Positions 1 through 64,000 of a DNA stretch of 64,000 nucleotides are shown piece by piece. Source of the DNA: Butyriboletus loyo (taxonomy: Eukaryota; Basidiomycota; Agaricomycetes; Boletales; Boletaceae); the NCBI GenBank assembly GCA_038093515.1, contig JBBPSI010000060.1, positions 1 to 64,000 on the forward strand. The letters are read 5' to 3'. Position 1 is the first letter of the stretch, and each line of letters begins with the position of its first letter. The notes beneath the pieces are model-generated. The model made no database searches. It saw only the letters and a program-made list of their open reading frames with translations, and was not told where the DNA came from. A program made the position numbers and the translations under genes.

Positions 1-3000
1 AGAAGTTCCCTGTCATATATGTCGTAGTTGCGCTCTGCCGGGGAGAGCGTCTTCGATAGGTAGGCACATGGGTGCAAATCCCCATTGCCGTCGTTCTGCA
101 TCAGCACGGCTCCTGTTGCCGTGAGGGAGGCGTCCGTCATGACCTTGAACTCCCGTGTCGTGTCCGGCATCGCCAGGACAGGCTGCTGTAGGAAGATCTC
201 CTTGATCTTCAGGAAAGCGTTTTCGTGCTCAGGGGTCCATTCCCATTTCGTGGCCTTCTTCGTCAAATCGTGAAGAGGCCGAGATATCGCCGAGAAATTG
301 CTTATAAAGCGGCGATAGAAGTTGCAAAATCCGATGAACGATCGGACTGCCTTTACTGACGTGGGCGACTTCCATTCTTGGATCGCCTTGAGTTTCGTGG
401 GGTCCATCTGGACGCGGCCTGCTCGGATCACCATTCCGAGGTATTCGACTTCGTCGGTGTCGAAGAAGCATTTCTCTAGCTTCAGGAAGAGCTTGTGCTC
501 TCGTAGTCTCTGTAGGACGCGGCGTGTCCTTTCTTCGTGAACTCCGGCTTCTTCGGAGTGAATCAGGATGTCGTCCATGTAGATGACGAGCCATCCTTCG
601 GCTATCATGTCTCCGAAGGTGTGATCCATAAGGGCTTGGAACGTAGCCGGCGAGTTGCAAAGCCCGAAAAACATGACTGTTGGCTCAAAGAGCCCTTGCG
701 GCGTGATGAACGCGGCCTTCCAGCGGTCGCCGGGCTTGATGAGGACATTGTTGTAGCCCCAACGAATGTCCATCTTCGTGAAGATCTTGGAGCCTTTGAG
801 GCGGTCGACAAGATCTCCGATGAGAGGTAACGGGTAGGCGTTTTTAATCGTGTGCGCGTTCACGTGCCTGTAGTCCTGGCAAGGACGTAGGGATCCATCC
901 TTCTTTCCTACGAAAAAGAAGGGAGCGGCTTGGGGTGACTTCGAGGGGACTATCTTCCCCGTCTTGAGGTGTTCGGCGACGAACTCTTTGCATGCCTCCG
1001 TCTCCTTAGGGTTGAGAGGGTAGGCCTTGGCGACTCGAGGGAGGAAGTCCTTGTCCAGGTCGATCGCGTGGTCAAAAGACCGAGATGGGGGAAGCTCGTC
1101 GAGGTTCTTTTTCTCGAAGACGTCCTCGAATCCCCTGTACTGAGCCGGAAGCGTCTTCTTCGGCTTTTCTTCCTTGGCGGCTATCTCTGTAGATACCGTT
1201 GCTCTGCGAACGTCGTATGTTCGCCTTGCCTGTTGGTCTAGGCGCTTTTTCCAGAGGTGCGCCATCCTCGTGTCCGGGTCCATGTCGAGGTACCGGATCA
1301 GATACCGTTGGGTTATCGCCCACGGGTCGTCGGGGCGTCTTTCTGCTGGTTGATCTGGAAACACGACTCTACCAGTCGTCCAGTCTATGTCGGGGTTGGC
1401 GTCGCGAAGCCAGGGCAGCCCGAGGATGACGTTCTCTTGTCCTACGTTGAGAATCAGGAATTCTCTGAGTTGTTCCGTTCCTCCCGTCTGGAGGATCATC
1501 GTTGTCGAGTAGCGTATGGTTCCCCCCTTGTTTGGGGAACCGTCGACGTTCTGAGCTTTAAGCTCCTTGGTTAATCGTTTGATAGGGAGGTGGTTTCGTT
1601 TGACAAAGTCCCTGTGAACGAAACATCCTGACGCTCCACTATCCACCAGCGCGGTGGTGTCGAATACTGGCCCGTTCTTGTTGGCGCATAGCACAACCGG
1701 GATCCTCATGGACTGGGCTTTCTGGCCAGTCGAGTACGTGAAGGCGGCAATTGTCTCGGGGTGCCGCTCAACCTCGGGGGAGGGGAAACTCGGGTGGTCT
1801 CCCATAGCGGGGATCTTGGTCATCCGCTCTGTTGAGAGGTCGTTGTCTGCTCCTCTCTTGACGGCCGTGGTTCCAGGGGCGTCGTAGAACTGTTCTATAG
1901 GGGTTTCTTCCCTAATAGGAGGAATCGGGGGTAGATCTTCATCGTCTTCCTCGGTGGCGATAAGATTGGGCACGTCAACGTGCATGGGTCCTGGGGTCTC
2001 CAGGGGCGTGGCGTAGGAGGTCTCCTCAGAGGTTTCGTTGCTGCTGCTGACCTCCCGTCGTCTTTTCTTGCGCTCTTGCGCGTCTTCTTCTTCTCGGATC
2101 CTTTTTCCGAGGATTTCTTGTGCTACCGCGGCGGCTTGGTAGGCTTTCCTTAGGTCTGCGGGGGAGGTCGCTCGTTTCGACCTTCTTAATGTCGGCCTAA
2201 TTTCGGTGGCCGGCTTCTTTTCATCTGGGCCTCCGGACTTCTTTCTCCAGAGGGCGATCAACTCGTCAGTTGTCATCGTTGCTTCTTTTAGTACTGCCCC
2301 AGGGGTCATCTCCTCCTTGGGTTCGGCAGTTGTCTCTTTTGGTACTTGTGCGGGTACCGGCGTCGGCGCAGGCTTCCTTGCGAGCGCGGGTTTCCTCACG
2401 AGAGGGCGTCGGTGTACGAACGGCTTGCTCCGTTGTACTAGTGTAAACCCCTCGGAGTCCACTACTGGCTCGGGTTTACCTGTGCTCGACCCGGATATCG
2501 GCGATCGGGGTGAGACTCTGTCGATGAGAGGACGTGGGGCGATACGTTCTGCCAGCGTCTTGGCAGGGGATTCCTCTTTCTTCTTGCCAAAGGCCTTCTC
2601 GAGGCGTTGGCGAATTGTATCCTTGCTGATGCCTCTCGACTCCAGGGTCTGGAGGAGTTCCTTAACCGAGGGCTCCGACGTGGAGGCGGCTCGGACTTGT
2701 GACGGCGGCGGTGTCGGGGAAGAGGCGCGTCTGGCGTTCCCAATGTTCCAGGCTCTCGCAAGAGGTGGTGGAATGTTCTTCGGTGTGGAGGTTACGCGAA
2801 CCTGTACTGGTGGGGACGAAGCGCGTCTGGCTTTCCCGATCTCCCGTGCCTTGTCGAGGGGGGAGAGTTTCCTTGGGGCGGTGGTGGCGGCGCGTATCTG
2901 CGCGGGGGAGGAAGAGGCACGCATGGCTCTCCCTATGGCTCTTGCCTTTTCAATAGGGGAGCCAGTTCGGCGGGCTGCTCCCAAGGAGAGGGCTTTCTGA

Positions 3001-3356
3001 AGTGGGGTCTGTCGGGTGGCGGGGAAGGGGATTGCGCGTAAGTGCGCGACGGGGGAAGAGGCACGCATGGCTCTTCCGATGGCTTTCGCTTTCCAGAGCG
3101 GGGAACGGCGGGTGACGAGAGTGAAGGGTGCTTCTGCCGCGGCAGGATGACGGTGGAAGGGATTTCGGCAATCTGCTCGCAAGCAGGTAGAGGTAGGGGC
3201 GGCGGGGGCTAAGGTGACTCTGTTGATGACGACGTCTTCCATTGGGTGTACATGGAAGGGATTGTTGCAGTGGGGACGTTGGCAGGTCCACTGGACACGT
3301 TGTCCAAACTCCTCGGTCTTCTCAGCGAGAAGGGCGTATCGGTTGCTGAAGGACAT
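1..3356 (-). CDS. Ty3/gypsy Gag-Pol polyprotein (partial, C-terminus outside window)
   Basis: This is a single open frame from ATG 3356-3354 to the left edge; an in-frame TAG at 3478-3480 precedes it. The N-terminal Gag-like part has a C-x4-C-x4-H-x-H cluster (near 3255-3290), then four degenerate copies of a Lys-Ala-Arg-x-Ile-Gly...Arg-Ala-Ser-Ser-Pro repeat (about 2700-3100) and a charged region. The retropepsin motif ALVDSGASGCF lies near 1650, followed by ILGLPWL. Reverse transcriptase follows with FFFVGKKDGSLRPCQDYR, TKMDIRWGYNN, the catalytic YMDD box at about 570-580 and FIGFCNFYRRFI. An RNase H start (VMTDASLTATGAVL) is near 130. Gag and Pol share one frame, so no frameshift signal is needed. 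Confidence 0.95.
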   Translation of the reverse strand, partial: MSFSNRYALLAEKTEEFGQRVQWTCQRPHCNNPFHVHPMEDVVINRVTLAPAAPTSTCLRADCRNPFHRHPAAAEAPFTLVTRRSPLWKAKAIGRAMRASSPVAHLRAIPFPATRQTPLQKALSLGAARRTGSPIEKARAIGRAMRASSSPAQIRAATTAPRKLSPLDKAREIGKARRASSPPVQVRVTSTPKNIPPPLARAWNIGNARRASSPTPPPSQVRAASTSEPSVKELLQTLESRGISKDTIRQRLEKAFGKKKEESPAKTLAERIAPRPLIDRVSPRSPISGSSTGKPEPVVDSEGFTLVQRSKPFVHRRPLVRKPALARKPAPTPVPAQVPKETTAEPKEEMTPGAVLKEATMTTDELIALWRKKSGGPDEKKPATEIRPTLRRSKRATSPADLRKAYQAAAVAQEILGKRIREEEDAQERKKRRREVSSSNETSEETSYATPLETPGPMHVDVPNLIATEEDDEDLPPIPPIREETPIEQFYDAPGTTAVKRGADNDLSTERMTKIPAMGDHPSFPSPEVERHPETIAAFTYSTGQKAQSMRIPVVLCANKNGPVFDTTALVDSGASGCFVHRDFVKRNHLPIKRLTKELKAQNVDGSPNKGGTIRYSTTMILQTGGTEQLREFLILNVGQENVILGLPWLRDANPDIDWTTGRVVFPDQPAERRPDDPWAITQRYLIRYLDMDPDTRMAHLWKKRLDQQARRTYDVRRATVSTEIAAKEEKPKKTLPAQYRGFEDVFEKKNLDELPPSRSFDHAIDLDKDFLPRVAKAYPLNPKETEACKEFVAEHLKTGKIVPSKSPQAAPFFFVGKKDGSLRPCQDYRHVNAHTIKNAYPLPLIGDLVDRLKGSKIFTKMDIRWGYNNVLIKPGDRWKAAFITPQGLFEPTVMFFGLCNSPATFQALMDHTFGDMIAEGWLVIYMDDILIHSEEAGVHEERTRRVLQRLREHKLFLKLEKCFFDTDEVEYLGMVIRAGRVQMDPTKLKAIQEWKSPTSVKAVRSFIGFCNFYRRFISNFSAISRPLHDLTKKATKWEWTPEHENAFLKIKEIFLQQPVLAMPDTTREFKVMTDASLTATGAVLMQNDGNGDLHPCAYLSKTLSPAERNYDIYDREL

Positions 3357-3452
3357 GGCGATCTCGGGGCGACTTCGCAAAGTTGGAGATGGCGGCGGGC
3401 TGGGGGCGGCTTTACTGTTGGAGAACAGAAGCAGGAAGAGAGCTAATTCTTT

Positions 3453-4615
3453 TGTTACGCTGATAGCGCACAATAACTAGCAGCGAGCACTTGACTAGGG
3501 GCTCGAGCCTAATAAGGAAATTGCCGACTCGCGTGAACGACGCTATCGGGTGTCTTGCAAAGCAAGTGTCGGCGAGATCTTGTGTGGTGGCGACCAGACG
3601 AGATCGAGCAGGCTCTTATCGGCTTTATCGGCAAGAGATGGGTATATTGCTAGATTACTATGCACTTGGTAGATGCGTAGAATTAGCTAAAGAACTCGTA
3701 CTACTCTAAGTGCGAGTATATATACTAGAGTCTATCGTGCACAGACCGAGCTGTGCGTGGCAGCGAAGGGCAGAGGGCTATGAGTCCGTCCGAGTCATAG
3801 CGGCGAAAAGGGAAGCGGCAAAGTGCCGGTAACGAGGGAGCGAAGCTCCGAGTAAGATGGCGACATCGTCAGCGAATAGGAAGAGCTGAAGTCGAAGCGA
3901 CGATGTCCATGAGGCGAGCCCCACAGGGCGAAGGGTGCGCGAACGGCGGAGCCCTTGGATACGGGTCTCGACGCGAAGGTACTGACGCGTCGTAATCTAG
4001 TCACGTGCTAGTCACGTGATGTAAGAAATGTCATTGGTCAAAGAAGAGGGGACGCGACAGCTCAGCTGAAGGTCCGGCCCGACGGGGCGAGAAGACAGGG
4101 GCTATCTCGTGCAACGGCACAGAGACTCGCAGGAGCAACCGGGGAAGTGGATAACGTCCACTAGGCGACTAGGGAGCGGGCGATGGGCGGCATCGCAAGA
4201 CGGCGGGGGCGGCGGGGACGCGTGAGCGTGGGAAAACGAGTGGCGGGGTACGCTTAGGGGTAAAACTGTAACAATACCTGAACCTTCTGATGATCGTTGT
4301 CTCGTAACAAAATGAATCAGCAAGCAATCTCAAGCTGAGGGTCAAAGCAAAGGGAAGTGGATAAACAACCAAGTCAAGATGGCACTACAAACCACTACAT
4401 CTGACTATATATACTAGTGTCCTAGAGCTATGGGTATGATGTCATGCTTACTCAGCTTACTAATAACCCTATGCCCAGCTCTAGACTCTTACTAATCAAT
4501 GACATCATCTATGACATCACTGACTCTAGACTCTGTGCATCTGTGAAGGCATGCAATTGTGAGATGTGAAGATGTGAAATGAGGAAGATGGGTGATGGAA
4601 TTTGAGGTTCTAACA
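3453..4615 (-). repeat. Probable 5' LTR of the Ty3/gypsy element
   Basis: On the plus strand the block begins TGTTAC and ends CTAACA, so it has TGTTA/TAACA inverted ends as Ty3/gypsy LTRs do. It lies immediately upstream of the minus-strand Gag-Pol frame. Read on the element's strand, the U3 part holds three TGACATCA (CRE-like) sites at 4500-4507, 4512-4519 and 4437-4444, then a TATATATA box at 4406-4413. Two adjacent CTAGTCACGTG copies sit at 3997-4018. I could not find a canonical tRNA primer-binding site next to 3453, and the other LTR is outside the window, so the ends are provisional. Confidence 0.55.
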
Positions 4616-5206
4616 CATACAGGGGGTCAACGATCCCCAGCTACAGTGGAAACTGTGACGTCTCCCAAAAGTTGTAAGTACAAACCATTTCAATATCCCC
4701 CATACACCCACCGTACACATTGAACGATGGGGAGAATCAAACATTCTACTTTCTTTCTTTCTTTCTTTCTTTCCAGCAAAAAATAATGTCGCCAGCATTT
4801 TTTTTTTTCTGGAATCCATCTGCCTTTTGCATCAAGTTGGAATGTTGGCACAGCTGTCTTGTGCGTTCGATTCTTGGATTCCGCATTGAATCGTTCATGC
4901 TTCTTCAGTCACGAGAGGCTACGCTACCTCGATCACCGGACTGGAAACGACTCTGAAGACTCGGCGTCAGTTGGGTCTGGTCACGACGATCATAGAGGCT
5001 GCGGCCCCTGTGTCGAGCTCGTGAAATTAAATGGTTCAGACTAGTAGGGCACGGCTCGCACTGCTAACTTTGTGCCCAAGGGTTTCAGAGTCGGGGCTGG
5101 CCGCCTAGCGCCAAGACCCGACGAGTCCTCGAGTAAATCACATCACTCTAAATCTGTCAGCTGGCCACCATATTTATTACATATATCGACTATCCGAGCA
5201 CAACTT
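4616..5206. other. Intergenic, retrotransposon flank to NRPS-like gene 3' end
   Basis: I see no gene here. It holds a short CTTT microsatellite around 4750-4772 and a T-tract at about 4799-4808. The host flank of the retrotransposon starts at 4616, so a target-site duplication would be expected there. Confidence 0.6.
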
Positions 5207-8200
5207 CTACACATCATAACGCCCCCCGTCCGTATCGAACATCCCCACTGATTCCCAGTAATCCACCCACCGGTTTGCATCCACAGCTGAGAGCGGAACG
5301 AGTTGACGCATCGTCTTGCTCACTCGTTGCGCAACGTCCGTCGCAAACCTCGCCGACCCAGCAACTTCGACATCTTCCGCTGTTACTGCATCAAACGAAC
5401 TCGACTGGCGGCGACGCATCGCTGCATCACCTTGAGCCAAGGTACGCATGAACCCGAGGAGTTTGAGAGCAGGCTGGTCATCGTGACGGTCGTCGTACAA
5501 GGATAGCAAAGATGAAACAAAAATAAAACGAAAGCATCAGCGACTCGATGTCATCAAGGAGCTTGAACGTCCGACTGACCGCACGTCGGACATCCTCCTC
5601 GCTCGTGTCAACTGCATGTTTTTCTAGTCTTTCCACCCATTGAGTGAATGAGATCAACGGGAGAGGGGATGATGTCAGTCCTTTCTGATAAATAGCCTCG
5701 CTGATAGGCTGCACGACAGACTTCCATGTGACGGGTCGGGGATGCACCAAGTTCATGGTGGGAGGGGGTTCCTCGTCTGCGAACGCAACGTCCAGTATCG
5801 CATCGGATACAGCATATGGAGGAAGCCACGACGTAACCTTTGGGTATGTGTAAGCCCCAAAAAAGGAGCCTGTTGAACGACTTACCCCATGAGCTTCTGG
5901 AAGCGTGCCCAAGGTCACACTCGACTTGACGATGATGGGAATCCAGTCCGTGGTAGACCACGCACCCCGTGGTGCACCGCCCGTGATTTGACCGATCCTG
6001 AACGACGTTGCAGGTAAACTGCTCGCCGCGAGGATCTGCAAATACAAACATGTGCAAATGTAAAAACACAATGATCGGGATCGACGATCATGTATACGCA
6101 CCCGCTCAGACACATACTTGCTCGCACCATAGCCGGGTCCCACAGCAACCCCTGCGTCGAACTGTACCTCTTCTGGGAACGATTCCTTGCTTTTGTCCCA
6201 TCCTTGCGCCGACGCCACAGACGACGTGAACAAGAACCTTGGCTTGGAGGCTCGCCTCGATCCACGCGCGAGGTCAATCAAGTTCCGCATCCCCTTCACG
6301 TTCGGCCCAAACGACGACAGCGCGAGATTGAAATCGATCCGCCACGCGTTGTGGATGATCACCGTCACCGAATCGCGGATCTCGCGGTACGTCCGATCGT
6401 CAAACGACAGGTTTGATCGGGCCAAGTCGCCCTCAACGTAGACCAACTTTGCAGAATCGATAATGGCGGGGTCGAGCCCGCGATCCTCGAATGCGGCGTG
6501 CTGTCTCTGTTTGATCGTACCCGACTTGGAAGGCCGGTTGACCGCATACACGATAGCGACGTCCTTGCGGCTCAACAGTGAGGCGAGCAAATACGAGCCC
6601 AGCCCACCCGTCGAACCGGTCAACAGAACGACATGGCCGTGATGGAATGTATCGGGCCTGTTGGTGACTCCCTGTGATACATCGCCAACCTGGTCTCCCA
6701 AACCAATGGAGTACCTGGCAATCATGTCCTCAATCTCTGCTTTAATCTTCGCTTTCGGATCTGGAGCAGAATACGAAGAATCATTGTCTTCAAGAAGGTG
6801 AATCAAATGCCTAGTAAGGAGCCGAAGTGTGGGATTCGAGAAAATGACGTTCTGATCGATCCGAGACGCTGCCGCTCGAATCTCCTCACGCGGGGACGCG
6901 GAGAGCGAGCCGATAATGTGATTCTTGAGAAACGTGGAGGATAAGCTGCCAGTACGTGTACAGATAAGTCAAGATCATACGACGTAGATAGTTAGATAAG
7001 CAGACCTATCGAATCCCTGTTCAAACACATCCATAGCGACTTCGATGGGTTTACCCGCATTGACGGACGTTGCATACACCATTAACCAGTTCTCAACCTC
7101 GGTTTGAGACCAGGTCTGAGGCAGCGGAACATTGATTCCAGCCTGAAAACCCCCTTCCATGGATGCATACCTATGTGGTTTCCGTAACCATAAGGGCGGC
7201 CCGGGATGAAGCACAGGGGGCATAACACTTACAGTGCATCAATCTCTGATTCATACAACGCCATTGTCGCCTTCTTTATCACTGTCCCCTTTCCAGCACG
7301 TAGCATGGGTTTATCTTTACTCGTCACCAAAATCATCTCTTTGAAGATCCGGCTGAATGCGGGCGCCTCCTTGTTGGCTTCCTCGACTTCCCGCCTAGAA
7401 ACGGTGTCAGCTTGAGTTCACACGATGAAAAGGAAAAGGCACACACCAAACCTTGTTCCTGAATTCAGCGACCAGTTCGCCGTCCGTGACGTCTATCGCG
7501 TACTCTGGCTTGGGTTCCACGAGCACCCCTGTCTGGTCACGGCCGCGTCCAAACATGCAAACGCCGAAGAGGATGGGACTCGCGCTGATCACGGTTTCCA
7601 TCGGAGCCGGAACAGTCTTTTCTCCCGAAGAATGAATCAGGACGTCGTCAAGCCTTCCAACGCTATACGCCGCGAGGTCCCCGCGATGAGCACAATGTGA
7701 GTCTAGAAAGCGCACGCAAGAGACATACATTTTATACAACCCCTCGATGGTGGGATGTTTGATGAATACATCCGCGGTCGCGTAGCCTCTCACGTCTGGG
7801 AGGTTCTCGAGAGAGGGCTGGTACGTTGGACAGGTCTACAGAGACACGATCAAAAGTAAGTTTACGAATGGCGAATTCCCAACAAACACGTACCAACACT
7901 TGAAACTCATACGTTCCGTCACCCTGTGGAACCCATCGTATGTTCTGGTTCAACCCAAACCATATCCACTCCCAAAGGTAGTGTTCAGCTGGATTCCGGA
8001 GTATATTTGTAAGCGGGCCAAACTCCGTCCCGCCATATAAAGATGTAAGGTTAACGCCAGCGGCAACCAGCGCGTCCCCCGTCTTTTTGGCGAGAGGACC
8101 ACCTCCGAAAGCCTAAGAGGGTGCATGTCAAGCTACTTGTGACGGCACGAGAAAGGAACAAGATGATACGTGCCACATACTCCAGCGAGGTGAGAATGTT

Positions 8201-9244
8201 TACGGCTTGTGTAGAAGTAACCCACTCTTCCAAGTACGCAGGTACGACGACGAGTGAGCTCGAGTTTGTCGACTGAACGAGCTCAATCGTATTCTGTGGA
8301 TCCGATATGACAGGGGCTATGGTTGAATCGTGATAGGACGTGGGAGGATACACGGCTATGCTCTTGTGCGAAGTGACGGGAAGAAAGAGCTGCATAATCA
8401 TGCCCATTGCATGGAACGGAGGCAGAGAAGCGGCACCGATTGTGATATCCTTTGGGAAATTGACATGATCTTGTATGAGCGCTAATCTCGAGTGAGATCA
8501 GAGGGACGTTAGGAACTAAAGAAACACGCACGCATGATGCACCAGTGAAGAGCCGTGAGATTCGTCACCGGGATAGTTTTTGGGAATCCCGTGCTCCCAG
8601 ATGAATGGAGGTAGAACATGATATCATCTTTGAGAGCTCGCTCTTCCGCCGCTGGATAGGATACGAATGGGGTACTCTCCGTCTCCTTCCCGAGTTCGGG
8701 GTAAACGTAGGCGAGGGTAGGCGGGTCCTCTATCTGAAGCTCTGCGAGTGTTGCCCTGATGCTGTCCAAAAGAGGACTCAGCGAATGGCGCGTGGCAATC
8801 AAACGACGGCAACCGGTCATTTGCACCATATTCACCACAGCAACTGATGAATTGCGAGGCGACATCGGGAAGGGCTTTAAAACGACGAGATCAGAGAGTC
8901 CCTATATTAAGCGGGGGACGTACAATGAGACCGGCATAAATCACGCCCATCACTAATGCCTGGTAGAGAATGGTGTCGCAGTTGGATATTATACCAACGA
9001 CGGTGCTGCCAGAGCCCTGACGATTGGGGCGTATGGCATGGGCGACGCGTTGGCATGCACGATAGAATTCTAGATGGGAGATGTGGCAAAGGTCGTTGGT
9101 ATGCTCATCGTGGAAGGTGTAGAAACGGTGAGTTGGGTTTCTCTTCGCATTAAACTCGACCATCTCTGGTAAAAACAGAGATCCGTCGAGAGGAGGACAA
9201 AATATACCATAGGGACTCTGCTTGAAGGAAGTGGCAGGGGCCAT
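5207..9244 (-). CDS. NRPS-like adenylate-forming reductase (A-T-R)
   Basis: The enzyme activates a carboxylic acid as its adenylate, loads it on a phosphopantetheine arm and releases it by NAD(P)H reduction. Twelve exons are read (from 9244): 9244-8924, 8874-8532, 8481-8177, 8112-7894, 7835-7729, 7662-7447, 7394-7233, 7170-7006, 6945-6102, 6035-5886, 5837-5580, 5473-5207. Exon 3's 3' end (GTGGCA donor) and the last, 106-nt intron are the weakest. The adenylation domain shows SSGSTGFPK (about 8600) and GRLDDVLIHSSGEK (about 7640), rebuilt across an intron. The carrier site FDSLSST is formed exactly at the 7006/6945 junction. The reductase has the Rossmann motif LLTGSTGGLGSYLL (about 6620) and catalytic YGASK (about 6115). 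No condensation domain is present, as in fungal adenylate-forming reductases. The substrate cannot be read. Confidence 0.93.
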
Positions 9245-10359
9245 GCTCTATTTTGCGATCGTTGACTATACACGGGGAGGGAAAGCGGCGGTCCAAGAAG
9301 TTGGATACTGCAAACAGTATTCACACGAGATTTATCATGTCAGCTCCTAAAAAAAGAGGGGAGGGAATGATTCCTTGTCCCCTCTCCCAAGGTGAGAGTG
9401 CAGGGGTAACACGCCATGAATCCATGGCGCTAGTACGGGGCCACAGCTACGTATTATGAGTCGCACCAAGTGGTAGTCCAAAGATGAGAAGGGTACCCCG
9501 GCGGCGCTATCTTCTTACCTCGAAGATCACTGCAATGTCACCATACGAACTCAAAGCCCGGATGGATCCGGTCAATGACATTACCGTTAGCCGGCACAGC
9601 CATCTCCGACCAACCCGTTGAACCTGTCCTGTACAAAAATTCTGGTCAAGAGTCCGTTAATTGCCTCGATATGAAGATGACCCGCACTGGATGAGCCGAA
9701 CCGCGAGCAGTCCAGCACCGATCGAACCGGTGAAGAGAGATTTGCAACGCATCCCTAGGAAAGATGAGAGCCTTCAATGGTACATACAATGCGACTCTAG
9801 ATTTGGAACTTCTTCGAGTTGGAAGGGCCACGCCAAAGAATTCAGGTGCCGTCGGTCGATACTCGGTAGTAGAAGATAAGAAACGATCCAAACGTTTACA
9901 TAACTTTGCAGTGGAAGACCCGCACTTGCCACGCCCGTGACCAAGTTCGGGCTTTGTTGAATCTGGCATTTGGCCTTCCGGCCCAACTCGTAGAAATGTC
10001 GCGTTGCGAACGTCGAGGAAAGAGGCTGACGTGCTCCCCCTCAGGCTTCACCTCTCGTTCTGACGCATTTCAAGGTAAGTTCGCCATCTGGTCTGCGTCA
10101 CCGTCATATATGATCATTGCCCCAAAGTCGAAACTTGTGCCAGGGGTTATCCTTGCGAATCAACGTTGTCATCACGATCCGCCTCTCCCATGTGTTTGGG
10201 CTCTAGACCATTGTTCAGTTTCTTGTGAGATCACTGCGGCCACGAATATGGGCTGGCGGTTTCCTCCATCGTTGCCCGCTTCGGAAGATGAAATATGCCT
10301 ATAAAATCCTCGATAAGCCCCTTCGTTGACGTTCGTCTTTGTACTGGTGCCGTTGGATC
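9245..10359. other. Intergenic between NRPS-like gene and membrane protein
   Basis: This is the shared upstream region of two divergent genes. Open frames at 9646-9969 (minus) and 9906-10304 (plus) have no recognisable domains or splice-consistent extensions. I see no RNA gene. Confidence 0.5.
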
Positions 10360-11141
10360 ATGTCTACCTTGGGGCCCCTCGAAGTTGAGAGACGGTGTTT
10401 ACTGTTCCTTTCTTCTGCGTTTGCCGTGGTTGGCTTTTCCGTTGGTTTGAATGCCTTGGTCAAGTGCGCCGAAGCAAAGATGTGTACTCTCAATACTGAC
10501 CCACGACGTCAGAGCGAAGCAAGAACGGTTTTACATCAACCATCTAGTAGCTCCCCATGGCATCATAGACATCGGCATTCATGGTAAGCAGCCAACATCC
10601 ATCTGGGCTGATATCGAACGCTAACAACGTCCCATAGATGTATTCGCCACTGGTGCAATCATCACCGTCATCTGTGCCCTCCTCGCCATCCTCTCTGGTA
10701 TCTTTTGCTCATTCACATGGCATCCCATCAAGTACACGGGATCTTCCTTCCGAATCCAATCCTGGGCGCTCTTTTTTTGCGCCGCGTGGCTGTTTGCGAC
10801 ACTCGTGACCTACGACTACTTCTTTGTCAACCGGTCCGCGCAGATCACTATCAATCTCCGCGGCCAGCGTATCCCAGAGCACGTCATTCAACACCTTGCA
10901 GGCCTCCTCGATTTCACATATGCATATCGAGATGTGTACTTTTGTGCGTTTTGATCTTTGCTTTCTTAGTGTGATCCTGTTGGGGACGATGGTTGATGAT
11001 GTTTCACATGTTGTAGTGAGATTGTTGGCGGTGTTGCCTTGGTTTGCCTTGATTTTTGCTGTGGTCGCGGGCGTGGTGTTGTGCCTCGCAGCTGGCCGTG
11101 CAGACGCGTCTGCCTCAAATACCGAACAGCACGAGAAATGA
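10360..11141 (+). CDS. Small multi-span membrane protein, unknown function
   Basis: I read four exons, 10360-10463, 10513-10583, 10638-10943 and 11017-11141, giving about 201 residues. Introns use GTGCGC/CAG (with a CTGAC branch site), GTAAGC/TAG and GTGCGT/TAG. Hydrophobic segments lie near the N-terminus (CLLFLSSAFAVVGFSVG), in exon 3 (TGAIITVICALLAILSGIFC and SWALFFCAAWLFATLV) and at the C-terminus (WFALIFAVVAGVVLCLAAG). The last intron could instead be a 34-nt form ending at 10976, which would add a short loop. The four-helix layout is common among uncharacterised agaricomycete membrane proteins; I do not recognise a family. Confidence 0.65.
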
Positions 11142-11772
11142 AACGTGATCGTGTCGGACCATAAATCCCAAGCGTAAGACGATGCTTAGCATGTCTGATT
11201 ACCATTCGTGCTGATTTGGGAAGATAGAACATACAGAACATGTTGCCCTTATTGATCCTTCTTCGAGGTTCTATTTTCCGAGTGGATCGCGGTGTATCAT
11301 TTAGTCTTTGATGTCGTCGGGCCGTTCTAGAAAGTGACGCTAGTAGAGTTGTTTACTCTCGCTCTCAAATTCGATGCATTGGCTTGTCGTTTTGACCATT
11401 TGCGGAGGTGTTGGAATCTTTCGATGGATCATCTTCTCCGACTTGATTTCTCTCAATTCGGCAGAATGTGTAGATGCATCTAATACGGGTCCAGGTCTAA
11501 TGCCACGCCAAAAAATGAGCTTTTGTTCTTCGGGAATTGGCTGACAGACGAGTTGAATCAGCACCACATATCTCAATGATGGTGCAGTCACTCTGCTCAC
11601 GACGAAAATGAACGACAGTGATGAATTAATAATGGAGGGGTACACTACGATACGATTAAAGCGTCAACACTACAGAAAATGAACGACAGTGATTAAAAAA
11701 TCGAGGGGTAGACTACGATTAAAGCGTCGACGGCGCAAGCTTGTGTATATGGGACGCGGAGCGTATACCTAC
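11142..11772. other. Intergenic with a tandem duplication
   Basis: The region separates convergent genes. A minus-strand frame at 11340-11645 (about 100 codons) is unrecognised. The right part contains a roughly 71-bp tandem duplication (see the repeat at 11604-11729). Confidence 0.5.
11604..11729. repeat. Imperfect tandem duplication, period about 71 bp
   Basis: Two copies start GAAAATGAACGACAGTGAT at 11604 and 11675. Both continue through an A/T-rich stretch, GAGGGGTA, ACTACGAT and GATTAAAGCGTC. The second copy has lost a short internal segment. Confidence 0.85.
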
Positions 11773-12739
11773 CTAACGAGCGTTCTTGGTCATATCTGAC
11801 ACCGAAGCGATCAAGCTTTTGCCAGTGACAGCGTAGGAGAGCAAGGATTCCAAGCAGACAAAGGTGCAGACAAAGATGCAGACTGTGTTCCCAAACCATG
11901 TTATTGGCGTCTCATGCTCATGCGAGTAAAGGGGAGCGTACCATTCACCAGGGGCCTAATGCTGGCTAGGACGTGCGCAAGTCCAAAGGCACCATTGACG
12001 CCCTCACCTCGGGTTGTGCCTACCAAAGCATCAGCGATACCCTTGTCTCCGTTGGATGCGGCCAGCGTGGCGGGGTCGACCTTTGTGGTATTGTGTGATC
12101 TAGTCCAAGCCGTCGTCGGGAACGTCATCGTGGATCTTTGATCCGACTCGGCGAGTACTTGATCCGAGATGAAAACGAGCGCTGTGCCGGGGGCGGGAAC
12201 GTCGACATTGTTAGTCTGGTCACAAATAATGGTCTGAACATCAATGACCCCGACAGGTCGTCCCCCCGAGCTAAAGATATCGCCAAAGGTCTTCCAAGCC
12301 ATCGATGAATGGTACCTGCAAGGGTAGACTGACGTCAGTCTGGTAGTCGTGCATTATAATATCATGAAAGGCGAAGTCACCTATTCAGACCAACTGTAGC
12401 ATAATTATCAGTTACGACCCCAGAGCAATCACGGAGCCAGTACATACGGGCTTGTGTGGCGAAACCGAGTTCTATGCTGAAACCAAACAAAGATCCCTGA
12501 TGAGGTATTGAAACGCCGGGGACCGTTCCAGTCTGAAGCTGCACGCCAAATGACGTTGGTGAAGGAGGATTAGGGAGAGGTTGGGGTTTTAAGATGACAT
12601 TATCGTAGCTGGCAACACCGGTGTAGGATGCAGAGGCCACTGTCTCAGAGGGTTGCTGGACATAAGGGCTGTAGACGATGACGGACGCGTGGGCGATCCC
12701 GATCGCTAGTAAAAAGGAGTGGACGAGGAGAAGATGCAT
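11773..12739 (-). CDS. Secreted protein with GH79-like N-terminus
   Basis: The start ATG (12739) opens a clear signal peptide (MHLLLVHSFLLAIGIAHA). The next 75 or so residues, including LKPQPLPNPPSP and GVSIPHQGSLFGFSIEL, resemble the N-terminus of basidiomycete GH79 beta-glucuronidases. Splicing then gives a very short exon (LGLN) and a long exon with FSSGGRPVGVIDVQ and PAPGTALVFISDQVLAES, which does not continue the GH79 barrel. After another intron the protein ends with a hydrophobic IFVCTFVCLESLLSY segment and a stop at 11773-11775. The later part is reminiscent of secreted agaricomycete glycoproteins, but I do not assign it. The gene may be a real fusion or a truncated GH79 copy; exon borders are moderately certain. 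Confidence 0.55.
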
Positions 12740-14974
12740 GCCTGTGAAATTGCCTACAGAGAGTTGAACGTTAGGAAGTTGATCGATTAATGAACTTCCG
12801 TGCGTCACTTACACTGACTCCTCTACAAAATGACGGGCCAACTGATGGGTGAAGGAAGAAAACACGTCAGGGGAGCTGGACGGCGTGGACGACATTTTGT
12901 CTCCGACTTTACATAACAAAACCGGAGCATAGTCACGAAAACTTTAAATCGTTGGCTCCGACCTGTTAACAAAGACTTCATCCGATTGAATGACTCTAAT
13001 AAGTCGGAGCGACGCCACTGGCCGAGAACACTTGATGACGGCATCGTCACCGACTCGACGATGGACTGCCAAAGTTTCTGCAAGCAGCAAGACGTATCGC
13101 TTGACTACTCTACCACAGGCCAGTTCAAAAACGAGCGAAGCCCTTCCAATGCACTTTTCAGAAATGTTGATCAGTCCCGAGCTCGTGAACTGAATCAAGA
13201 ATTGAGTACGCATACCAAGTGATTCAGACGCTTGTAACAAGATTCATTCCCGATTCAAACTGGTCCGCCCAGATCAAGCACAGCATTTTCTCGTACGCAC
13301 GAATACCTGCATAGCTCGGACTTGTCAGAAAATTAGTTTCAGATGACGCATGCCGTTCTATAGGTTTCTAGCAGTTACAGTGTCGCATAGACCTATGCTC
13401 GTCTAGGATGGGGAGCAAAAATGCCCACCCGCCAACCGCTGCTAGTACCCACCCTTCGTCGGACCTCTAGTACATCAGTAACATGGCAATTTTTGCAATA
13501 ACGTAGGTTAGGTTATCTGCAACCTACAAAATGCTAGTCATCTCATTTACAGTCTCTCATAGTATGGTCGCGTGATCCGTTCTGTTTAATTTCCTTGAGC
13601 CAGTGGTGGGTACAAAGGGTGCTCTCTACACTGAATGTCTGAAGGGTCGACATTCTGTCCTGTTTTCTTTGATGAAGGTCGCACAACGAAGACGGGGTGT
13701 TGATGAAGTCGCAGATATTCCAGAGTCGTGGGGCGGCCAAACACGAAATCGCGAATAGCACCGAAGAAGGGTTGGACGAAGTGTCGGTACGTTCGCGATG
13801 TGTTACTGGCAAGCCTGTCAAAACGTACATCAAATCATTCCCTGACCTCATAGTAGGACGTACCGGGCAGCCAGTCCACGACTCAAGAGAGCGGTCGTTT
13901 CCATGCCATTTGCGTCACAGAGTCGGAAGCTTCATCATGTGGGAGTGAATGGATCCGGAGACGCTCAAAGCTGGTCAAAGCTTGTGGAGATTACATCTTC
14001 TGTTCTCCGTCTTTAGTTTTGCTTGTTACACATCCCTCCATCATGCGCTGTCGAGGTATTGACCTTTGCGAGTCGTGGGTTTGCGGTGTCTCTTTTTGCA
14101 CTCGAACAGTAAATTCCCGATAGAGATGTTCCCCGGGAGTTTATGGATGACGACGCATCCGGACCATATGCCAGTAAATCGGGTACTCGTTTGACTGTCT
14201 TGTCCAGGTTGCGGTCCTCGTTCCTACTCGCTTCAAGTATTGGCCTCCGCCGCTCGTTGCGCCATCCATCCCTCCTTCAACGAATCCACGGCCTCGCTCG
14301 TCTCGTCTCACCTTGTGAGACTTCGTCATAGCTTTCGTTGTCCCCCGGAACAGCTACGTTGCCTTTCAGTTCGTTCTGCATTTGCACAATCCGTTCGTAC
14401 GTTCTTCGATTACTTGTACCTTTTTATCGGCGAGCCTTTGTCTAGGCCCCTGAGGCGGGGTCAGGCCAAGCCCAAACAAAAATGGTACAAGGTCGTTTTG
14501 GTGGCAAGCATGCCGCCGTCGTGGCCCGACTCGCTTCTGGTTGGATTTCCTACTCTTCAAACCTGGGAGAGTCGAGCAGAAAGGATCGAAATGGACAGTC
14601 GGGTATATTCAAGAGGCACATCATGAGTAATTGAGGGGTGCTCAACGAAGAATGGTTCGACGATGTCAATGATCAGTAGTAGACGGCACCGGGAACTCGT
14701 CACAATGTCGCAGGGTGCAGCACCAGCTGGAAAGGGGTACATCAATGGGACACCCAGTCAGAGTGATGGTGCAGAGTTGAGGCCCAACTTCGACCCAAGA
14801 GTCCCGGTCCAGTCTACACGTTTCTACCAAAGCCTGAGGGAGTGGTGGCTGTATTTCCAAACTGTGTTGCTACTGATACTTGACGAGAATGCTCGATCAT
14901 CACATATCGCCGTTGAAATCGTACTGCCAATCGTGAGTCCTTCAACCCGAAAAGAGAATGCTGATATGATCCTC
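12740..14974. other. Long intergenic stretch, no supported gene
   Basis: Several frames of 60-130 codons exist on both strands (for example plus 14240-14626 and plus 14704-15076, the latter starting MSQGAAPAGKGYI). None shows a recognisable domain, signal peptide or coherent splice chain. The last one overlaps the 3' end of the acyl-CoA oxidase gene in antisense. Confidence 0.45.
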
Positions 14975-17723
14975 TCAAAGTCGACTCTTTGCGACACCTG
15001 CTATCCTCCTCCCTTCCTCCAACATCGGCTTGAGGCTCTCCTGCAACTAGCTGAGCAAGTGCGACCAAAATCATGATCGCGAGACTTACTTCGTATCCAG
15101 GAGTGGTATTTGTCTGATTGAGTGGCTCAAGCTGAGCACGATTCCATAGCTCCTCATAGACCCGTCCACTGGACACACCGAGCGCACTGGGTGTGGGAAT
15201 GGGTAAGTGAACCATCCAATCAATTAGAACGAAACGTACCTATCCAGCGCCCAGTCGGGAAAGGAGAATGCGTCGGTGAACCCGACAGCATTAGGAAGAA
15301 TCCGAAGACAGACAGTGTTGATGGCTGCACGTAAGTCTTGTGTCGGGTCCGTCTGGTCGGTTCCGTGTTGCAACAACTTGAATGTAAAGAGATCGACCAA
15401 GGCATCCTCCGCAGTGGACAGTAGGTACTGGATGTAGCGGTCAGAGTGACAAGCAATGCGAGTTCAATAGAACCGTTCGGACTTACGAGAAGATATAAAT
15501 CCCTGAGAGCACAACTTTCGTTGTGTGGCAGTTGATTCAGAGCGGCAACCATATCGCCCACCTGAGTCGCTACGAATGCCTCGGTAATAGCTTTCGAGAG
15601 TCTGTGATTAATGCCGGCGTCAGGATGATTCGAGCTTCGTGCGGCACTCTTGACTGCTAGTGCGGCACGCCACTCCAGGAGATGTATGATTGCCGCATGG
15701 TCCTGCCACATCGCTGTACTAACCACTGGTCGGTTTGACTGGCTGCCGCTGAGAAGACGAAGATAATTTGAATGCAAACCCAAAGGTCGGTCCGGAGCTG
15801 AAACTAAGAGGTTGTATGACTTGAGAGCCGCACGGACGACCTGCCCATCCAGCACGAAATTGTCCCCTTCATAGCTAACAGATCGTGAGCAAAAGGGGTC
15901 AGATTTCTGAGTCAACATACGTAGCGGCAGGAAGATAGTCTGCATAAAGACGTCCGATCCCAGCAAACATGCTGTAACCATGACCACCCAATGCACGACG
16001 AGCGTTCTCGAGACCATCAATAGTTTCAGTGGTGACCAGGACCTTTAGCCCACAAAGCATAGCATGAATCTCGGCAAGGTACCCCAAGTCACCCTGCTCG
16101 ATTCGCTCACTTAGAGCGGAAAAGAATTTGGTCTGGGGACTTGTTCAGGCAGAGACATCTCTCCACGAGGAAATACGGACCGCTTGACGACCCAAACCAA
16201 TGAATACATACGAACGCGAGAGTATAGGGAGAAGGCGATAATAAGTGGAAGGGTATTTGATAACTTGGCGCTCCAATCCATGATAGTCAGGTTCTCCTTG
16301 TCTGCGGACAGTGGTATAGCGGATCGCAATAGTGATGCCTTTTCTTCCAGTTCAGTGGAAGAAATATTCCCGGAGTTGGGGACATACCTCTTGCGAGAGT
16401 CCAACCAGCAGTTGTCACCACACTAAAAGCAGCCATTAGAAGTAGAAGCTATATTAGTAGCTCTGACTACCTCGCACGGATATACATCATCTGTAGGAGT
16501 ATTGAGTATATAAACAAGCCTGAAACACAACGGACATACGCCTCCAAAACTATGCTTCGGATTCAGAGGCGTAATATACCGACCGTCTTCAGCAACCATT
16601 GCGAATTTCGAGAACATGTTCTTCCGGGGTATTCTGACATGATCAAATCTAGCGAATCCGTTGTCCAATGCAGCTAATCCTGAGAAGCAGTCGACCATCA
16701 ATTTGGATGACAACATGAATGAGACCATTACCTCCCCCAGCCTTAGGGCCGATATCCCCAGCAGTAACCCCCGGGCATAGAGAATGATCCTCTGGATGAT
16801 ATGAGACAGTATGAAAGAGGTGACAAATTTAGAACGAACCCAATGACCTCAACTGGACAAGAAAGAGGTGGGGGCCCACGTCCTTGCCTCCTGGCAAAAT
16901 TAACTTGGCTTGCACGATTCCGTGTGTGGCTGTCTTGCCCAGAGCACCTATCCACCACTTTGTGCTAGTCAGGGTCGGTGAATGGAGCTCAAATTCCTGG
17001 GTGTTAGGAAGATAAGTTGCTGTTGTTTCCAACCTCGCGACATTTGTACCGTGGCCAAGCTCGGTCTGGAGATAACATCTGTGATGATTCAGAATCAGAC
17101 ACAAACGCAGTGCGCGGTGAAAGGTGGTTACCCGTGTATCCCTTTGTTAGCTACGAGTTCCCAATACTCATCTACTAATTCAGCAGATCCCTGACCAACG
17201 AAGACGGGTTGAAACGCTACCACAGAGTAAATGTGTGGACAGTGGACCAAATGGTTGCTGTTACATACCGAGGTCGTGCAACGTAATCGGAAGTGATTCT
17301 GACAGGATTGACATGGCTTGAGCTGTCTGTTCCGACGTCCATCGGTGTAATCTCTGCAATTCTGTCAAGCGTTTTGTGATGGCGAGAGCCCTCTTGTACG
17401 CTTCAACCCTTCCCACGAAATTCCTTGACATTTTGCCCGTAAGCTGCCTCAGAGGGACCCCGTCTGAAGTAGCTGGGCTCACCTGGACGACTTGTCGAAC
17501 ACTGGTTCCTTACGGAGAACGCTTTCAATTTGCTCAAAGCTTTCCCATTTGCGTCTGCCAGCTGTGTCGAATCATCCCAAATGAGTTAAACGTCATCTTG
17601 GGCAGCACTGACCACAAAGCAGTCACCGAAGAGATATTCCCGAATCGTTTGCAGGTCAAACGAGACCCCGTCCCGAGCTTCCTTCAAATCAATAGCTGTT
17701 TGCGCATTCAAGTCCAGTGCCAT
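14975..17723 (-). CDS. Peroxisomal acyl-CoA oxidase
   Basis: This FAD enzyme catalyses the first, H2O2-producing step of peroxisomal beta-oxidation. The gene is split into many small exons. The N-terminal part shows [21 protein letters not shown] (just after the chosen ATG at 17723) and [15 protein letters not shown]. The central domain has [35 protein letters not shown] and [14 protein letters not shown]. The C-terminal domains have [28 protein letters not shown] and [18 protein letters not shown], then [18 protein letters not shown]. Splicing at 15088/15043 gives a final exon ending AKSRL-stop at 14975-14977, so SRL is a PTS1 signal. The start is uncertain; upstream in-frame ATGs exist near 17760 and 17945. 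Confidence 0.93.
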
Positions 17724-18592
17724 TGCCACAGAGGTAAACACAACGAATTCGGCACCGTGCATGTGTACATTTTGTTCAGGAAGAGACATCGCGTGACCGG
17801 TGAATACACACTGCCGGCCCGGGTACTGGATTATATAATCAGGATAGAAAACCTGACTTGGAATGTCGCCACGGATCATAAGTACTCTATTAGCGGACGG
17901 GGTCCTGAGACTTGAGGTCAAGAATGAGACCGTCGAAACTTTCAAGCTTACCCGACTTACTTGAGCCGCACGACCTCACCTTTGACCTCGATCGAGGCCT
18001 CACCGCTCTGGTCTGCGAGAAGAGTATGATTCGCCGACGCACTTTCAGATTTGAATCTGACTATTTCAAGTCCGGTAAGAATACGTCTAGGAAATGCAAC
18101 CAGTTCGCCGATACTAGTACACAACGATACTCTGCAAGGTTTGGTTCGTATGTTGTGTTCTCTGCATCGCCGGACACGGGCTCTATCATAGCGTATGTCT
18201 GCCTCCATATCTATTACTCTTACAGCTAGATCCAAATGTTAGACCGCTTGCGCCCGTTCTCCACTTAGCTTGGGTTTACTTTAGTTTACCCTGTGAACAA
18301 ATAGCAAACAGCACCACTATTCCTAATCCGGCTTGCATACTGCGACGAACTATGGGAGTAGTGTTGTCTGTTCGGTTTGAAGATGAGCTACTAGGTGAAA
18401 ACTGTCTCGCATTTTGGGTCTAGCTGTAATTTGCGACTTCAAGCACTAGATCCGCAGCGAGTCACATACTAGTAATCAGCAACAATTCGCGTCAGGTGAG
18501 TTCATTGTTCGGCTGTCCAGTCTTCGATACGGAGAACGTATAAGTAGACAGCATGAGGTGACACCCTCTCATTGACAAGCCCCTGGTTCACA
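17724..18592. other. Shared upstream region of acyl-CoA oxidase and ELO elongase
   Basis: The two lipid genes are divergent across about 870 bp. Open frames at 17912-18229 (plus) and 17957-18235 (minus) overlap each other and have no recognisable domain. I see no additional gene. Confidence 0.5.
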
Positions 18593-19811
18593 ATGCCCTA
18601 CTTGGCTGACTTCATCCTTTCCTACGTCACTGCCGACCGTATTCCGATACATCTTACCTCGTATATACCAGGCAAGACCCCATTCTCGACATGGCCTACG
18701 GTCATCAGCATGGTTGTGACATATCTTGTCGTCGTATTCGGGACTCGCGAAACGATGAAGGACAAAGTACCTTTGAAGTTGACCACCTTATTCCGAGCAC
18801 ACAATCTAGCATTGAGTGTTGGGAGCCTTGTCCTCATGGCACTTATTGGTGAAGAGGCATTCTCGAATTGGCTGAAGCCCGGGATAGGCACATACGGCTC
18901 GCTGTGCGCCAGCGAAGCCTACACGCAGGTAAGTCTTCTAATACGACTTGATTACGCGACTGAACACACATCGTTCTTCAAGAGAATGGAGTTCTACTTG
19001 ATGCTGAATTATGCCTTCAAGTACTACGAGTTCATTGACACGGTCTTCATGGCGCTGAGGAAGAAACCTCTCGGTGGGTATCCTGCGTTCACTGCCGATA
19101 ACCACTCTGATGAATCGACCAAAAAAGCATTCCTGCATGTGTATCACCATGCGGCTACGGCGATTTTGGTATTTGTCCAGCTGAATGGTCGATCAACAAT
19201 GGTAGGCATCATCTATTGTGCACTTTAGCACGCGAACTTTGTCTTTTCTTTTCTAGTGCTGGGTCCCGGCATTCCTTAACCTCGGCGTTCACGTGTTGAT
19301 GTGTGCGTGTCAGACACCTTCGTGAAGTATACTTCATACTCATGCACAGCCCAAAGATTACTATTACTATGCCACAGCTGGTGGTGCCAAACTATGGGTA
19401 TGCATTATTCATTTAATCACAACGGACCTTGGTTCACGTTGAATGTGACTCAGTGGAAGCAACACCTTACGACGATCCAGATTACCCAATTCATAATCAT
19501 TCTAGGAGCAGTGTCCTTCACCAGTGAGTGTCAAAATATCATCGTCTCTCGTCTTGTTTAAATATGACATCGTCGTAGGCTATCAGTATATTGCGTATAA
19601 TTGGTTCTCTGGATATCTCCCTCATATGGGGGATTGTGCTCTTACACCCACCTCGGTCATCGTCGGGAGTGGGCTCATCTTCAGCTATCTGCTATTGTTC
19701 ATCGACTTCTTCTATAAAACATACCTGCAGAAAACTGGATCGCATAGCTTGGCGACGTGGCCGCGGTTGGCTATACCTCAACACTCCAAATTAGTCGTGG
19801 TTGATCGGTAG
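18593..19811 (+). CDS. ELO-family very-long-chain fatty-acid elongase
   Basis: It is the condensing 3-ketoacyl-CoA synthase of ER fatty-acid elongation. Seven exons join in frame to 296 residues: 18593-18928, 18983-19073, 19128-19201, 19257-19302, 19357-19397, 19454-19523, 19579-19811. Motifs are YEFIDTVFMALRKKPL, the catalytic HVYHHAATA (HxxHH, rebuilt by removing the 54-nt intron 19074-19127), HVLMYYYYYATAGG and YNWFSGYLP. Multiple hydrophobic helices are seen. Splice junctions 2, 4 and 6 each restore family-conserved residues, so the model is firm. ELO substrate chain length cannot be told from sequence alone. Confidence 0.95.
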
Positions 19812-21001
19812 TGACTATGTGGTGCAGGCGATGTTGTGGCAAGTTACAGGATCTACATCGTCATCATTTTGTTGCTCCTGTCAGGAGCTCACGACGCGTG
19901 CGCATTCCCTTAGGGTCCATCCGCCGGTCGTCCGTCTTTCCTTCGTCCCGTACTCTATCGTTGGTCCATCTTTTCTTCATCCCTTACTCCATCGTTTTTT
20001 CTTCGTACGATACTCCACCACTCCCTCATCACTCCCTTCTTTCGTCCGTGCCACTTTCCTTTCCCGCCATTTGTAGTGTTCTCTGCATGCATGTATATAA
20101 GATCCTTGATAGAACAGCGTCTTCTCACTTCTTGACTCACTTCTCCTGTTCAAGTTCTGAGATTCATCATGACAAATTGAATGACCGACAGGTGACGGAA
20201 GACTGCCCCGCCGCTTTCTTGTTGTCTTCTCCCTCACCTTCATGTCTCGGCTTACTAATTACCTTCCCCTCCGAACTCGCGACATATCCCACAGCGGACT
20301 GCTTACACTACTCGCCTTGTGACCGAACTGGTGTTTGATATATTATAGTTCGTTTTCCCTCTCTCCTGCTTAGAGTCGGATGTACATTGTATCATACATT
20401 CGCATTTACGATCAAACCCCACAATGGTAGGGGAACGAACGCTCGGACAAGGCTGCAAAAGAGATGACGAGTCCTCCGTCAACATTTAGCTGTCAGAAAA
20501 CGCACCATTGCTCACCATTGAACGGGAAATTCATCGTCCATCAGCACACAGACGCTGTCGTAGATGCGGAGGGTTGTGACCAGACACACTGGCCGACGTT
20601 GTTCCCCGAAGGTCTCTCTCCGTTAGTGGCCGTCCTTGAAAAAATTTGCCCATGTGCGTATGTGTGAAGGGTCGCCCTCTGTTCCGAATGGCAAGTAGCG
20701 CCCACACGCAAGGCAGCGGCGAACCCGAGAACCTGATTTCGTTCTCTTCGAAACTACCAGGGATGTTGAACAAATTCCACCGGATTGCTGCATCGTCCGG
20801 ACAACAGTCGTCCACCTAGCAGTTGGCAAGCATGGGAAACCTCACCTCACGTCAAAGTGAAGGCGAAAAAAACGCAGTGTCAAGAAGCAAATATTTGGGA
20901 ACGACGACAGTTATCCTTGATTGCTTTCGTTCTGATATGATACAGAATTTCCACCAAACAAGCCACGAACGTTGGTATATGTGGTACTTCGACACTAAAT
21001 T
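19812..21001. other. Intergenic, pyrimidine-rich, no supported gene
   Basis: Around 19930-20050 the plus strand is strongly pyrimidine-rich. It carries three degenerate direct copies of a TTCTTCATCCCTTACTCCATCG-like unit of roughly 30 bp. Frames at 20464-20667 (plus) and 20531-20815 (minus) are unrecognised. The ELO and acylaminoacyl-peptidase genes converge here. Confidence 0.5.
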
Positions 21002-23498
21002 TCACTTTCCCTGCGTAAATGCCCGAAACCAGTCCCGCCCAGCCTCAAACACTACTCTCGCGGTCTCCACGCCGTCGAGCGGATGTGTCTCCTTCGGGAA
21101 CACCAACATCTCCACCACCCGTCCTCTTCCCTTCAGCACATGATAATACCCCCGTCCTTGCGTCGGCGGCACGCGGAGATCGTCCTCGCCCAATAACATC
21201 AACACCGGCGTCTTCACGCGATCCACGTGTGCGATCGGCGAGGCAGCATAGAGCGTGGCGAAGCTAGCCGGGGTGACGTGCGTGCCGGGTTCAAACGGCA
21301 GTCCGAACTCACGGAAAGGCCAGTCAGAGATGTCGGAAGCGCAGAGCTCGCCGGCTGAGATGACGGGGTTGCGCATGACTGCTGCGCTGAACACGTCGGG
21401 GTACTGGCCGATGACTGCCAAGTTCGTTCATGAGCTCGCTGGATCGACTGAGAGTGAGGATGGGGGTTTGGAGACTTACGATGCGCGGCGAGGAAGCCCC
21501 CGTGGCTTCCACCCTGGACAACTTGTCTTCCTGGTTCAGAAAATCCGAGATTGATGAGTTCTTCGACCGTCGCGATACAGTCCACCACGTCGAGTGTCCC
21601 GCACTTCCCGAGTAGATCCTGGATGTATTTTTCGCCAAAACCCATAGACCCAGTGTAGTTCGGCAACGATATGGTATCTGGAAGTTTGATTCAATCAGGT
21701 GCCTGGATAAAGGATACATAGGTACTCACAGCCTTCAAGGGCGTAAGCGAGAACACCTGGTGTGAAGGACGTCACATTGGTCGCGTGAGGTCCTCCATGT
21801 GGAATCGTCAAACAGACAGGTTTGCGTCCTCGCACCGACTCTTTCGATCGAATGACGATAGTCTCGACGGGATGTCTATTTGGAATGGGTATGATACATG
21901 CATCAAGGCGATCAATAGCTTCCTGTACTGTAACTTGAATCAGGGCTGGGAGTTGTTTCTTCGAATTATGTGATACGCACATTTCGGAGAAATAGCTGGC
22001 CTGTCAAGGACATGGATATTTTCTGGGAATCCGTCTTGTGTCAAAGTCAAAAGAACGGTTTCAGGTGGAGAGGTTGGGGTGCTCCGCGAGCATATCACCG
22101 AGCACGCTCCGTCGGTTCCGAGTAAACTCCAGCTATACAATGCTTGGCCATCCTGGACAGGTGTCAGGTCGGTTACGGCGCCGCTTTCCACGTTGATTGA
22201 GATCAATGTCGGACGAGAACGCCAAAGCGACTGTGCCAAGACGTATGTCGTATCGCCGAATCTGAGAAATGGGCTTTCGGCCAAGTTGTACTCAGTGTAC
22301 AGACCTGGGAACTCCTTAGCCGAGGGATCATATACTGCATCTACAAGGAGCCTGTCGCCCACACTACCCTCTAGGTCACGAACATGAAGGGATACTGTGG
22401 AAGCGTGCGCACCGCCCACGGGATTGGACAGCCAGAATAAAGTCGTTGGAACACAATCTTTGTCAAATAGGACACGCGGTGAACGAGAGGAGCGCCCTGG
22501 TGTCTCGATTTCAACGGACTTGCACACCGTGGTTGTGGCTGTTTGTGGACTTTCGCTCGGAATGATGAGTTCCCATATACTGGTCGGTCGATTGAAACAT
22601 CCTTTGACGCCCAACAGCTTTCCATCTCCAGTTTGTTCGTATCCGGTGGCATAGAGACGTGTCTCGGTAACGAAAGTGGCCTGGCCGAATAGGACAGGAG
22701 TATCGGGGGGTTGGTCTAGTGACAACGCTGTGATAGAGGCAGTTGGTGTGGTGTCGATGCCACCATGCGAAACGTCGTTCTGGGACCGCCAGCGAAACAC
22801 GAATAGAGCAGGTCGTTTCTTGGTATACAACTGTTCGCCAAAATGGGGAACGAAGCGGAACTTTGGGTATGGATCATCTCCCTGTTTCTCGGTAGTGTCG
22901 GGGTTAGCTTCTGCGGTGTACACTAATGCGGTTTCGGACGGACTGAATGAGAATGATTTAAAGACATCTAAGGGGGTGGAAGGAATCAGTTGACGAGAAA
23001 AGTATGTCAGGGAATGTTATACCATCTGTGTGGAACTGCCCATGTTGCTTCGTGACCTCCAGCGATGCCTCAAGCTGAGTCCCCGACCAGACTTCCACAT
23101 AGCGTTTCTTTGCACCGTTAGCGTCGGATATCTCTTTGAGAAATGCATGGCGCTTCTCTGACGGTGCACAAAGGAAAGCGGAGATTTCTGACGAGTCCTG
23201 GCTGATCGATGAGGATATCACTGGCGAATCGATTGGTGAATCTGTGCTACGCAGGGTGAGTGTTTTTGTGATGGATCGCTTCGCATTTCGTTCGTGATCG
23301 CGTATTGAATAGGAAATGCGGACGACTGCGAGGATAAAGAGTCGAGTGGGAAAGCCGAAGATGGAATGGAAGGTAAACTTGCTGACCCGATACGCCAGAT
23401 GTAGTCGTAGTGGTGATAAACTTGGCCGACGTTGGGACAGGCAGCTCTGCGAGCTCTTTGTAGAAGAAGGAAGAACCACTGTAGGAGAGGGATGACAT
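21002..23498 (-). CDS. Acylaminoacyl-peptidase (S9 prolyl-oligopeptidase family)
   Basis: The enzyme removes N-acylated residues from short peptides, probably in the cytosol. Six exons join in frame to 736 residues: 23498-23387, 23325-23023, 22967-21981, 21927-21730, 21677-21480, 21414-21002. Residues 1-480 or so form the expected beta-propeller region (for example YTKKRPALFVFRWRS). The catalytic alpha/beta-hydrolase domain has TIPHGGPHATNV, NYTGSMGFGEKYIQDLLG, the nucleophile motif GGSHGGFLAAH (exon 5), LMLLGEDDLRVPP (Asp) and FPKETHPLDGVET (His). The length matches the acyl-peptide hydrolase family. No signal peptide is seen. Confidence 0.94.
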
Positions 23499-23980
23499 CT
23501 TGATACTAGGATATGTGATAGTAGCTTTCGAACTGATTATCTACCACGTGGGGTCCGTAGTATGAGTCACGTTCATAGAACGCAAATCTTCCACAACGTT
23601 CCGTATGTGTACTGTGCATTTTTCAAAGCTGACTTTGTGGACAGATTGCTCAGATGCTAGGCAACAGCTGATACTCGGGTAGATGTTGGATTAAACATCT
23701 GAGGTCAGTTACTGAAGCGACAACCGTCACGGTAAAACCACGCGTCAGCCGAGGTCGTTCCAGGTTCAAACTCCACCGCTAGTAGGGTGTGTCAGATGGG
23801 CCTCTGATTGCGCGGCTTCTCTGGTCGACCGATCGTGCGACGGTCATTCGGAGTCTGTGGTAAGAAAACCTTTGTCAGGCGTTCCCAGTCCAGGCTTGAG
23901 AACAACCTATATATCCCATGTGGCCTCCGGCTTACATCCCATCCCCTCCAACTTAACCACCTCCCTCCATTTCATCTAAC
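23499..23980. promoter_or_regulatory. Bidirectional promoter region, peptidase / SDR
   Basis: About 480 bp separates two divergent start codons. The stretch next to the SDR start is pyrimidine-rich (CTCCAACTTAACCACCTCCC), typical of basidiomycete core promoters. No other gene is seen. Confidence 0.5.
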
Positions 23981-25348
23981 ATGGGTTCCTACTGGACTCT
24001 CATCAACGAAGTCATATTTCCTGGTAGTGCCCAGTTCACAGCCGCGGACGTACCAGACATGTCTGGCAAGGTCGTCCTCGTCACCGGGGCCACGGCTGGT
24101 ATCGGCAAAGAGACTGCTAGAGTAAGTACCACCTCCAGAGTCGCCGTCTCAAGGATGCTCTCCACATGCATCACATTCAAGTAACCAATCTTTAAGGTGT
24201 TGTTGACCAAGAACGCTAAAGTTTGGATCACTGCCCGTGACCAATCCAAAGGCGAATTGGTTCTCAAAGAACTCCAGGAGGCTACTGGCAAAGACGCCAA
24301 CCTCCTTGTTATGAACCTTGCCAGCCTGAAGAGCATCAAAGATGCAGCGCAGGAATTTAATTCGTAAGACTTTCTACCCCTCTGATTGTAATCAGGGAAT
24401 ATTAATATCCGACTAGCAAGGAGACACAGCTGAACGTCCTGTTTAATAACGCGTGAGCCCGAGTTCCCGGTCATTTTTGTCAGGAATTACTGACCTATAT
24501 CGTCGGATCAGCGGCGTGATGGCTGCTCCCGTTGAAATGCTTACGGATGATGGGTATGACCTTCAGTTTGGTACCAATGTCCTCGGCCATTTTTACTTCA
24601 CCAAACTCGTGATTCCTACTCTACTCTCCACCGCAAAATCAGCACCAGATGGTATCGCCAGGGTCGTCAACACTTCGTCTAACGGTCACTGGCTTAGCGG
24701 TCTCGATTACGACGTCATGAAAGACAGCCCAGCACGCATAAAAGCCGGGACATGGAAACTGTACGGACATAGTAAGACGGTAAGCTCGCTCTGACTGTGT
24801 TACCAGGTTCACTTCCCTGAGGGTATCGTTAGGGGAATATCGTCTTCGCCGCGGAGCTGGCGCGCCGGTACGGAGACCAAGGCATTGTCTCAACTTCCTT
24901 GAACCCTGGTCAGTGAGCATCCATCCGAGCTTAGCTAGGCCGAGCAATCGTTGCTCACACGCACACTCGACAGGACCTATCAGAACTGATTTGACGCGGC
25001 ATACAGGCAGTGGAATCAAGGCGATCACGGTATGTGCCTTTAAAGCCCCATGGAGTCTCCGTGTTTTGTCTGACGGGCTCATTCCAGATTCCCTTACTCC
25101 GTCCCGTGTCGTACGGGGCCATCACCCAACTATACGCAGGCACCATACCCGACGGCAAGTACCTGAATGGCAAGGTACGTGTACTTTACTGAGGACGTGT
25201 CCGCGTCCTCGATAATGACCACGCCACGCTGTTTTTGTAGTACCTCATTCCGTGGGCACGCATCGGCAAGCCACGCGCCGATACCCAGGATCCTGAGATC
25301 GGGAAGAAGCTATGGGATTATTTGGAGGAACAAGTCAAGGATGTCTAA
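23981..25348 (+). CDS. Short-chain dehydrogenase/reductase (retinol-dehydrogenase-like)
   Basis: This is an NAD(P)-dependent oxidoreductase of the classical SDR fold. Exons start at 23981-24121, 24197-24363, 24417-24452 and 24512-24779; the rest runs from 24833 to the stop at 25346-25348. The cofactor motif VLVTGATAGIGKETAR is in exon 1. NNAGVMAAP is rebuilt across the intron 24453-24511. The substrate-binding/catalytic block has VVNTSSNGHW and the YGHSK catalytic Tyr/Lys. The C-terminal part shows SLNPG, GPIRTDLTRH and YAGTIPDGKYLNGKYLIPWA, as in fungal retinol-dehydrogenase/WWOX-like SDRs. The physiological substrate is unknown. Confidence 0.92.
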
Positions 25349-26046
25349 ACGCCCGCCGTCTCTTGCCGAGCTAGCCGCATTTTCCTTCACATGTCGTTTG
25401 CGGTTGGTTGTAGTATATACCCCCCCCTCCCCCCTCCCCATATTTTTTTACTATCTATGTTGAATGGTTAGCTAACATGGTGATCATATGTGCCAAATGA
25501 TCCCAACAGGCGTTGGATGAGTCGATCCCGCTAATTATTTGGCTCTGCATCTGTGAAACGGTTATTGGTCGGAACCACTGGTCAGCAGTCTGTAGCGCTC
25601 GGCTACACTCGGTTAGCATCGGAAACCAGCAACTGTTTTACTGATGTGTGACCGTACTTGGGTTATAGAATGGAGCGTACCTTGAACAGCTCGGACCGTC
25701 GTGTTTCAATGTTGTCACTATCGTTTGGTTCTCCAGTTCATTAGCAGGAATTGGATCCCCCCCCCCCCGAATCAGACTCGCTCTTACCAGTTCATGGCAT
25801 GTTTGCGAAAAACATATTATTTTTTCGTTAGAAATGATCATTGGGACCAAACATTTATTATTATCATACACGACGTCACGCGTCACGCGCGACGATGCCG
25901 TCGATTATCAATTCGCGTATCCAAAATGGGGGCGTACTTTTTTACAAGGCATTTCTAGAAATACATGCATGAAAAAAAAAAAGGCTTCCTCTTTCGAACC
26001 TACATAACCCCCTCTCTTCCTCCCAGATTTCCTACCGCGAAGTAAC
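25349..26046. other. Intergenic between convergent SDR and La genes
   Basis: No gene is supported. The region holds C-rich runs at about 25422-25440 and 25759-25769 and an A-tract near 25972-25983. These look like 3' UTR and low-complexity sequence. Confidence 0.55.
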
Positions 26047-27943
26047 CTACGACTCGTCGTCGGCCTTGACCTTTTTCGCCGCCCCCGCCGCCCCCGCAAT
26101 TGTTATTGTAGGCACACCTTCTCCCCGTGTGCCCATGTCAGGTCCACCATCTGGTTCAACATCACGCTTGCGCTTCTCCCCCGTCTGAGACTCGCTAGGC
26201 GCGATGGATTGAGGCCCATCGAATTTGGCCTTGTCCCTGGTTTTCTCTCGATCACCCCCCTCATGCCGGCCACCTCCGCGACCTCCGCGACCACCCCGTC
26301 CGCCCCGTCCGCCCCGGCCACCGCGCCCACCCCGTCCCGAACTGCCTTTCCGCATCTGTGATCGCAAAAGCACCGATTTCGCCGCAAAGTTGGCACGGTC
26401 AATCTGGAACTGCTTCTCCTCCTCCTCTGTTCATACAAGACCACACGTTCAGTCTCGAGTCAGGAGGACGGGGATCAAACTTGGCGCGTACCGTCTGGGA
26501 TGGTCCAGACGACCTCGTTCGAGTTGACCGTCTTAAGGTTCTCCTTGACGTACTCGAGCTCATCTTCTTTTAGTGCCTTTTCGAATCCGACCAGCCCAAA
26601 GTCGTCGCCTTTGGAGAACTGGATGTACGGAACACGTGCAAAGCGATCGCGAAGAGGAGCCTGAGGAATGATGTCAACGAGAGATCGTGTCTTGGTGAGA
26701 TCGAGATGCGTGCCTTCATCTCCGTAAAGTTCGCATCACCACCACATCCCGTGAATTTGAGAGTTGCACCTCTGACGAACGGGGCGTCCTCCGTCTTGAC
26801 ATAGCCAACTCCATCTTCATTGTCATCATACACGCGTATCTTGTGTCCCATGAATTCAAGGAAAACTTGTGGTTTCTCCTTAGATTTGCCGTTCGCTTTA
26901 GATTTAGAAGGGTTCTCCGTTTCTCGGAAGGCGTTGAAACCTTTCCTGGACGAGATGCTGTCTTTTCGGAGATCGGCAGCCTTTCCTGCAAGACCTTTCT
27001 CCTTGATTTTCATGTCACAATAAGCCTCCCTATCACCGACCGAACGATGAAGATGAAGTGTCATAGCTGGAGCCATGGCAGCACTCACTTGGACATGACT
27101 AGTAACTCTTCGTCGTTCCACGAGGGCTTCGGTTCTGCATTCAAGAAAGCTTCCACACCAGCCATATCAGCAAACTCCACAAATACGGAACCCTATCAAA
27201 CACAGAATAAACGAGACCGTAGACCACACGTGATAGTAAATCGAGCGAACCTTGAATTCCTTTTTACCATCTACGCGACGCATCCTCACAGCATTCACCC
27301 CGCCGTACGTGTCGAAAAAAGCCTCCAGCTTCTGTTGAAGACCCGGTTCCTCCTCTCCAAACCCTTTCTGTCCCATCAAAAAACGTGCGCGCACGCGCGC
27401 AAGTCCTCACGTCGGTACATCCCTCTCGAAACACTGATTCAGAAAGAAAGAAAAAGCACGCACAGCGTACACACTCCGCTCAAACTGATCCTTCGGTTTC
27501 TGCAGCTCGGTCGAGCGTCGCACGTTCTCCCCTTTCTCGTCAACCTCGAGCTCGGTACTCGATTTCAGTGCGTGCAGGATGAACTCGTGTCCGTTGGCGG
27601 CATGGTCCCTCATACGCTTGAACGACGAGACTGTTTTGATAGGGACCCAGTGATCGGCGTTTGCGGTATGCAACGTCCACATGAATCTTGGACAAGGAAA
27701 AACGTCAGTCCGGATAAATGAGAAAAAAAAAAAGAAGGAAAAAAAAAGGTAGGCTTGGAGCATACATACTTGTCGTATGGCAGGTTGGAGTCTGCAAAGT
27801 AGAACTCGACTGGAAGATGACCCAGGGTCTGGTTGAGAACGGGTGGGGAGAGATCGCGAGTACACACCTTGTTTGCGAGCGGCGACGAGAGACGCATCGT
27901 CGTGCGTAGCGACGTTGGCTAGTGCGGATTCAGATACAGACAT
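26047..27943 (-). CDS. La (lupus antigen-type) RNA-binding protein
   Basis: La proteins bind the 3' oligo-U of RNA polymerase III transcripts and protect them, mainly in the nucleus. The first exon starts MSVSESALANVATHDD. The La motif follows across two introns: KQVEFYFADSNLPYDK joined to FMWTLHTANADHWVP, then TVSSFKRMRDHAANG. RRM1 is represented by EAFFDTYGGVNAVRMRRVDG and GSVFVEFADMAG. A Lys-rich linker precedes a second RRM-like part (FLEFMGHKIRVYDDNE, VPYIQFSKGDDFGLVGFEKA). The C-terminal exon (26047 to about 26420) has NFAAKSVLLRSQMRKG, then seven GRGG repeats and a basic tail. An intron at about 27720-27750 contains A-rich tracts, and another (27385-27400) an alternating CG/TG run. Confidence 0.93.
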
Positions 27944-28552
27944 GATCGAGTCGAATGAGGTCAAGAGAATAATAAAAAAGATGTGAAAAATAACGGAGGC
28001 AGGACACGAACGCAAACGGGACGGATAAAATGACAATATCTAGGACAAGGAGCGAATTCGGTGTGGACAGGTGGACACGAAGGGAGACTGTAGCAGTGTC
28101 ACCGATTAGAGTATGTTCACGACTCAGGACTGTCTCGGGTTTAGCCGGAGATAATCGATCAATATAATTTACGATCCACTCAAGTGCCTGCCATATCCAA
28201 GTCGTCCCCGCCGCAATGTATATCGACTAACGGGTCTGACACATTCCCCTGCTCATTTTATCGTCGAGTTAGAAGCACAACACCTTTGAACTTTTGTCCT
28301 TCACTTGAGGACATGGATATCTGTCTCCTATTTTTTTTTTTCATGCCCACAGAATGGTGTTCTGAAACACTTCAAGCTTTGCACCAATGCAATGGTGGTA
28401 CATGTGTTTTCTTACCCTACCCATCATGGCTTCTATCCGCTACTTATCCAGCGTTCACCGTCGGGAAGGCTCGAAGAAGTGATTTACTCGCGAATCTAGA
28501 TCACAGAGCAACGTAGGATTGTATGCCAACTCGTAAACTGACCTGACATCGT
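27944..28552. other. Intergenic between Tdp1 3' end and La 5' end
   Basis: This contains the La promoter and Tdp1 downstream region. A plus-strand frame at 28184-28516 is unrecognised and includes a T-tract. I see no further gene. Confidence 0.5.
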
Positions 28553-31164
28553 TCAACTTTTGAATGTTGGCGACTCGTCTTGTATCTAACGAGGACGTTA
28601 GGTGGAGAAAACAAAGTCAAAGAATGAACTCACCCATGGTCTGTCTTCACCGAGTACATATTTCCTCGGAGGTCGCTTGAAGCACGACACTCGCTTCACA
28701 TCCTTTTCTTCATAGAGCGGAAAGACTATCCCGAGCTCGTAATTGACCACCTATTCCGTCAGTAATGAAACTCGCCTCAGATAGAGTGGCAGTGTCAAAA
28801 TAGTACGAAACCTACGTTCAGCGTGGGATTGAACCCGGAACCAGACAGTGTTCCCCAGGCAGAAGGTGTAAAGTTGTGCGAACCGACGTATGCCCACCCT
28901 ATGGGTTCCCTCTGCGCTTCTGGAGCATTCCCTGGTACATCGCTTTCCGATTCCGTTTCACTGTCAGAGATCACGATGACCTTGTCTTTGCCCTTGTCTG
29001 AACCGGTTTGACACGTAGATTTAGCTTCGAAACCAGCCTTTGACAAACTTGCAGATGGAGGCGTTCGACGGAGGGTTCCGATGATCATCTATAGGATGTT
29101 GCAATAATGCTAGTGAACGTACTGCAACTAGATCGAACCTTGCTATGCATCAAGACGCGTCCGCCTGTACTAACCGAGTCATGAAACAGCTCTTTAGGAA
29201 ACTTCGTTGCTTCCCATTGGTTCGTTCGACAGAACATGGTGCCTCCCCCCTATTCAATAGAAAAATTTTGACACAGAAACTGCAAGAACAAACTCTACTG
29301 CACTCACAGGTTCACCCAACACGGTGGCTCTGACTGTTTTCAGGCTTGGAAAGATGATCTTCACAGGCGGCCACGGGAGCTTGGATCGGCGAGTCTTGGG
29401 TTCGTCGAGCCACTCCTCCGCGGATTCACCGCGCGCAGACCAATGAAACTCGTTCAGCCATTGCGAGGAATAGGTTCCAATACTTGAGCCCTGTTGTCCA
29501 CCCAATGAGTCACCACTTGAAATAAATACTGTATCCTAGTCGAAAACTGTACCTGACACTCAAGGTCCAATTCACTCGCAGCCTTTCCTTTCCCAGTCCG
29601 CAGGCCAAGATCTCGCACAGCTTTCATGAGGCGTGTATGACCCGTCTGGATGACCGCAGGCCATCCTTCGTGTTTTCCTGCGATGGAAGGGACAAGTTTG
29701 ACGCTAACCTTAGAGAAATCCCACCTGGAGCGAAGATCCTCAATGGTATGAAGAGGGAGCTTGAGATGCTGAGGACGAGATTAGAGTAGAATCAGATACA
29801 GGGGCTGCACACACATCATGAGCTAACATGTTTTTCAGTGCTGGACGCACGTTGACCGCGTGCAATATCTTCTGCATAATGGATGGGAAGTCATCCATTA
29901 CATTCCGTTCATGCGGTATAGGCTTCGGGCGTGGGGGAATGTCTTGCAACCAAACGGCCTGTAGAATCTCGTTAACGCAGAGCAAAAGTCCCATTAAAGT
30001 AGAGCAACCGACGTTCTCAATATCACGCCAATCATAGTCTACTAGATTTGCAGTGGATATGATTACCCGAAGACGACCGGTTTTGTAGAAGATCTTATGG
30101 AAAAAGAAATCGAGAATGTCCCACCGTATGCAGGTGGGTGGCCTACCAGCATAAACTAGAGGGAAGAAATGGGAATCTACTGGGCACGTGGATGTGGAGC
30201 AGTCGCAGCACATACTTTCATATGTTGACAGCCTCGTCCATATCTTAGGAATGGGACGGTCATTATCCAATTGGGAAGAACATTCTTGATAGCGGCCCGT
30301 CCAGATGTATCAGGCTGACCAACAATAATGACAGGCGTACGCGGATCAAAAAATTCATAAATCCATGAGACGGAGGTCGAGTAGGAAGAAATTATGGCGA
30401 ACGAAATATCAGATTTCTTAACGGAAATTTTGTGATTATCGCGCTGGAGACAGGGTGCAACGTTGAGTACGCACAGGACCTAATACCTCAAAGAGTCTGA
30501 AAGTTGCCTTGCCATCTTCTCTTGGCTGTGAGTGCTTGTTTGCAGTCGGTCGGAGTTCGCCATCCCAGAAGAGTTGGTCGATGACAGGAACTACCTGTAC
30601 CCTAGTGGTATTTGAGTCCAACTTTCCATATATGCTCGAGCTTGATGAGTTACTTGAAGTGGCGGACGAAGACTGGAGTTGGTTTACCCTGCGATCAGTC
30701 GGTTCAACGGACGAGACATGCGACCGCTTAATAAGTGGCTGCTGTGACTGGCCTCCGGCATTTTCGTGATCATCACCTTCGCCACGGTAGCGTTTGAGTC
30801 TCGTTAACCTCTCTTTCTCGAGCTGTGCACGCTCAGATAAAAATGCCGTTGATCCCGAAGAGGTCGACGCGCCACCGTGAGCAGTTTGGGTCCGCGGGGT
30901 CAGAACGACGGTACGATATTCCTGAGACTCAGTCTTAGAGGCCTCAATGGCGCGTTGGAGATCTTTCTGAAACCGTTGTTCTTCATCGTCTGAAGCATTC
31001 TCGGTGGTGTTACTTCGGGGTTCGGTACGACCGGTACCATTGGGTGAGCTTTCCATCAAGCTCAGAGCAATTGCCCTAAAACATGTTTCAGCTACAGGAA
31101 ATATTCTTGCCAGCGATGATCCACAACGCTCACACTACCTTTCAAGGTCGCCGTCGTCGTCCAT
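28553..31164 (-). CDS. TDP1: Tyrosyl-DNA phosphodiesterase 1 (Tdp1) with N-terminal UIMs
   Basis: Tdp1 hydrolyses 3'-phosphotyrosyl links left by trapped topoisomerase I, in the nucleus. The first exon is only 26 nt (31164-31139); joined to the next at 31075 it yields DDGDLERAIALSLMES, a ubiquitin-interacting motif, and a second UIM-like helix follows (FQKDLQRAIEASKTES). The catalytic core shows FDPRTPVIIVGQPDTSG, then the first HKD motif GCQHMK, a 9-nt exon coding FML (30155-30147), and IFYKTGRLRVIISTANLVDYDW. The second HKD motif is GGRVLMHSK; YVGSHNFTPSAWGTL and NYELGIVFPLY follow. The last exon ends DRPWIQDESPTFKS-stop at 28553. A Ser/acidic insert with DSETESESD precedes the second motif's Asn block. 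Confidence 0.94.
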
Positions 31165-32066
31165 GTCGGACTTTGGCACTGGTTGAAAGTGTGTCCACGA
31201 AACGTACACATTTTACCGGTCACGTGTCACGCCCCAAGACCTGAAGTTGCGGTGTGCGGCACTCTGGCAGTCATGGTGGCAGTACTACTAGTCCGAGAAA
31301 GTTCATCTGGCGAAAATCATCGTCGCGAAGAAGTTGTCAAGGGAAAAAAAAGGTGGATCGAAACCATAAATTCACGCTCATACGCCGAAACCGATGTCTT
31401 ACTGGTGCGGCTTCATTTTCACTTTCATTTTCAGACGCTCACTGGTGGTGATCAGATATAGTCACCGCAGCCTCGGCCTGAATATGTACTATGCCACGAG
31501 TCCGAACTTGGTCTGAAGGAGTCCTATGATTTGCCTGGCCTGCTTTGACGTTGTGCCATATCTGTTTCATCACAATGTCTAAAGGGATGCACCTTTGATG
31601 CCAGGTGAGAATTGTGCTCAACTAAACAGCTCCGAATCCCCTCTGAAAGTGTGAATCTTCCGACACTCTCCACTGAGACTTGTGGGTTTTTTGTGGCCTT
31701 AGTTTGGTTGGCTGTTCCAAGATAATCTGGTTTTAATTCTGACCACGACATACGTATTGATGTCGGCCTCAAAATCATAAACGAGCCAGACTGATCTCAT
31801 ACATCTATCCTCGGCGTGGACTGACTCACAATGAAAGAGACGGCAGGTTGCCAGATATCCTTCGGTTCATTCTGGTACACTTGTAGAACGTCTGGTACGT
31901 CGCTAAACGCTCTTTTCTCGCATTCAGCACTCCTTGAGGCTCTGGTAGTATTCTCTCCTTTCCTTTTGCGCCTGGTGCGCATCGATGATCTGAGGCACCT
32001 CCCTTGGATAATGACATTCAGTTCATCGCGGTTTCTTCGTGCTACTTCAATCAAGCACCACAACAG
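31165..32066. other. Upstream region of the Ser/Thr-rich membrane protein
   Basis: This probably contains the Tdp1 promoter and the unresolved first exons of the plus-strand membrane-protein gene. Frames at 31183-31461 (plus), 31797-32168 (minus) and 31831-32178 (plus) compete; only the end of the last one is supported by splicing. Confidence 0.4.
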
Positions 32067-34509
32067 AGGGCTTACGCTCGTCTTCGGGTCGGGCGGACAA
32101 GTTTCACTAATAGAATTTGATGATGGAATCACGTCCCAACCTCTTGGGGTTCCCACCGTAAGTTGCATTGTCGAGTGAACCGAATTTTGGACTGATTGAC
32201 ATACCTAGGCGCTCACCGCAGGCAGTACAGGTGTATTGACACCAGGTACACATTCCCTATCGAGTGAATCAACATCCATCTTACCCGTCCCAAACCTCGA
32301 AGCGACGTCTGCTTCCTTGACCAGTACATCGTCCTTTGCGCCCACTTCTATAACCACTTCTGTCGCTTCCTCCCTCCCGTTATCCACTTTTAACTTTCCA
32401 TCTACCGGGACGGATACAGACACGAACCTTCCCTCCATACCTACCGTCAACTATCCAACCCCGAGTCCTACGGGAGTATCTGATCCGAAAGACCACGGCG
32501 TCGGCGCACCGTTCTATCTAGCTATCGTCCTCGCCTCGATATCGTTTATCGGATGTGTCGCAGCATTCATAGCATGGTGGGTACGCTCGCGCGCTCGCAA
32601 ACGTGACGCCGAACTCGACGATCCTTGGCATCACCGCAATTCCATTTCCGACGCTGGCAGTCCCTCCACTGATGAATTCGAAAAGGGGGTTCACGCAGAC
32701 ATGGAGGCACAGACGCGGCCTTACTACCTTCCTGCATCCATCGTCAATAGGAGCTCGTCCAATCTCCTTGCTGTTCCACACACAATTCCGACTCTGGAAG
32801 CAGGCACGTCGCAGTACGGTATTCCTCGTATTGCACCAGTAGCTGGGCATTATCCGTATCCACGTCCCCAGAACTCGATCTCTCAGCCAAATGCGCATCA
32901 GAACGTGCCTTCGTCACAGACAATAGACCTCTACTCACGCCCCGGCACGGCGCGCTTACCGACAGGGCTATCAGTCCAAGAAAGCACGCGTACTCTTGGG
33001 AGACTCCGTGTCGCGAACAGAGTGCCGGGAGACGTCACAAGTGGGGACGAAGGTGGAATGATCATACCACGTTCACACGACAGTGCTAAACTGTCACCCG
33101 TTGCGGACACCGGTAGATCTATTAATCGAAGCGACCGGTCTGTCCGAGAAGACGATGTCCCTCTAGAGCCACCTGGTCCTGCAACGCTCTCGTGGGGTAG
33201 GAGAACGGACACCGTCGCAGCTCTCCGACGCACCCGGCGGCGCACTCCTGAAACAACTGTCAAGACGTATAAAAATGCAAAATACAGCGGGTATTGGTAT
33301 CCGACGCAGGACGGAGGACCAAGTGATACGATGGGGCAGGCACCAGCCGCCATTGATCAGGCAGAAAATGCCAAGGTTCTTATGAGACCTCCACCTGACC
33401 CTCTAGGCTGGACGAACACCTTCAAGTCATCCTTTTGGCAAGCTGTGGACGCCATGACGGGCAGTAGATCCTTGGATCCTGAACTGCGTGAAGGGAATGC
33501 CATAAGTGGTTCTAGGTTCACGCCCGCACCTCAGCGGGTTGCATCCCGACGGTCACCCGTCTCTCCTACCACTAGTTCCTCTCTCCCAGACGCCAGCACT
33601 GCTCAGTCTCAAGAACAGGAAACCAAGTATGAACTGACGCTGCCAGAGAAATTTGTCGCTAATCAAGAAACGCCTCGGAACTCGACCCGTTCCAGATCTG
33701 GTAGTTCCTTGACGAGAACGAACGAATCTGATGTACCTCATATCAGCGAGGACATCATGGGGAGAGTTGGTTCCCTCATTCCAAAGCTATCTCACCTCAA
33801 CCACGACCTCAGCGCAAGCGCAAATCGACGACATCCAGAGTCGCTCAGGACCGACACTGGTAGCGTGTACTCGACGGACTCCGCAGCCGCACGCGCAAAC
33901 TTGCGCAAGTACGGCTATGGGGACTCGATTCCGTCTAATTGGTCGGCGTTAGGAGAGACCCGGGAGTCTCAACTGGACCTGGTTCGTACGTTTCTGCCTC
34001 TGCCTAGGCCAGTACCCAGTTCCAATTATGGCGCGCTTCCGAATACTCCGTCACAACTTACATTGGAATTGGACCTTCAATCAGGCTCTGCGAGCGTGCG
34101 CACACGCACGCCAATGCGTTCTGAGAGCGAGGTTATGGGTTCTGACGACAGCAAACTACGGTTTGGCAAGGATGTGAACATAACGAGTCCCGTGTACAGC
34201 ACGTTGAGAAATGGCACGATGCAGCCAGGACGCAGTACGATTGACCTTGGGACCGTACCCTTGAAGACTTCGTCCACGACGTCGAGCATGCTCAATCGCA
34301 AGAAAGGCGTCACTACGAGGCGGAAGCGGCCTAGACCACCTCTGCGTGCACCGTCCACCGCATCATCCGTGCAGTCGATCGAGAGCGGGCTGTCTGCCAG
34401 GGAAGTGACGGTGAGGAGGGCGTTGTTGGAGAGACGGAAGAAAGTCAAAGCAGTGGGAAGCCTCAAAGATCGCGAAGACGATCTCGGGCGTAGCCATGAC
34501 GTTAAGTAG
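32067..34509 (+). CDS. Ser/Thr-rich single-pass membrane protein (sensor-like), 5' end unresolved
   Basis: The main exon 32209-34509 codes about 766 residues and is preceded by an exon ending at 32157 (LTLVFGSGGQVSLIEFDDG) across a 51-nt GTAAGT/CTAG intron with a CTGAT branch site. A Ser/Thr-rich, probably O-glycosylated extracellular stalk (32210-32480) leads to one transmembrane helix (FYLAIVLASISFIGCVAAFI, about 32510-32580). A basic stop-transfer RSRARKR and a roughly 640-residue disordered cytosolic tail follow, rich in Ser, Arg and Pro. The architecture resembles fungal cell-wall sensor-type proteins, but no known signalling motif is seen. The ATG and any signal peptide lie in upstream exons I could not place. 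Confidence 0.7.
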
Positions 34510-35691
34510 CTTCTTGGCATGACCACGTAGCACACTTCAAAACATTTGTTCTGAAACAATTCAGAGTCGGTAAATGGTAGATGGACTACACGTGTGTAGA
34601 AAAAATGCGTAACTGGATACAGACTGACGTGTGTGACATGAAGAGTGAGAAAACAAGGGGTGCGACGTGAGGCCTTGAGGTGTCAGGAATGATATAGGAG
34701 TTAATGGGCTGGCCTCCTAAGGCGGTCACCAGATCTACTATAGTGACTGTAATATTTAATTTATCATAAAATCCCAAGTGCATCTGGGAATAAGTACAAA
34801 TTGCCGAGGGGTCCAAGGTCCGAGGCAATGCCATGGGTCTTGCGCAGGGACGTGACGTTTTGGACGCTGGGCAGCGCCACTATACGAAAAATCGCCACGA
34901 GTCACCTCGTTGAGTAGTGCTCTATATACTCGGTACGACCGACTCATATTCATGCCAGGGATTCCCGCCAAGTTGCTCGGGTACATCAATACTTCTATTT
35001 CCTGAGCCGCATCGACACCGTACTCCTTGCCCCCTCCCGATTGTTCCACGTGCCAGAATTCAGGTGCACGATCGGATCTAAGAGGTCGGCTCTCAGTTGA
35101 GGCCTGAGGTGTTGGCTAATATGACTAACACTGAAACCACTGTTATCCAAGGGGTACTACACCTGTCAGTGGTACTGATTTGCTCAAACAGGGGTCTCCG
35201 ATAGGCTCAAGCGCATTTATGAAAGGCTCGAATGCTTGATTAGTATTCAGTTGACTCGATCGGAGTGTATTTGAATACTGAATTCACGGACTAAATTTTA
35301 GGATAGCCTCGAGGCTCGGCCGGGTTTTAACCTAGATTGCCAGCATGTTTTTTATGCACTGACTATGGGCTACTGCCGCTCCATATTTTCCAGTCCCACG
35401 ATATCCTGCATTACCGAGGACCATACGGTCAGATCTCCGCACAAAACACATCATATACCCTGCTCTGTTGTGGCGCGTGACTGCTGACGGCCCGCCACAG
35501 CTGAATGCCTTGAGGATGGCATGAAGAATGACAGTTGAAACGGAAGTCGACAGACGCGAAGTGAGGTGCAGAGGGGGCCACAACAACCCCCGCTTTTTCA
35601 ACATTATAGGAGGCATATAAAGGCCAAGGACTATTCGAAGTGATGTATCGACTCATCGACCTCTTACCTTCGAGCTTACGCTTGCACCGCG
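34510..35691. other. Intergenic, no supported gene
   Basis: Frames at 34756-35049 and 35332-35616 (minus) are unrecognised. The sequence upstream of 35691 (TATAAAGG at about 35617) is the likely core promoter of the small secreted protein gene. Confidence 0.5.
35615..35625 (+). promoter_or_regulatory. Putative TATA box of the small secreted protein gene
   Basis: The sequence CATATAAAGGC lies about 70 bp upstream of the ATG at 35692. This is a plausible TATA element for a highly expressed secreted-protein gene. Confidence 0.4.
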
Positions 35692-36361
35692 ATGAAGGCT
35701 TTGTCTTTTTCGGCTTTACTGACTTTAATCGTCACTGCCATGGCGAAGTTTACATGCGAAGACGAGCACATCATCAGCACAACGACTTGGGCCAATGGAA
35801 ACGTGACCGTAACATTCGCTAACTGCAGTAACATCATCGAGGCGGACAGTTCCGCGTCCAAGAAACTGGACAACGCCGACGCCTGTGGAATAGGATGTCA
35901 GTGTTTTCACGGCCTACACACACTTGCGTTCCAACAGTATTTAACGGGAATGTACTGCAGGCGCGCCAGCGGTGTGCAATCCGCCGGCCACCACACCGTA
36001 CTATGGAGATTGCAATGCCATCACTTCCACCATGTGGGATGACACCGCATATTTTACCCTCAAGCCCGTACGTTTAACCAAATACACATCTGAAGGTTCA
36101 GCCACGTAACATGCTTACAGAAAATGTATCTTGAATTCTGGAACGGGGCTTGCTCCATCGTGTTCTGGAACCCAACCGACGGCGATGCGACAGCCTGTCT
36201 TCACGACGTTGTAAGATACCTTGCTATAACATGAGCTGAACTCACGTACGCCGGACCTGTAGGCCAAAGCGATCTATGACATAGAAAGTCAATGCCCACC
36301 AACGCAGGCACAGAGTGGACAGTGTAACTGGGACCTGATGGGTCCATCCATCGTTTTGTAG
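35692..36361 (+). CDS. Small secreted cysteine-rich protein
   Basis: Four exons join in frame to 166 residues: 35692-35896, 35961-36067, 36121-36210, 36263-36361. The signal peptide is MKALSFSALLTLIVTAMA. The mature part carries ten cysteines, an even number compatible with five disulfides, including ADACGIGCAPAVCNPP (rebuilt across intron 1), YYGDCNAITSTMW, WNGACSIVFW, ESQCPPTQ and GQCNWDLMGP. Introns are 64, 53 and 52 nt with canonical borders. There is no catalytic motif. The overall form is that of agaricomycete small secreted proteins, some of which are effectors or hyphal-surface proteins; a function cannot be assigned. Confidence 0.85.
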
Positions 36362-37343
36362 GTTCACCCACTGTTTCCCTATGAAAAACATACTGATGGA
36401 CTCGGGTCTTGTAGCGTCCAACGCGTAAGCCCCTGAAGTGAAATCGTGTCGACTCAAGCTTACAACGGGGTCCAATACCACCATGTGCCACTTACTATTG
36501 ATTATTCAGTACTTGGTCACCTTCCAAATTCGCTTCACTTCAACAATTTACTTTCTGAAAATTACAAAACATATTTGACGTATTTCCCACAAATTTTCTG
36601 AATATGGATCAAGTCATTATGTGACGAGTCTCGTCTGTGGACGTCTCTGCTCCGCGTTCTGGTTTATCGTGTGTAACTTGGGAGCTCCCATGTTGCCGGT
36701 TTTTCTACGCTGTCGATGTTTAAGAACAACGCATGTCCATTCTTGCTATCAAAACCTACCGAGTTTCGCTCGAGTGGCGCATATATCATTAGGGGTAAAC
36801 TATCGTCACGGCACAAAAATGTTTATGTCGACCACAGTGACGGTGCTGAGGTTGTTGATACGGCACTGGGCAGTTGACTGACGAATTTCGCTTCGTGGTC
36901 AGCAACTCGAGCTGTTATGAGACACGGCGTTGTATCTGGGTTTCAAAAATCTTTGCCAGCCTCCTGCAAAGTGCAGTCACGTATGTCATTCATACACTCG
37001 GATGTGTGTGTAGAACTGACTGGTCTTGGCTGTGACTAGAACAATATTGGGAGGTGGGACATAACATTCCACTTCGCGTTACTGCTAGTGCCCAAAAACA
37101 ATTAGCAACACATGCCAGATCGTTTCACGGCTTAGCCAAACGACAGAACATGCGCCAGCGTCAGAGTACACGTTTTCAATGAAGCTCAGAGGCCCGGACC
37201 TCTGTATTCGGCCCGGATGAACGGAGAGCGGCGATAACAAGGCTGTCATTTAAAATAGTCTTGGCTGTGGTATAAACGGTAGAGTCCGGGGTACCCACCT
37301 TCCCAGTCATCTTCAAGCGCTGCGAGTATATAGACTCGATATC
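36362..37343. other. Intergenic, no supported gene
   Basis: Frames here (for example 36621-36881 plus) are short and unrecognised. The sequence is A/T-rich between about 36500 and 36620. Confidence 0.5.
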
Positions 37344-38126
37344 ATGGCACTCACCACCGAAGTCCTCATCTTTGAAACAAGCGAAGCATTCCGTAACGAT
37401 ACAGAGGTTGTCACTCAAGCACTTGACGTTGTGTTGAAAGTGGCAGCCGGAGTGCATGCATGAGTTATCTAACGAGTCCGCGAATCGGGGGATACCTAGC
37501 TGACATACGCCACATACTAGCCCGGGCTATTACGGACAACAGATCGAGAACACAGGCACGGGCTATATCTTCCTTAGTATGTAGCGATCTCCTCCTGCCT
37601 TTGATAACTTCACCTCCACTGGCATTATCTATAGATTGGGACAGCTATGAAGCACACAAGGCGGTCATCGATGGGCCATCTTACTCAGACATCATTGGGG
37701 CCCTCAAGCCATCCCTCGGTGGCGCAGCAGAAATGTACCATGTTCAATTCTCGGCACCAACGATCGCGCTCGAGAAACCAGTGACCCAGGTGCTTATATT
37801 GACATTGAAGGCGCCTGAGAATCGTGCGTCCGTGGTCGATATATTATCCAAGATTTCAGAGGCGAGCGAGAAGATACTCGTTTTTGGACAAACGCGCGAG
37901 GATGAGAACAAGTATATTCTTATCGGCGGATGGCCTACCGTAGAGGTATGCCGATGAAATGCGACGTATTTTCCGATTGGACCATAAGAAAGCTGATACC
38001 TCACCGCCACAGGCACACTGGGAAACTGCTGCAAAGCCAGAAGTGGCTGCAGCACTCGACAAGCTGCACTCTCTCGCCAACAATGATCACCTCTACCACA
38101 CAAAGTTGTCTCAGTATAAGTTGTGA
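37344..38126 (+). CDS. ABM-like (dimeric alpha+beta barrel) protein
   Basis: The first exon codes MALTTEVLIFETSEAFRNDT... from ATG 37344. Further exons give YYGQQIENTGTGYIFLNWDS, EAHKAVIDGPSYSDIIGAL, HVQFSAPTIALEKPVTQVLI, GQTREDENKYILIGGW and, after an intron at 37946, AHWETAAKPEVAAALDKL. The stop is at 38124-38126. The repeated pattern of a strand, a WxSxEAH/HW motif and a helix matches the antibiotic-biosynthesis-monooxygenase/EthD-like fold. The first intron is odd: the frame is best restored with a GC donor at 37453 and the TAG acceptor at 37521. Role unknown; such proteins may be monooxygenases or merely dimeric binding proteins. Confidence 0.7.
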
Positions 38127-39187
38127 ATTATTCCGAGGAAGAGGGCCGCCTCACCGTGGATGTCGTGGTCAGTTTGTATGATAAATAGTGAATTCATGCA
38201 TTTCGTTCCATGCATTGTATAGAAAGGCGAAAATTTGGTGAAATGCGGCGTGATAAACATGTAAATACGCGTCGAAGAAAACTACGCAATATTCAGGGAT
38301 TGTTCTTCGGCACGACAAGAATATTGCTCACTGCATCAAGTGGGTTCGCCACCCTGGATGTCCATAGAAGTTACACGACTCCAAAGAAGGCAGGTTCCAG
38401 TGGTTGATACCTGTAGAATGCGGATTGAAGCTGTGAGTAATCAAAGTCGACTTACATCACAAGGGGCAGATTAAAGAATTAAATTACACGACCTGTGCTG
38501 TATCCTACTAAGAGAGACGTGAAAGGAAACCAGACTCACATGCTAATTTGAGTGGGGCGTGATCGATTGATCTCTCATTGGAGAGGGGTAATATTCGAAC
38601 TATCATCGAACGCTGGCCCGGGCAAGTTCGCTTGATATATACCACCGGCTTCAAACATCGTCAACTCACTGCAGTTTGTTGATGGGTTATCAACTTGTGC
38701 AAGCAACCTTCGTGGAGGACTCAGGAGGAGATGAATCAAATAGTACACAGTGACACTTGCCTGTGCCAATGATATAATGGGAGACATAGAAACCGTGCTT
38801 GCCCAGAAGAAAATGCTGTCGAGCGTTTGGACGGTATGATCGACATTTTGGACGGCTGATCAACGTCGATCGTAACACTCATCACCGAGATTCTCATGTT
38901 TGGGTAGTACTAGCGAGGCGCCCCGTGAAAACGAAGATATCGCCATGAATGTATTTAACATCGTCTTGAAAGCGGTTGGTGTGCACCCACCGATCATGTC
39001 GGATCAGTTGCATGGTACTGGCTAGTATGCACAGGGAGCAACACCATACATTTGCTTTCGTACTACGTACTACCTGATGTTAAAGCAAGGTAGTCAACAT
39101 CGTGATGAAACCGACATACAGTACACATGTAGAAACCAAGATAAAAGGGATATGCCATAGTGTAAGCCTCTAAGGCGATGTCCACTC
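38127..39187. other. Intergenic, no supported gene
   Basis: This lies downstream of both the ABM-like gene and the giant GTPase gene (convergent). Frames up to about 70 codons are unrecognised. Confidence 0.5.
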
Positions 39188-42100
39188 TCACTGCATCAAT
39201 GCCCCTCTGGGTTTCCTCAAAGATTCCGCGATTCCAAGGAACGTCTGTGAGAGTTGGACCTGTGGAATGTGGATTGAACCTATGAATAATTTAAACTATG
39301 AAAAACAACCTACGCTATCAAGTGCTTCATGGAAGGATGACTGCGTGTTCATCAGCGCAGGCGTCTTGCTCTGCACATCGAGTGCGACGGTGACCATGCG
39401 CTCCATTCGGGTAGAGGTCGTTTTCGGACCGAATAAGATAGCGTGCAACGAAAGTCCTTTCCTGTAAGTGACGTGAGCTTGACACCAGTTTGAGACATGG
39501 AATTGAACGCTACATACCCTTTCTGTGCCGTTCTTCGGAAGAGTTTTTGTACTGCGGTGTCGGTAACGGAGGCAATGCCATCGGAAAGGAAGATGATCAC
39601 GGGGGGGCGGGTGTCGTCCCACCACTTCGATATGGCTATATCAGCGGCTCTGAGGGCCAAGTCAAAAGAGTTTCCTCCCTTCGGATAATTCGGGAGGAGG
39701 AGATCGAGGAGCTCATCCGGAGAACTCGTAGTGTCGCTCTCGCACACGGATTGCGTGCTCTGAGCGTGTAAGATGATAGTGTTCGCATCACGCTGGTGAC
39801 CGACAGCAGCTTGACGGGCGGACCAGAAGCTGTACAAGGCAGAGTAGACGGCTCCGAGTCGATTACTCATGCGTGAGCGTATCTTCGTACATACTGGCGA
39901 GTTTTCGAGTGGCGTTCTGTCATTCTTGCTCATTGACATCGACCTATGCAAGCTTGTGAGCACGACACATCCGGAACCAAGACAGGTCATTCACCTGTCG
40001 ATCAAGAAGATACTGTTGATAACTAGTAGTCAGTTTGCATGCTTGGCAGTTTCATTTCGAGCACGCACATGTGGAACGGTTGCTGTACAGATGCCGGGTT
40101 CCTACATGTGAATTGATGCCCATCCCTTGAGATATAACCTTGCTTCATCTGAACACTAGCACTCAATGGTGCATGGAAAAGCGGGAGAACACAGAATGAG
40201 TGGACAGCAGGCTTCCCTGCGGGATTGATCAGACAAGGACAAGAAAGACACGGAATCCGAACTTACCAGCACACATTGAGTCACTTGAACAATGATGTTA
40301 AGCGAAACGCGAATGGAAACATGTAATCATATGTAGCTCGACTTACCACTTTGCAAAGTTTGCTTGCTCTTCGCGCGAATACGGATCTTTGAACCCTGCA
40401 GAGAATGAGCCATGGAAGAGGGTGAACGGAAAGGATCGACTTGCCACTACGCTTCCAAAACAAGTTATGTGTCAAAAAGTCCTTGGGTCGGCCCGGTTCA
40501 GGTTGAAGTTTCCTCGTAATATGTTGGACTTCGAGATTTCCTCGGCACTCGCCTGGTGTCTTGGTTCTGCAATAGTCGATGTGGATGTGTCTACCGAGCA
40601 CGTGGCACACCAGGTTGCACATCATCGGTGCACCTTCGTCGTTCGTCGAGAACCGTCGGCCTTCGACCTCAAGACCTTCTTCGTCTGGACCATCGACGGA
40701 CCAGCGCACATTCGACATGGAACCGTGGCGCGTTACGTGTTCTTGCTTTGAATGGCCTATTTAAACAGAGCAGTTAACCTTCCCGATTTCGGTCTAGGCT
40801 CTCAAACCATACCCAAAGGAAGTGTGCAGTAATATTGACAACTCGCACATCTGTTCATACGTCAGCTAGGGGAGACATGCCCTGGAATCAACTAACCTTT
40901 CTTGACAATAATGGACGACATCCGGGTCCAAACTGTGAGCATGCGAACCTTCATGTTGTAACTGGCCTGGAGGGATGAGCTTGACGCATTTAAGCCGTTT
41001 TGCAACTGAATATCCATTGTCAATGGGACGCTAACTATGTACTTCCAACAACTCACCTTGCGAATACTATACCCATGCACCGAATGCGTTTAGTGTTCAG
41101 CCTGCGTAAAGGAGAAGTGGGGACGTACCTTCGTGTACTGGAAGCATTCATGCAATCCTTTGAATGTTTCTTCAATTGATTCAGGGGCTGTGTCAATTTC
41201 GCATACGCCAGGGGTGGTACATCGCTGAGAACAAGCATGTGGTTTCCTAAGGAAAGCATCTCGTTCCACAGTTGTGAAAACACCGCCGGATCACGCACCC
41301 GCAAAGATGCATAGCATCTGGTTCCAATGCGTGTAAATGGTTAGGACTCGAGCAGAGCCGCTTGCAAAGTTGGCAAGGTATAGGACAATACTGTGCGTCA
41401 CATTGGTGACTTTCGTGCACGACGTCACTGATGACGCCAAAGATTAAACGACTTTGACCGTAGCTGCGGCCGTATGAGCGCACTTACACTGAGATTCTAC
41501 ATCTTCCTTTGCATCTGTACTCGGATCCGTCTGCAATCGTCACATAGCAGAGGTCGCACGGCTAGGGATGTGAGATATAGCATATAGCATGGCAAGTGAA
41601 AAGTGATAGTTACCTCGCCGCAAGCATGTGTAAGTGCTGCGCATTGGTGGTCATCGTCTTGGTGGTCCGAGACCTTAAAATCGTAAGTAACAGAAGGCCA
41701 AGGCTTCAAATATAGCCATACCTTGGCACATCCCTCGAGGCATCCGTTTTTCCCCCAGAGTTTGCACTGCGCACCACACAAATGGACGTTGACCGAACAT
41801 CTGGGTGGGCAGTCATGCATCATGAACGGACACGACAGATTCAACGAAAAGTTTGCTTACACGTGCTTTCCAGAATGTCCAGCTCTAGGAAAAGAATGGT
41901 GATTTATCCTCAGTTAAAATCTAGATGTTACTTACGTCATTGTGCATTTCTTTTCCTCCCCTTCCTGAAGCTCACCCGCTTCCGCACAATACTCGCAAGA
42001 CTGCGTGCAAGTATGCGTCGTCTTACAGTCATGCACCCCGTCATGGAATCGATTCTGAATGCAGAACAGTTGGCAAGATGCACATTGCACCCGACAGAGT

Positions 42101-45100
42101 TGCACGCTGCTCTTCAAGTCAATAATAGCGCTCTCAAGTGTCCGTTGCAATTCCATCACACTCGCGTGACCGGCCTGGAAACGCGTCAAGTTGGACCTGA
42201 CCCATGCTCGTACGTGATCGACGCGCATTTCCGCCAGATCTTCCAGGTACTGAGCGAGCCCCTCTGCCCACTGAATATCAGGAACAAGCTGGCGGGAATC
42301 AAACTCATCCCATTCTGGGAACAGCGCGTCTAATACTTCTTCATGATTCATTGTCCGCGAGTGGTCAACACCGGCGACGAAAAAGCGAGCGTCGGCATCT
42401 GGGCAATCTATCGGCATGTCCGTGTCTAGGTTCTGAGTGGTAAAACATGTTATCGTTATCCGGTCATATGCAGAAAGTTCCGAAATATACCTTTAGCGGC
42501 TCGACTTCGGGCTCTACGTCTTGCATACCGAAGGCTAGGGCGGTAGGTAAGAGGGTCAGCAATAGCTGTGCACGATGCGAAGCCATGGTTTCTAGAAGCG
42601 AATCAGCAACCAAACTGAGGTGAACAATGCAACCGCACGAGAAAGCGCTCCCCAGTCATTTGCCTAGAAAGCATTAGCATCATATGTATACTCATCTAGT
42701 AATCTAACCTTGAGTTTCGCCATCAGCGTCTTCATCAGATGTAAGAACTCTCCTGCCGCCTTGTGTGTCACATCTTGCCGATCAAGGCGCCTCTTCAGTG
42801 TCGGGAACAATTTGTAAAAACCCCTCGTTTCGATTACTGGCCTGTCATGAGGGTATAACTATGCTGTGCTCAAAGAGACCGATGCAGAATCTCACCATGG
42901 GATGATGTCAAGTTTGCCCCCATGCAGGCGGGAGATGAAGTTGGCATCTTGCTCTTCTTCGACTATTTGTTGAAACTTGAGCGAGAACCTGAGAAAAACC
43001 AAAACCTCTCTCACAACATAGTTAGAATCATATTTATGAAAACGCTTACTCTCGTGCGATTTCCGCCTTGTCTGAGTCGACGACGTCTTTGATGATGATC
43101 ACCAAGGTGGACTGGAAAAGTGCAGGGTTTGCGACAGGGTCCAGGACCACCGAGCTAGACTGGAAGGATTGAAACAGCCCAGTGATATCACGGCTGAGAG
43201 CAAAGTTATTGCGGAAGAGGACCTAAGGAATCGGGTCAAAGGTTTCTGTCCTATTATTGATAGATGCAAACATACCAGATTCGATATTGCAGTATTAAAG
43301 AGAACGAGAAGGGTATCTTCCTGGGCTGAGCGTTCTATGCTGTGGACACCTGCGAAGTTGTTATGGGCATGGATGATCAAGATCGGACACCATGACCGAC
43401 GTACCTTCAAAATCGAGTGCAACAATCAACGCTTCTTCAGTCGGAGTCACAGACATCCAAACACCTTCGGTAGTCCGCATGGCTGATCCAGCGAACGACG
43501 TATCGACAAGGTGGTTGAGGGCGAAACTTTTCCCGACAGACTGCTCTCCCATAGAGGACACAACCCGGACAGGCTGCAACAAGGTCAGCATTAACTTGTG
43601 AAGCAGTCGTGCACACGGGAGGTTCGTACCTTGTCCGCCATGTAAGACTGGAATATGGACTCGTACCACCCAAACGATATCGAATCGACAATACGATTGA
43701 TCTCGGCGCCAAGCAGCGACCTTTCGACTTCGACAGAGTATACGCCATCCTTGAGCGGAACAAATCGATTGTCTCTGGCGAGTGCCAGATGGATGGGAAT
43801 GAGGCAGAGAATATCGACAACCCATTCTCCGACCTTGAAAAGCGACGTATTCTTCCACTCCGCATGGGGGGAAACATCAACCACGAAGCTGTTAAAGGTC
43901 GTCGCAGAGACATGCAGCGTGCTAAGCTTATCTCCAGTTGGCTTCTTCGATGTCCTTTCAAATGTCTCGATCATGTCAGCAAAGTGGGCCCGGTAACGAT
44001 TATGATCCCGATCAGTGACGAAGAGAATTGAACGACGGAAACGATCACTCGATGAAATAGTGGCACGCTGGACTGCCGGGAGAACCGGGAAGCGTGTCCA
44101 TACATCGGCATGACAATCCATGACACAGTTGTGCCCCGTAAGATGAACATCTCTCGACAGAGGGTCCCGGATGTCCTTCTCCCTGAACATGAACTCAGTA
44201 ACCTTTCGGGTGATGTCGAGGACGACAGAGCTGCAAGTCCGAGCCAACAAGTCCAGCTTCAGAAGGTAAACGGCACTTCTGCGAACGAATGAGGTGATGA
44301 CCAGATTGCTGTCGCCAGCCCAATTTGTGATAGGTAGTGGGACCCCATCGGTGGACCCAAAGGTGCTCCAATGATAAGCAATTATACTAGTAGAAGTGCC
44401 ATCCGAGGTTACGACCAAGAAACACGAGCCGTCTGGAGAAGAGTGGACATCGATTGGCACGTGATGAAGATCCAAAGAAGCTGGCCTGAAAATTCGTCAG
44501 AGTCATAACAGGAATTGATTAACTGGAGGTACACACCGAAATTGCATAGTGGTGAGTGAGAACACACGGGCAATAGCCTGAGAGTCGACCAGCAGAAGCT
44601 CCTCGCTCCCTGAGGTGAAACATGTTTTCTTAATCGTCGTTCCCTCACCATACCATGAATTGAGGTTGATGGTACTACCAGATGCGGTGAATCCTCGGCT
44701 TTCGTCACGAACAAAGACGTTTAACTGCAACTGAGGGGTCTTCAGTTTCAACCCAACATTCGAATCCCCCAGATTGCATACCTTCTCACAGGAAACCACA
44801 GCAAGCATAGCCTGAGATTCGTCGAACGCCAACAAGAATTCTCCACCAATCTTATCTCGATGAAGCATCTTGCCACGCTCGCGTCCGATGGAGTTCTCTA
44901 TACTGTTGAGGTGGTCCAAATGAAGGTGGAGGTTGGCGTTGCGGTCAATCAATACCAAGAATAGTCTATCGCCTTCAAGGAGTTGCGAGTACCTGAAAGA
45001 CATCAACCATCACGCCTAAGAGTGATTAAAAACGTCAATCTCACGAGACCGAGAACCCTATTGGCAGCTTAAAGGAGTACGACTCCTTGAAACGCGGATT

Positions 45101-48050
45101 CGGTACCTTAGTTGGATCAAATTGGAGATCATGCTGATCTTGTGTCGTAAGGTGCATGAGATGAATGGTGAACAACAACGAAGCCTCCCTCATTGTCTCT
45201 CGATAACCAGTAATGTCAAAGCTCTGTGGGCCTGGGACTCCTTGTAAGCCAAGGAAAGCGAGCTCAGGGAACTTGGACAGACGTTTGTGGCTAGAGTCTT
45301 TGCATTGCATGACGGACTTGAGACGCAGAGTGTACCTTGGAGATCGTTGGTTACAGACAGTCAAACAAACCGAAAAAAAAACCTACAGAGAATCGCATGA
45401 CCCCGATAGAGAATTTATCTTCTGAATCAGAGAACGTCCCGCGTCACGAAATTCTTGTTCGCTACGACGATCCACTTCGAGCTTCAGCTGCGCCTGGGTA
45501 TCATCTAGTTGTATGCGACGGGCAGAATTAAGAAGAGTCCGACAGAGCCTATCCACAAGACTCCCGAGGTATTTCTGGGCCTGATCCTTCGCAGCCTTTA
45601 TTGCTTCTTGCAACACAGGCATAGTGGACGAGAGACCCTCGAGGTCTGCGATGAAGTCCGGGTCGTTAATGAGAGAAGGCTCGTTGCTACCTTCCTTGAG
45701 CATCTTCTCGGCACTTCGCGTCTCAGCAGTCGTCGGCTTGGATCGTTCGTCCGCTGGCGTCGCGATTTCGTGGAGGATAGAGGCCAGGGTGGATTGGAAC
45801 TTCCGCTTGTTGTCCTTGTAAACTGATCGAACAAGTGCAGTTAGCTGAGTGTCGTTTTTGTTAACGAGGTTCCGGGATAAATAGAGGACAAGAAGAATTT
45901 TTTCCTTTGATTTTCTGAAGTTTTCGTCAATGATATTCTTGCAAGTGGCTCGGCGAAGTTCATCAGTGAAATTGTCCGCAATACGTGGGTGAATCGTTGT
46001 TAGGTTGGAATAGGATTCTAAGAAATGTCCTCAACGCAAATACAGAACCATCGACACAACCACTCACCACTCAGCCTCGATTCTTCATCATGACTGAGAG
46101 CTGGGACCGAGGCAAAGCATCGGCTACGATCGAGCGTACTAAAAGTTTGAGCGTGAGTGGGGAACCAGAGATAGAAATGACAACAAACGGATAGCCAAAA
46201 AATATAGCATTGACGACTGCGAACCGGATGCTTGATTCCGTGTGGGCCCTGGCCGCGCTCAACTTATCCTCGGCCTTCTTTTGCTGAGATTCCATGTCCT
46301 TATGACACGCCAATCTAATGGCGTTAACTTCCTTCGTCCAGATACCACATTCGTCAGGGAAACGTTTGCCGAGCCCCAATCGGACGAGGCGGTCGACTGA
46401 TCTGGGGCCAATATTCTCTGATATTTGCAGACGCTCTTTCGACCTGTCAACAAGTTATAAAAACGTGAAGAGAGTCGTGACTTCAAAGGCATACAAAGCA
46501 TCTTGTAGCAGAAAGGTGGCGAGCCTGAAAGAGTTGAGGGTCTTGACAAAGCGCTTGACAGGCGCATATTGTATTGTCATGAATCCTTGCCTCGTTTCGC
46601 CGAATAACAGGCGTGGCTTGAAGAACTCGGGATCCATATCACACTCTGGATGCAGCTCGGTGACGATGAGCTCGTCGGAAGTGCACTGAGAAGTCGGATA
46701 ATGTATTCATGCTCGGATAAAAGATGGAAAGGCGACATACCTCAAATCCCTGGCGTACGGAGACGCCTTCCTCCTGCTCCTTCGTTTTCGCAACTTCGAA
46801 GGTGAATAATCGATCGGTATCATCTTCGTCGGATTCAGAAAGCTGGTCATCGCTGACCGAATTGATCCAAGTCATGGATTTCGCATAGTCTTCTGAGATC
46901 AGGGCTATGATTTGATCGCAAATCTTCGTGAGGTATCTGAGAATTCGTGCATCAGTGAGAGTTTATAATTCATACCAAGTTCCAAGATGATTTCACCTCA
47001 TGAATGTGACACGATTTCGACGCACAGGTGGAGAAGCATCGTCGTCCCACGTCGACTCTTCAGGCCAGTAGATGACATACATCCTTTCCGCGGCACCAAC
47101 AGACTCCGAAACGCGGCAAATGTATAGGCCAGAGCGGAGAGCTGGTTTTTCGCTTCTTGCCTCCATAGAAACGTTCAACTTAGTCGCACTGTCGAGATGT
47201 CAACGACCACAAGTGAATCACGAGTGAACAGCGACATACATGGTGTCATCAATAACAGCTACGGAGACCAAAAAGCGGACAATCTCGTCTTTGCTCCCAT
47301 AAATTCCAATGGGCTTCACTTCGAACTTATCAAGCGCCTTGAAGTCGACCTTCGTCGAGGACATGTAAGCGCCGGGAGAAATTTCATTCAGGAAACGCTT
47401 GAGAGAATCTTGTGCGATGATGATCTTATCAACTTGGCGGATGTGAGAACTAGCTGGGACGTCATGTATCATCATACCTAGACCGCTAGAGCCACGCTCG
47501 TTGATCAAGTCGAGGATGCGATACATTCCAGGGATAGAAAAACAAATATCCTCTTCGGAGCGAACCTGTTCCGCGGCTTCAACGTCAGGCTATAACAAAG
47601 CGTTCGTGAGTGTAATTTCAGAATTACCACGATTATATCACTACTCACGTCTTCCAGTTCTTGGTTCCCTTGTTGTTCGTCAAGATCCATGGACTCAGTG
47701 ATGTCTATTTCCTGGTCGTCGATGTCATCATCGAGACCAATATTCATGTATGACGAATCGGAGGACTCTGATTGTGACTCTGACGCAAGTACAGAGCCAT
47801 CCGGAGGACTTGTTTCATCCAAATGGTCATTCAGAATCATGAATGAATCCTCTGCATGTCTGACAGAAGTCAAATCAATATCGACATCAGAATTGACCAC
47901 CTCCAACATGATGGACATGTTCACGGGCAGATATAAGTCGAATGTAAGTTGTTGGCGTAGAACGACAGGTTGTGGAGCAATGTGGGTTGTGTTATTCGGA
48001 ACTGAGATAAAGCTAGTGGCAATTAATACTCGTAACCTCTGTGGGTCCAT
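39188..48050 (-). CDS. Giant GBP/VLIG-like GTPase with Cys/His-rich region and C-terminal VWA domain
   Basis: The gene spans 8.9 kb with several dozen exons, roughly 2,300 residues by my estimate. From the N-terminus (ATG 48050) come an acidic region, helical/coiled segments (45,300-47,500) and a propeller-like part (SHVPIDVHSSPDGSCFLVV-type repeats, about 44,000-44,950). The GTPase core has P-loop GEQSVGKS (about 43,527-43,550), MRTTEGVWM, G3-like LDFEG and IIIKDVVDSD in the position of the GBP R/KD motif. A long Cys/His-rich stretch follows (QCASCQLFC, HVCSVNVHLCGAQCKL, HQCAALTHACGE, PCDLCYVTIADG, CPIPCQLCKRLC). Next come CNLVCHVLGRHIHIDYC and TGFKDPYSREEQ-like sequence. The VWA domain has MIDAS DRSMSMS, GGNSFDLALRAA and IIFLSDG. 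The protein ends ESLRKPRGALMQ-stop at 39188. Partner genes and function are unknown. Confidence 0.85.
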
Positions 48051-48700
48051 TTATTAAACCCAGCCGCGACATGAGGACCGTATCCATAGCAGAACCCCTG
48101 AGTCATAAATGAGGTAGGCGCGGATCTCCCAAACACAGGCATGAAACGCAAAGTTGACACCAAGTGTGTCCAAGGTTTAAGGGGTATGAGTGAAATAGTC
48201 CATATCGATGAACCTTGATAAGATGGGAATTCTGGAATGAGGTGAACTTGTGGCTCATTTGCTTCTCCGAGTGACCTGGCGAAATACTTACCGTGTTGGT
48301 CAACCCTATGCCACTGGGAGCATCTTCCGGAGAGCAAAGCCTGAAGATTATTGTGTTGGTGACAGGGTCTGTTGAGCCGGTATTGCCAAGGGAACCGCCC
48401 GCATTGAAATTGTGACTCTTGTAATGATCACTGCAATTCAGTTCATTACCTATGGCATGAACCTGACGAGGCTAGAACTCAGAAACTTGGTCACCGCTGG
48501 GGGCCGAGTCTGATAAACCGCATTCTGTGAAAGTGCGGGTTTTGATAGCTCATCTTCTGCCTGAGGGAAATAAGTCGGCCGCATCAACTCATGGCGTCCC
48601 TGTTTAAAGTCCGTCCGCTCAGCGAGCGAAGACGCTGCCAGAAAATGGCAACTTTGCTACATTGTAACCTTAAGTTGAAGGTCATGTGGGGAACTTACTA
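48051..48700. promoter_or_regulatory. Shared upstream region, giant GTPase / alpha-mannosidase
   Basis: The two genes diverge from this 650-bp stretch. No other coding sequence is supported. Minus frames here (48023-48337, 48103-48303) read antisense through the promoter. Confidence 0.45.
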
Positions 48701-51700
48701 ATGCCAGCGCAAAAGGATTGTCACCGCTCCGAGACACCAAACCCGCACTCGCCGCATCTAACGCAGGTCATCGCCAAGTCTGATCTAAAGCGCCTCGATA
48801 GCATGGCCCACAGTCATGGTTGCGGCCATTACCCCGAGCTCAACTACGGATCCGGAGCAAAATGGATCAAGAACTTGACCCAAAGCCGGCTCTCAACATT
48901 CCTTGGCGGCCATTTTCAAGACGTCAACCTCTCCTCTGTGCTCTATACACACAGACTCGATGGTCCTAAATACGTGGACCTGCAAGTCTGGAGTGCCCCC
49001 AGGCTGTCGAAACCCCTGTTCGAGGAAGCAATCCAGCAGACGTTCAAACCTGCGAAGAAAGGTGACTCGTTTGGGCCATCTTGTGAGTCCCTGATATAAA
49101 TCCATTGTGATCTGCTCTGACACAATGAAAAGGGGTACGACCGTCATAAGGCGCCATCGCTTTACAGGGATGTAACTGATATCGCCTCGCTTCACAGACA
49201 AATCATTGGTGGAAGGTCAAGATTACAATCCCGTCTGATTGGAAGCAGTACGAACGCGTCCAGCGTGCGTCTATTTCTCCCCGTCTCGACGACAACATTC
49301 TGATCAAATGGTAGTCGAATTTGATCCCGGATGTGAAGCCATGATATTCACTCCAGAGGGTTTGCCGTTGCAGGGTTTGTCTCGAGAATCAATCCGTAGT
49401 TATTTCTACTCATCACACGTCTTCAGGGATCACTGGTGGCTATGACGGTAACCGTCGCGTGGAGCACATCATCCCTCGTGAAGCTGTCGAACGGGGTATC
49501 TACGAGGTAGTCATCGAATCTACCTGCAATGGGATGTTTGGAGTGCCATGGAATGGCGATATCATCGCACCTCCTGACGTGAGACAACTTATTTCGTTCC
49601 TTGCGTGGCGTTCATTTGTTGATTTCAGATGAACAAATACTACAGCTTGGCATCCGCTGATATAGTAGTTCCCAACCAAGATGCATGTATGTCTAACAAC
49701 AATGTTTTTGAGACTCTCATTGATCATTTGTGATCAGGGCACCTCATGTGGGACTTCAACACGCTGAGAGAGATCGTCGATAGTTTGCCAGGCAACACCT
49801 CGCTACAAAACAAGGCGCTAGTGACTGCAAATGCGATCATGAACGCTTTCAAGACAGGTGACTCAGAGAACATCAAACAAATGCGAGAGATTGCCGAAGA
49901 TGTCTTTGGAAAAGGTTGGCAGGCAAAAGGCCCGAACATTTACCAAGAAGGCCCAGAAAAGGCTAAAGTCGTCGGCATCTCCTACTGCCACATTGTGGGG
50001 AACCAAAGTCATATGACGAAGCTCCGCTGATGCGCCGCACAGGATACAGCTTGGCTGTGGCCATACCGAGCCACACAGCAGAAGACCGCGAGATCATGGT
50101 CAACTCAAATTGATCTTATGGAGCGCTATCCGGAGCATAGATTTGCTTGCTCACAAGCACAACAATTCAAGTGGTTGGAACAGGTAATCTTATACCCAGC
50201 TCGTGTAGATAAGAAGGTTGACCTTGGGGCGCAATACAGCAATATCCCCCGCTTTTCAAGAGGATTCAAGAAAAGGTCGCATCTGGGCAATTTCACCTCA
50301 TCGGTGGTTCCTGGGTTGAAAATGACGGAAATATGCCATCTGGTGAGGCCCTCGTTCGACAGTTTGTGTATGGGCAGCGGTATTTCGAGTCTCGATTCGG
50401 TCAACGTTGCGAGACAGCTTGGTTACCTGATTCGTTTGGGTTGACTGCCGCATACCCTCAGTTGATCAGAGATGCGGGCATGAAGTATTTCTTTACGCAA
50501 AAGCTCTCCTGGTAGGTGTGATTGTTATTTTGTGTGGGCGGGCATCTCATGATTGTTCATCCTGCCAGGAACAATGTGTACGTTATTCAATTTACTAACC
50601 CTTTTCAACGACGGACTGTGCTGTTTGCAGAAATGTTTTTCCTCACTCGACCTTCAATTGGGTGGGCATTGATGGCACTCAAGTCTTGTGTCATATGACC
50701 CCAGTTGGTAAGAGGTTCCTGATGATAACGCTGGATGATTATAGTCATTCGACCACTTGATAGATACCTACACAGCACAAGCAACCGTCGGTGATGTGAA
50801 CAAAGGCATTTCGAATCACAAGGTCAGTCGTACTTCCCCAGTGATTTCTGTTACTCAATAATGACAGAATCTTGAATCGAACGATACTGCCCTTCTTGTC
50901 TTCGGAAATGGTGACGGTGGTGGAGGTGCCCTCCCAAAGATGCTTGAGAATGTACGTTTACGCCCAATCAGTGCACTCCATCTTTGACAGTTGGATAGCT
51001 TCGCCGAATCCGAGCAGTAAACAACACTCACCGTGAACTCCCGCCTGTGAGCATGGGCAACACAGTGGAGCAATTCTTTGAAGACATAGAACGAGAATCA
51101 AAGGAAGGTAAAACGCTTCCAGTTTGGTACGTCTTTTTCTGTTGGAGCTGTGCTGTGTTGCTCATTGGTGGCAGGCGTGGAGAATTGTATCTCGAGGTAT
51201 ACTGTCTTTTTATACATGATGTCATAATCCGTCTCATCGTCCCGTTAGTTTCACCGTGGCACGTATACTTCGCACGGTGAGTGAGGACTAAGTGCGAGAG
51301 ACTCGTGAATCATTGTTAAATTATCAAGCTTCCATCAAAAAGGGAAACAGGAAGAGCGAGATCTTGTTGCGGGACGTTGAGGTATAGAAACTTCTCTTCA
51401 CCTCCCGTTTCCTAGTTAAAAAGCTCCACAAGCACCTCGCAACTCTCGCAACGCTTTTCAAATCTGAACGAAGCTCTTATATATACCCAAAGGCGACGAT
51501 CGATGACTGTTGGGAGAAAGTTCTCCTGAATCAATGTTTGTGCTATTAATTTCTTTTATTCCGTATCTGATCATTTCTTGTAGTCCATGACGGTATGTTT
51601 GATGTGAAAACAGAGTATTTCGGATGAACTAATAGGTTCTTGACCTCAGTTCTTCCTGGATCTTCTATGTGAGCATTCTTTAAGAACGGAAGAGCGCCAG

Positions 51701-53752
51701 ACTGACTATTGCAGCGGAATGGTGTACGACGACGCCGAACAATTGTATTCCGAGGTTCACAAGGATTGTCAGACTCTTCTCGAAGACGCTTTGGGTGTCC
51801 TTCTCTCCGACTCTGTACCCCTGTCCGAGAATTCTCCGATTTCGCAGCTATTCAACGTCATAGCAGTCAATACAACACCATTCGCTCGTCGTGATATCAT
51901 CAAGATGCCTCTATCTGGAGTGGGTCAGAACTTACTTTCGAAGCCCGTACAGACAAGCGTGGACGGAAAACACTGTTATGCATTACTGCAGACCCAAGAA
52001 AATGAGATGCTTGCTCGCCCAGCGACTGTGTCCACTGAACATGACCTCGTGTCCGGTAATTGCCCTGTAGCTCACCCAAATTCTCAATCTGATGTGACAT
52101 ATCTCTAGCATTCACCAACGGCTCAGACCACGCCATCCTGAGGAGTCCAAGTCTGCAGCTCACGATTTCGCAGGGACGCATCACCAGCATATACGATGTG
52201 AAGCTTAAACGAGAGTTACTCCCGAAGGGCAGCACCGGCGGACTGGTGATTTTCGAAGATCGGCCTAATTACTGGGATGCATGGGGTTCGTTCCCAAGTC
52301 CGATGTTTTTCATACTCTTATTTAACGTTATTCTTGTTCTCTAGATGTCGAAATCCACCATCTCGAGACACCGATACCCCTGGAGTTCTCCGTTGCTCGC
52401 GTTATTGCTGAGGGGCCCCTCCGAGCCGCTGTGGAAACGCAGGTCAAGTATGGAAAGAGTACGATTGACGTCACCGTTCGTACTAGACACATTGCGTTCG
52501 TTTCTATCCCACTGATTGATGTTTGATAGATTTCTCTGGATGCATTCTCAGGTAAGTCAATCACATACACAGATTATGAGATGCGAATGATGTCTGTTTT
52601 TCAGCCACCACAAAAGAGCATTCGCGGCCACTCTTTACCTTTGACGCCGAGGTAGATTGGCACGAAAGGCACAAAATCTTGAAATGTGGGTAACTGATTA
52701 TCCTGTACTCTGGTCCCCGTTGATCTGTCATGACAGTCGAGTTGCCACTTGACATCAACAATATGGTTGCCACATACGAATCTCAGTTCGGGTGGGTCCA
52801 ACGACCGACGCATAAGAATACCACACTCGACGCAGCCAAATTTGAAGTTTGTGGTCACAAGGTACGACACTTACCTTGGCTTACTCGTTGCTGCTTCTGA
52901 TGGTATCTCAGTTCGCCGATTTTAGCGAGTATGGATATGGTGTCGCACTTTTGTCCGAGTCAAAGTACGGGTATGCATGCGAAGGAAACCTCCTTCGACT
53001 TTCTCTCCTGAGGGCAGCCACAGCCCCTGATGCCGAGCAGGACCAAGGCACGTAGTGTTTCCCACTTCATTTCATGCGGGAACAGCTCACATATTTACTG
53101 ATGCATATATAGGAAAACACGAATTCTCGTGGGCGGTTTTGCCACACGTCGGGTCTTTCTTGGAGTCTGACGTGCCCGAGGCCGCTTATATTTTCAACTC
53201 TCCACTTCATCGTGAGTAAAGACACTTTCTAAGATTGCTAGGGTTGTGTTGAGAAGTTGATGTGTCCGTATATACGCAGTGAGAGCCGTGCCTCAGAATG
53301 CTCCTCACCATCCATCGATCGTCTCCAGATCACCCTTCAGGCTTGAAGGTTCCCGAAACGTTTTCCTCGAAACGATAAAGCGAGGCGAGGGCGACGACTT
53401 TGAGACCAAGAACGCGAACAAGACGGTCATTCTGAGACTGTATGAAGCCTTTGGCGGTCATGGTCGTGTCCAGCTCCGGATCTCTCCATACATCCGGGTG
53501 GTAGATGCATACCTGACGAACCTGCTTGAGGATCACAAGACGGCACTGTTGTTGGTGCCTGATGCCGATGTGAATGTCGATGCCAATGATCATGCCGCCG
53601 TCTCGAGGTTCCGGTTGGATTTAGATTTCCGCGGGTTCGAAGTCAAGACTGTGAAATTGGTGATCGCCGATGAAAATTGGGTCTCTGGCGCTCAACCGGA
53701 TGGTGGTGCTAGGTTCGTTTTGTGTGTGTGTTCGTCTTGGGGTGTATGCTGA
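48701..53752 (+). CDS. AMS1: Alpha-mannosidase, GH38, vacuolar Ams1 type
   Basis: The enzyme cleaves alpha-mannose from free oligosaccharides in the vacuole/cytosol. I count about 29 exons. The N-terminal domain has [20 protein letters not shown] and GDSFGPSW, where the W codon needs a 2-nt exon (49133-49134), then THWW-type NHWWKV. The catalytic domain has [12 protein letters not shown] (metal site, joined across an intron), [30 protein letters not shown] and the nucleophile region LPDSFGLT. Later blocks are [15 protein letters not shown] (with a 9-nt exon, 50569-50577), [16 protein letters not shown] and [20 protein letters not shown] (with exons of 9 and 19 nt). The C-terminal sandwich ends near [13 protein letters not shown]. 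The last 20 or so residues before the stop at 53750-53752 look unusual and could be intron read-through. Confidence 0.93.
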
Positions 53753-54373
53753 AGGAGGTATTGATCTTGCCCTTGGTAGGACATTGAAACGCGATAGTTG
53801 GGTGACTGTCGGGGAAGAATGAGCAAGATCGATGACCATGGCGTGAATCGAGTGCCTTCTGTGTTGTACCAATACTGAGTATGCATGTGTAGGATACCCA
53901 AGAGGATGGTGTGTGCGCATTGAAGTGTTGTACGAGTACATACAATCTGTTCCGTGTGCAAGTTGCAGGTGTACCTCAGTTGAACTCCCCGCCATGTGCT
54001 GGCACTGAGACTCGGATCATCTCACGAGCATGCGCCCGGGCCGAAATCGTATTAGCTCGGTAGCACTAAATCATTCGAGTCTCCTTCCGGCTGATTATCT
54101 TTAGACCTTGTGGGGCACGGATAATAAAATGGAAATAAAGAAAGGAAACTTGACATGACATTGACAGGCGAGTTTAGTGCCCGGGCTATGATGTTATTAT
54201 CGTATGTTGACGATCGGCTGAAGTATATAGCGCGAACATGTGGAGATGCTCAGATAGAGATGAGTTGAATGGCGCAGAGGCGCGCAACGTTTAATTGATA
54301 CCGATTTTGCCTAGACATGAATGTGTACCCGTCCTCTTCTCGGAGCACCACTATGTATCCATAATACTATACT

Positions 54374-54415
54374 GTTTCGACCTTACGACGAACCGAGCCT
54401 AAGTAAGGTCGAAAC
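54374..54415. repeat. Perfect 12-bp inverted repeat (hairpin)
   Basis: GTTTCGACCTTA at 54374-54385 is matched by its exact reverse complement TAAGGTCGAAAC at 54404-54415, with an 18-nt loop. Just downstream (54470-54492) the phrase CTGACTGGT recurs in tandem. Confidence 0.85.
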
Positions 54416-54721
54416 ATCAGTAAAACAGTTTCTGGTTCCCGGTGTACCGAGCGGTTCCGACAGGGTTCTGACTGGTCCTGACTGGTTCTGAACACTAACC
54501 GTTTCACTGATGAACAGTACTGTATGAGTACATTCACGGCATTCAGATATGCAACGGCGTACTTTCGGCATGCACGTTCGAGAGTTACTGCCAGTAAGCA
54601 GGCCAGACCGCCGCGTATAGCTGTTACAGCAAAAGGCAGAGATACTGAATGGTTTCTATCTCGGACGGTATATGTACGTGTCACGGGGCCTAGGTAGCTA
54701 TAGCACAACGGCTACTCATCA

Positions 54722-54963
54722 ATATTTAACAGAGGTTTATATATTGTACGAAACATGAAAGCTATATTTGAAATATAAACCGCAGCCAGAAATGGCGTGG
54801 GAATGTTACTACTGCTGGGATACCAATATTTAAACTTGGTTTATATGGCAACCTGAAGTTTAAATCCATATTAACCCTGACCCTAAACGTGAAGTTTTGA
54901 ACAAGGTTTATATTTTAAATATAGCTTCACATTCGTACAACATATAAAACCTCTGTTAAATAT
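54722..54963. mobile_element. Fold-back/MITE-like element with about 58-bp terminal inverted repeats
   Basis: The left arm starts TATTTAACAGAGGTTTATAT (54723) and the right arm ends with its near-perfect complement CCTCTGTTAAATA (54950-54962). The arms match over about 58 bp with a few mismatches and 1-2 indels. A second inner palindrome pairs ATTTAAACTT (54828-54837) with AAGTTTAAAT (54856-54865). The element is about 242 bp with no coding capacity. The ends could carry a TA target duplication as in Tc1/mariner-type MITEs, but this cannot be distinguished from the palindrome itself. Confidence 0.75.
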
Positions 54964-54966
54964 GGG

Positions 54967-55110
54967 GGTTCGGTGACAGGGATAGTGGGGTCAATCACAG
55001 CCGCGGGAACTACCACGCCTGCAACCTCGACGGGAACAGCTTCTGGCCCGACGACGACATCATCTGGTGCAACGGGTTCTGTGACAGGGATTATGGGATC
55101 ACTGATATAG
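54967..55110 (+). pseudogene. Ser/Thr/Gly-rich coding fragment, possibly broken by the fold-back element
   Basis: An open stretch reads GSVTGIVGSITAAGTTTP at its start and GATGSVTGIMGSLI before TAG at 55108-55110. It begins directly at the right end of the fold-back element and has no start codon. The two GSVTGI units are direct repeats (54967 and 55076). The composition resembles the low-complexity tail of a cell-wall or secreted protein. It may also be chance. Confidence 0.35.
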
Positions 55111-55471
55111 ACGTTGGGTAGGCCAGGGCTCGTGCTTATGCTGCGCCTCGTTTTAGTAACGTTGCAACTTCATTGATCATGATTGAAAAAGGTAAATAAA
55201 TGTATGGCAAAGCAGCGGGGGAAAGTCGATGGCTCCGTTTGTTCTCACGTGTTCCAACAATAGAATCGATACGTGAACAGGTGACCATGATTCATAAATA
55301 TAGCGAACAGCGCCGAGGCCCCCAGCTTGTCTCGGTCGACCTGACGAGCGTTTAGTACGAGTGTCACTCTCGTTGGTAGTACCCGATGAAGACCCTTATC
55401 CATACGCCCATCAAGGAGATTCCAAAGGTGCGCGTCATCCAACTGCTTGCCCATCTCAGTAGTTTCCTTGA

Positions 55472-57524
55472 ATGACACGTGCTGTACAGATCAGGGAGGC
55501 GCTTCGAGCGACGTTCAAGTCAGGCGTCACCCGTCCGCTCGCATGGCGTAAACACCAACTCTACCAACTGGCTCGGTTGGCACAAGATGAGGCCGATGCA
55601 CTCTCTGACGCAGTCGCCAAGGATTTCTCAAAACCGAAAGTGGAGGTACTCATGACCGAAGTCGGCGCCGTAGTCAAACGAGCGATCCAGAGCGCTGAGC
55701 AGTTGGATGCTTGGGCGAAGCCTGAGCACCCGGTGGTACCGGATTGGCAACAGGGATGGAAACCGACGTAAGTGTTGTCCTACAATGGTGTTTGGGAGTT
55801 GAACTTTCCCTTCCGGAGATGTTGGTAAGCTCACAAGCTTGAACCCCATGTAGCCTCCTCAAGGCACCCAAGGGCACTGTGCTCATCATTTCGTGTGTCG
55901 TTTGAGACTCGTCGTTTAGTGCAAAAGCTGATGGGCAATTTTGTGTTCGTGTGCATGTGGACATGAATGATATAGACCGTGGAATTACCCTATTATTCTC
56001 ACCCTTGACCCCTTGATAGGGGCTATTTCAGCCGGCTGCTGCGCAGTGGTCAAACCTTCGGAAGCCGTTCCTCACGTCTCCCAGCTCATCGCGGACCTAC
56101 TCCCCAAGTACCTTGACTCTTCCGCCTACCGTGTCGTCAACGGTACTGTGCAAACGGCAACCGAGCTTCTCGAATCCCAATGGGACCACATCCACTATAC
56201 TGGGAACGGCCGAGTCGCACGGATCGTTGTTTCTGCAGCTGCCAAACATGTCACACCTCTCTCACTCGAACTGGGTGGGAAAAGTCCCGTCCTCGTGGAT
56301 TCCGCTTATGACATGGACTTGGCGGCTAAGCGTATTCTGTGGGGAAAATGTAATAACGCCGGACAGGTAAGCCTCGAGCTTGCGCCGTCTATCTTTTCTT
56401 TCTTTCTTTTTTCTAGAGTGTTGACATGTGATGGAATTTAACGTGTTAGATCTGCGTCGCACCGGATTACATTCTCGTGCCTCGGACAAAACAAGATGAG
56501 CTCGTCCAGGGCTTCAAGAAGGCATACAAATCATTCTTCCCAGATGGCGCGCTTGGCGCTTCACATTATGGAAGCATTGTGAACAAAGTGCATTTTGATC
56601 GCCTGAACTCTCTACTTGATCGTACGAAGGGCGAGAAAGTGACCGATGTCATTCAGGGAAGGAAGGACGCAGTGAGAAAGCGAATCGAACCTACCGTGGT
56701 AACAAACGTTCAGGAGGGTGATGCCCTTCTGGAAGAGTGAGTATATATGCATTTGTAGCGGCTCGTGTGGGCTCACCTTGGAGTTTTAATGTCCTAAGAG
56801 AGCTGTTCGGGCCCATCTTGCCTATCGTCCCTATCGATGGCCTGGATGAAGCGCTTTCCTTTATCAATGCACGGTGTGTCAGTCATATGGGTATATGCGG
56901 GTCATGCTGACAGTGACCGGCTGAAAGACCTCACCCCCTCGTTCTGTACGCTTTCACGGAGGACTCTGCTATCAAGCAAAGGCGTGCGTTGTTCTTACCC
57001 TTGTTTGTGTGTTTCGTCTCACGCATCCTTGCATACATAGTTATCGACGAGACCCAGAGCGGCGGAATCGTCTTCAACGATACGTTTCAACAACTTGCTG
57101 GTGCGTCACATGACCTGACCTTTTATTCCTGGCTTGACGTCATGGTTGCAATCTCTACGTCCACCGCAGTGAATGAACTGCCATTCTCTGGTGTCGGCGA
57201 GTCGGGATGTAGGCACATGATCTAGCTTATCCCCGATGCACATGCGGAGCTAACTCCGTTCCAGATGGATACCAGACTATGAAATACACCTACGACACGT
57301 TCACACAGCTGAGAAGCTCCATCGATATGCCAAAAGAGTATGTCATAGATTACTTCTCTGTTCCTGAGCTGCGCTTCCGGGCTTCGCTGAACTTGCATGT
57401 CTCTCTTTTCAGGGCAGAGCCATTCCTGCAACTGAGGTACCCACCTCACGGTCCAGAAGCGGTCAGAGCACTCACTGGCACAGTGCATCTCCCTATACCT
57501 CGAAGCATGCCAAATGGTCGTTGA
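55472..57524 (+). CDS. Aldehyde dehydrogenase (class 3 / fatty-aldehyde type)
   Basis: It oxidises aldehydes to acids with NAD(P). Exon 1 starts MTRAVQIREALRATFKSG (55472). Later exons give SPWNYPIILTLDPLIGAISA, AVVKPSEAVPHVS, IHYTGNGRVARIV, LELGGKSPVLVD and, across the intron at 56368-56450, NNAGQICVAPDYILVP with the catalytic Cys. FGPILPIVPIDGLDEAL, SGGIVFNDTFQQLA and ELPFSGVGESG follow. The C-terminus is MKYTYDTFTQLRSSIDMPKE joined to AEPFLQLRYPP, stop 57522-57524. The fold and length fit class-3 ALDHs such as fungal Hfd1-type enzymes. The C-terminal tail shows no obvious membrane anchor. The 56367 intron holds a CTTT run. Confidence 0.93.
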
Positions 57525-58370
57525 GCTGGTGCCGGTGGAGTTAAGAGGACGTGTATGAAAGAACGGCATTCGACTAGAGTTCTGCATTTATTTGGATCAT
57601 CGTGTGTGCTTCTGTCTAAGTGGCGCTGGCGAGGTCCGCGAGGGGTAGTACTTCATCCGTCCCCCGTTTCCTGTGCACAGCCATCGTGATGCATATGTCA
57701 TCTTCTGGGAGCAGGTCGTAGTGCAACCCTCTTTTTTCCAATGATCAGTGCTTAGACTATACACTCAATTGCTACCTCGCGGTGATTGAAGAACGCCGAC
57801 CTGGTCGTGACGTGATTAGTTATGCGAGGTGACACCGCCGCAATCAATCCGATGGAATCCGAGGGTTGGTTTCACTACCACTCTGATATTCCGGTAAGTT
57901 CGGTTCGTTTCCGCATCAAAGTGGTACCCGGTGAGACCTGACACTTGACACTGAAAACATGCTTGGCTAAATTTTCGCGAGAGAACAAATCCCAAATGAT
58001 GTGGTTAGAGGCCCTGCGGTTTCCATCAGATGCCAGTGGGCCCGATCAGAATTCATAGACGGGACGACCCATACTATAAGATTGCGGAAACCTTCCCAGC
58101 GGCCACTATCAAATGCAGCGGCTGGCACGCCGCACCGTCACTGATCGATTTGTGACAGCTGTTCCGCACGTTCGACCAAAATAACTAGAAAAAGTGGGGC
58201 TCCACCCAGACGACAGGAGGTCACCAAATTTACAGGATAACGGCATCACCGCATGATCCCTCCTAATTCGGTTGGCACGCTCTCTGATGCGTATATAAAC
58301 TTCCCATGCTCGTTCGACTACACTATCCACCTCTGCCCATTCGTGCGCTCCCCGTTTGTCCATCACAACA
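57525..58370. promoter_or_regulatory. Upstream region of the MFS transporter
   Basis: No gene is supported. GTATATAAAC at about 58291-58300, some 75 bp before the ATG, is a plausible TATA box. Confidence 0.45.
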
Positions 58371-60690
58371 ATGTCGAGCGCACCAGAGATTAAACAGGAT
58401 ACGCGGGCAGCCCCCAGCGAGCATCACCACGACCATCATCCAAAGCTTGATCCTCAAACGAGAGCTATTGTGTGAGTAGCCATCACGTCTCTTCCCTCAC
58501 TGCCCGCCGACGCCGACCCCGCTGTTACATAGAAATACGGATTCCTTGTTGTCCAATCCGCTGCGGGGTATCCCTTACGACCAGCTTATGTCTGATGTCG
58601 AGGTCTTCTCGAAAGAGCGCGGACTGACACACGTTCTCTCTGATTTGAAAAAAGGTGCTCTTTTAGCACAGGACCCCGAAGGTGTGTCTCACGAACCCGT
58701 CCTTCTCATTACTTGAACACAATGGTTATTTATAGCATACAATCGCTTGGACGTCTTCACTGAGGAAGACAGGCAGGTCCTCAGTGACGAGGTGAACCAC
58801 AAATGGAGACAAACCGGAACACTCTACTACGTCAGTGTATCTCACATTTCCGCAGTCATTATAATAATCTCCCACTATAGATGGTTATCATGGCCTCATT
58901 GGCGGCTGCGGTGCAGGGTATGGACGAGGCTGTGATCAATGGCGCTCAGATTATATACCCAACTCAATTTGGAATTGGTGACCCAACAAGCAGTGAGCAC
59001 CCTAGTTTTATATTTGATACCAGTTAGTCACAGTGTCATTGATTAGCACGAGACGGATGGCTAATTGGGGTCGTGAACTCTGCGCCATATCTGTACGTTT
59101 TTAGACTGTTAAGTTGGCCCGCCCTTCGCTGAACGTGTGCACAGGTGTTGCGCGACCATCTCTTGTTGGCTGACTGATCCTCTCAACCAATGGCTCGGCC
59201 GCAAGAAAGTCATTTTCATCACGTGCATGATATCCTTCCTCACTTGCATCTGGTCCGGTCTCACCAATACATGGTGGCATCTCTTCATCGCACGGTTTTT
59301 CCTCGGATTTGGTATTGGGCCCAAATCAGCCACCGTTCCTGTGTACGCTGCAGAATGTTCCCCGGCCGCAATCCGTGGAGCGCTTGTCATGATGTGGCAG
59401 ATGTGGACTGCATTTGGTATCTTCCTCGGTGATCTCATCGACCTGGTGTTCTATTTCATCCCCGACACACCTGGCGTTAAAGGCCTGAACTGGCGGTTGA
59501 TGCTTGGATCGGCGGGTATTCCGGGCTTGATCGTCTGTGTCCAAGTTCTGTTTGCACCAGAATCGCCTCGTTGGTTAATTGGCAAGGGTCGCTATGAAGA
59601 TGCCTTCAATGAACTGTGCCGCCTCCGTTTCTCTCAAGTTCAAGCCGCAAGAGACCTCTACTACATTCACGTCCTACTAGAAGCGGAGAACGAGATGAAG
59701 AAGGGGAGGAATCGTATCGTGGAAATGTTTGCCATACCACGAAATCGGAACGCGGCATTAGCGAGCTGGATTGTCATGTTTGGCCAGCAATTCTGTGGTG
59801 TCAACGTCATTGGCAAGTCACTTTGTATGCGAAGATGCTTTCGTACTTACAAATGAGCATAGCCTATTACTCCTCGAACGTCTTCCTTGCAACCGGTGCC
59901 ACCCAAGTTGGTGCCCTGGCTTCTTCGATTGGCTTTGGTGCATTGAACTGGCTTTTCGCACTTCCGGCCGTATTTACCGTGAGTGTGCAAGATACATTTC
60001 ATCCGCTGACCTTCATTGAAACGTTGAAATGTAGATTGATACCTTCGGTCGTCGCAATCTCCTGTTATTTACATTTCCATGCATGGCGATCTGTTTGCTT
60101 ATCACAGGTTTCTCTTTCTGGGATCCTTCCCAGCAGGGTCGTACTGCCGGAGTCGCCATTGGGATATGTGAGTGCCATATTTGGCTGTGCTCGCTCCCTC
60201 TGACACTTTCATGTTAGACCTCTTTGCGATCTTTTATTCACCAGGAGAAGGCCCTGTTCCATTTACCTACTCTGCCGAAGCATTCCCACTGTACATTCGT
60301 GACATCGGGATGTCGTTTGCCACTGCTACGACCTGGTTCTGGAACTTTGTGCTCTCCATCACATGGCCATCACTCATCCTTGCCTTCAAACCTCAAGGTG
60401 CCTTTGCGTGGTATGCTGCGTGGTGTTGTATCCTCTGGTTCCTCATCCTCTTGTTTGTTCGGGAGACCAAGGGCAAGACGCTTGAAGAATTGGATCAAGT
60501 CTTTGCGATACCTACGCACGTCCATGCTGCATACGGACTTCGTCAGATCCCATACTGGATCAAGAAATATATATTGTTCCAAGATCCAACTCCGGAGGAA
60601 CTGTATTTCCCCGAGTCGGATAGCGAGGAAAACAGCAGGGTTGATGAAAAGGGTAGGAAAGAGCTTCGAGACGACGTTGAGAGAACGTGA
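58371..60690 (+). CDS. MFS sugar/polyol transporter
   Basis: It is a plasma-membrane proton-coupled transporter of the sugar porter family. The N-terminal tail is His-rich (SEHHHDHHPK). After several short exons, transmembrane segments start at MVIMASLAAAVQGMDEAVIN. Family motifs are DPLNQWLGRKKVIFIT (loop 2-3), ARFFLGFGIGPKSATVPVY, AAECSPAAIRG, LFAPESPRWLIGKGRYEDA (PESPR), GQQFCGVNVI, DTFGRRN-type sequence and YSAEAFPLYIRDIGMS. The C-terminal tail has VRETKGKTLEELDQVF (PETKG-like) and a long acidic/basic end; stop 60688-60690. The form is that of the fungal inositol/polyol-like subgroup with extended N- and C-termini. The substrate is not deducible. Confidence 0.92.
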
Positions 60691-62276
60691 AAGGGGGTGT
60701 TTGATACCCAAAGCCGACGCCACATTGGTGCGTCGTGCTCCGAGACCATGATTTGTGCTCGTTGCGTATACGATTTTTGCGTGTTTGTTCTATCTATGTA
60801 TAGTATATTTAGCTTCAATGTAGTACACATGAATCTTTATTGTATCCAACTGGCCATGTTCAAGTGGCTGAAAAACTACGTCTTGTCTGTTGAAAGCGAT
60901 CTGCACACAGATCCAACGAACTAGAGATCATTCGCAGGGAAAGAGGAATAGAATAATTCGTGCACTCGGATTACGTTGGAAACCTGTGTCAGGGTTGCGT
61001 CGCAGTTTCATTCAAGGTTCAAGCTATTACAGTGTCAGGCTGTGCTACAAATTATCCGCCAGCCGCAGCAGAAGCAAAGTGACGCCATGCCGTATCAGAG
61101 AGAATGGCCATTGGCTCGTCAGTCCTGTAAGCGGATCGCAGCGTTGCGTTCCTGTGAATTATTGTATTTTAAAAGTCCACAGCAGCACTGGATGACGGAA
61201 GTTCCGTTTAATAGACGAAAGCGAAACACGACCGGTCGTTCAATCATTCACCGGATATGTAACGAATGTGGCAGATAGGCTGGGAGATCCGGACACTGGT
61301 AGATAGTGGCAGATGGCGGCGAACGTGTTGCGCTGTTGGGTTGGCGCGCGTTTCGGTTTGATAATGTGGGCAAGTGCTTTATTGTGATCGGGTGGGTGAT
61401 TCAGCGAGTTTGGAGTTTGGGGCCATGCACATGGAGGTGGACACCGCTGGGCCCCTTGAGTTTGTTTGGTTTGATCGTTTGAGGGATATATATATATATT
61501 ATGATCAGCTGGATGGGACTGAGTCATCGGATCGGAGGAAAGCAGACACCGTGGTGGACGGGTGATGTCCCGACGGTGCTTCTGCAAGTGCGCAAAGGTA
61601 GGGGAAGGTTGGGGCTGATCGAGGGTTAGTTGTGAGCACATCGGATTAGATTGGTCGAGCAGAAACGAGTGTCGGGTCCCGGACCGAGTGTCCATGCATC
61701 TGGCGGGCCTGCCCTAAATCGTATAAGAACCTATGTTCAATTTTCGATATCGTTGCGTAGTACCAGTTGGTCGCCATTCTGGAAAAAATTTCGACGTGGT
61801 CGCTGCAAGGTTCCTCCTCCGTACATACACATACAGGTAAGACTTTGACACGGCAATCTTATAGTTTTCCAAGGATGAGACTATGACTTTTTCAGTTATC
61901 CCTGTCTTAACTTTTATGTCGAGACCATTTTCGTTCTGACAGTGCTTTCTTACTGCTTTTTGCTTCGGGTGACCTGTGTGCTCATTCGTTCTATCTTTGC
62001 AGGAAGATGGTCATGATTATGGTATGATAGCATTCGTGTGTCCACGGCACGACCGTACGAATGCAGATCTATATAGTCAACCTGTAGACCCTTCACACAA
62101 TTTTGCGCCCAGAAATATTCCCCTCGTTGTACTGTCATTCCCAGAACGCAGTCCACTCGATGCTGCAAGTAATGAGAGAGTATCGTATCATGCGACACCC
62201 CAGCTTCTCGATACCTCTCAGTTCATCGTCGACTGGTAAACGAAAACTCCATGTTACAAACTACGGGACCGAGCCC
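60691..62276. other. Intergenic, no supported gene
   Basis: Frames at 60890-61195, 61240-61695 (minus) and 61976-62239 are unrecognised. A TA microsatellite lies near 61488-61498. The transporter and the right-edge gene converge here. Confidence 0.5.
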
Positions 62277-64000
62277 TCATAGATCCCAGTATCTTTGTTT
62301 TTCATGCACCACGAATGCCCCAGAGCCCACAGGTCCGAGCGTAAACCCACGCTGCACTATCTCCGCGACCCCACTCACAAACACCGTTGTCGCACCAGCC
62401 CCCTCAAGACCCAATGCCTCCCACTTCACAATCTGCTTCACGTAATTGGTGTTCGTCGCCAGCACGAGCGTTTGCGTTCCCGCCTTCCACGTTGCCACAG
62501 AAACTCCCCCAACGACGTACGCCGTGCGCACGGACGCGGGATTAAACAAGTACGGCGTGATCTTGGGTAGGCTCAACGCGAACGCCGACGCAGAGCTTTT
62601 GATGTCCGCTGGCGTCGGGTCGTTCCATGGAACGACACCCAATGCACCCTGGTTGATACCCATGATGCTCTGCACGACCCACTCTTCGCCTGTCGGCGCT
62701 CGCGACCAGTATCTAATTGCCCGGTCAGCAAACGAAGATGGCGACTGGAATGGCATGCCAAACGTATAGGTCAGCCGATATGTCACTCACTCGCCATCTC
62801 CACCAAACGCTTGGGGAACGGTCCAGACAGCCTTGGTACGCTCCCAACCCATCACTTCCAATCGATTCTTGAAGCTCGCCACACGGTCGCTTATGTCAAA
62901 GTATGTCCCTATACCGCTGTTCGCAGGGACGTATTCGGCACCAGAATATGTCGAGTTGAGCGGCACGGCTGCTGTGTCCCCTGCAGGGATGCTCAAGCAG
63001 TTGTCGCAACCGCAGTCACCGTAGTCGGGCGTGCAATCTGTGTTCCACTCGTTAGACCAGGTGACATTGTTTCCGACCATGTACACGTCTTGCATGACTA
63101 CGTCCGTGCCGGCTGTGTACGAAGACCAGTAGTAGTCCTGGCAGTTAAGGACTAGACTGACGGGGTGATATCCATCCAGGCTATAGATGAGATCATAGGC
63201 GATCGTCGTCGCGTTGAGGGGGTCTGACGTGCCGTCGGGCTCATCCCCGGTGTACCAAAGGAGGAGGTTAGGGCGAGTCTTGATCGCGTTGACTTGTTCG
63301 ATGACAGAGGAAGAGTTCATGTAGGTGAAGCGCATGTCGTACATGAGGTATAGCCCAACTTCTTGCATTCTGTCAATGACCAGGTTCAGCGCGGTCAAAT
63401 TGTCGAATGTCGGAACCGGATGTATCTGTTCCTCCTGTCAATAGTGATATCCTCTTGGCAAGGGTGGACGTACGATCGTGAACCTGTAAATGAGCGTGAG
63501 CATCAAGATATAAGGAAATCAGATGAACGGAACTTCACCCCTGTTCTTTCAGTTCGTTGATCACGGAAAGGTTCGTCGTCAAATACCCATCAAAATTCGT
63601 ATAAAACCCGATGGGGAACACAGGCTCGTAGGTCCCGCCAAGCCCAGTAGCAGGCTTAGCCAACAACGCACCCGTTCGAAGATCCATCTTCGTCACCGAG
63701 CTATTCGTTGGGTTTGGTAACACAGACAACGCCGTCGTCGCTGAGAACGTTTGTGATGCAGCCGCGTACGTTGCTTCGCAGGAGAGGTTGTACGCCGCCT
63801 TCTGGGGCGTGATACCCTCCAGGCTGAAGGGCAACTCATATGCAGTCGCATTCAGGGGTACGCGCCCAGTCGCGAGGGTCCGTCCATTCAAGCTGACCGT
63901 CACGTTGAGTACGGTGTCATCGCTACAAAGTCGGATGGGCTCGGCGTTGGTGATCTCGTAGTAAACGACCGGCGTGTCGATTAGAACGGCTGCAGGCGAC
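62277..64000 (-). CDS. Glycoside-hydrolase-like secreted protein (partial, N-terminus outside window)
   Basis: Exons read on the minus strand contain GRTLATGRVPLNATAYELPF and KPATGLGGTYEPVFPIGFYT, then LNLVIDRMQEVGLYLMYDMR, RPNLLLWYTGDEPDGTSD, DYYWSSYTAGTDVVMQDVYM and DYGDCGCDNCLS. The last exons carry KAVWTVPQAFGGDG, EEWVVQSIMGINQGALG and, near the end, GFTLGPVGSGAFVVHEKQ; stop 62277-62279. The TIM-barrel-like pattern (strand-end YDMR, WYTGDEPD, MQDVYMVG) suggests a glycosidase related to large uncharacterised agaricomycete GH proteins. The GDEPD Glu is a candidate acid/base. Many NxT/S sites fit secretion. The signal peptide and first domain lie beyond 64000. Confidence 0.75.

What the first reader, a model, noticed from the sequence alone, without database searches (positions are those of the whole stretch)
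39188..48050. Giant fungal VLIG/GBP-like GTPase fused to Cys/His-rich region and VWA domain
One 8.9-kb gene combines an immune-type large GTPase core (GEQSVGKS, RTTEGVWM, DFEG, IKD) with a propeller-like region, a long array of Cys/His pairs and a MIDAS-bearing VWA domain. In animals the closest GTPases (GBP, VLIG) act in cell-autonomous immunity. I know of no defined function for such a fusion in fungi, so it is a candidate innate-immune or heterokaryon/self-nonself effector. The function is inference; the domain motifs are seen directly.
Basis: partly seen in the sequence, partly recalled or inferred. Interest (0 to 1): 0.88.

Follow-up and report, generated by a model that had tools for sequence, protein, structure and literature searches.

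The report
Giant mushroom GTPase, zinc-ladder, VWA protein
A bolete mushroom carries an intact, very large gene whose protein joins a predicted beta-propeller, a GTP-driven motor related to animal immune GTPases, a long predicted metal-binding ladder and an adhesion-type domain; it belongs to a conserved fungal family whose function we could not find described.

Summary
The gene is real and, by its sequence, intact. It lies on the minus strand with its stop codon at 39190-39188; the start is most likely 47918, not 48050. My spliced model has 39 exons and 2238 aa. AlphaFold2 models of two homologues show an N-terminal alpha/beta domain, a beta-propeller apparently split by a ~330-aa helical insert, a GBP/atlastin/Sey1-type GTPase with helical stalk, and a VWA fold. 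Between GTPase and VWA, 69 of 76 Cys/His are at least 90% conserved. GTPase, Cys/His ladder and VWA occur together in 120 of 120 listed homologues. Glomeromycotina have relatives, one with GTPase and VWA hits. In five members from other orders the GTPase is 80-86% identical, the helical insert 17-22%. The gene is often multi-copy; one branch appears to have moved from Boletaceae into Amanita. Ten paper searches found no description. The domain claim is confirmed; immune function is plausible but untested; VLIG membership is not supported (URGCP-like profile below cut-off). I read it as a new variant of the GBP/RHD3/VLIG class, most likely a GTP-switched self-assembling scaffold.

The parts
39188..47918 (-). 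Whole coding sequence, 39 exons, 38 introns (42-63 nt, one GC-AG at 40444-40396, one 10-nt microexon 41066-41057), 2238 aa; an upstream in-frame ATG at 48050 exists, but orthologues P0001, P0002, P0006 and P0241 start at 47918
   Evidence: hand splicing checked against orthologues; no transcript available
47545..47918 (-). Acidic, poorly conserved N-terminal tail (aa 1-105)
   Evidence: the first 93 residues of the homologue model are below pLDDT 50
46846..47544 (-). Conserved N-terminal alpha/beta domain (aa 106-286)
   Evidence: fold; 51-86% identity in 17 homologues; no Pfam hit at E<=1; a 701-residue query that includes it found 64 proteins, those 11 that I mapped being colinear family members
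46440..46788 (-). First beta strands of a split beta-propeller (about aa 306-386, approximate)
45299..46427 (-). Long helical insert inside the propeller (aa 391-716), the fastest-changing ordered part
   Evidence: 17-22% identity to five members of other orders, against 80-86% for the GTPase
44221..45226 (-). Rest of the beta-propeller (about aa 727-1010)
   Evidence: pLDDT mostly about 90 or more
42590..43800 (-). GTPase domain (aa 1151-1430): G1 GEQSVGKS 43549-43526, G2 RTTEGVWM 43477-43454, G3 DFEG 43414-43348 (across an intron), G4 IIIKDV 43099-43082
42112..42589 (-). Helical stalk after the GTPase (aa 1431-1570), aligned with the helical region that follows the G domain in GBP1 and Sey1
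   Evidence: GBP1 1f5n 304 residues at 4.4 A, Sey1 5ca8 310 residues at 3.8 A; several atlastin alignments over the same span have rmsd of 17-20 A
40104..42096 (-). Cys/His ladder (aa 1576-2006), presumed zinc-binding; 11 H-x-C motifs
   Evidence: 69 of 76 Cys/His conserved in at least 90% of 120 homologues; no Pfam match; model confidence low in most of it
39344..40076 (-). VWA domain (aa 2016-2205) with MIDAS-like DRSMS and SDG, Thr replaced by Asn

Best explanation
It is a soluble giant large-GTPase scaffold. Shown by sequence or by model: intact gene, GTPase of the GBP/atlastin/Sey1 structural class with its catalytic motifs, propeller with helical insert, conserved Cys/His ladder, VWA fold. 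Inferred: the N-terminal domain, propeller and variable helical arm bind a target or partner; GTP binding makes the G domains pair and the protein assemble into a lattice or coat, as GBPs and giant GVIN GTPases do; the Cys/His ladder is a metal-stabilised spacer that presents the VWA domain for partner binding. The most likely use is cell-autonomous defence or containment of intracellular intruders (bacteria, viruses, foreign nuclei or membranes). Likelihood: GTP-driven self-assembly about 0.65; defence role about 0.35.
For: Fold and motifs. G domain plus stalk aligns with GBP1 (304 residues, 4.4 A) and Sey1 (310 residues, 3.8 A). No clear membrane anchor: the highest 19-residue mean hydropathy is 1.8, in one conserved segment at the start of the GTPase region. 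Conserved engine with a variable arm: GTPase 80-86% against helical insert 17-22% in five members of other orders. Multi-copy: for example 9 Imleria badia proteins among the 120 listed, 2 full-length copies in this genome. Probable horizontal transfer into Amanita. A human giant GTPase is reported to form an antimicrobial coat (title, abstract start and found passages of PMC11974893).
Against: The GTPase and C-terminus are very strongly conserved, which also suits a housekeeping machine. No expression, knockout or challenge data were available. The helical insert may vary from weak constraint rather than from an arms race; selection could not be tested because relatives were held as proteins only. 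GBP2 shows Arg in the P-loop where this family has Ser. The altered MIDAS (Asn for Thr) may weaken metal binding in this branch. Both models are of homologues, and residues 545-845 of the C-terminal one are mostly below pLDDT 60, so the ladder geometry is unknown.
Confidence: 0.45

Rival explanations
1. A membrane-remodelling GTPase, an atlastin/Sey1 relative that tethers or shapes internal membranes.
Against: RHD3 scores below its curated cut-off (34.3 against 42.4). A simple hydropathy scan shows no C-terminal membrane hairpin, and the C-terminus is instead Cys/His ladder plus VWA.
Confidence: 0.2
2. An RNA-surveillance or ribonucleoprotein scaffold, in the manner of SMG8/SMG9 or NHL-propeller proteins.
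Confidence: 0.15
3. A heterokaryon-incompatibility or kin-recognition factor of basidiomycetes.
For: Multi-copy and variable insert; probable horizontal movement.
Against: Relatives in Glomeromycotina; no allelic data; Pfam finds no known death-inducing domain.
Confidence: 0.12
4. Two neighbouring genes wrongly read as one.
For: Some annotations look split, for example Butyriboletus J3R82DRAFT_8568 and 8569 and Chiua virens JVU11DRAFT_11581 and 11582.
Against: 111 of 120 listed homologues are single models with all six regions; the frame is open across all junctions.
Confidence: 0.04

Closest known systems
Guanylate-binding proteins (GBP, Pfam PF02263)
   Different: P-loop Ser where GBP2 has Arg, KD in place of RD (RD recalled), propeller in front, Cys/His ladder and VWA behind, several times longer
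VLIG/GVIN giant GTPases and URGCP (Pfam PF25683)
   Same: Giant size with an internal G domain (VLIG size recalled); URGCP_GTPase matches 18 of 36 members at E<=0.01, best 1.1e-11 in Rhizophagus P0201
   Different: Below the PF25683 cut-off in each protein whose score I saw; propeller, ladder and VWA not known to me from VLIGs
RHD3/Sey1/atlastin membrane-fusion GTPases (PF05879)
   Different: Below the PF05879 cut-off; no apparent C-terminal membrane hairpin
RNF112
   Same: Top Foldseek match of the GTPase model, E 3.3e-10, 12% identity; pairs zinc-binding RING and GBP-type GTPase (RING recalled)
   Different: Far smaller, with no propeller or VWA (recalled); the ladder here is not a recognised RING

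Membership tests
GBP (PF02263) | Profile score above the curated cut-off | tested here: met
   24.5 bits against 21.1; also above it in P0129, P0201, P0191, P0114 and P0057, below it in P0180, no hit in the partial proteins P0219 and P0207
GBP (PF02263) | GBP-type G domain plus following helical region | tested here: met
GBP (PF02263) | P-loop arginine finger (arginine-finger role recalled) | tested here: not met
   GEQSVGKS; Ser opposite Arg in the GBP2 alignment; Ser in 120 of 120
GBP (PF02263) | RD nucleotide-specificity motif (recalled) | tested here: not met
   KD; K in 119 of 120, D in 117 of 120
GBP (PF02263) | GTP-dependent dimerisation and hydrolysis | not testable with these tools
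   needs protein
VLIG/URGCP (PF25683) | Profile score above the curated cut-off | tested here: not met
   20.4 against 55 bits in the window protein; highest seen 44.6, P0201
RHD3/Sey1 (PF05879) | Profile score above the curated cut-off | tested here: not met
   34.3 against 42.4; P0219 37.0
RHD3/Sey1 (PF05879) | C-terminal membrane hairpin (recalled) | tested here: inconclusive
   highest 19-residue mean hydropathy 1.81; the four best windows lie at aa 1137-1158 and 1314-1332, none near the C-terminus. A simple scan, not a membrane predictor
VWA with MIDAS | VWA fold | tested here: met
VWA with MIDAS | DxSxS, Thr and Asp metal ligands | tested here: inconclusive
   DRSMS and SDG kept; Thr is Asn here and in 15 of 120, Thr in 104 of 120; metal binding not testable
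NLR/STAND receptors | NACHT or NB-ARC ATPase | tested here: not met
   no such Pfam hit at E<=1; the P-loop domain is GBP-class

The most novel reading that the evidence does not exclude
Fungi, including mushrooms and arbuscular mycorrhizal fungi, have their own giant-GTPase arm of cell-autonomous immunity: a propeller sensor switches a GBP-class motor that builds a coat through a metal-stabilised ladder tipped with a VWA adhesin. The system is ancient, expanded by duplication and passed horizontally between ectomycorrhizal genera.
Probability: 0.25. Interest if true: 0.88.

Novelty: new variant of a known kind. Interest (0 to 1): 0.64.

Why it matters
A protein of more than 2000 residues whose motor stays 80-86% identical in members from other orders of mushrooms, that is often multi-copy, and that has apparently been gained by transfer, must do something valued. 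Its nearest structural kin are membrane-fusion and interferon-induced GTPases. If it is defensive, it would give fungi a counterpart to animal GBP/GVIN immunity; if not, it is a large cellular machine that I found undescribed. Either way the domain map given here makes it directly testable.

Tried and rejected
Rejected: URGCP/VLIG membership (below cut-off); RHD3/Sey1 membership (below cut-off); NLR/STAND (no hit). The Cys/His ladder was not filed as NF-X1, RING or any other named zinc finger because Pfam found none. The Pfam VWA profile found nothing in a six-frame search of the own genome, probably because the VWA exons are short and the domain is divergent.

Led nowhere: viral-contig scan (18 stretches matched a pattern, none a relative); genome-contig scan of bacteria and archaea (35 stretches, none a relative); NCBIfam on three homologues gave nothing near a cut-off; the PDB sequence search with one sequence gave only weak GBP and Sey1 hits (E 0.0059 and worse). 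Foldseek against viral structures gave giant-virus proteins, led by an atlastin-like one (E 3.8e-10) and one annotated as guanylate-binding protein (E 2.8e-9), then dynamin, AIG1, Rab and VWA proteins; I read this as the shared GTPase fold and did not follow it. Ten paper searches gave no paper on this family: five listed 0 papers, three listed 1, one listed 2 and one listed 4. From the titles and abstract starts all but the GVIN1 preprint were off topic; of the GVIN1 preprint I saw four passages.

Limits: the N-terminal alpha/beta domain and the ladder were not folded alone, so I make no claim that their folds are new; the propeller filled the list for the N-terminal model and the GTPase most of the list for the C-terminal one. 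Natural selection was not tested: relatives were held as proteins only. Ascomycota and animals were not searched directly; they are absent from the named rows listed, but only 120 of 622 and 120 of 271 hits were shown.

Full report
Gene. The window lies in a 30.3-Mb, 420-contig genome, and the nearest proteins are from boletes. On the minus strand I first spliced 36 exons by hand into a 2328-aa open frame. Alignment with eight homologues showed that three short in-frame introns had been kept (47477-47433, 45282-45241, 44781-44731) and that orthologues begin at the residue encoded at 47918. The corrected model has 39 exons, 2238 aa and ends with the stop at 39190-39188. It has one GC-AG intron and one 10-nt microexon. 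Against six orthologues the only gap or insert of 4 or more residues shared by all is a missing stretch at aa 1967, 8 residues in five and 7 in one.

Family. All 120 have the GTPase, Cys/His and VWA regions, and 111 have all six regions I defined, by at least 60% filled columns. A search with 572 residues around the GTPase found 271 proteins, 120 listed, among them Tilletiopsis washingtonensis and nine rows from Rhizophagus, Racocetra and Scutellospora. The Rhizophagus protein P0219 has GTPase hits (RHD3 37.0 bits, below its cut-off) and a VWA_2 hit above its cut-off, so the pairing is probably older than the Agaricomycetes, unless it moved. No relative was found in IMG/VR or in the bacterial and archaeal genomes by pattern scan. 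The N-terminal query found 64 proteins, with only the 7995 candidates sharing most words scored; the 11 that I mapped are colinear with the window protein, and several look like split gene models.

Evolution. In five members that I place in other orders (P0057, P0072, P0085, P0094, P0114; orders recalled) the identity to the window protein is 80-86% in the GTPase and 17-22% in the helical insert; in the paralogous bolete proteins P0037 and P0043 it is 87% and 23%. The genome has a second copy, matched exon by exon along the whole length of P0037 at G000:C26:40544-49901, plus a weak fragment on C182. Two Amanita proteins, A. brunnescens P0007 and A. rubescens P0008, fall inside the Boletaceae branch, with one unnamed metagenomic row and then B. 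edulis as nearest (SH-aLRT 99, quick tree of 26 rows). Holding five bolete and two unnamed metagenomic rows together without Amanita is rejected (p-AU 1.0e-4), and holding Amanita with Mycena and Armillaria is rejected (p-AU 1.4e-52). The groups were named after a first FastTree had been seen, so the p-values are optimistic. Horizontal transfer from Boletaceae to Amanita is the simplest reading; contamination is made less likely by two species with 92% identity to each other, but is not excluded.

Function. Mechanism by analogy: GBP-class G domains pair on GTP (recalled), and human GVIN1 is reported to form a coat around bacteria (PMC11974893: title, abstract start and four passages seen). I therefore favour a GTP-switched self-assembling scaffold, with a defence role as the leading use. 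The evidence is circumstantial: strong motor conservation, a variable arm, copy-number growth and probable transfer. Membrane remodelling, RNA surveillance and kin recognition remain open.

Novelty. In the listings these proteins are named hypothetical, VWFA domain-containing, VLIG-type G domain-containing or guanylate-binding protein N-terminal. Ten full-text searches of the held open library found no paper on them; most subscription papers and the bioRxiv library were not covered. I call it a new variant of a known kind: known motor, unusual architecture, no function found in print.

Noticed in passing
homologues P0007 and P0008: Amanita brunnescens and A. rubescens copies nest inside the Boletaceae branch: probable horizontal transfer between ectomycorrhizal genera.
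   Followed up: partly
window 40283-40216 (exons around the intron 40266-40217): The window protein lacks 7-8 residues (GSEHxASG-like) present in all six orthologues compared, including a His of the ladder; a real deletion or a splice form I did not see.
   Followed up: partly
homologue P0001, residues about 2262-2486: The Boletus edulis model carries a second VWA copy at its C-terminus, a tandem duplication or a fused gene model.
   Followed up: no
window 41066-41057 and 40444-40396: A 10-nt microexon and a GC-AG intron inside one gene, both used to keep the frame in line with homologues.
   Followed up: partly
G000:C182:38742-38906: Weak match (E 3.1e-6) to the propeller part of the family, perhaps a gene relic.
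   Followed up: no
window 50222-50512 +, 59113-59853 +, 18557-19225 +, 5481-6968 -: Ordinary neighbours by Pfam (eight frames scanned, two without a hit and two only weak): GH38 alpha-mannosidase, sugar transporter, fatty-acid elongase (ELO), male-sterility-type reductase; no defence gene among the frames scanned.
   Followed up: partly
viral structure library, A0A5K0U7I4 and A0A5J6VIQ5: Giant-virus proteins annotated as atlastin-like and guanylate-binding protein match the GTPase model by fold.
   Followed up: no
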